Shown here piece after piece: positions 1 through 43,451 of a DNA stretch of 43,451 nt. Numbering within the stretch: the first letter of the stretch is position 1; each line of letters starts with the position of its first letter. Below the pieces are notes generated by a model that made no database searches, was not told where the DNA came from, and saw only the letters and a list, made by a program, of their open reading frames with translations. The translations under genes were made by a program, and so were the position numbers. Origin of the DNA: a virus; the IMG/VR virus record IMGVR_UViG_3300042881_002644, positions 1 to 43,451 of that record, one strand, 5' to 3'.

Positions 1-2963
1 TTCCAAGATGTTCCACCATCAACAGTATATTGAACACTTTCATTTCCACTAATTCCTTTCAACCACACACTAAATACTTTATCATCTGTTGTGTTTGACA
101 CAGGATTTGTAGACAACAATGTGGCATTTGCTGCTGTGGCAGTGAATCTTATTGCAGACAAATCATTTGCTGGAGATGTGTTTCCGGTTGTTCTTGTTAG
201 ATTTGTATCAACCCAGTTGTTTTGAATTCCACCAGTTGATGCAAACGATTCACTCCAGTTCAATTGATTTGCAACAGATGGCTCTAGTAAAATTCCTCTT
301 GGTGTTAATGTTTCTGGATCATAATGGAAACGAGGTTGTCCTGAACCTACGGTGACTAAGAACCCACTTGCACCAATAAATGATGCAGATGATCCGCGAC
401 TGAACGACAGAGAATTTCCAGTCAAATCAGCCAAAGAATTCATTTGATAGAAATTAAATTCTCTTAAAGCAGTTATTCCTGTTGGTTCTTTTGGTAAAAT
501 TGGCCCACTTGAAGAAATATTGACACCAGCCAATGTTGGGCCAGTTGTACCCAACCACAGTCCAACTTCACCAGTCGGTGTTGGCAAAGTCATTCCATTA
601 ACATAAAGTGTGTATCCATTTTGTACTGTAATTCTCCACCACCATGTTTGACCCCTTGCATCAGGTGCAGCAGAAGCATGATAAGGTAGTGACCAATTCC
701 AGCGTTCATGCAAACCAGCAGTTGTTAATGTAAATCCTTTTATTTTTTGATGAACATCATGTAGAGTCTCATTTATTAATTTATAGTCTTCTATAAAACC
801 AGAGAATCCTTTTGTCAAGGCAATTACTTGTTTCCCAGTTTCCAATGCTTTTTGTTCATTAAATCCATAGGCTCTTGCTCCCGGATAAGAATTATCTATG
901 AATGAAAATGCATTGAACCATCCAAATGCCTTGGTTCCCAACAAACAACAATGTCTTACTAATTCATAGAAATATGCACTATTACCTCTATTACCAGCAT
1001 TATATACTGCTTGACGTGAATTATAACCCGGCTCACACACTGCAAAACCACATGGAGGGCCATCTGTTCCTATAATTTGATTATCTTCTGATAAAATCGA
1101 TGTTATTTCTAATACAGAAGTGTTTGTAGTAGATCCCTTTATCTCAAATGTTGGATTAGCAATAAATAAAGTCATTCCAGCAAGTGTCATTCCTCCAGGT
1201 TCTGTGGTAGTTTCTATGGAGTTTTCAAATACACTAACTTCAAGTGTGGGATTGAATGTTGGATTCAAAGGATCGTCGGATGGAACTGAAAACTCATACT
1301 GGACTTGAGTCCAATTTGAGGTTCCCGGTGGATAATATATTCCACCTGTAGTGAATGAATAGAATGGTCCAGTTGCAGCTGGTAAAGTTTGATAAAATGT
1401 TATTCCTGTTGGTTTGTTGTAATGAGTATTTCTATAATTATTAAGTCCGAAATTAAAGTTTGTATTTCCTAAAGATGTGTTGACGTAATAAGAAAATACA
1501 TATGTAACTCCACTCGTAATTCCATTGTAAACCCAAGAAAGCAAATTTTGTTCTGTTTGTCCTGTTAGGAGAATTCTAATACCATTTGTCAATCCAGTTG
1601 GACCAGTAAATCCACCTGTTTCACTATCAATAAGTCTAAATCGCCAACGATTATGACCAATCTCAACTGGCATTTGATTAACTCCTTGATTTTTACCCCA
1701 AGGATATGTGCTGTCTTTATTGTCTCTTTTATATATTGTACCTATTCCAAAATTATATTGACCAACTTGCCAAGGTGAAGGAATCCAAGGTGTCACTGGT
1801 AAATGGGGTCTTTCCCATTTTGCTTGTCTCATTTCAGAAACACAGGAAATAAAACTACTCCATGGACCAATTGTAAAATATTTGTCAAATACGGAATCTG
1901 CGTATGAAGTTCCATATCTCATTATTTTTGTCGGATCATAATAATAAACCGTTGGTGTTTTTTCAATAAAGTTTACTTGATCTGCAACAGCACCTACAGA
2001 AAACCATCCATATAAAACAGGAGATGTTCCATTTCCAGCGGGAAGTCTGTGTGTAATTGCTTGTGGGTTACCATATTCTCCTAAAATATAAAGTCCAGTA
2101 TATCCCGGTGTATATGGATATACGTATTCCATATAATCACTGGCAACACCTTCGGGATTATAAGTAGTCAATGCTGAAACAAATGCATCATTCATTGCTT
2201 TGTTTTGGAACCTGTTCCAAGCAGCATTCCATGCAGAAGAATTTATAAAGCCTTGAGGGGTATTTGAAAAATCATAAGAAGTTTGACCTCCTTCAAGTAA
2301 ATAGTATTCCAACCAAGACGACAAACCTCTCCAAGGTTGATTATATAAAGTTGCTCCTGCTATTGCCGTAGTTATAGCACTTGTCAATGGTCCTTTAGTT
2401 GGATCATCATTAGATAAAATGACCATTTCATTATCTATCAATAGATAATCGACTGTTGCCCCTTCTTGTGCCATACTCTGAAATACTAAGTTAGCCCATT
2501 GATTTGTAAATGAAATTCCAGCATCCGGCCAAAAACCATAATAAGAATTTGATTTAACTGAGGATACACCATTTGAATTATACATTCCCAAATTATTTCC
2601 GGGTATGTAAGAGGCATCATCAGCAAATTGCCACAATGTTGTTGTATTAAACAAAAAAGGTTGTATGCCTCTTTTTCCTTTAGGAAACTGTTTAAAAATT
2701 TCAATTGTTGTATATGCTGGATCTGAAAGTGTTATACCTCTTCTATTACCTGAATTTAAAAATGAACCGAATAACCCTCCGCTATTAGGTGCAAATGGTG
2801 CAGTATATGTATTACTTGATTGTAACCAAAAACTTAATTGTTTGTCGGTACCAACTTCATAAACAGTGTTTCCTGCATTATCATAATAATATTTTATTGC
2901 TGGTAATGTTCTTGTGTAAGGCTGATCAGTAGTTGGATAATAAAATGTTGGTCCTGTTGACAT
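1..2963 (-). CDS. Large tail adhesin, glycoside-hydrolase-like (partial, 3' end beyond window)
   Basis: About 987 codons are open from ATG 2963 to the left edge with no stop, so the C-terminus is missing. The start has an upstream TAGGAA and lies 12 nt after the preceding stop. Residues about 170-180 read ATVDYLLIDNE, a strand ending in Asp/Asn-Glu like a TIM-barrel hydrolase active-site strand; Trp/Tyr-rich sequence follows. Near residues 885-905 is RGILLEPSVANQLNW, the opening of a concanavalin-like module that recurs in two other genes here (37685-39274 and 42282-43451). No Cys-rich or membrane segments are seen. It is the last visible gene of a four-gene adhesin cluster. The likely role is a tail fibre or spike that binds and perhaps cleaves host surface glycan. 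Virion role fairly sure; enzymatic activity is inference. Confidence 0.75.
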   Translation of the reverse strand, partial: MSTGPTFYYPTTDQPYTRTLPAIKYYYDNAGNTVYEVGTDKQLSFWLQSSNTYTAPFAPNSGGLFGSFLNSGNRRGITLSDPAYTTIEIFKQFPKGKRGIQPFLFNTTTLWQFADDASYIPGNNLGMYNSNGVSSVKSNSYYGFWPDAGISFTNQWANLVFQSMAQEGATVDYLLIDNEMVILSNDDPTKGPLTSAITTAIAGATLYNQPWRGLSSWLEYYLLEGGQTSYDFSNTPQGFINSSAWNAAWNRFQNKAMNDAFVSALTTYNPEGVASDYMEYVYPYTPGYTGLYILGEYGNPQAITHRLPAGNGTSPVLYGWFSVGAVADQVNFIEKTPTVYYYDPTKIMRYGTSYADSVFDKYFTIGPWSSFISCVSEMRQAKWERPHLPVTPWIPSPWQVGQYNFGIGTIYKRDNKDSTYPWGKNQGVNQMPVEIGHNRWRFRLIDSETGGFTGPTGLTNGIRILLTGQTEQNLLSWVYNGITSGVTYVFSYYVNTSLGNTNFNFGLNNYRNTHYNKPTGITFYQTLPAATGPFYSFTTGGIYYPPGTSNWTQVQYEFSVPSDDPLNPTFNPTLEVSVFENSIETTTEPGGMTLAGMTLFIANPTFEIKGSTTNTSVLEITSILSEDNQIIGTDGPPCGFAVCEPGYNSRQAVYNAGNRGNSAYFYELVRHCCLLGTKAFGWFNAFSFIDNSYPGARAYGFNEQKALETGKQVIALTKGFSGFIEDYKLINETLHDVHQKIKGFTLTTAGLHERWNWSLPYHASAAPDARGQTWWWRITVQNGYTLYVNGMTLPTPTGEVGLWLGTTGPTLAGVNISSSGPILPKEPTGITALREFNFYQMNSLADLTGNSLSFSRGSSASFIGASGFLVTVGSGQPRFHYDPETLTPRGILLEPSVANQLNWSESFASTGGIQNNWVDTNLTRTTGNTSPANDLSAIRFTATAANATLLSTNPVSNTTDDKVFSVWLKGISGNESVQYTVDGGTSW

Positions 2964-2975
2964 ATTATGTTCCTA

Positions 2976-3824
2976 TCAAGTTGCCTTTTCTAGTTGTGGT
3001 CCCCAATAATAACGAATGCCATTTGAAACACCTAAAGCATTTCCGCTTGGAATATTAAACAGACCTCCAATATTCAATCTTGTTGCTTCTCCGTATAGAG
3101 TGTAGAATTGGAAAGCATATCTTGTCCAACCAGTGGATGTTCCAGGTGATGCAGTTTGCGATGATGTTGTCATTGCACCAACTACAGGCAAAATTTGTTG
3201 TCTTGATACAGATTGTATACCAACAACACCAGTTCCATCCCAATACATGTTGGGATATGATATATTTCCTGTATTTCCTCTTGAATGGTCGTAATAGAAT
3301 GAAAGATAATATGTAAATCCTTTTTCTAGATATACTGTTCTTGAAATGCTCCATCCAGTATTTGAACTGCTCTGGAATGCCCATGCTGTAGTTGAACCAT
3401 CTGGAGCTGTGTGTCCAGTTGTAACGGACATGGGTGGTGTTACTGGACTATTACCGTCAGTACCCCACCATGTTCCACCTGCTTGTATGGGTGTAAGATT
3501 TGTGCTTGAAATTAATAAATTTGTATTATTTATTGGTGTTGGGTCAACATATTTTGTTACTGACGTTATTGTATAATAAGGTTCATTCCAACCAAAAGCA
3601 GCAATAATTGGTCTATCTTCTTCTGGAATTTGTGATAATGTTACTCTTGTAACAGGTCCAACAAAATTTGAGAATCCAAAACTATTAAAGGCTCTTAAAA
3701 TAAACCCGTAAGTAGCCCCAGAATTCAATCCTCCAAATACATATGATGTGGTTCCAGTTCCCGGATTTGCGGAAACTGTTGCTCCAAAAGTGTAGGTGTT
3801 TCCTTCAAAGAATATATTGGACAT
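2976..3824 (-). CDS. Tail adhesin subunit: second half of an FN3 domain plus carbohydrate-binding-like jelly roll
   Basis: 282 aa. Residues about 10-65 (TYTFGATV... YGFILRAFNSFGFSNF) match the last strands of a fibronectin type III domain; the first strands are at the very end of the upstream gene. The rest looks like a beta-sandwich binding module ending in YYWGPQLEKAT, a common closing motif of phage carbohydrate-binding tail modules. ATG 3824 follows the upstream UGA by one nucleotide (TGAAATG), with AGAGGA ten bases before it. It may be translated by re-initiation or be reached by a +1 frameshift. Part of the minus-strand adhesin cluster. Virion role inferred from domain type and neighbours. 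Confidence 0.75.
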   Translation of the reverse strand: MSNIFFEGNTYTFGATVSANPGTGTTSYVFGGLNSGATYGFILRAFNSFGFSNFVGPVTRVTLSQIPEEDRPIIAAFGWNEPYYTITSVTKYVDPTPINNTNLLISSTNLTPIQAGGTWWGTDGNSPVTPPMSVTTGHTAPDGSTTAWAFQSSSNTGWSISRTVYLEKGFTYYLSFYYDHSRGNTGNISYPNMYWDGTGVVGIQSVSRQQILPVVGAMTTSSQTASPGTSTGWTRYAFQFYTLYGEATRLNIGGLFNIPSGNALGVSNGIRYYWGPQLEKAT

Positions 3825-3825
3825 T

Positions 3826-5688
3826 TCAGGTTATTCCTCTGTAGTAGATCAGGAAACCATCTTCATTGGTAGATGTGTCTGTCCACTGCAGAGTTACTGA
3901 ATTGCTTGTCGCTGATATTGCAGTGAATCCTGTTGGTGCTGTTGGTCCTGTTCCACCTGTTGGTCCAGCCAATGTAGTGGCACTTGTTGCTCCAGACAAA
4001 GCAGATGTTCCGCCTGAATTGAAGGCTTCAATCTTGTAGAAGTAGAGAGTTCCAGCAGATAGACCACTATTAGTAAATCCAGTTACATTGGCACTCAGTG
4101 TTGTTATACCAGTGTAGCTTACATCATTTAGTGAGCGATATAGGTTATATCCAATTTCATTTGCAACATTTGTCCAATTTATGTTAATCTGTGAAGAAGA
4201 CCCTGCTAAAATTGATGTAAATGTTGGTGTTGCTGGAGCTGTTGGTAGAGTTTGCCATGAGGTTGCTCCACTGAAGGATGATGTTCCTCCTGCGTTGAAT
4301 GCAGCAACTTGGAAGAAGTAGGTTGTTCCTACATTTAATCCCCTGACTTCATAACCAGTTACATTAGCACCAACAGTATCTAAATTTGTATAGGTAACAC
4401 CAGTCAATGAAGATTGAATCAAGAATCCAGATTCATTGTTGGAATTGTCATTCCAAGCCAAATCCAATCTTGTTGTTGTTCTATTGGTAAATCTTAGATT
4501 AGACGGTGCAACTGGAATTGTTGGAACAGTGGTTGCGGAAACTGGTCCTGCGAATCCTGAAGTTCCTCCGGTGTTTGCAGCATTTACTCTGTAGAAATAC
4601 GTTGTTCCAGCACTCAAACCTGTGTTGAGGTAAGTTGTAGAGCCTGCTGGTAGTGTGATTCCGAATGGATATGAAACTCCATCTGTTGATCTATAGAGAT
4701 TGAAGAATTGTTCGTTAGTGGAATTGTCTGTCCAAGAAACTCTTATTTGTGAAGTTCCGCCGACCAACAATGAAAGATTGCTTGGAGCAGTTGGAATATT
4801 TGGCAGAGTTCTTACAGAAATTAGATTGGAATATGCAGAAGTGCTTCCGGTTGCGTAGGCATTGACTCTGTAATAATAGAGTGTATCTTGAGTCAAAGGT
4901 CTTATATTTGTGGAAGTTACACCAGCCCCAACTCCAAATACTGGTGTGAATACTAAACCATCGGTTGATTGGTATATAAAGAATCCAAGTTCGTTGTTTG
5001 AATTGTCTGTCCAAGACAATCTCAATTGAGTTTGAGTTACGGAAGATGCTGTCAATCCGCTTGGTGCAGTGATGCCAACTGGTGCTGGTTCTACTCCAAG
5101 CGTTGCAAGTTCTAGAACTTCTGTACCAATACTTTGTTTTCCATTCTTTACTGCCTTTACATAATAAAAATAAGGTTGGTCTGGTGTCAGACCCGTATCG
5201 ATAAAGATTTTTATTTCTGGATCTGGTACTGTTCCAATTTCTGTATATGTCCCATCTATTGTTGTAGATCTAAAAATAATATAAGAATCGGGAATATACG
5301 AAACAGGCTGATCCCATTCCACAATTATAGATGTAGTGGGACTATCTGGATTCAGAATAGTTTTAAAATCAGTAACAGGATCCAATTCAGTTTCTCCACC
5401 CCCTCTAGAATTTCCATTATCAGAAGAACTTGAAGAAATATCCAAAATAGCCAAGTTCTGTTGTTCAAATGCCTTGGCTTCTGTGATGAATGCTGGAGCA
5501 GCACTTGGATCTATTCTGTGACCAAATTGGTTTATGAAAGCATTTTCACGGAGGTTGTATGTATACAGAAGACCATTGTATACAATATTTTCTGGAAGGT
5601 TTCCCAGAAAACGAGAATTTTCCATGAGAAAAGAGTTTTTGGCTCCTTGAAGCCTTGCAAGATATTGGCGAAGAATGCTACGATCCAT
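3826..5688 (-). CDS. Tail fibre/adhesin with N-terminal anchor and tandem fibronectin III domains
   Basis: 620 aa. Residues 30-69 (NLPENIVYNGLLYTYN... NQFGHRID) form a short module shared with residues 89-128 of the upstream gene, probably a virion-attachment element. A Ser/Gly linker at about 80-100 leads to five complete FN3 domains (about 105-198, 207-295, 300-390, 393-483, 484-570), each with the xSWTDNSxNE and YFYxVxAxNxxG signatures. A sixth FN3 starts at about 578 and stops abruptly after FLIYYRGIT at a UGA; its missing strands open the next gene. A perfect late promoter TATAAATA (5699-5706) overlaps the upstream stop and would give a leader of about 5 nt. Tandem FN3 arrays usually act as spacers and glycan-contacting modules in phage tails. 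Confidence 0.85.
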   Translation of the reverse strand: MDRSILRQYLARLQGAKNSFLMENSRFLGNLPENIVYNGLLYTYNLRENAFINQFGHRIDPSAAPAFITEAKAFEQQNLAILDISSSSSDNGNSRGGGETELDPVTDFKTILNPDSPTTSIIVEWDQPVSYIPDSYIIFRSTTIDGTYTEIGTVPDPEIKIFIDTGLTPDQPYFYYVKAVKNGKQSIGTEVLELATLGVEPAPVGITAPSGLTASSVTQTQLRLSWTDNSNNELGFFIYQSTDGLVFTPVFGVGAGVTSTNIRPLTQDTLYYYRVNAYATGSTSAYSNLISVRTLPNIPTAPSNLSLLVGGTSQIRVSWTDNSTNEQFFNLYRSTDGVSYPFGITLPAGSTTYLNTGLSAGTTYFYRVNAANTGGTSGFAGPVSATTVPTIPVAPSNLRFTNRTTTRLDLAWNDNSNNESGFLIQSSLTGVTYTNLDTVGANVTGYEVRGLNVGTTYFFQVAAFNAGGTSSFSGATSWQTLPTAPATPTFTSILAGSSSQININWTNVANEIGYNLYRSLNDVSYTGITTLSANVTGFTNSGLSAGTLYFYKIEAFNSGGTSALSGATSATTLAGPTGGTGPTAPTGFTAISATSNSVTLQWTDTSTNEDGFLIYYRGIT

Positions 5689-5698
5689 GGTCTATTTG

Positions 5699-5706
5699 TA
5701 TTTATA
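5699..5706 (-). promoter_or_regulatory. Late promoter core TATAAATA overlapping a stop codon
   Basis: Exact consensus containing the TAA stop of the 1149-aa adhesin (5702-5704). Predicted +1 is about 5693 and the leader about 5 nt to ATG 5688. Confidence 0.7.
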
Positions 5707-8700
5707 TTTCGGTCTTTTTAACTTTTAATACTACAAATGCATGCATTCCTATATTTGGAACATTTACTTTCCATTCTGAATTTAATGAATCATATGTAAA
5801 ACCAATAACTTCTGTATGACCCAAATCATTTGGTTCATTTTCTTGGTCAACATATATCTTTTTGGCTTCCAAAATTTCATATTGGGTACCAGTTTTTAGT
5901 ATTAATTGAGCATCCCAATAACCGCTAATCCCTCCGGTATATCCACCGACAAGAGGATTCCCCCACATATTTTTAGGATGTGGTTCATAAAAATATCTTC
6001 TATCCCCATCATTAGTAGTTCCATTTGGATCAGGGACTGGCCATGTCAATCCCGAAGTAGTATAAAAATTATTGTAAGCAGTGATCCCAATATTATTCCA
6101 CCAATCTGTTCTCCAATCTGGCCCCCAACCAAATAAATCATAGTCCATTATACCGTTTATACCAGTAGCACTTGGATTGGCTGTTGTGGAACTTCTAAAA
6201 GGTGTGCTTGATGGTTCTAGTTCACTAAATCTCATTTCATCATAATTTGCACCAAATCGTCTGTGATCCATCCAAATCATGTCATTTAAAAGATGAGCAC
6301 CTATTGTAAATACATTATTTTCATCTGGTTCCGAATATTTTGACCAACTACATTGTTTATTTCTATATTTGTTTGAAAAAGGAAAAGACATCCCTTCAAA
6401 TTCATATTTTGTCACAATACCTCTTAGTGGTGGTAAACCCGCAATACCAGTAATCCCATTATAAAGCCATGACATTTCTACGGGTTTATCCGTCAAATCA
6501 TAAAATCTTCCTTTTAATCTTGGATCTCCTGGAACATACGAAGTTCCGCGAGATTGATTGGAAAATACGTCTTCCATGTAAACAACTTTTCCACCTAAAC
6601 TTTCAAATAAATCTAAGTTTGTTTGTTGTGTGGTTGTTAACCATTCTTTATGAGGAATTATTACAACATTAAGACCATTTAATTCAGTAATATTTTCTAA
6701 ATGTTCATCATGAACCATGCAATATGGAACAAAATAATTCTCTAAAGTTTCCATTGCACCGATTATTGGCCAATAAAATTCTCCCCAATTTTGGTTCAAA
6801 TCATTATTTCGTGTAGAAATGGTTCCATTACTATACATTGAATTTGTTCCAAACAAATCCTGCATTTGTGATTGTCTAACGTATTTTAATGGTCCAGCAA
6901 AATCTCCTAAATATCGAATTTCAGATTGAATTCCTTGTCTTCCTTTATTTGACATATGAACACCAGCCCAAGCATACATATCTCTTTTATCAAAAGTCAT
7001 TCCTGAATTTTTAATTTCATTCTTAATCTTTTTCTGATGATAACATGCTTTTCTGAAGAAACCTAAAGATTTATTTGACGATACTGGGTTTCTATAATAG
7101 GCTGTATCGCCCGTTCCCGCAATATCTTGTTCTCCATACCAACCATCATTATTAAAACCAACCAATTCTGCAACAACAGAATTTTTTAAACAAATCTGAT
7201 AGGCTCCTCTAAGAAATCCAACAATCCCATCTTCACCCGGTAAACTTATTGTAAACAACCAACCTGGGGGATAATCTCTATAAAAATTATTGTAATATTG
7301 ATTACTATTAGTATTTCCTTTAATTGGTTGTGCTGGATTTGTTGGTTCTCTCCAAGATAAAACAGTTTTATTTCCACCACCATAATCAACTTTTTGATCA
7401 AAAGTCAATAAAGAACTTACGTCAGGTTTATTTACATCTGCATATAGTTTTTCTGATCCACTAGTTTCACCCAATAAAACTGGATAAAAATCTTTACGCT
7501 CTCTTTGACGATGATATCCTACAGGTTCAACAAGTAATTCCGACTTTACTGAATTTGAATATTTTGTATAAATTGGATTTACTGAAATTTCTTTTCTGAT
7601 AAACCATGAATTTCTTTCAACAGAAGGTAAAAATATGGCATTATCTTCAGATGCTAAACTAATTGTATTTGTATACTCTAAAATAATATTATTATATTCT
7701 ACAACAAGAGCGTTTGCATATTTGATTAAATTTTCTTTTTGAACTGTTGTAAATAATGCATTGTTTACTAATTCGGATAAATATAAATTTTGAACACCAA
7801 AAATTGGTAATGAAGCATTTGGAAAGGGGAAATTTGTTGCAGCCCAAGAAATATATGATGGATCAGTTCTACCAGTATATCCTAGTGATTTAGCCCAAAC
7901 ATCAATTGCTCCTTCACTAAAATCTATTACTTCATCGCTTACAAAACTATAATCCCAATATATTCCGTCAAACCCTATTCCACCTTTACTTGAAGGTGTA
8001 ACCAATTCTACCATTATATCTTTTAAATAATTTTTATAATTTTCATTAAAAATAGATCTGGCTAATTTTGTTGAAACATATGGCGTGTTTGTATTCGTTA
8101 TTGTTTTCGCTGGGGGATAATCAGTTAAATTCAAATAATTAAATAATGGTTTTAAATAAGCCCAGCATTTAATCCCCTGTTGATGGTGTGCTTCAACTAA
8201 AGGTTCAATGAAATTAATATTTGGATATCTTTTTAATATTACTGAATAAGCTTCAGCAGTAGTACCATTTAAGGGAACTATTTTTGATCGCCAATACAAA
8301 GGTCCGTAAATATTTGCGTCTAACCCAGCCATGTCTGGATCATATTTTTTTAATGCAGCAACAGATCCAGTCGATCCAAAAGGATTAACAAATTCATTAT
8401 AAGAAGCAACTACACTTTCTTCTTCAGTAGCTCTTTGTCTTCTTAAATAAGCATTGTTCCCAGAATAAGAAATAGTGTTTTCCGATTCTAGAATTCCATT
8501 TAAATTATAAATGGGTGTTTCGGGAATAGTTTCTGCAGTATTTCCCAAATTTGCTCCCACAATATTTCTGTACAATTCCATTCCAATTCCAGTGCTAGCA
8601 TTAAATGCAGCATTTCTAAACCAATTTGGTTGTTTTGGTCCTATTTCTGGTCTTGGTTCATCAAAACTAAAAAACTGAATTTCGGGTACAACAACAGACG

Positions 8701-9151
8701 CTGTTTGATAACCACCATCAACAGATGCGTCCATTTCTGCTATTTCTACTTCTTCTAATAAAACCATCTGCATAAATGCAGTGGCTTGTTCAATTGATAT
8801 TTCATGTCCATGCTGGTTTACAAATACATTTAATTTTTCATTAAATGAATACAACAATCCATTGTAAACAAATTGTTTTGGTAGATTTTTGGCAGCAATT
8901 TTATCTTCTGTTATGTATTCTTGTTTATTTAAATTTTTGCTTAGAGTATTATAACCCAGTAAATTTAAAACACTATCAAGATGTTTTGAAGATGCTTTTT
9001 TATTTGGAGACAAGTTTTCTTGCAAGAAAGCATCAAATTTTTTCTTTCTCTGTTCTTCTAAGAATTCTTTGGAATAATAATAAGAATTATTTCTTTCTGA
9101 TTTATTATTTCTAAAAAATCCATCTATAAAAGATTGATTTGGATGCTTCAT
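5702..9151 (-). CDS. Giant tail adhesin with glycoside-hydrolase-like TIM barrel
   Basis: 1149 aa. Charged coiled N-terminus (1-85), then the shared anchor module at 89-128 (NLPKQFVYNGLLYSFN... NQHGHEIS). The centre resembles GH-like barrels: GIKCWAYLKPLFNYL followed by GIGFDGIYWDYSF near residues 390-405, the pattern of a strand carrying acidic residues. A region around 825-850 (NVVIIPHKEW... GGKVVYMEDVF) resembles the flavodoxin/GATase-like domain that follows the barrel in some glycosidases. Start ATG 9151 has no close Shine-Dalgarno; it diverges from the small early gene at 9199. It heads the adhesin cluster. Likely receptor-binding and/or glycan-cleaving tail protein; substrate unknown. 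The alternative is a non-catalytic lectin barrel. Confidence 0.8.
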   Translation of the reverse strand: MKHPNQSFIDGFFRNNKSERNNSYYYSKEFLEEQRKKKFDAFLQENLSPNKKASSKHLDSVLNLLGYNTLSKNLNKQEYITEDKIAAKNLPKQFVYNGLLYSFNEKLNVFVNQHGHEISIEQATAFMQMVLLEEVEIAEMDASVDGGYQTASVVVPEIQFFSFDEPRPEIGPKQPNWFRNAAFNASTGIGMELYRNIVGANLGNTAETIPETPIYNLNGILESENTISYSGNNAYLRRQRATEEESVVASYNEFVNPFGSTGSVAALKKYDPDMAGLDANIYGPLYWRSKIVPLNGTTAEAYSVILKRYPNINFIEPLVEAHHQQGIKCWAYLKPLFNYLNLTDYPPAKTITNTNTPYVSTKLARSIFNENYKNYLKDIMVELVTPSSKGGIGFDGIYWDYSFVSDEVIDFSEGAIDVWAKSLGYTGRTDPSYISWAATNFPFPNASLPIFGVQNLYLSELVNNALFTTVQKENLIKYANALVVEYNNIILEYTNTISLASEDNAIFLPSVERNSWFIRKEISVNPIYTKYSNSVKSELLVEPVGYHRQRERKDFYPVLLGETSGSEKLYADVNKPDVSSLLTFDQKVDYGGGNKTVLSWREPTNPAQPIKGNTNSNQYYNNFYRDYPPGWLFTISLPGEDGIVGFLRGAYQICLKNSVVAELVGFNNDGWYGEQDIAGTGDTAYYRNPVSSNKSLGFFRKACYHQKKIKNEIKNSGMTFDKRDMYAWAGVHMSNKGRQGIQSEIRYLGDFAGPLKYVRQSQMQDLFGTNSMYSNGTISTRNNDLNQNWGEFYWPIIGAMETLENYFVPYCMVHDEHLENITELNGLNVVIIPHKEWLTTTQQTNLDLFESLGGKVVYMEDVFSNQSRGTSYVPGDPRLKGRFYDLTDKPVEMSWLYNGITGIAGLPPLRGIVTKYEFEGMSFPFSNKYRNKQCSWSKYSEPDENNVFTIGAHLLNDMIWMDHRRFGANYDEMRFSELEPSSTPFRSSTTANPSATGINGIMDYDLFGWGPDWRTDWWNNIGITAYNNFYTTSGLTWPVPDPNGTTNDGDRRYFYEPHPKNMWGNPLVGGYTGGISGYWDAQLILKTGTQYEILEAKKIYVDQENEPNDLGHTEVIGFTYDSLNSEWKVNVPNIGMHAFVVLKVKKTEI

Positions 9152-9161
9152 AAAGATTTAT

Positions 9162-9189
9162 TTGACTCCATTTGATTTGATACTATACT
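9162..9189 (+). promoter_or_regulatory. Early sigma70-like promoter of the 9199 gene
   Basis: TTGACT (9162-9167), 16-nt spacer, TATACT (9184-9189). The expected start site is about 9196, three bases before the ATG. Confidence 0.75.
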
Positions 9190-9198
9190 ATTTAGGTC

Positions 9199-9393
9199 AT
9201 GAATAGCAAGGAACTTGAAGAGTTGATTTATGAGTATGGTGAGACAATGAAGCACATTGGGCGATGTGAAACCAATGACAAATCTAGCACCAAGGAATAC
9301 AACAAATTGATTTCTGAGAAAGAAAAGATTGTCTCAAGATTTGATTCATATTTTAAGGGAGACATCAAACTCAGAAAGACTCTTGGAGTTTAA
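9199..9393 (+). CDS. Small charged helical protein, unknown function
   Basis: 64 aa, highly charged and predicted helical (KELEELIYEYGETMKHIG... SEKEKIVSRF). I do not recognise a named family. The start is fixed by a strong sigma70-like promoter whose -10 box ends nine bases upstream, so it is probably an early gene translated from a very short leader. It ends with a 4-nt convergent overlap with the minus-strand gene at 9390. Confidence 0.65.
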   Translation: MNSKELEELIYEYGETMKHIGRCETNDKSSTKEYNKLISEKEKIVSRFDSYFKGDIKLRKTLGV

Positions 9394-9584
9394 ATGTTAT
9401 CCCCAAAAGTAGCGTTTATTATCTTTTGTACTTGGTCGGGTGCGTAATGCTTCAATTTTTGCATCAATTGCTTTCTCATTTCCCGCTGCCAAGCAGACAA
9501 CCCAACCTTGCTGACATTTGTTCCCATTCCCGGAGTCACAGATTGCTCAACATTGTAAAGATTGCCTTCTTTTAATTTTTTCAT
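9390..9584 (-). CDS. Small late protein, unknown function
   Basis: 64 aa from ATG 9584: MKKLKEGNLYNVEQSV, Gly/Thr segment, then a basic helix (AWQREMRKQLMQKL) and APDQVQKIINATFG. The longer upstream frame runs through the tRNA-Gly gene, so I choose the internal ATG. A perfect TATAAATA late core (9590-9597) ends 5 nt before this ATG, placing the predicted +1 on the A of ATG. Function unknown; probably a late or virion-associated small protein. Confidence 0.7.
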   Translation of the reverse strand: MKKLKEGNLYNVEQSVTPGMGTNVSKVGLSAWQREMRKQLMQKLKHYAPDQVQKIINATFGDNI

Positions 9585-9589
9585 GTAAA

Positions 9590-9597
9590 TATTTATA
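9590..9597 (-). promoter_or_regulatory. Late promoter core TATAAATA, leaderless layout
   Basis: Exact T4 late consensus on the minus strand, then TTTAC and ATG 9584. It abuts the 5' end of the plus-strand tRNA-Gly gene. Confidence 0.7.
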
Positions 9598-9598
9598 C

Positions 9599-9670
9599 GC
9601 GGCTGTAGTATAATGGCCATTACGCTAGCCTTCCAAGCTTGATATGAGAGTTCGATTCTCTCCAGCCGCA
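9599..9670 (+). tRNA. trnG: tRNA-Gly (anticodon UCC)
   Basis: 72 nt. Acceptor GCGGCTG pairs with CAGCCGC (7 bp); D arm GTA/TAC; anticodon loop CTTCCAA giving UCC; T arm GAGAG-TTCGATT-CTCTC; discriminator A. The anticodon stem CTAGC/GCTTG has one U-U mismatch. CCA is not encoded. A protein gene starts three bases after its 3' end. Confidence 0.9.
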
Positions 9671-9673
9671 TTT

Positions 9674-9976
9674 ATGCCAAGATTTAGAAAAACTTCAACA
9701 CAACCAAAGCGCAAACTCAAAAAGCCTGTTAAAATTGCCAAACCAGTTTATCCTGAATATATTCAAAAATTTATTCAGGAAGTGGAATCTAAGACACCTT
9801 TCAAGGTCAAAATTGACCAATATGAGGAAGGTGCTGCCTACCATGTGGGAGTCAATCAAATTGTTGGAAGAGTGCAGAGGTGTATTTGGATGGTTGGATT
9901 TGCCACAGGTTTAGAACATTTGCAGCCATTTTGGAGTTCTTTGGCAATGAAAGATGTGACCATAAAATCAACCTAA
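9674..9976 (+). CDS. Small basic-N-terminus protein, unknown function
   Basis: 100 aa from ATG 9674, three bases after tRNA-Gly; the longer frame through the tRNA is rejected. The N-terminus is strongly basic with Lys/Arg/Pro (KRKLKKPVKIAKPVYPEY), followed by an acidic/amphipathic segment and a Trp-rich C-terminal third (CIWMVGFATGLEHLQPFW). Its TAA stop lies inside the CTAAATA late core of the next gene. No family recognised. It is probably co-transcribed with the tRNA. Confidence 0.65.
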   Translation: MPRFRKTSTQPKRKLKKPVKIAKPVYPEYIQKFIQEVESKTPFKVKIDQYEEGAAYHVGVNQIVGRVQRCIWMVGFATGLEHLQPFWSSLAMKDVTIKST

Positions 9977-9979
9977 ATA
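9973..9979 (+). promoter_or_regulatory. Late promoter core CTAAATA overlapping a stop codon
   Basis: The TAA at 9974-9976 is the stop of the upstream gene. The predicted +1 is near 9985, giving a 3-nt leader before ATG 9988. Confidence 0.6.
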
Positions 9980-9987
9980 TTTGTAAC

Positions 9988-10245
9988 ATGTACGACAAAT
10001 ATAATACAGTATCTGGAATAACTGCAGGAACAAGTAAATTACCACCTCACAAAGGAATTTTAGTAGTTCCTCAAGGATCTGCTGCCCCAACCTTAAATAC
10101 TTGGCTTCGTGATACTTCTCTTGGCGCAACAGTTACCGTAGGATTTACATTTGCATCTGCAACAACTGCAGGACCTCAAATTCTTCCAATTGAAGTCTAT
10201 GCCGTAACTTCAATAAATGGTGCTTGTGCATATCGTTTGAACTGA
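9988..10245 (+). CDS. Small beta-rich probable virion protein
   Basis: 85 aa from ATG 9988. Composition is Thr/Gly/Ala-rich with alternating hydrophobics (KGILVVPQG... TVTVGFTFASATTAG), like the small beta-sandwich proteins at 41080-41454 and 41635-41955. A CTAAATA late core lies just upstream, so late expression with an almost absent leader is expected. The longer frame starting at 9880 overlaps the previous gene and is rejected. A tail- or head-decoration role is inference. Confidence 0.65.
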   Translation: MYDKYNTVSGITAGTSKLPPHKGILVVPQGSAAPTLNTWLRDTSLGATVTVGFTFASATTAGPQILPIEVYAVTSINGACAYRLN

Positions 10246-10248
10246 TTT

Positions 10249-10455
10249 ATGCCTAGAGAAATCCGGTGTTTGGTTACGAACAGGAGACTAGACCCCGGAG
10301 AGTGGTATTGGTATTCGTGGGAACTTGAAGCCCCCATCTCCGCTCCCGGAATGGCTGAAATAGAAAATCGTCGCCATAATAAGGGCGACGATTTTGCTCA
10401 AATAATCTGGGAAGAATGGGAATGGACTAGGGAAATTGGATTCCCCGAAGTTTAA
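10249..10455 (+). CDS. Trp-rich small protein, unknown function
   Basis: 68 aa: MPREIRCLVTNRRLDPGEWYWYSWEL... GDDFAQIIWEEWEWTREIGF. It reads like a folded small domain with many Trp and acidic residues; no family name is assigned. It begins 3 nt after the previous stop. Its reading frame contains a perfect 12-bp inverted repeat (10364-10395) with flanking A and T runs. The stop overlaps the convergent gene by 4 nt. Confidence 0.6.
   Translation: MPREIRCLVTNRRLDPGEWYWYSWELEAPISAPGMAEIENRRHNKGDDFAQIIWEEWEWTREIGFPEV
10364..10395. terminator. Bidirectional terminator-like hairpin inside a CDS
   Basis: AAAATCGTCGCC and GGCGACGATTTT form 12 perfect base pairs around an 8-nt loop. Read on the minus strand it sits about 57 nt past the stop of the 10452-11264 gene, so it could end that late transcript. 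It also lies within the coding frame of the convergent 10249-10455 gene. The U-tract is only four long, so it is a moderate terminator. Confidence 0.5.
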
Positions 10456-11264
10456 CGACCTCTTCTATAAACGTCACCCATTGTACTTAATATTTCATTT
10501 GCAATTTTAAAATGATGTGGTGGGTGTTCTTCTGGATTTTCAATGATTTGAATCAAATGTCTGATGATTCCCTGTGGATTTTTTTGCGTTGGATGGATAC
10601 TATTGAGTAAATCCGTTGGGAGTCTTTGACCCAAAAGCCCTGCAGATTCTCCCGATTGTCCAGTTTTCAAGGTTCCTCTTTCACCCATTACTGGCAAATC
10701 TCTGATAGGTTCCTCACCACGCATCTCGGAAATAATTTTCTTTATCTTTTTATTGACGCTCTCTTTAAATGTCGCTGGCTTTGACCAAGCACCACCTGCT
10801 GCAGCAGGTTTTTCTTCATGGGGTGGAACAAAATCTTCTTCTTCAGGGGCAGTTTCACCTCTGTAATGAGCACCCATGACTCTTGCAGCTTCCTCTGCTT
10901 CTTCTTTGGTTTTATACCATTGTTCTGGATGTTCTGTTGTCGTTGGTTCCATTGGAACATTGAAGTTTGTATTAACAGAATCAGGATCTGCAAGGTTAGG
11001 AATGTGATCCCCATCTTCGTCTTCCTGCGCCTCTGCAGCAACATCATTTGCATCACCAGCAGCAGCTAGTTCTTTGGCGCTCAAGGCTCTTCGTTCACCT
11101 CTTGCACGAATTTCAGCATCAATTGCGGCCTTTGCATCAAGATCCATGCCTTGTTCGACTCTTTTTCTTGCCTCAGAAAGCATCTCAGCCCCCTTGGTGT
11201 GAGACTGCATTGCGGCTTGCTTTAGGGAGTGAATCCAACTATAATAACCTTTATTGTTCTTCAT
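10452..11264 (-). CDS. Probable late virion/scaffold-type protein, acidic and Ala/Glu-rich
   Basis: 270 aa from ATG 11264. An in-frame ATG seven codons upstream (11285) exists, but the late core CTAAATA (11270-11276) lies between the two and puts +1 exactly on ATG 11264, so I prefer the shorter form. Helical N-terminal half (KGYYSWIHSLKQAAMQSHTK... EARKRVEQ), a low-complexity acidic middle (AAEAQEDEDGDHIPNLADPDSVN), and a C-terminal segment (GIIRHLIQIIENPEEHPPHHFKIANEIL). No family recognised. By orientation and promoter it is the last gene of the late minus-strand block. Confidence 0.75.
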   Translation of the reverse strand: MKNNKGYYSWIHSLKQAAMQSHTKGAEMLSEARKRVEQGMDLDAKAAIDAEIRARGERRALSAKELAAAGDANDVAAEAQEDEDGDHIPNLADPDSVNTNFNVPMEPTTTEHPEQWYKTKEEAEEAARVMGAHYRGETAPEEEDFVPPHEEKPAAAGGAWSKPATFKESVNKKIKKIISEMRGEEPIRDLPVMGERGTLKTGQSGESAGLLGQRLPTDLLNSIHPTQKNPQGIIRHLIQIIENPEEHPPHHFKIANEILSTMGDVYRRGR

Positions 11265-11269
11265 AAAAT

Positions 11270-11276
11270 TATTTAG
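11270..11276 (-). promoter_or_regulatory. Late promoter core CTAAATA, leaderless layout
   Basis: CTAAATA, five bases (ATTTT), then ATG 11264, so the predicted +1 is the A of ATG. Confidence 0.65.
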
Positions 11277-11278
11277 AT

Positions 11279-11306
11279 TTGACATTTTGTTGGCTTGATA
11301 TATACT
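11279..11306 (+). promoter_or_regulatory. Early sigma70 promoter of the small-gene operon
   Basis: TTGACA (11279-11284), 16-nt spacer, TATACT (11301-11306), then ATTGAC and ATG 11313. The predicted +1 is the A of ATG. Confidence 0.85.
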
Positions 11307-11312
11307 ATTGAC

Positions 11313-11450
11313 ATGAGTGCAGGTAAAGGTGATTCATATCGGCCAGTAAACTACAAAATTTACTGTGAAAATTGGGAGAAAATTTTTGGATGCCCAAAGA
11401 AGAAGAAATCAAAAAACTCAAGGAAAAGATCCAAGAACTCCAAAAAGTGA
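11313..11450 (+). CDS. Tiny basic phage protein, unknown function
   Basis: 45 aa: MSAGKGDSYRPVNYKIYCENWEKIFG followed by a Lys/Arg/Ser tail. The GKGD-x-RPV and NWEKIFG elements are typical of a widespread tiny phage protein whose job is not established. A consensus promoter starts transcription at its ATG, so it is first gene of an early operon. Its 3' end overlaps the next gene by 61 nt in another frame. Confidence 0.7.
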   Translation: MSAGKGDSYRPVNYKIYCENWEKIFGCPKKKKSKNSRKRSKNSKK

Positions 11451-11536
11451 ACATGGAACTGATTGTTTCTGCGGGAAAACTTGCCGTAGAGAACATGGAA
11501 CTCAAGAAAAAACTTGACAAACACACAGAACAGTGA
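11390..11536 (+). CDS. Tiny coiled-coil protein
   Basis: 48 aa: MPKEEEIKKLKEKIQELQKV... AVENMELKKKLDKHTEQ. Heptad-like Leu/Ile spacing and alternating charges indicate one continuous coiled coil. It overlaps the preceding gene by 61 nt in the +2 register. A GGGAGA lies about 13 nt before its ATG. The protein-like pattern makes it likely real, though the overlap lowers certainty. Confidence 0.55.
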   Translation: MPKEEEIKKLKEKIQELQKVNMELIVSAGKLAVENMELKKKLDKHTEQ

Positions 11537-11542
11537 TATACT
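11514..11542 (+). promoter_or_regulatory. Early sigma70 promoter inside the 11390 gene
   Basis: TTGACA (11514-11519), 17-nt spacer, TATACT (11537-11542), then TTTATC and ATG 11549. Leaderless layout. Confidence 0.8.
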
Positions 11543-11548
11543 TTTATC

Positions 11549-11722
11549 ATGCCTAATTCAAAGCAACGCATCACAAATCGTAAGCACAAGAGAAGCCATG
11601 AACTTCGTAAGCGTAAGAGGGCTGCTAGCCTTATGAACGCCAAGGTTGGAACACTCCGAGAGCTTGACCGGATTGGCCAACTTCCCAAGTCTGTCAAGCA
11701 AGAGAGATTGCCGAATGGCTAA
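11549..11722 (+). CDS. Tiny very basic protein, possibly nucleic-acid binding
   Basis: 57 aa: MPNSKQRITNRKHKRSHELRKRKRAASL, then a shorter amphipathic segment. About a third of residues are Lys/Arg, mostly in the first 25. A consensus promoter puts +1 on its ATG. It overlaps the next gene by 8 nt (ATGGCTAA). Such early basic peptides may bind RNA, DNA or host RNA polymerase; this is inference. Confidence 0.65.
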   Translation: MPNSKQRITNRKHKRSHELRKRKRAASLMNAKVGTLRELDRIGQLPKSVKQERLPNG

Positions 11723-12011
11723 TTCTACACAGTTGTCCATAGAGGACATTCGTAAGAAGTTTGATAAGATTGATTGTTTCTTCACCTATTATGATGGTGA
11801 GAAAGCCACTTTTGATTTCTATGGTTCTGACATGAATGGAAATGAAGTCAGAATTTCATTGGGTGGTTGTGCTGCTTGGATCAAAAACCTGTCCTTTGGT
11901 TCAAAGGACGGTCTAAATATTAGTGACGCATTGACTCGTCATGTACGATATCTTTCCGTGACTGACAACCATGGAAAAGTTCTTTACGAGCAGTTCTTTG
12001 ATGTCAACTAA
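11715..12011 (+). CDS. Small hypothetical early protein
   Basis: 98 aa from ATG 11715: MANSTQLSIEDIRKKFDKID, then FFTYYDGEKATFDFYGSDMNGNEVRISLGG, alternating as a small alpha/beta fold, and YLSVTDNHGKVLYEQFF. The longer frame from 11646 lies over the previous gene and is rejected. No family recognised. Part of the plus-strand early operon. Confidence 0.7.
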   Translation: MANSTQLSIEDIRKKFDKIDCFFTYYDGEKATFDFYGSDMNGNEVRISLGGCAAWIKNLSFGSKDGLNISDALTRHVRYLSVTDNHGKVLYEQFFDVN

Positions 12012-12019
12012 AGGAAACC

Positions 12020-12436
12020 ATGAATAACTCTGACTATAACGATTTTAATCAATGGCAAAATGGAGATTATGAGGACAATAATCCAAATAATCATTTTCCA
12101 TTTAGTTTTTGGAAATTTAATTACAATCCAAAATATTCGGAACAATTTCGCAAAATGTTTGAAAACATGAACAAAGGCGATGGAATGGATGATCTTGCAA
12201 ATTACCTCAATCTAAATGAGGCCATGAAAGAACATTCAAAACAACATAATAGAAAAAATGGAAAAAAGACTTACAGAAAGTCTACTGTCGTGCAATTTAC
12301 TCACGATGAATACATGAGGTTGATTGAAATTCGTGGTTATCTCGCCATCACTGAGCAATTTGCCCATGTGAAGGCCTTGGATAAGGTAATCAATCAAATT
12401 CAAATGATTCCAATTCCTCCAAATCAAAAGGATTAA
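12020..12436 (+). CDS. Hypothetical early protein, Asn/aromatic-rich N-terminus
   Basis: 138 aa with a good Shine-Dalgarno (AAAGGAAA). Residues 1-45 are Asn/Asp/Phe/Trp-rich and probably disordered (NDFNQWQNGDYEDNNPNNHF). The C-terminal half looks folded and helical (TVVQFTHDEYMRLIEIRGYLAITEQFAHVKALDKVINQIQ). No family assigned. It follows the 11715 gene by 8 nt. Confidence 0.7.
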   Translation: MNNSDYNDFNQWQNGDYEDNNPNNHFPFSFWKFNYNPKYSEQFRKMFENMNKGDGMDDLANYLNLNEAMKEHSKQHNRKNGKKTYRKSTVVQFTHDEYMRLIEIRGYLAITEQFAHVKALDKVINQIQMIPIPPNQKD

Positions 12437-12438
12437 TT

Positions 12439-12660
12439 ATGACTACATATAAGCCAGGTGAAGGTTATGACAAAGGTTTTAATTGTCGCATGAGTGGTGG
12501 TGAACTTCCAAATCAAGCAGTCTTTTCTATTGATCCTTATTGGAAGGAATATAAGACTGGTTGGGAAGATGCAGATACAAAGATTATCAACGAAGCCAGA
12601 GAAAGAAACTCTTGCACAAAGCCAAAGTGCTGCAAGAAGAAAAACTTTATTCAAGATTAG
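12439..12660 (+). CDS. Small protein with ribosome-modulation-factor-like pattern
   Basis: 73 aa. GEGYDKGFNCRMSGGELPNQ... DPYWKEYKTGWEDAD resembles the GxxAGxxG...NPYxxxxxxWxxGWxxA pattern of RMF-type small proteins, which bind stationary-phase ribosomes. The C-terminus adds CTKPKCCKKK, a Cys/Lys cluster. AAGGA precedes the ATG. It is the last gene of the early operon, ending in a 4-nt convergent overlap with the late gene at 12657. The RMF link is only a pattern match. Confidence 0.65.
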   Translation: MTTYKPGEGYDKGFNCRMSGGELPNQAVFSIDPYWKEYKTGWEDADTKIINEARERNSCTKPKCCKKKNFIQD

Positions 12661-14396
12661 TGATGTTGTTTGAAAAGTGCTTCAAATTGAGTTTTTGAAG
12701 CATTATCAAGCGAAGATACCCAAGGAGAATACTCTTCTTGGGTTATTTTTACCAATTCTCCATTTAATTTAGTATTTTGTCCTAAATTGCGTTCCATTCG
12801 AAGAGAAGTTCTTCTTTCTGGCACATCTTGGCCTCTTTCTCTACCAGACCATCCTAATCTTAATTTAGGATCTGATGCTGTTGGGTTGCCAAAATAATAA
12901 AATCGTTTTCCTATTTTTCTTACTAAATGTGATGGTCGCGCTTTCAAGTTAGAAAGAATTTGATGTCTCATTGAAATTCGTTGTTCTTTGGTTGCATCTG
13001 CTTCTTCAGCATCTAAAGCAGCTTTAAATTCTTCTTCCAATTTTTTACTTTGATGTGTATGAAACATGAATCTTTGACCTGTAACAGGGTGAGGTGTTGA
13101 TCCCTGCACCCAAGTTGGCATTAAATGTCCATAATTTTTTATAAGATGATCTTTTTGTTCATTGGTAATGCTGTCTTTTAAATTTCCACCCTTTCCTTTT
13201 ATTTCCAAAGGATGAGTTGTAATTCCATCGTTACCATGTCGTACAAAAAGAGAATCACCTTCTTTTCTTAGTTCATAATCATTCGCATTAGGAGAAGAAT
13301 GAATTATAGAATGAGATCTATTGATGTATTTTTGCAATTCATTATGATTATCTTTTAACATATGATATGCTTTTGCATGAAAAAGCATTCTTCCTTCAAT
13401 TTCAGTTTTTTTTCCTTTAGATATTGAAGGATCTGCATATTGAAACATAAGATGTTTCATGTGTCCTATAAATTCTTTGTGAGGATCATCTGGAAAACTT
13501 CTTGGAGGAGTATATCCTTTCTTCTGTTCTCTTGCTTTGGATACATCTCCCATTTGTTTGGTGACTTGTCCTAATGTTACTTCAGCAGAATCAGCTTTCG
13601 ATCCTGCATCAGGACTATCAAATTGATCCGGGTCAACCTCATTTGTTTCAGTCAATAACTCAGAAAAAAAAGATAAGTCAACATCCTCCATGAAGTTTTT
13701 TGCAGGATAGTTTATCCAATGCAATTCATGTTCTGCATTCAGTGGATTCAATGACTTGACTGCAATCTTTCCGCCTTTGTTTCTTCGTTGAAATCTTTGC
13801 AGATAATTTTTTGTATCGCCTTCTGGAACTTCTTTCCAAGTTCTTGCTGCTTTTAATTGCAAAAACTCTTCTGGGCAGACTTCAAATACTTCGCAGTTGT
13901 CAAAATACTTTGGTTGCTTTCTTCTTTGAAGAGGCATTCCAAGTGGTGGATCAAATCCAGAGATACCACCTTGATTGATGTTTCCACCCTGTGCAGGAAC
14001 ACCCAAAGCACCAGCACCACCTCCTGTTGCCATGTCTTCAAGCAGTTCCAAATAACTCAGTTCACCATTTGAATACTGAGTTACAAATCCTTCCACCAAG
14101 CAATGAAACTGTTCTTGAGTGATGTCAAAATTTTCTACTTCTTCAGAAAACATTTGAAGAGTTGACAGATAATTTCCAAGTCTTGCTCTTGTCATTCCAT
14201 AAGGTAATTGATCAAAGATTTTCTTTAATTTTATAACAAGATATTCAAATGGATCAATGCTGCTTTCTGGCTTTAGTACATTTCCCTGTGCATCGATCAG
14301 TCCAGCAGAATACGCTGTCAAAGCCGTATAGGGGCTGCTGAGAGCATCAGCCAACTTATAGAAGTAAAAGGAAGGTACTAGATTACCGGGGCGCAT
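12657..14396 (-). CDS. T4-like structural/late protein, unknown function
   Basis: 579 aa. The N-terminal part (FYFYKLADALSSPYTALTAY, IDPFEYLVIKLKKIFDQLPYG, ARLGNYLSTLQMFSEEVENF) resembles a conserved T4-like marine-phage protein of unknown role. A Gly-rich stretch (ATGGGAGALGVPAQGGNINQGG) follows, then YFDNCEVFEVCPEEFLQLKAARTW. The C-terminal half is basic and includes YYFGNPTASDPKLRLGWSGRERG. The start has a CTAAATA core overlapping the upstream stop, giving a 2-nt leader. Late orientation and neighbours suggest a virion protein. Confidence 0.75.
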   Translation of the reverse strand: MRPGNLVPSFYFYKLADALSSPYTALTAYSAGLIDAQGNVLKPESSIDPFEYLVIKLKKIFDQLPYGMTRARLGNYLSTLQMFSEEVENFDITQEQFHCLVEGFVTQYSNGELSYLELLEDMATGGGAGALGVPAQGGNINQGGISGFDPPLGMPLQRRKQPKYFDNCEVFEVCPEEFLQLKAARTWKEVPEGDTKNYLQRFQRRNKGGKIAVKSLNPLNAEHELHWINYPAKNFMEDVDLSFFSELLTETNEVDPDQFDSPDAGSKADSAEVTLGQVTKQMGDVSKAREQKKGYTPPRSFPDDPHKEFIGHMKHLMFQYADPSISKGKKTEIEGRMLFHAKAYHMLKDNHNELQKYINRSHSIIHSSPNANDYELRKEGDSLFVRHGNDGITTHPLEIKGKGGNLKDSITNEQKDHLIKNYGHLMPTWVQGSTPHPVTGQRFMFHTHQSKKLEEEFKAALDAEEADATKEQRISMRHQILSNLKARPSHLVRKIGKRFYYFGNPTASDPKLRLGWSGRERGQDVPERRTSLRMERNLGQNTKLNGELVKITQEEYSPWVSSLDNASKTQFEALFKQHH

Positions 14397-14403
14397 CTAG
14401 AAA

Positions 14404-14410
14404 TATTTAG
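14404..14410 (-). promoter_or_regulatory. Late promoter core CTAAATA overlapping a stop codon
   Basis: The TAA at 14407-14409 is the stop of the upstream gene. Predicted +1 is about 14398, two bases before ATG 14396. Confidence 0.65.
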
Positions 14411-14805
14411 TTTTCTGTTTGAGACAGTTTTCTGTCAACTCTGGGATCTGTGTTCAAATCCGTGTATCTTACTTCCGGTGAATTTTTGATGTCAAATTCC
14501 AAAAATACAGTGAAAGATTTAAGATAGGAATGTAGTCTTGGTTCTAACTTGAAAAATAAAATTCGGGAACAATTTTGGTCCCCGAATACATTTCTTAAAA
14601 TTATTAAATGGTTTATTATGAGGCGTTCACGGATTGACTTTAAGGTCTTGTGTTTATGAATCTTTTGCAATAATCTTTTTATGTACTTGACCCGCTTGAG
14701 ATCATCTACAAACTCATTTTTTCCAGAACATTCTGGATTAAAATAATATCTCTGACAGAATTCTACAAAGTTTTCTTCTGTCAGAGAGTTTATTTTTTCT
14801 TGCAT
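14407..14805 (-). CDS. Conserved T4-like phage protein, unknown function
   Basis: 132 aa from ATG 14805; the longer frame to 14880 overlaps the upstream gene by 68 nt and is rejected. The core (RVKYIKRLLQKIHKHKTLKSIRERLIINHLIILRNVFG, then LFFKLEPRLHSYLKSF) is the pattern of a small all-helical protein common near structural genes of T4-like marine phages. Function is not known to me. It sits 7 nt downstream of the 14813 gene and looks translationally coupled, lacking its own Shine-Dalgarno. Confidence 0.75.
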   Translation of the reverse strand: MQEKINSLTEENFVEFCQRYYFNPECSGKNEFVDDLKRVKYIKRLLQKIHKHKTLKSIRERLIINHLIILRNVFGDQNCSRILFFKLEPRLHSYLKSFTVFLEFDIKNSPEVRYTDLNTDPRVDRKLSQTEN

Positions 14806-14812
14806 CAATAAG

Positions 14813-15367
14813 TTAGTGTTTGCATCCACAGTCAGAACCCGCCATGTCACTATTATACGAAGAAGAAGCGGCTGGAACAATCATCATTCCGACTTTGCGA
14901 AGGCCATTGGGCATCTTTTGGACGGATACTACTAGGTTCAATGAGTGGCCAAGTTTTTCCTTGATTCCATCACCTTGCTTGAAGCCTGTTTTGTTGATGT
15001 CATCGTATGGATTTTGGCCGTAAACACCGAGTTGTGGGCTTCCGTATTGGACTAGTTCATATACATTTTCACCATCTCCAACTTTACCACTGCAAGAGAA
15101 GTCAAGGCCGAAGTGATTCAACTTCTGCTTTACGATGCCTGTTAGACCATCTGGATCGATGTAATCTCTGTTTGAGAATGTATGAAGCAATGCATTGATT
15201 GCATCAATAGAACGAGGAAGTTTTAGATTGAAAGTTCCTTTGTCGGAAAGGGCTGAAACTTTTGCTGCTCCTTGGGGATCTCCAATATAGAGACCACCAC
15301 CGAAAGTTTGCTCGGGAGCATTTTCTACCAATGTGTTGATTTTTGAAAGTAATTGTTTAAATTTCAT
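14813..15367 (-). CDS. Hypothetical late protein with C-terminal Cys/His tail
   Basis: 184 aa. MKFKQLLSKINTLVENAP is a short amphipathic N-terminus seen in several neighbours (compare the 16535 gene start), possibly a virion-targeting or prohead-processing peptide. The body is alpha/beta (LPRSIDAINALLHTFSNRDYIDPDGLTGIVKQKL). The C-terminus is DMAGSDCGCKH. A CTAAATA core at 15379-15385 and an AGAAGAG Shine-Dalgarno-like run precede it. Function unknown; late expression likely. Confidence 0.7.
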   Translation of the reverse strand: MKFKQLLSKINTLVENAPEQTFGGGLYIGDPQGAAKVSALSDKGTFNLKLPRSIDAINALLHTFSNRDYIDPDGLTGIVKQKLNHFGLDFSCSGKVGDGENVYELVQYGSPQLGVYGQNPYDDINKTGFKQGDGIKEKLGHSLNLVVSVQKMPNGLRKVGMMIVPAASSSYNSDMAGSDCGCKH

Positions 15368-15378
15368 GGCTTCTCTTC

Positions 15379-15385
15379 TATTTAG
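15379..15385 (-). promoter_or_regulatory. Late promoter core CTAAATA
   Basis: Lies 11 nt upstream of ATG 15367, in the short gap after the 15387 stop. Confidence 0.55.
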
Positions 15386-15386
15386 A

Positions 15387-16538
15387 TTAATTTTTACTGT
15401 TTCTATTCTTTATCAACCCAAAAAGATCTGGATTGTAAATTTTGTTCTTCATTGTATTCAAAGCATATTCAGCAATCTCTTCTGTCAATTTTTTCCACTT
15501 TCCACCCTTGCCTTTGTAGCATTTTGCAGCCCAAGCATTAGCGTAAGCGCTAGGATAGACATCAAATTTTTGTTTTGCTTGTGCAATACATGATGACCAT
15601 TTTTTTGGATTCTTTGGCTTGTTCTTGGCTTCTTCAAGAACTTCCGATTCCTTCAACATGGATGACACAGATTGGGAACTCCAAGTCTTGCAGGCCCAAT
15701 ACCGAGCCTTCCAGCGAGGACCGGGATTGGCGCAATTATGGCGAGCACGGAAGTTCTTTCTCCGTGCAGGATCATCTCTCTTGATTTCCATGTTAGGATC
15801 ACCAAAGTTTACCTTAACTACATTTCCTTTGTCGTTCTTTACATAAACTTTGTATTTTTTGACATCACCACGCATTATCTTATTCAGTTTGACTTTCTTC
15901 TTTTCTTCTTCATGAAGCTCAAGCATCTCATCAAATTCATTGTATTCTTGTCCTTCGGTAACATCAACAAAACCCATGGTTGTGTCAGGAGTGAAAGATT
16001 CAGTTAGTTCACAACCATATTCATCACTGAAAGTGACTGCATACTTTCCATCTTCTGTGATTTCAACCATGTCTACATTCAAGAAGTCACCATTTTCATT
16101 GATGACCAAATCAAAAGGAAGAAGTTCATGTGCTTCGATGGGAGAAAATGTCAACGGAATTACATGGTTTGAATTTTCAACCAAAAAGTAATCAAAGCAT
16201 TCCTTTACTTCAGTTACTCCAGTCTTGACAAAGATTGGCTTCTTTCCATTCTTGCCTTCGCCTTTCTTTCCTCTTCCTGCCTTGTGTTGGGCTGCACGCT
16301 TTCTGCGTACAAAACTGCCGATCTTTTTCTTTCCAAGTTTTTCTGCCTTTTGACGGCTGAGGCAAGCAGCATAGGCTTCACCTTCCTTGGCATCACCGCA
16401 TTTGCCAACTCGTTCGCCTTTGGTGTTATAGCGATCCCAACCTGGACCACCACCAGCGGATTCCCGATTGAACCATTTTCCCAAACCGGAATCTGAATAA
16501 ACTTTTTCAGTAATCAACTTTATTTGATTTGATATCAT
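15387..16538 (-). CDS. DUF5872-like multidomain phage protein
   Basis: 383 aa. Residues about 16-95 (SGLGKWFNRESAGGGPGWDRYNTKGERVGKCGD... ACLSRQKA) match the DUF5872 pattern found in T4-like and giant-virus proteins; a basic RGKKGEGKNGKK linker follows. The middle (110-240) is acidic and beta-rich. Near 270 is RARHNCANPGPRWKARYWACKTW, a Cys/Trp motif. The C-terminal part (SSCIAQAKQKFDVYPSAYANAWAAKCYKGKGGKW) is another short phage module repeated across T4-like genomes. The start overlaps the upstream stop by ATGA. Function unknown; a packaged or core protein is plausible. Confidence 0.75.
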   Translation of the reverse strand: MISNQIKLITEKVYSDSGLGKWFNRESAGGGPGWDRYNTKGERVGKCGDAKEGEAYAACLSRQKAEKLGKKKIGSFVRRKRAAQHKAGRGKKGEGKNGKKPIFVKTGVTEVKECFDYFLVENSNHVIPLTFSPIEAHELLPFDLVINENGDFLNVDMVEITEDGKYAVTFSDEYGCELTESFTPDTTMGFVDVTEGQEYNEFDEMLELHEEEKKKVKLNKIMRGDVKKYKVYVKNDKGNVVKVNFGDPNMEIKRDDPARRKNFRARHNCANPGPRWKARYWACKTWSSQSVSSMLKESEVLEEAKNKPKNPKKWSSCIAQAKQKFDVYPSAYANAWAAKCYKGKGGKWKKLTEEIAEYALNTMKNKIYNPDLFGLIKNRNSKN

Positions 16539-18868
16539 TTCCAGCTGCCTTTTTTCTGCTTTTCACCTTTTTTGTGTCCATTGTCGGATCTATTGGAAGA
16601 TTTATCTCTGACACGTAAATTATTTATGCCTTTGGAACCACCGCTGCGAAGAGGCTTCTTGTGGTCAATGTCTTTGCCATCCCCACGCTTGGCTCTCCCC
16701 TTTTTGATCATCAATTCACGGGCAGCAGTTCTTGCTGCTCTTTCTTTTCTTTGCTTTGGTTTGCCGTGGTAATTCTTGTATTCCTTCTTGTAATCTCTTT
16801 CGGCTTCCTCAAGTTGAAGAATGAATGCTTCAAGAATTGAAGGATCCATTTCAATTTTTTCCATTATGGATTTGTAAATTTCTTTGAGAGGAGTGATATT
16901 TTCATAGGATTCAAGGAGTACTGAAGGATTGGTTTCAAACAATGCTTGTTCTGAATCCGTGAGAAGTTCTACATTTCTCAAAGCACGAAGAACAAAATTA
17001 TTTGTCAGTGCTTCTATAAGACAATCATTTATCAAGAGAGCAGATTCCTGCATCATCTGCTGCGCTATTTTTTCATGAGTAATTACAGGAATTTTTATTG
17101 TTTTCTTGCCAATGGTGAGATAATTGTATTCAACAGCATTCAAGTCTTTGGGACTGAATCCTGGCAATAAACTTACATTGAAAAGAAAATCTCTATTGTC
17201 AACTATGTTAGAAACCATTAATTGAACTGGATCAATGTCCTTGATGTTGACCAAAGCCTGCTTTAGAGATGGCTTTTTGGTTTCCTTTTCTTCCTTGGCT
17301 TCAACGACCACTCTATATTTTTTCATTGCTTCTGCAGAAGAAGTCTTTAGCGATCCTATGTTTGATGAATTAATTACATCTTTTGCAGGCTTTACATCAA
17401 TGTCTGCTTGAGTTGAAATGGCATCAAAGTATTGATCCGACAATGGGAATACACCATTAACCGTAACCAAATGATTCGGAGCCGCCTTTGGATCAACGAT
17501 TCCATCTCCACGAAGATAATTCTTTAGAATGCTTGAGGCAACGGTTGCTCTGAATGGAGACTTGGCCGAAGACTTGTTTCCTGCCAATATACTCTTACTT
17601 CTTTCAAGCCAAAGATTTTGGTAATTGCTCAGTGATGCAAGTGGATTTAAATTTCCCTCTTCGTCAATGACAGGCCCAATATCATTTCCACTGGAATCTT
17701 TCAACTTCATTGATTGAAGTTGCTTTGCCATCTCTGGATCCTGCATCAATTGCTGAACCATGTCATCTGGAATCAAAGTCGTTGCAAATTTTTGTGATTC
17801 TTGCGAACCAGTTTGCATGAGTTCGGCAAGTCTTGGATCGGATTGAATTGTCTTTGGATTTGACAATGCCTGCATCAAAGCATTTCCGATTAGTCCTCGG
17901 AAAGACTTGTTTGATTGATCGAATTGTGTAGTTGACAAAGACATTTCGCCACCAGCAGAAACCTTGAATTTGTAATTTCCACATTCCATGTCAACCGAGC
18001 CTTCTGCATTAACCGGCTGTCCACCTGTCTCTACTGTGGAGACAAGATTTTGAATGCACTCTTCGCCAATTTGCGAAAGAATTTTTCTGGCTGTATTGAA
18101 TGCAGTTCTTGTGAACTCCGTGGCACTTGGTGCGACTGCACTGTAAGTCTGCATCTCTTGATCAGAGGCACCAGCCTTTATCTTTGCCAAGAACATCAAA
18201 GCATTCAATACTTGCTGATTGTAAGGCAAACTTGAGATTGGGCTGATTGCATACTTTACCGAAAGCGTTTCAAACGAAACATTGTCGAAGTCCACGTTTG
18301 TCGGGGGCTTTCGTGTCATTTTGAAGTATTCTTGGCGCATATCAAGTGGCATTGTTGCCAACTGATCTGCACTCATTTGACTCATGGCTTGAAAGATCTG
18401 TTCTTTGGAAAGTCTTTTTGCCTTTGGCTTATTGTCTTCTTTTTTCTCTGCTTTTCCCTTTGAAGAAGGTTTGCCACCTTCTTTCTTTTCCTCTTTTTTA
18501 GCCCCACCTTTTTTCTCTGCGGGTTCTTTTTCTTTTACATCACCAAAAAGAAGTTTGGATGCTCTAGTCTGTTCAAATTTTGGATCTTTAGAGATTTGTT
18601 GGGCTTCTTCAAGAGTCATTGTATCCTTGCTGACTCTTTCGTGAACTGATTCATTAAACGAATCTTTGAATATTAATTGAATACGACCATCTCTGGTCTT
18701 TACGGCAATTACTTCCTTTACCAGTTCCTGCTTTGGCTTCCGGTCACGGGGAATCTGGCGTGATCGTTCTGCACGCTTTCTGGCAGCATCCTTGGCCTTT
18801 GCATCGGTGCCAGTGCTTTTGGGGGTGGCTGCTTCTTGTAATTTTTGTAAAAGAGTAATGAAGTTCAT
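16535..18868 (-). CDS. Large late protein with C-terminal HNH-like motif
   Basis: 777 aa. MNFITLLQKLQEAATPKST resembles the short N-terminal helix of neighbours. Residues 20-160 are highly charged (Lys/Glu/Ala), likely disordered. The central part is soluble alpha/beta with repeated Gln/Ser-rich stretches. The last 70 residues contain GDGKDIDHKKPLRSGG followed by NNLRVRDKSSNRS, an HNH-like pattern (D-H, then N, then N-R) after a basic helix. A CTAAATA core overlapping the upstream stop gives a 2-nt leader. It may be a virion or core protein carrying a nuclease-type module, or one acquired from an HNH gene. Confidence 0.75.
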   Translation of the reverse strand: MNFITLLQKLQEAATPKSTGTDAKAKDAARKRAERSRQIPRDRKPKQELVKEVIAVKTRDGRIQLIFKDSFNESVHERVSKDTMTLEEAQQISKDPKFEQTRASKLLFGDVKEKEPAEKKGGAKKEEKKEGGKPSSKGKAEKKEDNKPKAKRLSKEQIFQAMSQMSADQLATMPLDMRQEYFKMTRKPPTNVDFDNVSFETLSVKYAISPISSLPYNQQVLNALMFLAKIKAGASDQEMQTYSAVAPSATEFTRTAFNTARKILSQIGEECIQNLVSTVETGGQPVNAEGSVDMECGNYKFKVSAGGEMSLSTTQFDQSNKSFRGLIGNALMQALSNPKTIQSDPRLAELMQTGSQESQKFATTLIPDDMVQQLMQDPEMAKQLQSMKLKDSSGNDIGPVIDEEGNLNPLASLSNYQNLWLERSKSILAGNKSSAKSPFRATVASSILKNYLRGDGIVDPKAAPNHLVTVNGVFPLSDQYFDAISTQADIDVKPAKDVINSSNIGSLKTSSAEAMKKYRVVVEAKEEKETKKPSLKQALVNIKDIDPVQLMVSNIVDNRDFLFNVSLLPGFSPKDLNAVEYNYLTIGKKTIKIPVITHEKIAQQMMQESALLINDCLIEALTNNFVLRALRNVELLTDSEQALFETNPSVLLESYENITPLKEIYKSIMEKIEMDPSILEAFILQLEEAERDYKKEYKNYHGKPKQRKERAARTAARELMIKKGRAKRGDGKDIDHKKPLRSGGSKGINNLRVRDKSSNRSDNGHKKGEKQKKGSWK

Positions 18869-18875
18869 CTCAAAT

Positions 18876-18882
18876 TATTTAG
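18876..18882 (-). promoter_or_regulatory. Late promoter core CTAAATA overlapping a stop codon
   Basis: The TAA at 18879-18881 is the upstream stop. Predicted +1 is about 18870, two bases before ATG 18868. Confidence 0.65.
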
Positions 18883-19475
18883 CCTTCCGTAGATTCGCCG
18901 GGAACCTCAAAAGGATTGTATAATTTTAGATGTTTGTATGTCTTTGCCTTGCCTATGGCCAATTTTCTCAAATTTGCATAGTCTAAGTTGTTGTCTTTGG
19001 CAAATTGGGATATGTTTTCAACTTGAATCTGTTGATTTGTACGTATGTCCACAAAAGTCGTAGACATGGTTATTTGAATCTTTTTCTTCTTTGGTTTTTT
19101 AATTCTTTTCTTTGGGCCTTCTTGTTTCTGGACTGCACGAATTTCAACTGCTGTCCAACCCTTGTATGTCTTTCTCTTTCCATTCATCAACTCACAAATT
19201 TTTACGCAAGAAAGTCCATGCTTTGCACCAAATTCAGTCATGTTGGTGAAGAATACTTTTTCCCCGGTATCTGCTCTCTTCAACCAATATCCATTATGTT
19301 CTTCTATTGGGCTCTTCCAAATCCAATATCTTCCTTCTTGGAGGAAAAATCCTCCGTTCTTTTGAACAAACAAGGCTCGCAATTTTGCGGCCTTGGAGTT
19401 ATCATTCATCTGCATCCAAAGTTTTGTGCCTTTGGTGTTTACCTGATCCTCAAGTGTCTTCTGTTCTTGGTACAT
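18879..19475 (-). CDS. DNA-binding protein with two homing-endonuclease-type repeats
   Basis: 198 aa. Two segments, KVFFTNMTEFGAKHGLSCVK... GKRKTYKGW (about 72-107) and QQIQVENISQFAKDNNLDYA... GKAKTYKHL (about 147-183), match the helix-turn-helix repeat (IENR1/NUMOD type) used by homing nucleases for DNA contact. They are separated by a Lys-rich linker (GPKKRIKKPKKKK). No HNH, GIY-YIG or LAGLIDADG catalytic motif is present. It overlaps the upstream nuclease gene by 26 nt. It could be a regulator or a relic of a homing endonuclease. Confidence 0.75.
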   Translation of the reverse strand: MYQEQKTLEDQVNTKGTKLWMQMNDNSKAAKLRALFVQKNGGFFLQEGRYWIWKSPIEEHNGYWLKRADTGEKVFFTNMTEFGAKHGLSCVKICELMNGKRKTYKGWTAVEIRAVQKQEGPKKRIKKPKKKKIQITMSTTFVDIRTNQQIQVENISQFAKDNNLDYANLRKLAIGKAKTYKHLKLYNPFEVPGESTEG

Positions 19476-20124
19476 CGTGGGCTTCCTTATATCGTTTTAT
19501 GAGATTCGATAAGTGTCTAACATATTTAAGAGGCTGGCCACTGAAGACTTGGCGAAGACCATCTTCACACGCAATTAAGATTGCAAAATTGTCAATTCTT
19601 ACTCCTGTTCTTTCTTGGAACATGAGTGCATACGCAGTGGCTTGTGCAAAGTAATTGTCGATGTCCTCTTCTCGTTTTTCTTTTGTGCTGGCCTTGAAAT
19701 CTATTATGGAGAGTTTTCCGTCGTATTCTGCAATACAATCGACTCTTCCGGCCAACCCTATTGTCTTTGAAAACAATGGAGTTTCCAAAGCAATGATGTT
19801 GTCTATCTTGTCTATTTCTGGCTTGATCAATGAAAATAATGATTTTTGCATTGAATGCATATTTTCATAATCTAAGTTTTCATTATTCAAATAAGTTTCA
19901 AGAAGTTTGTGAAACTTTGTTCCCCGTGAAGTGACTCTTTTGCTTTCCTCGGGATTCTTGGATCTCCACTCGCTGAAAAACTTTTGTTTTTCCCAACCAA
20001 CAACTGTGGTGACACTTGGAAAAATGCCATCGGGAGTCTTGTAAAAACGTGATCCGTTATGAGTTACTTCTTCAAGTTTCCAAGAAATGTCAATAGGTTT
20101 GTGTGTAAATGTTTTTATATTCAC
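19450..20124 (-). CDS. PD-(D/E)XK exonuclease, Cas4/MGME1-like
   Basis: 224 aa from GTG 20124. Motifs in order: GTKFHKLLETY (His 72), GLAGRVDCIAEY (Asp 129), SIIDFKAS (Asp 142, Lys 144), and NYFAQATAYALMF (Gln 161, Tyr 165). This is the classic arrangement of RecB/Cas4-family nucleases, and T4-like marine phages carry close relatives often labelled exonuclease. Likely a role in DNA end processing during recombination or host DNA breakdown. A TATAAT box lies 18 nt upstream. No Shine-Dalgarno is seen before the GTG, and no earlier ATG is available. Confidence 0.85.
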   Translation of the reverse strand: MNIKTFTHKPIDISWKLEEVTHNGSRFYKTPDGIFPSVTTVVGWEKQKFFSEWRSKNPEESKRVTSRGTKFHKLLETYLNNENLDYENMHSMQKSLFSLIKPEIDKIDNIIALETPLFSKTIGLAGRVDCIAEYDGKLSIIDFKASTKEKREEDIDNYFAQATAYALMFQERTGVRIDNFAILIACEDGLRQVFSGQPLKYVRHLSNLIKRYKEAHDVPRTEDT

Positions 20125-20142
20125 TAGATACGACTTTATGTA

Positions 20143-20170
20143 ATTATAACACAGAATTAAGATGGAGCAA
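20143..20170 (-). promoter_or_regulatory. Possible sigma70 promoter of the exonuclease gene
   Basis: TATAAT (20143-20148), 16-nt spacer, weak -35 TTGCTC (20165-20170). The -10 box is perfect and the -35 poor. Confidence 0.4.
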
Positions 20171-22601
20171 TTCTTAAATATCTTGAATATTTACCACCCC
20201 AAGAATCTGCTGTCAAATCAATTCCTAATTTTTCCTGAGCACCCTTGCCACCAACTCCCATTCCACCTTTATCGGATGGGATTCCGGGTACTCCTCCTCC
20301 TTTACCCCCCTCACCACCTCTTCTTTGAGGAACCATAGGTGGTTTATTAGGTGGATAATTAATTCTGCTTTGACCCCATTGATTGAATGTATTAACAACT
20401 GAAGTGGCTGCAGTTGACAAAGAAGTAGCCAAAGCACTTACAGTTGAACTTGTAGTTTCTTTACTGGTATCTTCAGTCTTTCTTTGTGTTGTTTCTTCTG
20501 CTCTATCTGTAGCCTTTTGAACTGTATCTTCTGCTGCTTTTTCTGCTTCTTTGGCAACATCTTTTGCAGCCTCTTCTGCTTCTTTTGCAGTTTCTGTTGC
20601 CTTTGTTGCGTCTGTTACTTGTGTTGTTTCTGGTGCCTTTTGTGCTTCTTTGGAAGCCTCTTGTGCTTTTTGTGCTTGTTTGACAGTATCTGCCATTTGT
20701 TTGGGTAGCACCAAATCCATGGCACTTAGTTGTGTTGGAGTACGAGCAGCAGGAACTTCTCCAGAGACAGAACCACCACTAGGTCTTGATGAGACTCGTC
20801 CACTTACTCCAGGTTCTACAACGATTTTTGGAGCAGTTTCTGCCCATGCAGGCATTCTTGAGACTTCTGCTGCAACTGGTGGTAGTCCCCTTGGTGTAAC
20901 GGGGGCTTCTGCGGCTGCAATTGCTCCGGGAATTCCCATGACTGTGCCAGCAACTCTTCCTGCTGAAGGTGGTTCTGTTGTTGGTTTTACAGAAAATTCT
21001 GCAGCACTTGGTACGCTCAATGGTTTCTGTACATTAGGCAATCTTCCTCCAGCAGGTGTTACTGGTGGACTAGGAAGACCGGGAGTTGTACGAATTTCAG
21101 GTTTATTGGCTCCCAATTCAGCACCAACTTCTATTGGTTTTGGAGACATTCTTTCAGCTCTTATTTTTTCTAATGAAAATTCAAGAGGATTTGTAATCAT
21201 TTTTACAATATCTGAAACAACTGATGCTTTAGTTTGTTGTGCTTCAGGTACTGGTGTTTCACTTGGAAGTTGTAGAGGTGGCTTTGGTTCACTTGGTCTT
21301 CGTCCTTCCATACCACGAAGATTGATTCCTTCGGGTCTACCAGAAATTCTTTGACCACCGGGAACCTGTACTTGACCTCTTTCACCAACCAATTCAAAAG
21401 TCATTTCACCATATTTTCCGCGAACCATTCTTACTCTTGGTTTTACATCAGTCATTGGTTCCATTTTTGGAGCAAATGGTTTTGCTTGGGGAGCTTCAAA
21501 TTTAGTTTCGGGTGGTTTTGGTCCTGCTGCTCTTGCTGGTTCTGGTTTCAAAGACATCTCACCCCGTGTAGATGGAAGCATACCAGAAGGAACTCGGGCT
21601 CTTCCAGCAGCACCGACAGTTCCAAACACACCACGGCCTGCAGAAAAAGTAGGAAGACCAGCAACCAATGATGGAGCCAATCTTCCAAGGGTTTCTTCCC
21701 AACTTGTTACCGAAAGACCTTTTGCTGCTCGTTCTCTTTCTTGAGCAACATCAATAGCAGTCCCCGCAGCCAAACCAGTTGCCAAAGCAGCACTTGGTAT
21801 TGCAGACACTGCTTTGGCGGCTGTCTTTGCTCCAGCTCTTTCTAGGGCACCAGCTACAGGCTTAAGTAGTAACTGAGTTCCCCTATGTGCAACACCTATT
21901 GGTAATCCCATTGCAAATGCGGCTTTTATATTTTCAGGATCTTTGGATGCTTCAATTGTTTTAGTGACAAATTTTTCCCAAGAACCAGCATCTTTGAAAG
22001 ACTTGTGGGCGGGGGTTACTATTTGAAAGCCTACTCTATTTCCACCATCTTCGGTTGGCCCTTGTCCTGCTTGTTGAGCAGCAGCCAAACCTTCCAATGC
22101 TTCAGATGAAAGATTTGGCTGATGTTCATAGAATGTTCCTCTTTGGCTAACAACAAGAGGACTTGTCAAACTTCCAGCCAATCTTACATAATCTTCTTCA
22201 GGAAGCACATCTGAAAGTTCAGGATGCTTAAATACAACAGCCTTCAAAGCCTGATCTCTCACCATTTCATCTGAAATTTTTTCAGCGCCTTTTAAATATT
22301 CCTTACGCATTTCAGGCGGCATTGCAGCAAGATTTTTTTCCTCTTGTGCTTTTCTTAAAAGAGTTTCTTTCTTTAATTCTTTTTCAAACCTTGCCTGAAG
22401 TTCTGACATTTGTTTTTCAGACATCGATGCTTCTTGTCCTGCAGCCACTCGCCATGGTTGCTGCATTGCAGCAGAAGCCTCAGATTGTCTGTAAACATTT
22501 GGTTCCTTGTCTTCTTTTTCAGAAAGAAGTTGTTCAAGCAACTTGACTTTATTCTGTAATTGAATTGCTCTATTGCGATAGAGATTTGTCAGTTGATCCA
22601 T
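20157..22601 (-). CDS. Large probable virion protein, coiled-coil ends and Pro/Ala-rich centre
   Basis: 814 aa. N-terminal coiled coil (RNRAIQLQNKVKLLEQLLSEKE), a helical region to about 190, a hydrophobic Ala-rich stretch (AKAVSAIPSAALATGLAAGTAID) that might be membrane-active, then about 300 residues rich in Pro, Ala and Glu. A long Ala/Lys/Glu/Thr helix (AQKAQEASKEAQKAPETTQ... KEAEKAAEDTVQKATDRAEETTQRK) and a Gly-rich C-terminus follow. It shares QQAxQGPxxDGGNR with its upstream neighbour. Ejected internal protein, tape-measure-like or core protein are all possible. It starts one base after the upstream stop. Confidence 0.7.
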   Translation of the reverse strand: MDQLTNLYRNRAIQLQNKVKLLEQLLSEKEDKEPNVYRQSEASAAMQQPWRVAAGQEASMSEKQMSELQARFEKELKKETLLRKAQEEKNLAAMPPEMRKEYLKGAEKISDEMVRDQALKAVVFKHPELSDVLPEEDYVRLAGSLTSPLVVSQRGTFYEHQPNLSSEALEGLAAAQQAGQGPTEDGGNRVGFQIVTPAHKSFKDAGSWEKFVTKTIEASKDPENIKAAFAMGLPIGVAHRGTQLLLKPVAGALERAGAKTAAKAVSAIPSAALATGLAAGTAIDVAQERERAAKGLSVTSWEETLGRLAPSLVAGLPTFSAGRGVFGTVGAAGRARVPSGMLPSTRGEMSLKPEPARAAGPKPPETKFEAPQAKPFAPKMEPMTDVKPRVRMVRGKYGEMTFELVGERGQVQVPGGQRISGRPEGINLRGMEGRRPSEPKPPLQLPSETPVPEAQQTKASVVSDIVKMITNPLEFSLEKIRAERMSPKPIEVGAELGANKPEIRTTPGLPSPPVTPAGGRLPNVQKPLSVPSAAEFSVKPTTEPPSAGRVAGTVMGIPGAIAAAEAPVTPRGLPPVAAEVSRMPAWAETAPKIVVEPGVSGRVSSRPSGGSVSGEVPAARTPTQLSAMDLVLPKQMADTVKQAQKAQEASKEAQKAPETTQVTDATKATETAKEAEEAAKDVAKEAEKAAEDTVQKATDRAEETTQRKTEDTSKETTSSTVSALATSLSTAATSVVNTFNQWGQSRINYPPNKPPMVPQRRGGEGGKGGGVPGIPSDKGGMGVGGKGAQEKLGIDLTADSWGGKYSRYLRIAPS

Positions 22602-22602
22602 A

Positions 22603-24315
22603 TTAGATCCTGTAAGTTTTTGGAGCTGTTTGAGAGGCAGATGCTGTTCTTGTTCCCCCCATTGTAGGAGATGTAGAAATTCTATTGCTTGCTTGAGGTA
22701 AGGGGACTGCTGGTGGTGGTTCTATAGCAAGAGATCTTTCTTTTTCTGCTTTACGTCTTGCTTGTTCGGCTTTCCACGCCTCACCAATTCCAGGATATTC
22801 TCCTTTATCGGGTCTAAATCCGGGAGGAAGTTTTTTCCCAGATTGTCTTTGTTCTTCAGTCCATCTACGAATAAAACTCTTTGGAATCGATGCTGTATAA
22901 GGTACACCATCAGTTACTGAACTTGGATCGACAACCCTATCAAAAGATTGATCATATTCAAATTGTGCTTGATCTACACGACGATCTGCTTGACCTTGCA
23001 ATCTAGCAAGTTCTGCATTTTGCCCTCTATACATTCTGTTAAAATCTGTTGCCGTTTGATCATATTCTCTTGCAGTCGGAGAAACACGGAATGCAGAACG
23101 ATTGCTGGCAGCACGAACTAGCATTGCAGAATCTTCTGGACTTCTTGCATCATAATCTCTTCCGTATTGTGCTTTGAATTGTCCATAGGTCATATTTGTA
23201 CCTTGGATTATTTCATCTTGCATTTTTGCATATCGTTCAGCAGCAAGTTGTTTCTCATATGCTTTTTGTTCTGCTGCTTTGGCTTCTGCTTCTGATTTTA
23301 CTTTAGTTTGTGTTTGAGCCACAAGATCAGCCTGAGAACGACCTAAAGTTCTATCTAAAACATCTTGTGCAGATGGAACGCTGGATGCTCTATTTCCACC
23401 ATCTGGCATTGGACCTTGTGCTGCCTGTTGTGCTGCAGAAGAAAAACGATTTAATCTTTCTTTTACTTTTCCTTCAAGACCCGCAGTTGCAACTGAACCT
23501 TGTGTCATTGATTTCAACAAACTTATTTCAGCTGTCTCGGAAGCAGTTAATGAACTTGGATCCTTTCCAGAAAGTTCTTGAAGTCTTGAGGCAACTTTAT
23601 CTGCTTGTTTGTTTTGTCTGAAATCTCTTAATTTTGCTCTATTGGCTGGAGTATCCAAAGGCATGGTTGGATCATTAGGATCCATGTCCAACCCCGGTGC
23701 TTGTTGTGTTGTTACTAGTGGCATAATTCCACCTGGAACAGGAACATTTGCACCTACGGCAACTGTTTGTTTTGGTTGTGCTTCATTATACTCAAAAGCC
23801 TCATCTTCTGCTCTGCGTCTGCGACTTGCTGCCAAATTTTGTGCTCTTTTTGCTTCTAGTTCTTGTTGAGCAGCAACATTTCGTGCATATGCTTCTGGGT
23901 TTCTTTCACGCCATGATCCACCACCACCTCCACCGCCACCACCCATAACACCAGCACCACCGGGACCACCAACAGACCCACCACCACGATTCGATTGACC
24001 AAAAGATGTGGCCTGTTGTTCGGTGATCATTTTTCCAACGCTAAAATCATTTACATTTTTATTCTTTGTGTAGGCTACACAATTTGTGTTGTAGCCTTTT
24101 TGAGCATCTACATTTTGTGCAATAAATTTTGAACCTACATTCACAGCCTCTGAATGTCTATCAAAGGTCTTTTGTACGTAAGAATTATTTTGCTCTAGTA
24201 CGTTTTTTATGCTATCCTTTAGACTTGATGAAGGAGCTGAGGTCTTTGGTTCATGTTTTTTGGTCATGAAATCCTTGACTTCCCAATAAAATTTTCTATC
24301 TTTATTATTATCCAT
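22603..24315 (-). CDS. Probable virion/internal protein with poly-Gly hinge and long helices
   Basis: 570 aa. N-terminal 110 residues are polar and helical. A poly-Gly stretch (GGPGGAGVMGGGGGGGGGSW) forms a hinge, and then Arg/Glu/Ala-rich helices dominate (AAQQELEAKRAQNLAASRRRRAEDEAFEY; KSEAEAKAAEQKAYEKQLAAERYAK). It carries AAQQAAQGPMPDGGNR, a motif repeated in the next gene. It is the first gene of the late minus-strand block, with a CTAAATA core 10 nt before its ATG. No family recognised; an internal or neck/core virion protein is a reasonable guess. Confidence 0.7.
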   Translation of the reverse strand: MDNNKDRKFYWEVKDFMTKKHEPKTSAPSSSLKDSIKNVLEQNNSYVQKTFDRHSEAVNVGSKFIAQNVDAQKGYNTNCVAYTKNKNVNDFSVGKMITEQQATSFGQSNRGGGSVGGPGGAGVMGGGGGGGGGSWRERNPEAYARNVAAQQELEAKRAQNLAASRRRRAEDEAFEYNEAQPKQTVAVGANVPVPGGIMPLVTTQQAPGLDMDPNDPTMPLDTPANRAKLRDFRQNKQADKVASRLQELSGKDPSSLTASETAEISLLKSMTQGSVATAGLEGKVKERLNRFSSAAQQAAQGPMPDGGNRASSVPSAQDVLDRTLGRSQADLVAQTQTKVKSEAEAKAAEQKAYEKQLAAERYAKMQDEIIQGTNMTYGQFKAQYGRDYDARSPEDSAMLVRAASNRSAFRVSPTAREYDQTATDFNRMYRGQNAELARLQGQADRRVDQAQFEYDQSFDRVVDPSSVTDGVPYTASIPKSFIRRWTEEQRQSGKKLPPGFRPDKGEYPGIGEAWKAEQARRKAEKERSLAIEPPPAVPLPQASNRISTSPTMGGTRTASASQTAPKTYRI

Positions 24316-24325
24316 GGCTGTAAAA

Positions 24326-24332
24326 TATTTAG
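24326..24332 (-). promoter_or_regulatory. Late promoter core CTAAATA of the late structural block
   Basis: It lies in the 40-nt divergent gap before ATG 24315; the leader would be about 5 nt. Confidence 0.65.
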
Positions 24333-24337
24333 ATTTT

Positions 24338-24345
24338 CATAAATA
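24338..24345 (+). promoter_or_regulatory. Late promoter core CATAAATA of the HNH gene
   Basis: Followed by AAAAGG and ATG 24356. It is divergent from the minus-strand core at 24326. Confidence 0.55.
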
Positions 24346-24355
24346 CTTAAAAGGT

Positions 24356-24853
24356 ATGACTAAGCAGGTTCTCTTGCTCAATCAAGACAATACACCGCTG
24401 AATATCATTACCGTTGGAAAAGCCTTTAAGTTAATGTCCAAAGACAAGGTTTGGATCGATGAAACTTCTCCTGAATATTATGAAGTGGTATCTGTCAGCA
24501 AAATTGTCAAGATTCCCAAAATTTTGATTCTCAAGTATTATGTGAAATTGCCTTTTAAAAAGGTTGTTGCAAATCGCAAAAACATCTTTAGAAGAGACAG
24601 TTATGTCTGTCAATATTGTGGAATTGATCTATGTGAAAAGACAGCCACGGTTGACCATGTAGTTCCAAGATCAAAGGGCGGTGGATCCACGTGGGTCAAT
24701 ATGGTCACATCATGTAAAGATTGCAATACAACCAAGGGAAACAGAACTCCCAAGGAAGCCAAGATGCAGTTGAAAAACAAGCCAAAGGAACCTTCTTACG
24801 GATTCCTGTTTGACCACATGCTAATTACTTTTAGGAACAAAAACAATGCCTAA
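24356..24853 (+). CDS. HNH endonuclease
   Basis: 165 aa from ATG 24356, chosen for its AAAAGG Shine-Dalgarno. N-terminal part (QVLLLNQDNTPLNIITVGKAF) is the usual lead-in of this HNH family. The catalytic zinc-supported fold spans about 76-135: CQYC (85/88), ATVDHVVPRSKGG (Asp 100, His 101), WVNMVTSC (Asn 115), CKDCN (120/123) and KGNRTP (Asn 129). All key residues are present, so it should be active. It may be a free-standing homing-type nuclease or act in DNA processing. It overlaps the next gene by 8 nt. Confidence 0.9.
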   Translation: MTKQVLLLNQDNTPLNIITVGKAFKLMSKDKVWIDETSPEYYEVVSVSKIVKIPKILILKYYVKLPFKKVVANRKNIFRRDSYVCQYCGIDLCEKTATVDHVVPRSKGGGSTWVNMVTSCKDCNTTKGNRTPKEAKMQLKNKPKEPSYGFLFDHMLITFRNKNNA

Positions 24854-25151
24854 TTATTCATTCGAATGCGGTGCCTGTAAACATGAATTTGAAGTGTTTC
24901 TCAAGATGAGCGAGAACGACCAACCCACAAAGGAAAAATGCCCAAACTGTGGAAAAAAGAAGGTTGCCAAAAATTGGGGTGCCCAAAGAAACTCAATTGC
25001 CTTTGATGCAACTCTGACTCCCACCAAAGTTTGTGGAAGTGCATGGAATGAAGTTATTTCAAGAATCAAGGGTTCTGGCCAAGTTCCCAAGAGATTCCAT
25101 GACCGGCTAGACAATGCTGGCAAAGGATCCGCTGTTCGCTACGTCCGTTAA
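24846..25151 (+). CDS. FmdB-type zinc-ribbon protein
   Basis: 101 aa. MPNYSFECGACKHEFEVFL with CxxC at 8/11 and KCPNCG at 32/35 is the FmdB/CxxC regulatory zinc ribbon, common in phages and bacteria. The C-terminal 60 residues are basic and unrecognised. It is translated with the HNH gene (8-nt overlap) and ends in a 4-nt convergent overlap with the RuvC-like gene. Role unknown; nucleic-acid or protein binding is likely. Confidence 0.8.
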   Translation: MPNYSFECGACKHEFEVFLKMSENDQPTKEKCPNCGKKKVAKNWGAQRNSIAFDATLTPTKVCGSAWNEVISRIKGSGQVPKRFHDRLDNAGKGSAVRYVR

Positions 25152-25687
25152 TTTTTGGTAGCCAGCAAAGATTTTAAAATATAATAACTGTCCACAATAT
25201 CCGTCACAGGATTTGTCAAACTTTTTTGATTAAAAGTAAAGACCAAATCTGTATTTGTTTCTTGGCAGAAGGCTTTATACATTGCCTGTTTATCGGCGTT
25301 ACCTTTCCCTGTGGCGAGTTTCTTTGCCTTGGACGGCTCTATGATGGTCACGGGAACCCCGGCCTTATAGAGCTTATGCTTGAATATTCCCATATTCTCC
25401 GCAAGGTTAAAAACTTTGCCTTTTGAGCCATAAGAATACCCTTCTATGGCAACATCAGAAGCCCCAATACATAAATTTGATGCCCAATCGGATATGCTGT
25501 CAAAACGGTCAACATCTGCCACATATTCCTGAAAACTTTCACCATTGATATTCGGCAAAATTTTATCTGCAAACTTTTTAGTGTTTGTCAGATAATAGAA
25601 AAAGCAGTTTGAAAATTTAAATTCTTTGCGCTCGTCAAATAGACATAAGCACGGGCAAGTTATTGAGTAGTCAACACCTACAAGCAT
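25148..25687 (-). CDS. RuvC-like Holliday junction resolvase/nuclease
   Basis: 179 aa from ATG 25687. The RNase H-fold acidic residues are in order: LVGVDYSIT (Asp 6), VAIEGYSYG (Glu 82), and TDIVDSYYI (Asp 163/166), with a KKLATGKGNADKQAM basic stretch between, as in RuvC-family enzymes of phages. It probably resolves branched DNA before packaging. An in-frame ATG at 25696 lies only 3 nt after the TATAAATA late core, upstream of the expected +1, so the downstream ATG is preferred. Confidence 0.85.
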   Translation of the reverse strand: MLVGVDYSITCPCLCLFDERKEFKFSNCFFYYLTNTKKFADKILPNINGESFQEYVADVDRFDSISDWASNLCIGASDVAIEGYSYGSKGKVFNLAENMGIFKHKLYKAGVPVTIIEPSKAKKLATGKGNADKQAMYKAFCQETNTDLVFTFNQKSLTNPVTDIVDSYYILKSLLATKN

Positions 25688-25699
25688 ATAGAACATAGG

Positions 25700-25707
25700 T
25701 ATTTATA
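25700..25707 (-). promoter_or_regulatory. Late promoter core TATAAATA of the RuvC-like gene
   Basis: Exact consensus. Predicted +1 is about 25694, which excludes the ATG at 25696 and leaves a 7-nt leader to ATG 25687. Confidence 0.7.
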
Positions 25708-25708
25708 C

Positions 25709-25791
25709 CTCGCGCAGGGGAGTGTTTCTTGGTTCTCTGTCAAGCATACTTCGAATACTCAAGAGAAAACGCGAGCCCCAACTCCCCTGGC
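25709..25791 (-). ncRNA. Structured small RNA with H-type pseudoknot, no known family
   Basis: Three pairings are visible. Stem 1 is CAGGGGAGT (25789-25781) with ACTCCCCTG (25723-25715), 9 perfect bp. Stem 2 is CTCGCG (25775-25770) with CGCGAG (25714-25709), 6 perfect bp, crossing stem 1 as a pseudoknot with no bases between the two 3' strands. Nested in the loop is TTCTCT/AGAGAA capped by an imperfect AGTAT/ATGCT hairpin. A CATAAATA late core at 25797-25804 predicts a 5' end at about 25791, two bases before stem 1. It is not a tRNA (no T arm next to the acceptor) and lacks the HDV ribozyme J4/2 segment. Function unknown. Confidence 0.65.
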
Positions 25792-25796
25792 AAAAT

Positions 25797-25804
25797 TATT
25801 TATG
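25797..25804 (-). promoter_or_regulatory. Late promoter core CATAAATA of the pseudoknot RNA
   Basis: CATAAATAATTTT then GCCAGGGG. Same spacing as the promoter in front of the tmRNA (CTAAATAATTTT then ATGCGCGG). Confidence 0.6.
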
Positions 25805-25806
25805 CC

Positions 25807-25845
25807 AATAAAAATCCCGGTTTTTCAGTCGCGGGAAAACCGGGA
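25807..25845 (-). terminator. Rho-independent terminator of the tmRNA
   Basis: TCCCGGTTTT pairs with AAAACCGGGA (10 bp) around an 11-nt loop, followed by TTTTTATT on the minus strand. Confidence 0.75.
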
Positions 25846-26131
25846 AACCCCACTGCTTTAAGCAGCCATCCGCATTGGTGCGGCTTTTATATTTGCAACT
25901 GTTTATTTACGACACTTGTTACCCGTGTCGGGTATCTCCTTCTTCAATACTCTGCACTGATCGATGCCTGTCGGACCCGTGAATGGATCCGGGGAGATTC
26001 GAACTCCCGTGTCATATGCATTTCTATCCGAGATCAACAATACCAAAAGCGCGACGAGGGGCCTGCACCCATGCTCAACCACTGCTTGCAAGTCAATGGT
26101 CCTAGTCAGCATCACACACTGAACCGCGCAT
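25846..26131 (-). ncRNA. ssrA: Circularly permuted (two-piece) tmRNA
   Basis: The 3' (acceptor) half precedes the 5' (coding) half. T arm GGGAG-TTCGAAT-CTCCC, then acceptor CGGATCC (25991-25985) and discriminator A (25984), a 5-nt spacer, then acceptor 5' strand GGGTCCG (25978-25972). The seven pairs include G3-U70 with A73, the alanyl-tRNA synthetase identity. A D-loop-like GCATCGAT follows. Pseudoknot PK1 is TACCC/GGGTA with ACAC/GTGT (25934-25912). Fourteen bases later a tag frame (25896-25858) reads ANIKAAPMRMAA-stop; the stop sits in the loop of a CTGCT/AGCAG hairpin, as usual in tmRNA. Upstream, 26129-26049 is closed by GCGCG/CGCGC. It rescues stalled ribosomes and tags products for proteolysis. 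Exact mature ends are uncertain. Confidence 0.85.
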
Positions 26132-26136
26132 AAAAT

Positions 26137-26143
26137 TATTTAG
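26137..26143 (-). promoter_or_regulatory. Late promoter core CTAAATA of the tmRNA
   Basis: It begins directly after the tRNA-Tyr discriminator base; predicted +1 is about 26131, just before the GCGCG stem. Confidence 0.55.
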
Positions 26144-26226
26144 TGCGAGCTGAAGGATTCGAACCTTCGTAGGCAAATGCCAGCAGATTTACAGTCTGCC
26201 CTCGTTGACCGCTTGAGTAAACTCGC
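26144..26226 (-). tRNA. trnY: tRNA-Tyr (anticodon GUA)
   Basis: 83 nt, class II with a long variable arm. Acceptor GCGAGTT/AGCTCGC (one G-U), anticodon arm GCAGA-CTGTAAA-TCTGC, T arm GAAGG-TTCGAAT-CCTTC, discriminator A. CCA not encoded. Confidence 0.95.
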
Positions 26227-26229
26227 CAA

Positions 26230-26301
26230 AGCCACCTGTGGGATTCGAACCCGCAACCTCTGCTTTACAAAAGCAAGGCTCTACCGTTGAGCTAAAGTGG
26301 C
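26230..26301 (-). tRNA. trnT: tRNA-Thr (anticodon UGU)
   Basis: 72 nt. Acceptor GCCACTT/AGGTGGC, D arm GCTC/GAGC, anticodon loop TTTGTAA giving UGU, T arm GCGGG-TTCGAAT-CCCAC with one C-A mismatch, discriminator U. CCA not encoded. Confidence 0.92.
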
Positions 26302-26308
26302 ACTCAAA

Positions 26309-26381
26309 CTCCTCCGACTGGAATCGAACCAGTGACATGGAAGTTAACAGCTTCCCGCTCTACCTACTGAGCTACAGAGGA
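26309..26381 (-). tRNA. trnN: tRNA-Asn (anticodon GUU)
   Basis: 73 nt. Acceptor TCCTCTG/CGGAGGA (one G-U), anticodon arm GGAAG-CTGTTAA-CTTCC, T arm ACTGG-TTCGATT-CCAGT, discriminator G. It starts 7 nt after the RNR stop codon, so it is likely co-transcribed with that operon. Confidence 0.95.
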
Positions 26382-26388
26382 TTGTTTT

Positions 26389-28278
26389 TTAAACTATCTG
26401 ACAACCTCCTGCAGAACATGCAAATTCCTTTGCTGCCTCTGTGTTGTCCTGTGATTCATACTTTGAAAGTTCCTTAAAGTTCACTTTAATCTTGGGATGT
26501 TCATTGTATGCTGCTGCGTCAATCTGCTCAAACGGGGCCTGAGCATATGTGTGATTGTCGCCACCGGGCAAGAATGAAATTCCTGTTGCTACATCAAAGT
26601 TTTCCCACAACCATTGACCAACTTCAAGGAACTCGCTGTCACGGTAGTTTACGGTTACAGAAGGCTTGTGTTGGCAATAATGTTCTTGGTATGTCTTCCA
26701 AAGATCCAAGTGATCTAATGCACGGAGATCTTCAGTAGTTACTGTGCCACGTGGAGCCTTCATTGCAAATGTGAAGACCGCAGTATTGTTTGGATTGATT
26801 ACATCATCCTCACAAGGAACTCCTTGATCTTTCATCAGTTGATAGATTGGATCCTTCTTGTCAATGCGAACTCTGCGATAATAATAATCTGCGTATCTTG
26901 GGTGAAGACCTGATGCAGAATCTACCAAGCAAGAAGTAGTTCCCTCTGGCTTGACGCAAGTGATTGACTTGCTTGGATTGATTCCCAACTTCTCTGCCCA
27001 TTGCAGATTGGTTGCGGTGGCATGATCTCTGAGTGATTCAAGCAAACGAATAAGTTTTGGCTTGCCTTCAAGACCACTGGTTAACTTGTTGTCATAGATA
27101 CCAGTCATGCTGACACCAAGAAGTCTCTCGTCTTCGCAGTTCTTCTTCCACTCAGGGCGAAGATATGGGAATTTAGTAAATGTAGATTGAACAGTGCCAA
27201 TGATCGTGGCCATCTCAATCTTTTTCTTCAGTGTTGCTGCTGTGTCATCTGGACGAACAACAACGGTTGAAAGATTGCAGAACTCAAATGGCTTCAGAAT
27301 GATCTCCGAGCATGGATTGGTTCCGTACTCGCAATCAAGATCACGGCCCCATTTGGCTGCTTGCTCTTGGAGAGCCTTGCGATTGATCATTCCTCGCTCA
27401 CCACTATGGCTGTTGTAAAGCGAAGTCCATTCCTCAAGGAATTGACCCATGGGTGGGCGACCACGGTAAACTGCAGAGTTGTTGGCATAAGAACGGAAAC
27501 CAGCCTGCTCCCACCATGCTCCGCTCTTGCATAGAGCCATCTCACGATCAGAAAGATCGCTGAGTGAAATCATGGCAGAACGACGAACTCCACCTACTAT
27601 AACAGCATTAGCAATAGCACAGCAAATATCGTGACATTCCAAAGCGGTAAGTCGTCTTCCTTGTGCTGCATAGAATACCTTTACTATTAACTTAAAGAGA
27701 TTATCAAGAGGAGCAGGGCCACTAGCGCGACCGCCAAAAGTCTTAAGTCTAGCTCCAGCGGGTCTGATCCCGGACAAATCCCATTTAACGTGACGACCCG
27801 AATACAGATGTCGTAGAATTTCCTTGAGAGCGTTTCCCCAACCTTCTTTAGAATCTTCAACTTTGACAACAACATTAAAATCCTTTTCTATCTTACTAGC
27901 GACATTTGGTAGTTTGTCAGTGTATTGTCGCTCAACACTGTAGCCAACACCTGTTCCATTCATTAGAATGACAAACAGTTCTGCAAATGATTCAACTGAA
28001 TCAATTGGCAAATATGAGCAGTTGTAAAGACAGGTGTTGTCATGATCAAGCGCAGGACCAGCAGTCATCAGACTTCTCATTGAAGGAAGAACTTCAAGAT
28101 TTAAAATTGCTTTCTTGATGTCTGGACGCTCCGCTAGAGCAGGAACCTTGTCCGTGAAATAATTCCACCATCTATCGACACATTCATCCCAAGTTTCTCT
28201 ACGATTTTCTGATGGAAGCCATCTTGAATAGCGCGAGATGAAAATAAACGATTGGAATGGTGATAAAATTTCTGGCAT
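26389..28278 (-). CDS. nrdJ: Class II (adenosylcobalamin-dependent) ribonucleotide reductase
   Basis: 629 aa. Reduces ribonucleotides to deoxyribonucleotides with a B12 radical. The monomeric RTPR pattern is clear: NTCLYNCSYLP (Cys 83/87), NGTGVGYSVERQY, GTNPCSEIILKPFEFCN with Cys 323 (thiyl), Glu 325 and Cys 334 spaced as Cys 408/Glu 410/Cys 419 of the Lactobacillus enzyme, and the C-terminal redox pair ACSAGGCQIV. It is shorter than bacterial RTPR (about 740 aa), as in other phage forms. AAAGG precedes the ATG. It lies between ThyX and the tRNAs. The host must supply adenosylcobalamin. Confidence 0.95.
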   Translation of the reverse strand: MPEILSPFQSFIFISRYSRWLPSENRRETWDECVDRWWNYFTDKVPALAERPDIKKAILNLEVLPSMRSLMTAGPALDHDNTCLYNCSYLPIDSVESFAELFVILMNGTGVGYSVERQYTDKLPNVASKIEKDFNVVVKVEDSKEGWGNALKEILRHLYSGRHVKWDLSGIRPAGARLKTFGGRASGPAPLDNLFKLIVKVFYAAQGRRLTALECHDICCAIANAVIVGGVRRSAMISLSDLSDREMALCKSGAWWEQAGFRSYANNSAVYRGRPPMGQFLEEWTSLYNSHSGERGMINRKALQEQAAKWGRDLDCEYGTNPCSEIILKPFEFCNLSTVVVRPDDTAATLKKKIEMATIIGTVQSTFTKFPYLRPEWKKNCEDERLLGVSMTGIYDNKLTSGLEGKPKLIRLLESLRDHATATNLQWAEKLGINPSKSITCVKPEGTTSCLVDSASGLHPRYADYYYRRVRIDKKDPIYQLMKDQGVPCEDDVINPNNTAVFTFAMKAPRGTVTTEDLRALDHLDLWKTYQEHYCQHKPSVTVNYRDSEFLEVGQWLWENFDVATGISFLPGGDNHTYAQAPFEQIDAAAYNEHPKIKVNFKELSKYESQDNTEAAKEFACSAGGCQIV

Positions 28279-28303
28279 AATTGGCCTTTCTTTATTGGTG
28301 TCT

Positions 28304-29029
28304 TTATTTAGTTGTTAGAGTTTGCCACGAAACTGGGAAAAGTGGAGCAATTATTTTGTCAATTGCTTTTGCATATTCTTGAATTTCCCATTGTGCGTGA
28401 GCATCAATTCTTAAATTATAAATACGGGCAAATGCGTACATTGAACCTGTCCAAACAAATTCCGTATATGTGCCCTGCGGCAATATGGAACGGGCTTGTT
28501 CTGGTGCAACTCCATCTGCAAGAAGATCATTGTAAAGTTTTAAACATTCATTTGCAACAGATTCATATTCCTGTCGCATACGAATACAGAGATCCATATC
28601 TTCAATTCTTCCGCTGCTTCCTTGCTTTGCACCATTGGTAGGCGCAGATCTCCAAAGAGGAATATAAATTTCTGGCTCAAATGTCACATATCGACGGCTG
28701 ACTTCATTCATGGTCAGACCAATCTGATGCTTACCTAGTTGGGCACGAACAAAGATTGGACATTTCACTCGCACAGAAATAGTGGCATGGCAAAATGGAG
28801 TGAAATGATTATGCTTTGCAAGATACTTGATAAGTTTTGCATCCTTTTCAGGAAGAGTTTGAATGGGAACATGACTGTCAGCATAATCCCAAGAACTTTC
28901 CTTGTTGAAGGAAACTCTTGCAGCATTGACAATACTAAGATCCGAACCCATCCAATCAATCAACTGAACATGTCCGTGGTCAAGAACCTTTATATCAGTC
29001 GGACGCACGCTTTGTGTCATCTGTGTCAT
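28304..29029 (-). CDS. thyX: Flavin-dependent thymidylate synthase
   Basis: 241 aa from ATG 29029. Makes dTMP from dUMP using FAD, NADPH and methylene-THF. The ThyX signature appears as KHQIGLTMNEVSRRY (100-114), a phage variant of RHRxxSxNExSxR, with the C-terminal LRIDAHAQWEIQ. The frame can be read upstream to a TTG at 29059, but that would overlap the preceding gene by 65 nt; ATG 29041, 29029 or 29020 are more likely and I cannot choose firmly among them. With dUTPase and RNR it forms the phage dTTP supply. Confidence 0.93.
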   Translation of the reverse strand: MTQMTQSVRPTDIKVLDHGHVQLIDWMGSDLSIVNAARVSFNKESSWDYADSHVPIQTLPEKDAKLIKYLAKHNHFTPFCHATISVRVKCPIFVRAQLGKHQIGLTMNEVSRRYVTFEPEIYIPLWRSAPTNGAKQGSSGRIEDMDLCIRMRQEYESVANECLKLYNDLLADGVAPEQARSILPQGTYTEFVWTGSMYAFARIYNLRIDAHAQWEIQEYAKAIDKIIAPLFPVSWQTLTTK

Positions 29030-29228
29030 CTTCAAGTTCATCCTTATCAACAAGTTCAACAGTCACACCGGGAATCTTGGTAAAGTCGGCGGCATACTCC
29101 CGTGCTTTTCCCCAAAGTTCAGGATTCATTTCTTTTACATACTCACCAAATCTTTGAACAAAGGTGAGATAGGCTTCACTTGCCTTGAGAATTTCTTCTT
29201 CGGTCATGTCCTCATTATCGTCTTTCAT
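28995..29228 (-). CDS. Small acidic protein, unknown function
   Basis: 77 aa, strongly acidic and helical: MKDDNEDMTEEEILKASEAY... QRFGEYVKEMNPELWGKAREYAADF, then DKDELEDDTDDTKRASD. Its ATG follows the primase stop (TAAATG) and its 3' end overlaps the ThyX gene by about 35 nt. No family recognised. Its place between primase and ThyX suggests a replication-accessory role, but nothing in the sequence proves it. Confidence 0.7.
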   Translation of the reverse strand: MKDDNEDMTEEEILKASEAYLTFVQRFGEYVKEMNPELWGKAREYAADFTKIPGVTVELVDKDELEDDTDDTKRASD

Positions 29229-30215
29229 TTAAACCTTCTTCCAGTAAGTATACTTCATTTTTGCGACAAGTCCAGTATATACATTGTTGATTATTAACTT
29301 CATGGTTGTATTGATTCCATAAGCCAATACCATGTCGTTTATATCTTTTTTGTCTATTTCAGATGGCCAGATTACTACATTTCGTCCAGCCTCTATGTAC
29401 TTTCCTATCAAACCAACAATTTCTAAGTTTCTTGGTTCGTTGTCAAAGATGAACACGACCTTTGACTTCTTCAATTTATCAGGCAATTCAGCCAACCAAC
29501 CAGCACCCTGCATTGCTACTCCATTTGGAATGAACATGGAGTCTATTGGACCTTCAGTAACATACACGGTTTCCCGTGGCTCTATCTTATCTAGGTTGTA
29601 CCAAAGGCGTTCTTCGCCTTCTCGCTTCAAAGTGATATAACGGATCGCTTGGCCAGTTGGGTCAAGAGAGCGGCCTTGAACTCCGATAAGCTCCCCAGAA
29701 TCATTATAGAATGGTATGACGAGTCTGTCTTCCTTGGTCCCATCACGGTCAAAGGATTGCATGACTTTTTCAAAGTTATTGCAATAATAAAAGTTGCAAT
29801 ACTTTTCCTTGGGGATTTCACGGGACTTAACATATTTTATCGCCTTGTGGTCAGCATTGAGTAAGTCAAGCCTTGTTCCGAGATCAGTAAACACTGGTTG
29901 GCGGGCAACTTCCTGTTTCGGTTCAACTTCTCTTGGATGCGAATCTTTAAATTTTTCAAATGCATATTCTTTTGCGAGCGTTGGGCTAATAGTTTCAAGT
30001 ACAGAATATACATTGCAAGAAAAACCGCAATTGTGGCATTTGTAAACATAATGGCCTTTGTGCTCAAAGAAGTATCCCCTTGTCTTGGACTTGTTCTTCT
30101 GTGAGTCGCCACACTTGAAACACCTGCATGTGGCTAGAGTATCTTTCTTCCACTTAAACTTCTCAAGTGAACCAGATACCAAATTGACAAACTTCTTATC
30201 AATATATAGCGTCAT
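29229..30215 (-). CDS. 61: DNA primase, T4 gp61-like
   Basis: 328 aa. Makes RNA primers for lagging-strand synthesis together with gp41. N-terminal zinc ribbon CFKCG (32/35) and CHNCG (60/63); TOPRIM domain with YVTEGPID (Glu 221, Asp 225) and FIFDNE (Asp 258, Glu 260). Length is close to T4 gp61 (342 aa). Its start overlaps the helicase stop by ATGA, so the two subunits of the primosome are translationally coupled. Confidence 0.93.
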   Translation of the reverse strand: MTLYIDKKFVNLVSGSLEKFKWKKDTLATCRCFKCGDSQKNKSKTRGYFFEHKGHYVYKCHNCGFSCNVYSVLETISPTLAKEYAFEKFKDSHPREVEPKQEVARQPVFTDLGTRLDLLNADHKAIKYVKSREIPKEKYCNFYYCNNFEKVMQSFDRDGTKEDRLVIPFYNDSGELIGVQGRSLDPTGQAIRYITLKREGEERLWYNLDKIEPRETVYVTEGPIDSMFIPNGVAMQGAGWLAELPDKLKKSKVVFIFDNEPRNLEIVGLIGKYIEAGRNVVIWPSEIDKKDINDMVLAYGINTTMKLIINNVYTGLVAKMKYTYWKKV

Positions 30216-31627
30216 TTGGCTTCTTCAAAAGTCCAGTTGATTGCCTTGTTTCTCTTCTTTCCAAATTTTGGATTGAATCCTTGGCCATCAGAACCGGATC
30301 CAAACCCTTCTTCTTCGGTCTGGTTTGAGTTCACCAAATCTGAATTTGTATTGTCAACATCATAGAACTTCATCTTTGACTTGTTTACGCCCACCAAGAA
30401 CTTTCTATTCTTGGTTGTATCATTGCCACGATTCTTCAATTGTTTGACCATCAGTTGGCCAGCCTCTGCAAGTTCCTCATTCTCAATAAGAGCAAAGAAG
30501 AAGTCCGCAGTCTGTGGAAGACCAAAACTCTCTGACGTATCAGTCATTTCCATGTCGCTGCTCTTGGCACCTTCACGATTGACCTGTGTTGCAGTCCACA
30601 GAGGAATATTGAATTGCTTGGCCATACCACGAAGTTCTTCTGCAATACCCTTGACATAAGTATAACTGTTCATTCCGTTGCCAAGTTTAAACCTGGCACA
30701 TGAACAGATATTCAGATAATCAACAAAAATTACATCTGGCGTGAACTTCTTCTTGATTTTTAATTCTTCAATGAGATTTCGGAAGTGAGTCACATTCGCT
30801 GCAGCAGTTGGATACTCCTTTATAATGAGTTTGCCTTTGCAGGTCTTCTTCAAGTTATCAACCTTAGCTTCATACTGATCTTGAGCCATCTGCTCAAGAA
30901 TGTGCATGTCGCTGTCCAACAGATTGGCATCGATGCGCTTTGCAATCTCTTCTTCTGCCATCTCAAGAGTAATGTATAGCACATTTAGATTCTGAGATAG
31001 GCATGCTGCTGCATGGTGGCACAGGAAAGCGCTTTTTCCTACGCCGGATGCTGCCATGACTACATTAAGAGTTTTCTTGCGAGTTCCACCACGGGTGATC
31101 TTGTTGAACATCTCAAGATCAAATGGCACCTTTTCTTCTACCCTGTGATAATATTCATATCGCTCATCAACATCTTCCAAAAAGTCATGGCCAACTCTAG
31201 TATCAAAAGATACAGAAAGAGCCTTTGACATGATTTCAGGAATAGCATTCTGAGTTCTTTCCTTGTCCTTGCCTTCAATAATCCCAATGGATGCCATGAT
31301 GCCATTGTATATTGCCTTTTCCTTGCAGAACTTTTCTGTTTGCTCAACCAGCCATGCTGTGTCTGACTTCTCACCCTCTTTGTACATCTCATCCGTGATT
31401 GACGTACATTTCTTGAATTCAACTTCACTCAGAGACTTTTCATCTCCAAGTGAGATAAGAACAGCATCCTTTGTTGGTATGTTGTTGTACTTAAGAATGA
31501 ACTTACCAACAATACCGAAGATTATCTTTTCGGACTTGTCGTGAAAATATTCCTCTTGGAGGAATGGGACAACTTTGCGAGCATAGTCCTCATTGAGGAC
31601 CAAGTTCTTTAGAATTACTGATTCCAT
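30212..31627 (-). CDS. 41: Replicative DNA helicase, T4 gp41/DnaB-like
   Basis: 471 aa, the length of T4 gp41 (475). RecA-fold helicase: Walker A AASGVGKS (192-199), Walker B DVIFVDYL near 295, and a DnaB-type C-terminal motor (QVNREGAKSSDMEMTDTSES, QLKNRGNDTT). N-terminal 150 residues are helical. It unwinds the fork and recruits gp61. A sigma70-like promoter (TGGACA-N16-TATAAT, 31634-31661) gives +1 on the ATG, so this core replication gene probably has a leaderless transcript of its own besides operon read-through. Confidence 0.93.
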   Translation of the reverse strand: MESVILKNLVLNEDYARKVVPFLQEEYFHDKSEKIIFGIVGKFILKYNNIPTKDAVLISLGDEKSLSEVEFKKCTSITDEMYKEGEKSDTAWLVEQTEKFCKEKAIYNGIMASIGIIEGKDKERTQNAIPEIMSKALSVSFDTRVGHDFLEDVDERYEYYHRVEEKVPFDLEMFNKITRGGTRKKTLNVVMAASGVGKSAFLCHHAAACLSQNLNVLYITLEMAEEEIAKRIDANLLDSDMHILEQMAQDQYEAKVDNLKKTCKGKLIIKEYPTAAANVTHFRNLIEELKIKKKFTPDVIFVDYLNICSCARFKLGNGMNSYTYVKGIAEELRGMAKQFNIPLWTATQVNREGAKSSDMEMTDTSESFGLPQTADFFFALIENEELAEAGQLMVKQLKNRGNDTTKNRKFLVGVNKSKMKFYDVDNTNSDLVNSNQTEEEGFGSGSDGQGFNPKFGKKRNKAINWTFEEAK

Positions 31628-31633
31628 GTTTTA

Positions 31634-31661
31634 ATTATACTCTTGGTATGGGAAATGTCCA
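31634..31661 (-). promoter_or_regulatory. Leaderless sigma70-like promoter of the gp41 gene
   Basis: TGGACA (31656-31661), 16-nt spacer, TATAAT (31634-31639), then TAAAAC and ATG 31627. Confidence 0.75.
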
Positions 31662-31664
31662 CCA

Positions 31665-31973
31665 TTAATCTTGGTGAACATCGTCCTCAAGATCAACGGG
31701 TTCCTGTTCAATTCCCTCTTCGACAATCTGTGTAAAAATTTGACCAACTGCATTTGTAAAATCTTCTTGCTGTTGATCAAAGTTTTCTGGTGCTTTCAAT
31801 ACATCAATTTCCATTGTAACGTTAATCTCTTCGTTCGCTGTTTCTTTTAATGAAATTTTTCCATATCGATATATGATGTCCTTGTATTTTCCTTCCAATA
31901 TTTGAATGGGGCAATTTGCTCCCACATCTGAAGATGCTTCAGGAACATACTTGAACTTAGGTGTTTTGTCCAT
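31665..31973 (-). CDS. Small conserved T4-like protein between uvsX and 41
   Basis: 102 aa: KFKYVPEASSDVGANCPIQILEGKYKDIIYRYGKISLKE is predicted beta-rich, then acidic helices (QQEDFTNAVGQIFTQIVEEG) and a DLEDDVHQD tail. Similar proteins sit between uvsX and gene 41 in other T4-like marine phages; function is not known to me. The start overlaps the UvsX 3' end by 17 nt. Confidence 0.75.
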   Translation of the reverse strand: MDKTPKFKYVPEASSDVGANCPIQILEGKYKDIIYRYGKISLKETANEEINVTMEIDVLKAPENFDQQQEDFTNAVGQIFTQIVEEGIEQEPVDLEDDVHQD

Positions 31974-32979
31974 ACTTGAAATCCTTTTGAATCTCTGCGT
32001 CCAACTTATCTAGGATATCTTTTGTGTAGTATTTCTCAGGCTCGTCATCGATGTTTTTCTCAAATACTTTGCTTCCATCTGGGAGTTCAATTCGTGTAGA
32101 TACCTTCTTGAAGATACCATACTTTATTGCAAGTTCAGTCAGCCCGTAATAACGGCTTAGTCCTGAAGTGTAATTCAAGCGAGTCTCTACATTCATGTTC
32201 TCCTTTACGAACCTGTTCTTGTAGTTTGTGCACTTGATGAAGATACCAACAACACCTTCATCGGTCTTGTCCTTGCTCTTGGAAAGTGTTAGAATATTGC
32301 TTGCAGCATACTTCAAACCAATACCACCACCAAGTTCCTTGGTTGGAACATAAGCGCCAATGACCTGATATGTGTGGTTAGTCATCAACATGGGAATCTT
32401 AGCCTTACCAAGTTTTAGAGTGAGCACACGAAATGTTGCTTTGGTCTGTTGAGCCTTGGTCATGTCACGGACATTCTTGCCTTCAGCAGAGTCGTTCATT
32501 TCCTTCTCTGTTGACAACATTCCAAGAGAATCAAGAACGAATAGAACTGGCTTGCGATCTTCTTCAGGCTGTTCAAGAATGTCATTTACAATCTTCAGAG
32601 ATTGTGTCTTGAATTCCTCAATAGTTGCAACAGGAACCACCGCAACTCTTTCAGTATCAATACCACGCTGCTTAAACATATCGGTTGTTACAGCCTGCTC
32701 GGTATCAAAGTAAACCACGACACCATCTTTATTGTCCTTTAAGAATTGTGACGCAATACCAATCGCATAAAAGGTTTTACCAGTAGCAGGATCACCAGCC
32801 AAGCATGAGATCTTGTTGTTTGGAAGACCACCATAGATTGTTCCTGAGAGAAGTGCATTTAGCACATAAGATCCAGTGTCAATGAATCCAGTGACATCTG
32901 AACCCTCCAGTCCCTCTTCAACAATCTTTGCGTCTGGGTTATTTATTTTTCCTATTAGACTTTTTAGATACTTTGACAT
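31957..32979 (-). CDS. uvsX: RecA-like recombinase UvsX
   Basis: 340 aa. Strand-exchange recombinase for recombination-dependent replication and repair. Walker A GDPATGKT (62-69), Walker B VLFVLD (Asp 150), the RecA-like loop KAQQTKATFRVLTLKLGKAKIPMLMTNH, and a length close to T4 UvsX (391) but slightly shorter. A strong AAAGGAAAATA-ATG start makes the 41-nt overlap with the upstream gene convincing. It belongs to the 43-uvsX-41-61 operon. Confidence 0.93.
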   Translation of the reverse strand: MSKYLKSLIGKINNPDAKIVEEGLEGSDVTGFIDTGSYVLNALLSGTIYGGLPNNKISCLAGDPATGKTFYAIGIASQFLKDNKDGVVVYFDTEQAVTTDMFKQRGIDTERVAVVPVATIEEFKTQSLKIVNDILEQPEEDRKPVLFVLDSLGMLSTEKEMNDSAEGKNVRDMTKAQQTKATFRVLTLKLGKAKIPMLMTNHTYQVIGAYVPTKELGGGIGLKYAASNILTLSKSKDKTDEGVVGIFIKCTNYKNRFVKENMNVETRLNYTSGLSRYYGLTELAIKYGIFKKVSTRIELPDGSKVFEKNIDDEPEKYYTKDILDKLDAEIQKDFKYGQNT

Positions 32980-33235
32980 TATTTTCCTTTACGTACAAAA
33001 TACAACCAGCGACACCTTCAGGAGTGTCATGAATAATCTTGATGGATTCGATGACTACATCATCTTCAACATCAAGTAGTCGGTTACCAACGATAAAGCA
33101 TGGCCCACCTTCAAAATCAAATAGACCATCGCCAAAGCGAGAGTACAAAGACCTGCCTTCGACTTTGTAAGATCCATCTTCAAGAAGTGTGATAATTCTT
33201 TCATCACCATATCTAGATTTAATTTTCTTTACCAT
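32939..33235 (-). CDS. Small hypothetical protein upstream of uvsX
   Basis: 98 aa, beta-rich: MVKKIKSRYGDERIITLLEDGSYKVEGRSLYSRFGDG... GPCFIVGNRLLDVEDDVVIESIKI, ending with a basic tail KVSKKSNRKNK. The tail overlaps the uvsX start by 41 nt. Similar short proteins occur in this operon position in marine T4-like phages. No function assigned. Confidence 0.7.
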   Translation of the reverse strand: MVKKIKSRYGDERIITLLEDGSYKVEGRSLYSRFGDGLFDFEGGPCFIVGNRLLDVEDDVVIESIKIIHDTPEGVAGCILYVKENNVKVSKKSNRKNK

Positions 33236-33238
33236 ATC

Positions 33239-33514
33239 TTAACATTCTTCCATCATGGCACGCATGGTTTCTAGTTCCTTCTTGAGTTCTTCCAACTCTT
33301 CAGTCAACTCAGCAATCTTTGCATCTTTCTCCTTTAGAGAGTCCTTTATTGCTTGAGGAATTACAGAAGTTGGGCGTGTAGGAACATGAAAAGGATTATC
33401 GTTGAGATAATACTCTTTTTTAATTTTTGGTGTTTGATATTTTTTATAGATTTTATTCATTGCTTTTCTATATTCTACATCATACAAAGAAAGATTCAAG
33501 TGAGACCTCTGCAT
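33239..33514 (-). CDS. Small coiled-coil protein downstream of gp43
   Basis: 91 aa. N-terminal basic half (YRKAMNKIYKKYQTPKIKKEYY), a Pro-containing middle, and a clear C-terminal coiled coil (KEKDAKIAELTEELEELKKELETMRAMMEE). ATG 33514 has TTGGAAA upstream and overlaps gp43 by 35 nt; an internal ATG at 33460 is an alternative. No family recognised; location suggests a replication accessory. Confidence 0.65.
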   Translation of the reverse strand: MQRSHLNLSLYDVEYRKAMNKIYKKYQTPKIKKEYYLNDNPFHVPTRPTSVIPQAIKDSLKEKDAKIAELTEELEELKKELETMRAMMEEC

Positions 33515-35984
33515 TTAGTTTCCAATTTATTGCCTGCAAAATATTGTCCAATGGCTCTCCAAAAGTTTTTTCAAATTGCTTCTTGCGATCAATGTATTTT
33601 TCAAGATTAAATTCCTTGGGGGGACTATTGATGAAGCCCATTACAGCATCTTTGCCTGCCATTCCATATGGATTTGGAATCTTCACAAAGACAAACTTCA
33701 TCTTGTCGTTTTCTTTGATTGCCGCATACTGCTTGTCAATTCCAATCTTCTTGCTGTAACTGTTGTAAAGCAATGCAGCCTTGGTTGCAATCGGTGTTCC
33801 AGTTTGGTAAATCTTTGTATTGTCAGAATACTTGTTGATTCCCTTGACTCCCCGAGGAGCTGCGACATCAGATATAGGAAGTATCATAAATTCATCATAG
33901 AATTCATTCACATATTGTCGCAGCTCCTCTGGGGTTTTGGTCAAAATTATCTTAATACAGTCTTTTAGTTTCTTTCTAACGATTGCTGGTGTGCTGCTTC
34001 GTGCAGTTTCCAGACCCATGATCTTCAGTTTGGGTTCTTCAAAGCGAATGCCTTCAAGATCCTGCACAAGCAGAGCATACCGCTTCTTGGCAATGAACAT
34101 TCCAGCGGAAGCAATTGCTTCACGCTTGAAGAAGATCTTGTTCTCAGAGCAATTCAATGTTTTTGTGAGAAGATCCATTTCTTTCTTGAGTTCTGGTTGA
34201 ATCTTTTGTTCACAGATCTTGTCAACGAAATCGGTGATGTCCGTGATCTGGGTCTTTTGCTGAATTTGAGTAATGATATCGTCAAGATTCAGATAGACAG
34301 AATCCGTATCCACGGCAAGGACATAATCCTTGTAATTGTCCTTGGTCAAATGGCGAATGTAACCATTCATGCAGTTCTCTGCAGTCCGAATGATTACCTG
34401 ACCCGTAACAGTAACTGCAGTTGCCAATTCAGGTGACGAATATATGAACGCTGGGTTTCCCAAGCAACCATAAAGACTGTTTGCCAAAATCTTCTTGACT
34501 GATTGACGAATCTTCAATGCCGCAATGCGTGGAAGAAGATTGGCATCCTTGGAATGCTCATACTCCTTCTCCAACTCCAACATCTTGTTCTTGGCTTCCT
34601 TTCTCTGATTGAATGTACGTTCAATCAGAATAGGAATAAATCCACGAATATTATTCGTAAACATGGATCCGTTGCATGACAGACAAGCATTTTGCTTTGA
34701 CGCTTCTTCAACCAAAGAAGGAATTTGTTTTTTCTTGCTTCTCAAGAAATCATCTGCACTTAAAGATGCATCTTTCTTTATGCAAGTCTCGGGAGAAATA
34801 TTCCACCCCATTATGATGCTGGGATACAGGCTTGTGGCATCGAAGCTCACTACATTTTTGTACAAACCTGGGGCAACATCCTTGACATATGCACCTACAA
34901 ACTGGTCATCCTTGGCATATGAAGTCTGTATTGGTGGGATGATATCCTTGCGAAGAAGATAGTCGCAGCAGATCGTTCCCCAGATTCTTGTGGCAAAGAA
35001 CACAACATCAAATGGAATCTTGGCTTCATATGCAATCGAAATAGCCAAGTCAATCAGTCTAAGTTTGTTGTCTAGTTTTTCAACGAGTTCAACGTCTTGA
35101 ATGTTATACTCCGCAAATCTCTGGAAGTCCTTGGTGTAAAACTCACGCAATGAGCCATACTCCGCGTAATCCAGTTTCTGTTCATCCAACTCCGCTTTGG
35201 CAATAAAATTTAGGGCATAACTCTCTTGGCTTGTTCCAGAGAACTTCTTGTAGAGATCCATGTAGTCAAGCGTGGTATATCCCGGAAACTCAAACAATCT
35301 GTAATCAGTTCCACCAATGTTTGTCTCACGCTCTTTCATTAGATTGAAAGGAAGCCAAGACTGAATCTCCTTGTCATCGAAGAACAAGCGAGCCCTACCA
35401 ATGATGTAAGGAATATCAAAGAGTTTGACGTTCCATCCAGTAAGTACGTCAATGTCTTCTTTGCGAAGCAACTCAAAGAACTTTTGAATAAGTTCTTTCT
35501 CGGACGAAACTAGAATAAGTTTGCAGTTGGGAATGGAGACTTGCTTCTCAGTAATGGCATAGTTGACGCCGGATATTCTAACACCGATGATATTGATCTT
35601 CTCATTTGGATTGCGAAGATCTGGGAAACCCCCTTCAGTCTCTGTCTCAATGTCAAAGTAGGCTATCTTGATTTGGGAAAGATCGTATACCACCTCACTC
35701 TCGTAAGTCTCCAAGAGATATTGAGTGACGAAATCAGTATTTCCGTAAATTGGCGAATCATTCAAGTCCTCATATTGCTTCAAGAACTCCCTGCAGTCAT
35801 AGAGGGTGTCAAAGACCATTCTCTTGACACCAATGCCATTGAGAGTCTTGTACTTGGTTTCCTTGTCAGATTTGATGAACAAAGATGGCTTAAAGGAAAC
35901 GGAGTCGGTAAACCGAACTCCGTCCTTATACCCTCTTACAAGAATCTTGTTGCCCTTGATTGCGCAGGCAGTATAAAATTTCAT
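33480..35984 (-). CDS. 43: Family B DNA polymerase, T4 gp43-like
   Basis: 834 aa, near T4 gp43 (898). 3'-5' exonuclease motifs: YFDIETE (Asp 111, Glu 113), VLTGWNVKLFD and YNIQD (Tyr 293, Asp 297). Polymerase motif A FDATSLYPS (Asp 382), motif B KKILANSLYG (Lys 498, Asn 502), motif C VDTDSVY (Asp 559/561). All catalytic residues are present and there is no intein. Replicative polymerase of the phage. Its ATG overlaps the DUF1599-like stop as ATGA. Confidence 0.97.
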   Translation of the reverse strand: MKFYTACAIKGNKILVRGYKDGVRFTDSVSFKPSLFIKSDKETKYKTLNGIGVKRMVFDTLYDCREFLKQYEDLNDSPIYGNTDFVTQYLLETYESEVVYDLSQIKIAYFDIETETEGGFPDLRNPNEKINIIGVRISGVNYAITEKQVSIPNCKLILVSSEKELIQKFFELLRKEDIDVLTGWNVKLFDIPYIIGRARLFFDDKEIQSWLPFNLMKERETNIGGTDYRLFEFPGYTTLDYMDLYKKFSGTSQESYALNFIAKAELDEQKLDYAEYGSLREFYTKDFQRFAEYNIQDVELVEKLDNKLRLIDLAISIAYEAKIPFDVVFFATRIWGTICCDYLLRKDIIPPIQTSYAKDDQFVGAYVKDVAPGLYKNVVSFDATSLYPSIIMGWNISPETCIKKDASLSADDFLRSKKKQIPSLVEEASKQNACLSCNGSMFTNNIRGFIPILIERTFNQRKEAKNKMLELEKEYEHSKDANLLPRIAALKIRQSVKKILANSLYGCLGNPAFIYSSPELATAVTVTGQVIIRTAENCMNGYIRHLTKDNYKDYVLAVDTDSVYLNLDDIITQIQQKTQITDITDFVDKICEQKIQPELKKEMDLLTKTLNCSENKIFFKREAIASAGMFIAKKRYALLVQDLEGIRFEEPKLKIMGLETARSSTPAIVRKKLKDCIKIILTKTPEELRQYVNEFYDEFMILPISDVAAPRGVKGINKYSDNTKIYQTGTPIATKAALLYNSYSKKIGIDKQYAAIKENDKMKFVFVKIPNPYGMAGKDAVMGFINSPPKEFNLEKYIDRKKQFEKTFGEPLDNILQAINWKLNAEVSLESFFV

Positions 35985-36304
35985 TGTGGCTTGTTTGTTT
36001 CCCTGTCCTTGAGTAGACCAGCAAGTATGACACTATAGTTAATCATGTCAACAATTGCGTCATAAACACTCTCATTTTCCAAAGAGAGTTGGCCACGGTT
36101 CAAGAATGTGGAAATTCTGGACATCTTATCCGTCATCCGAATCAAAACGCCCATTTCAGCCGTGCTGAAACCCAAAAACTCGGCGCGTCGAAAATTCATG
36201 AAAGGATCAGTACTGCAGGCATAATCTGCATTCTTTTTCTTCATTAATTCTTTGGCACCAGTGCAAATTTCTTCGTGTAATCGGAATAGTTCTTCTCTTG
36301 TCAT
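35981..36304 (-). CDS. MazG/DUF1599-like all-helical protein
   Basis: 107 aa from ATG 36304. KKKNADYACSTDPFMNFRRA... VLIRMTDKMSRISTFLNRGQLSLENESVYDAIVDMINYSVIL matches the DUF1599 pattern, an all-helical MazG-related family tied to nucleotide metabolism or base modification in phages. A longer frame to 36424 would overlap the divergent gene at 36378. A consensus promoter (TTGACA-N16-TATACT) ends 7 nt before ATG 36304, supporting the short form with a 1-nt leader. It is first gene of the replication operon. Confidence 0.75.
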   Translation of the reverse strand: MTREELFRLHEEICTGAKELMKKKNADYACSTDPFMNFRRAEFLGFSTAEMGVLIRMTDKMSRISTFLNRGQLSLENESVYDAIVDMINYSVILAGLLKDRETNKPQ

Positions 36305-36311
36305 ATGCCTT

Positions 36312-36339
36312 AGTATAGCACCACAAGCCATGGTGTCAA
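36312..36339 (-). promoter_or_regulatory. Early sigma70 promoter of the replication operon
   Basis: TTGACA (36334-36339), 16-nt spacer, TATACT (36312-36317), then AAGGCAT and ATG 36304. Predicted +1 is about 36305. Confidence 0.8.
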
Positions 36340-36342
36340 GAA

Positions 36343-36350
36343 TATAAATA
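36343..36350 (+). promoter_or_regulatory. Late promoter core TATAAATA of the 36378-37667 genes
   Basis: Exact consensus on the plus strand, divergent from the early promoter beside it. Leader about 22 nt with CGGAG before ATG 36378. Confidence 0.7.
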
Positions 36351-36377
36351 TTAAAGTCATCCCGGAGTTTCATTAAG

Positions 36378-36986
36378 ATGTACCTTATTTCCCTAATAGA
36401 CCCTACCAAATTTCTTGAAGCCACAACATTAGTAGTCGCAGGAACCCTAGGGGTCGTTTGGGGAATCGTAAAATTTTGGCAAGGAAAAAAGAAAGATGAT
36501 AATTTTATAGAAGTTCACACAGAAATTCATGAACTTCTTACGGAACTTAGAATTAAAAATACTGCCATGAGAGCCAGCATAATTCAGTTCCATAATGGTG
36601 AGTACACAATGGATGGAATTTCAATGCGCAAATTCTCCGTTACTCACGAATCAACACACAAGGGATATACATCACAGGTAATGAAACTCAAGGGAAATCT
36701 GTGTTCAATGTATATTCCCTTATTGACAAAGATTGTGGAAAATAAAAGCACCATTCATCATGCAAATATGCTCCCACACAGTTATGTGAAGGGCTTTTTT
36801 GAAGATGAAAATGTTTCCCAATATTCATGTTTACCATTAAAAAATAAGGGTGCGAACGTAGGTTTTATCTTGGTTCAATGGCATCGTGATTTTGAAATTC
36901 CAAGTGAAGCTCAGGAAGAAGCCATGAATAATTTTGAATCTATTCGTGATTCTATAGAAATGCAACTTTCACAACAAAAGAATTGA
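36378..36986 (+). CDS. Membrane-anchored GAF-like domain protein
   Basis: 202 aa. One transmembrane segment at about 13-33 (LEATTLVVAGTLGVVWGIVKF), a short linker, then a GAF-like fold (about 50-195) with the MRASIIQFHNGEYTM signature and CLPLKNKGANVGFILVQW near the end. The RxxxIQFHNG motif marks a phage/bacterial GAF group of unknown ligand. It opens a plus-strand late group with holin-like and lipoprotein genes. It could sense a small molecule in lysis control; this is inference. Confidence 0.75.
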   Translation: MYLISLIDPTKFLEATTLVVAGTLGVVWGIVKFWQGKKKDDNFIEVHTEIHELLTELRIKNTAMRASIIQFHNGEYTMDGISMRKFSVTHESTHKGYTSQVMKLKGNLCSMYIPLLTKIVENKSTIHHANMLPHSYVKGFFEDENVSQYSCLPLKNKGANVGFILVQWHRDFEIPSEAQEEAMNNFESIRDSIEMQLSQQKN

Positions 36987-36993
36987 GGATTTT

Positions 36994-37428
36994 ATGCCAA
37001 CAGAATTAATATCATTATTAGGTGGAGGGGTCACAGGATTCCTATTCCGTTATTGGGCTCAACAGGCCCAAGATCGCAAGGAAATGTTTGAAATGGCCAT
37101 GGGAGCCAACAAGCAAACCACAGACAATCAAGACAAGGCTGCTCAAAGAGTTCCACTTGATATGGGCAAGAATGTTAGACGAATAATTGTTCTTGCATGC
37201 TTGTTTGCCGTGGTAGCAGCCCCATTTGTTCTTCCTTTCTTTGGAATTTCGACATTTGCTGAATTTACTCAAACACAACCTTCAAGTTTCTTTGGAATGA
37301 TTCCTGAAACAACCAAAAAGTATTTTGTAGAAATTCCAGGATATCTGTTTGCTGAAGAAAATCGTCAAGTTCTTTTGGCAGTGGTAGGATTTTACTTTGG
37401 AACAGCCGCAGGAGCAAATAAGTCATGA
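36994..37428 (+). CDS. Holin-like membrane protein (GTA holin 3TM type)
   Basis: 144 aa. Gly-rich N-terminal hydrophobic segment (LISLLGGGVTGFLFRYWA), then a soluble loop with RKEMFEMAMGANKQ, a strong transmembrane span at about 64-85 (IIVLACLFAVVAAPFVLPFFGI) and another at the C-terminus (VLLAVVGFYFGTAAG). The closing GFYFG motif is typical of 3-TM holins from gene transfer agents and marine phages. It would permeabilise the inner membrane for lysis. GAGGA precedes the ATG, and the stop overlaps the lipoprotein start (ATGA). Confidence 0.7.
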   Translation: MPTELISLLGGGVTGFLFRYWAQQAQDRKEMFEMAMGANKQTTDNQDKAAQRVPLDMGKNVRRIIVLACLFAVVAAPFVLPFFGISTFAEFTQTQPSSFFGMIPETTKKYFVEIPGYLFAEENRQVLLAVVGFYFGTAAGANKS

Positions 37429-37667
37429 AATATCTTTTACCATTATTGTTGCTCGCTTCCTGCACCACACCCCAAATTATCTCTCCTTTAGACAAGAAGG
37501 GAAACCCAATTCATAGCGTCCTGAAGGAACCATTTTTTGGAAGCCCCAGTCAGGCTTCTGAATGGTCTTTCTGGTATGTGATAATTTGCATGATTGCAGT
37601 TTGGTTTATTTGGAAAGAAGTTAGAAAATTTTTAATCAAAACACCACCCAAATCAGAAGATAAATAA
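37425..37667 (+). CDS. Tiny lipoprotein with C-terminal transmembrane helix
   Basis: 80 aa. Signal peptide with lipobox LASC (Cys 13), about 33 polar residues, then a transmembrane helix at about 47-63 (WSFWYVIICMIAVWFIW) followed by Lys/Arg (cytoplasmic side). Lipid anchor plus C-terminal membrane helix is the unimolecular spanin topology, but the linker is far too short for a T1-type spanin to cross the periplasm as an extended rod. It is coupled to the holin-like gene, so a lysis role is the best guess. Confidence 0.7.
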   Translation: MKYLLPLLLLASCTTPQIISPLDKKGNPIHSVLKEPFFGSPSQASEWSFWYVIICMIAVWFIWKEVRKFLIKTPPKSEDK

Positions 37668-37684
37668 TCCTATAGAGGAAACAA

Positions 37685-39274
37685 ATGGGCGTAAAGAAGA
37701 TAATGGACACATTTTTTGCCAGCATGCAGGAACAAACCATGGCTGGCTACGGTGGAAGACTTGTAAACACCCCAATGGGGCCATTCCGATGGAATGATAC
37801 CATGCAACTTTGGGAGAATGTGAACAATGGAATGGTGATGAATAACATCTCATTCCAAGATTCCATTATGATGCTTGATTATGCCTCATATGATGGTGGA
37901 AGTGCACCAATAACAACAGTAACTCCATTTACACCCGGAAATACATCTTATATACTCTATGTAAATTTTGATGGGGGTACTTTAGGAACCCAATTCTCTT
38001 TCTTGAGAAGTGGTTCTGCCACATATTTGGGCCTTACTGGTTTAGTACAAACAGTTGGTGGAAATACACCAAGATTCAATGTTTGGTCACAAGCTCCACA
38101 GGGACTCGTAATCGAACCATCAAGAACAAATTATCTTCGATATAATGAAGGATTTGCTATAACACCTCCAGGGACTTCTGGTGGATGGACTTTAACAAAC
38201 TGCACAAGAACTGTTGATTCTACAATTTTTGCACCAAATGGACTTTCTGCTGCAAACTATCCCATATATTTACAATCACCTGCTGCAGTTCCATTTGCTT
38301 GGGCATTTTCTACAATTACTACATCAGGTGTAACCGCCAATGACTTTTATGCTGGTTCCGTATGGTTACGAGCAAGAACAGCAACTTCTGGAACAATAAA
38401 TGTTGTTGGAACCTGCGCAGGCAATCAAATAACAATACCATGCAATCTACGTGTCGTAAGTGGTCCGGGATCAATAGAAAATAGTCCAACAGGAGAACTT
38501 AATTGGAAGGGTGTTGTAGGTTTGAGTACAACAGAATGGACACGAATTGAATGGACCCCACAACCACCATTTATAACAACTAATTGGTCAAATATTATTT
38601 TTAGAGTTGCAATAAATTATTATAAAGGTGCTGCATATGGAAATGCCCAAGTCGGAACTGGTGATTCCATCTATATTTGGGGTGCACAATATGAAAGAGG
38701 AAACTCTGCATCAAGTTTTATTTCTGCACCATCATTTACAACAGTAACAAGAAATGCCGATAATGTCTATCAACAAACAGGATTGACTTCTTGGTTCTCC
38801 GGTGCATCTGGTACATTTGCACTAGAATTTAACACTATACCGGATATTTCTGGTACTTCTTTAAATAGACAAATTCTTTTATCAACTTCATCACTAACAA
38901 ATAAGACATTGTTTGTTGGATACACTGGCGGAACGCAAAATTTAATTTTTGGTTCACAATCAAAAACAGTTACAATTCCAGGTCTAAAGAGTGCAAATAA
39001 ATTGGCGTTCTCTTATGTAAGAGGATCTGATGCAGGCATAACCGCATCACTAAATGGTGGTTTAACCTACTTTACTATTGGTAATATATCAAATTTGGGA
39101 ACTGGATCGTATGGAGATTGGTTTACACTGGGCTGTTGTGCTGGAGAAAGCAATCTATTCCCAGGAGACATTGATACATCTTCATTCACAAGACATATGA
39201 ATGGGACAATAAGTTCTTTCAAGTATTGGAATAAGGTTCTTTCTAGTTCTGATCTACAAGCAGAAACAGATTAA
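37685..39274 (+). CDS. Tail fibre/adhesin with concanavalin-like modules
   Basis: 529 aa. N-terminal anchor-type region (LVNTPMGPFRWNDTMQLWEN... about 26-70) similar in style to the tail genes at the left end. Then FLRSGSATYLG... PQGLVIEPSRTNYL (the shared module), a jelly-roll with IYIWGAQYERG, and a final laminin-G/concanavalin-like domain ending FKYWNKVLSSSDLQAET. Strong Shine-Dalgarno AGAGGAAA. It is the only large adhesin on the plus strand; it ends in a 4-nt convergent overlap with dut. Receptor-binding role inferred. Confidence 0.8.
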   Translation: MGVKKIMDTFFASMQEQTMAGYGGRLVNTPMGPFRWNDTMQLWENVNNGMVMNNISFQDSIMMLDYASYDGGSAPITTVTPFTPGNTSYILYVNFDGGTLGTQFSFLRSGSATYLGLTGLVQTVGGNTPRFNVWSQAPQGLVIEPSRTNYLRYNEGFAITPPGTSGGWTLTNCTRTVDSTIFAPNGLSAANYPIYLQSPAAVPFAWAFSTITTSGVTANDFYAGSVWLRARTATSGTINVVGTCAGNQITIPCNLRVVSGPGSIENSPTGELNWKGVVGLSTTEWTRIEWTPQPPFITTNWSNIIFRVAINYYKGAAYGNAQVGTGDSIYIWGAQYERGNSASSFISAPSFTTVTRNADNVYQQTGLTSWFSGASGTFALEFNTIPDISGTSLNRQILLSTSSLTNKTLFVGYTGGTQNLIFGSQSKTVTIPGLKSANKLAFSYVRGSDAGITASLNGGLTYFTIGNISNLGTGSYGDWFTLGCCAGESNLFPGDIDTSSFTRHMNGTISSFKYWNKVLSSSDLQAETD

Positions 39275-39789
39275 TTTTTTCCAGTACTTCCAAAGCCACC
39301 AACACGGTTTGATTTCTGTGTGGGTTGTTCCCAAGTTTCTTCAATATCAAATTGCTCATATCGTACCAATTCACCCTGAGCAATCCTATCTCCATGATAG
39401 ACTTTCATAATCTCGTCTGAACTATTGAGAACAATTATCTGGGTTTCATTGACATAATCCTCGTCAATAACACCCTCACAGTTGGCAAGAATCAATCCAT
39501 ACTTCAAGGCCATTCCAGACCTTGGGTGAATGCGCATAGAATATCCTTCAGGGAGATCAAAGATCAATCCTGTGCGAATCATGGCTCTTTCGTTTGGTGC
39601 GATGGAAATATAAGACTTTCCATTTGAACCATCATGTTCTACTCTGAATTCTCTTTGAGTCTTTCCAGCCCAGATGTTTACCTTTGAGTTGGATGGAATA
39701 TATGCTGATAGGTCAAAGCAGGCTGCTTTGCGAGTTTGATAATTTGGAATCTGTGCGTCTGGTTCTACTTTGAATACTTTGAGACTCAT
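39271..39789 (-). CDS. dut: dUTPase
   Basis: 172 aa. Hydrolyses dUTP to dUMP, feeding ThyX and keeping uracil out of DNA. All five trimeric dUTPase motifs are present: ACFDLSAY (23-30), HPRSGMALKYG (88-98), NCEGVIDEDY (103-112), GDRIAQG (133-139) and RVGGFGSTG (162-170). A sigma70-like promoter TTGACA-N16-TATATT (39796-39823) puts +1 on its ATG. It stands among tail genes rather than in the replication operon. Confidence 0.96.
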   Translation of the reverse strand: MSLKVFKVEPDAQIPNYQTRKAACFDLSAYIPSNSKVNIWAGKTQREFRVEHDGSNGKSYISIAPNERAMIRTGLIFDLPEGYSMRIHPRSGMALKYGLILANCEGVIDEDYVNETQIIVLNSSDEIMKVYHGDRIAQGELVRYEQFDIEETWEQPTQKSNRVGGFGSTGKN

Positions 39790-39795
39790 GATTTA

Positions 39796-39823
39796 AATAT
39801 ACATAAAATTAGTATATTGTCAA
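39796..39823 (-). promoter_or_regulatory. Leaderless sigma70-like promoter of dut
   Basis: TTGACA (39818-39823), 16-nt spacer, TATATT (39796-39801), then TAAATC and ATG 39789. Confidence 0.75.
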
Positions 39824-40152
39824 GATTTTAATTCCCAATTTTGCATACTTTCATTCCAAATATAATACTTACCATCATTGGGATATGGAATTGGTGGTTT
39901 CCAATTACAAGTTTCTTCATCAAATATCCAAGATATGAATGGTTGGGGTGGAATAAAGGCATCACGATATTTATCATAATAATAACCAATACCAGCATAA
40001 TTTTTACGCATATTTTTATTATATGAAGTTTGAATCCAAGTTCCACCAAAATTATCATGACACCATTGAGAACCAATGAATTCCAAATCATTAGCAACTA
40101 CAATCACTCTAAGAACTCTATTATTTGAATCTATTTCTGCAAAGTGAGCCAT
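39820..40152 (-). CDS. Conserved marine T4-like small protein
   Basis: 110 aa: MAHFAEIDSNNRVLRVIVVAND, then GSQWCHDNFGGTWIQTSYNKNMRKNYAGIGYYYDKYRDAFIPPQPF and SWIFDEETCNWKPPIPYP. This pattern is common next to tail genes in marine T4-like phages and is probably a virion or adhesin-associated protein; the function is unknown to me. The ATG is 4 nt after the upstream stop. Confidence 0.75.
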   Translation of the reverse strand: MAHFAEIDSNNRVLRVIVVANDLEFIGSQWCHDNFGGTWIQTSYNKNMRKNYAGIGYYYDKYRDAFIPPQPFISWIFDEETCNWKPPIPYPNDGKYYIWNESMQNWELKS

Positions 40153-40156
40153 AATA

Positions 40157-41080
40157 TTATGCCGTATAAGATCCAGAAGAATTAAATGTCAATATTTTAA
40201 AAGAGCCGACCGTAGTTTCTGTTGCGTTAGTATATGTGCCGCTAAAATTAGCAGTTGGGATACGAAGAATAACTACACCAGATCCACCAGCTCTTCCAGG
40301 ACCACCATTTGCACCTCCGTAATATGCACCCGCTCCACCTCCACCCCCGGTATTTACTGCACCAGCGGTTGAAGGTATGCTTTGATTTCCTCCGTTACCA
40401 CCTCCACCTGTACCACCAGGACCCGGTGGCTCTGCACTACCAAAAGGAACGGCACCACCACCACCACCAGCTCGCATGATGCTAGTACCAGTGATACTGC
40501 TAGCCAATCCAGCCCCACCAGTACCACCTATACCGTTCGGTGGTGATGAACCAGAGCTACCAGCGCCACCACCGCCACCACCACCACCGGGATAACCTGC
40601 AGCACCATTTCCACCGCTGTTTCCCTGTCCGATAACACCAGCTGCTCCAGCACCACCACCGTAACCACCACCACCACCAGAACCGCCTGTTTCACCTGCG
40701 CGACCACCACCAAAACTAGTAATTGTAGTGATACCAATTCCACTCAATGAAGAATCTGAGCCCTTTGTATGGGAAGTTCCACCTGCACCCCCCGCACCAA
40801 CAATTACAGTAACCACATTACCAGAAATTAATGTGTAGCCAGTTGCCGTTAAATAACCACCAGCACCACCAGCGGGTCCACCAATGGTATTGTTTGCACC
40901 ATATCCACCACCACCACCTGCTATGACAAGATATTCAATTTGATAACTTTGTACAGATTCAAGTGGCCAAACATTATTTTGTTTAGCTAAAGTTTGTCTT
41001 TTACGATTCCAAATACCACCAGCAGAAGTTTCTGAGGTATTTTGTAATGTTCCTATATAACTCCCATTCCAACGAGTCAT
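40157..41080 (-). CDS. Glycine-rich tail adhesin
   Basis: 307 aa from ATG 41080 (MTRWNGSYIGT), which overlaps the upstream stop (TGATG) and has GAGGAAA before it; the TTG-type extension to 41104 is rejected. Residues about 45-240 are very Gly-rich (IEYLVIAGGGGG onward; many GGxGG repeats), matching the glycine-rich phage adhesin domain in which polyglycine-II helices hold receptor-binding loops, as in T4-like gp38. The C-terminus is a small beta domain. Loops between Gly runs are likely variable receptor contacts. Confidence 0.85.
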   Translation of the reverse strand: MTRWNGSYIGTLQNTSETSAGGIWNRKRQTLAKQNNVWPLESVQSYQIEYLVIAGGGGGYGANNTIGGPAGGAGGYLTATGYTLISGNVVTVIVGAGGAGGTSHTKGSDSSLSGIGITTITSFGGGRAGETGGSGGGGGYGGGAGAAGVIGQGNSGGNGAAGYPGGGGGGGGAGSSGSSPPNGIGGTGGAGLASSITGTSIMRAGGGGGAVPFGSAEPPGPGGTGGGGNGGNQSIPSTAGAVNTGGGGGAGAYYGGANGGPGRAGGSGVVILRIPTANFSGTYTNATETTVGSFKILTFNSSGSYTA

Positions 41081-41454
41081 CAGGAAATTTCCTCGTAAGA
41101 ACAAACAATCGATATATCATTCGCAGCACTTGCAATTGCTCCCAAGGATTTATCTTCTTCCAAATACAAAAAACTATTTTTATCCAACAAAACTAAACTT
41201 GCATCTGCTGGGACTACGACGGTAAATGCCAAGGAAGTTCCAGTGCCACCAGCATTTGCTGCTGAATAATAGTTTAAAGTAATTGAAGCATTGTTTGTCC
41301 CATCAATATTAGCAGCAACAATAGAATTAACTTTAAAAACTTTATTGGAACCAGAAGCATTGCTTAAAATATTGGTAGCCCCAGTTGTTCCAAGAGTAAC
41401 TGCTGTTGTTTTTCCAATTATTGAACTGACATTTAGTATATTTGGTGCTGCCAA
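41080..41454 (-). CDS. Small beta-sandwich probable tail/head protein
   Basis: 124 aa starting at TTG 41454, chosen for its AGAGG Shine-Dalgarno nine bases upstream and lack of a suitable ATG. Thr/Ala/Gly-rich with alternating hydrophobics (AVTLGTTGATNILSN... FKVNSIVAANIDGTNNASITLNYYSAA). Paralogue-like to the 41635 gene. Coupled to the Gly-rich adhesin. A CATAAATA late core precedes it. Probably a small structural or fibre-associated protein. Confidence 0.7.
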   Translation of the reverse strand: MAAPNILNVSSIIGKTTAVTLGTTGATNILSNASGSNKVFKVNSIVAANIDGTNNASITLNYYSAANAGGTGTSLAFTVVVPADASLVLLDKNSFLYLEEDKSLGAIASAANDISIVCSYEEIS

Positions 41455-41471
41455 GATAAAATCCTCTGAAA

Positions 41472-41479
41472 TATTTATG
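41472..41479 (-). promoter_or_regulatory. Late promoter core CATAAATA overlapping a stop codon
   Basis: The TAA at 41475-41477 is the stop of the 51-aa gene. The leader to TTG 41454 carries a Shine-Dalgarno. Confidence 0.6.
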
Positions 41480-41630
41480 ATAATATTATGCTGAATGCTG
41501 CTGCTTGACTTACTGTAGCGTAAGTTATTCCACTACCAATTGAAATCCAAGCAGACCCATTCCATTGCCATGTAAGACCATTAAAGGTATAGGTTTGATT
41601 TAGAGTTGGAGAATTTGGAAAGTCAATCAT
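41475..41630 (-). CDS. Tiny tail-fibre-type protein
   Basis: 51 aa: MIDFPNSPTLNQTYTFNGLTWQWNGSAWISIGSG, then TYATVSQAAAFSIILS. The PxSPTxxQTYTxNGxTWxWNGxAW pattern is a well-known short module in phage tail fibres, here standing alone as its own gene. It sits 4 nt after the 41635 gene in the tail cluster. It may bind a fibre or be a relic module. Confidence 0.65.
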   Translation of the reverse strand: MIDFPNSPTLNQTYTFNGLTWQWNGSAWISIGSGITYATVSQAAAFSIILS

Positions 41631-41634
41631 GGCT

Positions 41635-41955
41635 TTAAGTTATTTCTAATACAGAAACTACAACATGAATATAATTTGAAATTCCTGCTGATGCTCGTAA
41701 AGTATTTGAAGATTCTAAAACAACAGGAGAATCGATAGCTTGAAGAGAAGAAGCAAATGGAATCGCAACACCAGTTATCAACGAATAAGCGGTAGACCCC
41801 TTTACCAATTCAATTGTTGCCGTGGTATTGTTTAAACTATTTACATTACTCAAAACAATACCATTTACTATTGCAGTTCCAGCAACACCAGGATATATAG
41901 TAGTTGCACTTGTTGTTCCCAAAATTGTTCCAAAACTTTTATATGATTGTGCCAT
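41635..41955 (-). CDS. Small beta-sandwich probable tail/head protein
   Basis: 106 aa: MAQSYKSFGTILGTTSATTIYPG, then TAIVNGIVLSNVNSLNNTTATIELVKGSTAY and a VVLESSNTLRASAGISNYIHVVVSVLEI ending. Same size and composition as the 41080 gene, with which it appears paralogous. A CATAAATA late core overlapping the upstream stop is followed by AAGGAA and ATG. Structural role inferred. Confidence 0.7.
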   Translation of the reverse strand: MAQSYKSFGTILGTTSATTIYPGVAGTAIVNGIVLSNVNSLNNTTATIELVKGSTAYSLITGVAIPFASSLQAIDSPVVLESSNTLRASAGISNYIHVVVSVLEIT

Positions 41956-41968
41956 ATGATTCCTTAAT

Positions 41969-41976
41969 TATTTATG
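41969..41976 (-). promoter_or_regulatory. Late promoter core CATAAATA overlapping a stop codon
   Basis: The TAA at 41972-41974 is the stop of the upstream gene; AAGGAA lies between the core and ATG 41955. Confidence 0.65.
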
Positions 41977-42289
41977 CAAATACTCTATTTGGTGTGGTGG
42001 GTGGATCTATCAACGGTAAATAGAATTTTTGTGCTTCATTTAACTCAAATTTAGTTCTAATATTTGTGTGCCATCTATTATCTTTTACAACAGGTGGTAT
42101 AAAATTACCATTTTCATCAAATTCTACTTTATTTATTATATAAGGGCCTAAATGATCAATTACAACACCAGCAGATGGTGAAATCCATTCACTTCCATCA
42201 GCACCTTTTGCTATATATGCAAGACCACTACCAATTAATTTACTTTCTACTTCCTCTTTTGTATCCGCTCTTAGATAATAATCAGGCAT
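41972..42289 (-). CDS. Small tail-cluster protein, unknown function
   Basis: 105 aa: MPDYYLRADTKEEVESKLIGSG... EWISPSAGVVIDHLGPYI... VVKDNRWHTNIRTKF and LPLIDPPTTPNRVF. The KDNRWHTNIR pattern occurs in small proteins beside marine-phage fibre genes. It starts inside the upstream stop (ATGCCTGA overlap). Possibly a fibre-associated chaperone or virion protein; not provable here. Confidence 0.7.
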   Translation of the reverse strand: MPDYYLRADTKEEVESKLIGSGLAYIAKGADGSEWISPSAGVVIDHLGPYIINKVEFDENGNFIPPVVKDNRWHTNIRTKFELNEAQKFYLPLIDPPTTPNRVFA

Positions 42290-43451
42290 TTCTTGTTATC
42301 TCCTGTAATTCAGATGATGTAAGAACTCTTGGATAATATCTAATTTTTGCAATAGAACTATTGAAGTAATCTGAAAACCCTGAATTTATTGAAGTGCTTT
42401 TTGCACCTAGAGTCAGCCATTGAATGTTTGCTGGAATCAAATCAGTTGCAGTAGTACCAGAAATTCTTCCATTAAAGGCAAATTGAACTAAACTTGCAGT
42501 ACTCCCATTTATTGTAAATGCTGCTTTATTTAAACCTGTAACACCACCAGTAAGTGAAAAAGAATTTGTTCCCCATCTTAATGTACCTGTATTTCCACTT
42601 GGGGTATGCTCAATGCATATAAATCTTTGAGAAACATTATCAGTAGAAATTACTGTGTGTGCACTTGCTCCTCTTCCTTCTCTCCTGTAATATTCAACAT
42701 AAAGTGACCCTGGTTCTTTCAACCATATTGTATTTGTTGGACCAGTGCCACTGATTGTTATTTCATCTTGTGATCTCGTTACACTTACGCTTGGTGTACC
42801 TGATGTATTAGGAGGAACTCGTATATAAGATGTGGGATACATTCTACCTGGATCACCAAATTCAGCTTGACATCCCCATATCCACATACCAAATCCAGCG
42901 CAATTTCCAAAGAATGGTGAAAAATTAGTAAATACAGTTGCACCATCAGGATAAGGCACTGGTGTCCATGCCACATTATTAGCTAAATTGCCATTTACTC
43001 CAATTCTAAACCAATCATTTTTTGTTCTTTCAATTGAAATATATTGTTCGTTAGCATTATTAAGACTAGAAAAAATTAAATTACCTGCAGTAACTCCAAC
43101 TCTAATTTGAAATCTTCCATTGCCTTGATCACCCATATAAATTTTTGTAAGTTCTGCTGCTTTTGCGTATAGAGAATAATACGTTCTTAAATTAGTAGAA
43201 CTATAACCAAGATTATTAGTTTTTTGACCATATGCTTCTACAGGGACTGCTCTGTCTGCTGTAAATGTAGTATCCAATCCAGTATTTCCATCAATAGTAG
43301 ATAATAAAGTAGCACCAGCATTTGCTGTCCATCCAACAAAACTTGAAGCACTAAATCTTACATTCATTTCTTGACTAGATGAAAAAACGTTAGTTCTCTG
43401 TTCTTCAATCAACAAACCATAAGTATAACCAGTATAACTGTGATCTATTCT
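42282..43451 (-). CDS. Tail fibre with concanavalin-like C-terminus (partial, 5' end beyond window)
   Basis: 389 codons visible; the frame is open to the right edge (RIDHSYTGYTYGLLIEEQRTN at the edge), so the N-terminus is missing. The GLLIEEQRTN element opens a jelly-roll (IWGCQAEFGDPGRMYPTSYI closes it), followed by a laminin-G/concanavalin-like domain ending FNSSIAKIRYYPRVLTSSELQEITRN. Same architecture as the C-terminal part of the 37685 gene. A receptor-binding fibre is likely. Confidence 0.8.
   Translation of the reverse strand, partial: RIDHSYTGYTYGLLIEEQRTNVFSSSQEMNVRFSASSFVGWTANAGATLLSTIDGNTGLDTTFTADRAVPVEAYGQKTNNLGYSSTNLRTYYSLYAKAAELTKIYMGDQGNGRFQIRVGVTAGNLIFSSLNNANEQYISIERTKNDWFRIGVNGNLANNVAWTPVPYPDGATVFTNFSPFFGNCAGFGMWIWGCQAEFGDPGRMYPTSYIRVPPNTSGTPSVSVTRSQDEITISGTGPTNTIWLKEPGSLYVEYYRREGRGASAHTVISTDNVSQRFICIEHTPSGNTGTLRWGTNSFSLTGGVTGLNKAAFTINGSTASLVQFAFNGRISGTTATDLIPANIQWLTLGAKSTSINSGFSDYFNSSIAKIRYYPRVLTSSELQEITRNA

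Follow-up and report, generated by a model that had tools for sequence, protein, structure and literature searches.

Locus between the permuted tmRNA and ruvC

The window, meaning the whole stretch of DNA analysed, is the 43,451-nt IMG/VR virus record IMGVR_UViG_3300042881_002644. Its minus strand carries a permuted tmRNA (25858-26144) which was detected both as RF04321 (51.7 bits) and by ARAGORN, with the tag ANIKAAPMRMAA, and which has its own late-type promoter ACTAAATA (26137-26144). The tmRNA unit is closed by a terminator-like inverted repeat, CCCGGTTTTC...GAAAAACCGGG with a T-run (25810-25844); the loop of this stem is too long for a simple terminator scan, and the stem was read directly in the sequence. 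Comparable stems precede the promoter in most of the homologues of groups A and B described below. On the same strand follow the late promoter PL1, a T4-type late box CATAAATA (25797-25804), the element under study (25712-25791; 80 nt, predicted +1 at G25791), a second late promoter, PL2 (TATAAATA, 25700-25707), and a gene for a RuvC-like resolvase (25148-25687; phrog_159, E = 1e-28). The second ATG of ruvC (25685-25687, MLVGVDYS) is its likely start, as the spacing from PL2 favours it over the ATG at 25694-25696. The original prediction had placed the element in a gap without genes, with a terminator upstream and the late promoter of ruvC beyond, and all three were seen in the sequence.

The element has a folding energy of -36.7 kcal/mol (z = -4.6), which was matched by 0 of 200 shuffles. 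Its first helix, P1, joins the 5' arm GCCAGGGGAGU (25781-25791) to the 3' arm ACUCCCCUG(c)GC (25712-25723) through 11 bp with one bulge. The long first stem of 9 bp originally described, CAGGGGAGU/ACUCCCCUG, is contained in it (25781-25789 paired with 25715-25723, read in the minus strand). P3 consists of 7 bp between GUUUUCU (25764-25770) and AGAGAAC (25732-25738), and P4 of 5 bp between UUGAG (25758-25762) and CUUGA (25740-25744), with the apical loop UUCGAAGUA at 25747-25755, all on the minus strand. The nested hairpin that had been predicted was evident on reading the window.

Since the element lies directly downstream of the tmRNA and the generous 3' boundary given by ARAGORN reaches into it, we considered whether the permuted tmRNA includes it as a third or accessory piece. 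This is extremely improbable, because the terminator-like stem and a new promoter lie in between, the Rfam tmRNA match ends at 25858, and no tmRNA was found near most of the hairpin homologues examined. A link between hairpin and tmRNA is not kept in the relatives, and the absence of the tmRNA from most of those examined marks it as accessory at the tRNA-Asn/ruvC locus.

Occurrence and conserved fold of the element

Relatives of the locus were fetched by means of the RuvC protein, which yielded 80 loci in a sample that is unbiased with respect to the element. Four were left out, three because the locus was too short (L008, L030, and L035) and one because the locus breaks off in the hairpin (L057). 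The element was present in 76 of the 76 informative ruvC loci. In 56 loci of this fetch it is flanked by two late boxes, with ruvC coming directly after it, and in the remaining ones the hairpin is found ca. 600-700 nt further upstream of ruvC; eight of these were run against the covariance model built from group B and matched at 40-51 bits, and in the others the hairpin was recognised in the sequence of the gene. In this uncultured group of T4-like phages, a hairpin under a late promoter therefore appears always to be carried, alone or in a protease gene, as far as the RuvC-based fetch, on which this statement rests, can tell. Pattern scans of IMG/VR enlarged the sample to 46 unique free forms (groups A and B) and 14 unique forms embedded in a gene (group C); sampling by patterns of this kind favours loci that carry the element. 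Contigs of 117, 136, and 137 kb each gave one strong match to the covariance model.

The hairpin occurs in three settings, namely alone before ruvC, inside a protease gene, and before a three-gene cassette. Genes other than ruvC come after the hairpin in L094, L116, L144, and L185, and the cassette stands between hairpin and ruvC in L094 and L144, whose contigs reach ruvC. PL2 is kept before ruvC in the protease phages (AATAAATATCTATG) and before the cassette gene in L094, L116, and L144. These arrangements show, at the level of sequence, that the element is independent of the identity of the downstream gene. A leader specific to ruvC was rejected, as ruvC is displaced in L094, L144, and L185 and group C has the hairpin within a different gene. 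Apart from this, the interval from tRNA-Asn to ruvC in L094, L116, L144, and L185 was seen to be a hot spot for cassettes, where tmRNA and tRNAs, a 362-aa gene, the three-gene set, and the protease are exchanged and one copy of the hairpin is always kept.

The scan of the window with Rfam 15 gave no match to the element above the gathering threshold, in line with the original statement that it matches no RNA family that could be named, and permissive Rfam scans of the window element and one group-B homologue returned chance sub-threshold hits only. No convincing nucleotide match was found in cultured phages, and the covariance model did not match anywhere in the whole genome of phage Mosig. 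A cellular origin was rejected, since a 19-base pattern matched once among 84,980 species, in a haloarchaeon, which was judged to be chance. No report of this RNA was found in the literature, within a search of incomplete coverage.

Since MAFFT misplaces P3 and P4 when the groups are mixed, all counts were made per group, and alignment A3, which holds reverse-strand matches, was not used for them. The homologues share a single nested hairpin of ca. 85-100 nt with P1 (11-16 bp), a short P2, P3, and P4. In group B, 97% of the cells were paired, 8 pairs (40 cells) were changed on both sides, and the covariation score was 0.290 as compared to 0.022-0.137 with slid partners. Compensated variation was seen for P1 in groups A and B and for P3 in group B (GC/UA, AU/UA/GC). 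By hand segmentation, which was incomplete for L016 and L028, P1, P3, and P4 were fully paired in most members of group A, again with compensation. Group C showed four pairs changed on both sides, including a change from U-A to G-C in 6 of 13 sequences that is carried by two amino-acid replacements. The covariation among homologues that had been proposed as a check was therefore found in all three groups beyond the controls. The apical loop, UC[G/U]AAG[U/C]A, is common to groups A, B, and C (consensus Y-UCGAAG-YA), with a G-to-U change recurring in one member of each group (L016, L066, and L061), and bases of the internal loops are conserved alongside it.

A hand count from the pair table and alignment A2 gave 32 G.U cells but only 3 A.C cells in the group-B stems, which points to an RNA of the minus strand rather than a DNA cruciform. 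This count bears on the idea that the element is a DNA-level site, such as a cruciform, a recombination or packaging site, or a resolvase target beside ruvC. Such a site would suit an inverted repeat near a Holliday-junction resolvase gene at a locus that exchanges cassettes. However, the G.U excess has the same orientation as the late promoter, the predicted +1 is the first base of P1, and the element is 0.6-2.5 kb away from ruvC in other phages, so that a DNA site is very unlikely. The substitution patterns show that selection acts on the RNA of the element's strand. The free form appears to be non-coding, because single-base indels separate members of group B and no common reading frame exists; a small ORF in the hairpin was rejected, since an ATG is often present in P1 of group A but neither its frame nor the start is kept.

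The original prediction had also joined a second stem to the hairpin as an interlocking H-type pseudoknot. The 6 bp of this stem, CUCGCG (25770-25775) with CGCGAG (25709-25714, overlapping the end of P1), are indeed present in the window's minus strand, but the homologues do not support them. A second helix of such length arose in ca. 20% of the shuffles of the window's own joining region. Among 16 group-A homologues, which form the window's own subgroup, 53% of the cells of the second stem were paired with no compensatory changes, and the covariation score was below that of all shuffles. The stem was not found in groups B and C, and it is missing from most of the unique A/B cores. A small RNA whose function needs the pseudoknot could draw on a similar stem in the relatives L027-L029 and on a comparable CCUCG/CGAGG in L006 and L016, but given the zero compensation in group A and the absence of the stem from most other homologues, we give this possibility only a slim chance. 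By the comparative evidence, the element is real as an RNA, and its conserved fold is a nested hairpin and not a pseudoknot.

The leader of gene 32 in phages T2 and T4 is defined by a pseudoknot that is bound by gp32. It resembles the element in being a phage RNA structure upstream of a gene for DNA recombination, and it differs in that the pseudoknot of the element is not conserved. A pseudoknot regulator of the gene 32 or preQ1 kind was accordingly rejected, the second stem being neither conserved nor covarying.

Transcript start, transcript end, and neighbouring coding sequences

In 44 of the 46 unique A/B homologues, a TAAATA-type box is found 5 nt upstream of where P1 begins, and the G that opens P1 is the base at the predicted +1 in 44 of the 46 free forms. 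In two near-complete relatives, an ATG stood exactly 5 nt after 13 of 62 and 16 of 77 late boxes, other distances reaching ca. 1-2, and all 29 of these ATGs open ORFs of at least 60 aa. This pile-up places the +1 at 5 nt after the box, provided that those mRNAs begin at the AUG. In T4, there is no ATG at 5 nt after a late box, and the peak is at 21-28 nt; T4 late promoters have their box roughly one turn of the helix ahead of the start (PMC2988020). Judged from the spacing, P1 would start at the predicted +1 of PL1 in groups A and B. Three expectations of the original prediction agree with these data: a promoter with the sequence of PL1 is present upstream of the element, its spacing is the same as that of the tmRNA promoter, and the ATG spacing of the two relatives supports G25791, two bases ahead of the 9-bp stem, as the 5' end.

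As minor observations, late genes of the clade look leaderless, with the ATG 5 nt after [TCA][AC]TAAATA (late boxes of the window; L406-L419), and Pelagibacter phage Mosig shows a smaller excess of ATG at 5 nt (6 of 59). Back-to-back late boxes were also noted at 24326-24345, TCTAAATA on the minus strand at 24333 and CATAAATA on the plus strand at 24338, where the genes 22603-24315 and 24314-24853 stand head to head.

While the element thus has its own promoter with the predicted +1 at the RNA, as would be expected of a small RNA, no intrinsic terminator was found after P1 on its strand, and a discrete small RNA would have to be processed or be ended in some other way. Transcription from PL1 should continue into the next gene, so that the hairpin could serve as a cis-acting 5' leader, capping the PL1 mRNA and protecting it from decay or tuning translation of the next late gene without any separate small RNA. 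The hairpin starts at the +1 and ends just short of the region of the next gene, groups A and B have an AGG-type Shine-Dalgarno-like tail behind P1, and T4 is known to control late genes by leader hairpins (PMC3014915). On the other hand, a PL2 right behind the hairpin usually serves the next gene, many late genes of these phages seem to lack leaders, and the downstream gene varies among ruvC, the cassette, and the protease. Besides, the protease phages hold the hairpin ca. 100 nt inside the coding region, and conserved loop bases would be needless for a simple protective hairpin. A leader role is, on balance, unlikely, though it deserves serious consideration.

In group C, the hairpin occupies codons ca. 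34-66 (ca. 100 nt into the coding region) of a 264-268-aa protein that combines a lipoprotein-type signal peptide with a trypsin domain (PF00089, E = 4e-10 and 3e-14), and its fold and loop are the same as those of the free form. The late promoter of the protease is the counterpart of PL1, and the protease stop codon usually overlaps the ruvC promoter. Synonymous divergence was 0.130 in the hairpin, 0.143 in the upstream signal-peptide part, and 0.369 downstream, where the lowest other window reached 0.226. When mapped on the ruvC tree, the gene-embedded label requires 12 changes, of which supported branches force at least five, so that closely related phages carry different forms. Class labels on this tree were assigned partly by regular expression, and a few of them (L391, L006, L222, L251, and L014) are wrong, which does not affect the contrast between A/B and C.

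These data also bear on whether the hairpins of groups A and B are functionless remnants of the protease coding region in the course of decay. The A/B and C hairpins are homologous and have the promoter PL1 in common, and group A retains short protein-like stretches (SSKY) around the loop. Decay is nevertheless highly unlikely, as the stems of groups A and B stay paired through many double changes, no informative relative is without the hairpin, and synonymous sites are constrained at the RNA level even where the protein is made.

Regarding the protease gene itself, a trypsin-like lipoprotein under a late promoter was noted at L033:2973-3770 and in relatives, and no homologue of it was found in cultured phages. 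The first ca. 100 nt of the protease mRNA (e.g., L033:2973-3075) show low synonymous divergence though the protein varies, and contain two small predicted hairpins, one of them with a paired change (CAAGCACTGCTTG / CATGCAGTGCATG).

Proposed function and comparison with known phage RNAs

We lean towards the reading that the element is a late phage RNA that acts as RNA, is probably released as a small RNA, and is recognised through its loops. This reading is favoured because the hairpin goes with its promoter whichever gene comes next, starts at the predicted +1, and keeps its loop bases. The RNA would be made late in infection from PL1, starting at P1, and the 5' part of the transcript might be released as a stable small RNA, for instance by cleavage in the A/U-rich stretch after P1. 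The small RNA would then act in trans, its apical loop and conserved internal-loop bases being recognised by a protein or by a partner RNA, and the mRNA of the protease phages would work both as a coding and as an RNA molecule. Against the small-RNA reading, a ribosome translating the protease would have to melt the hairpin in the gene-embedded form. Antisense pairing to a phage mRNA through the full loop was rejected, as the exact complement TACTTCGA occurs only at the element itself in a near-complete 136-kb relative.

A more specific proposal, to which we assign somewhat less than an even chance, is that one RNA occurs either as a free, non-coding late RNA or as a domain within the protease frame, the two being interchangeable, and would act in trans in both forms, with exactly one copy obligatory per phage of the clade. 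If so, the protease gene would be a dual coding and regulatory RNA. Strong comparative evidence backs the element as an additional family of phage RNAs, for which no relative is known. The evidence is unusually clean in that free and gene-embedded versions swap repeatedly at one locus while the RNA is never lost, which separates its function from the neighbouring genes and makes the long-standing question of the role of stable late phage RNAs directly testable.

Among known systems, the stable RNAs C and D of T4, from its tRNA region, are likewise small phage RNAs of unknown function; compared by description only, neither a late promoter with its +1 at the RNA nor a gene-embedded form is described for them in the part of the source consulted (PMC3014915). 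The marine T4-like phages Melnitz and Mosig, which are related, carry a glnA glutamine riboswitch beside a two-piece tmRNA (PMC9004378). It is, like the element, a structured RNA adjoining a permuted tmRNA, whereas the element matched no Rfam riboswitch family. The mRNA hairpins of T4 e, soc, 49, and I-TevI embed a late promoter, and gene 49 encodes the T4 resolvase (PMC3014915). They share with the element the combination of RNA structure and late promoter before a resolvase or late gene. However, the T4 hairpins hide the start region of the gene, whereas the present hairpin ends before the ruvC start, leaves PL2 outside, and also occurs without an adjacent ruvC. Occlusion of the start site of the T4 e/soc/49 type was rejected, since the GAGG/AAGG tail and the ruvC ATGs lie beyond the end of P1.

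Separately from the element, a short AGGUA/UACCU helix is possible at PL2 in the window and impossible in many homologues. The stretch around the late box of ruvC (25695-25708, AGGUAUAAAUACCU), which is poorly conserved, could form a small hairpin in longer transcripts and recalls the control of T4 gene 49.
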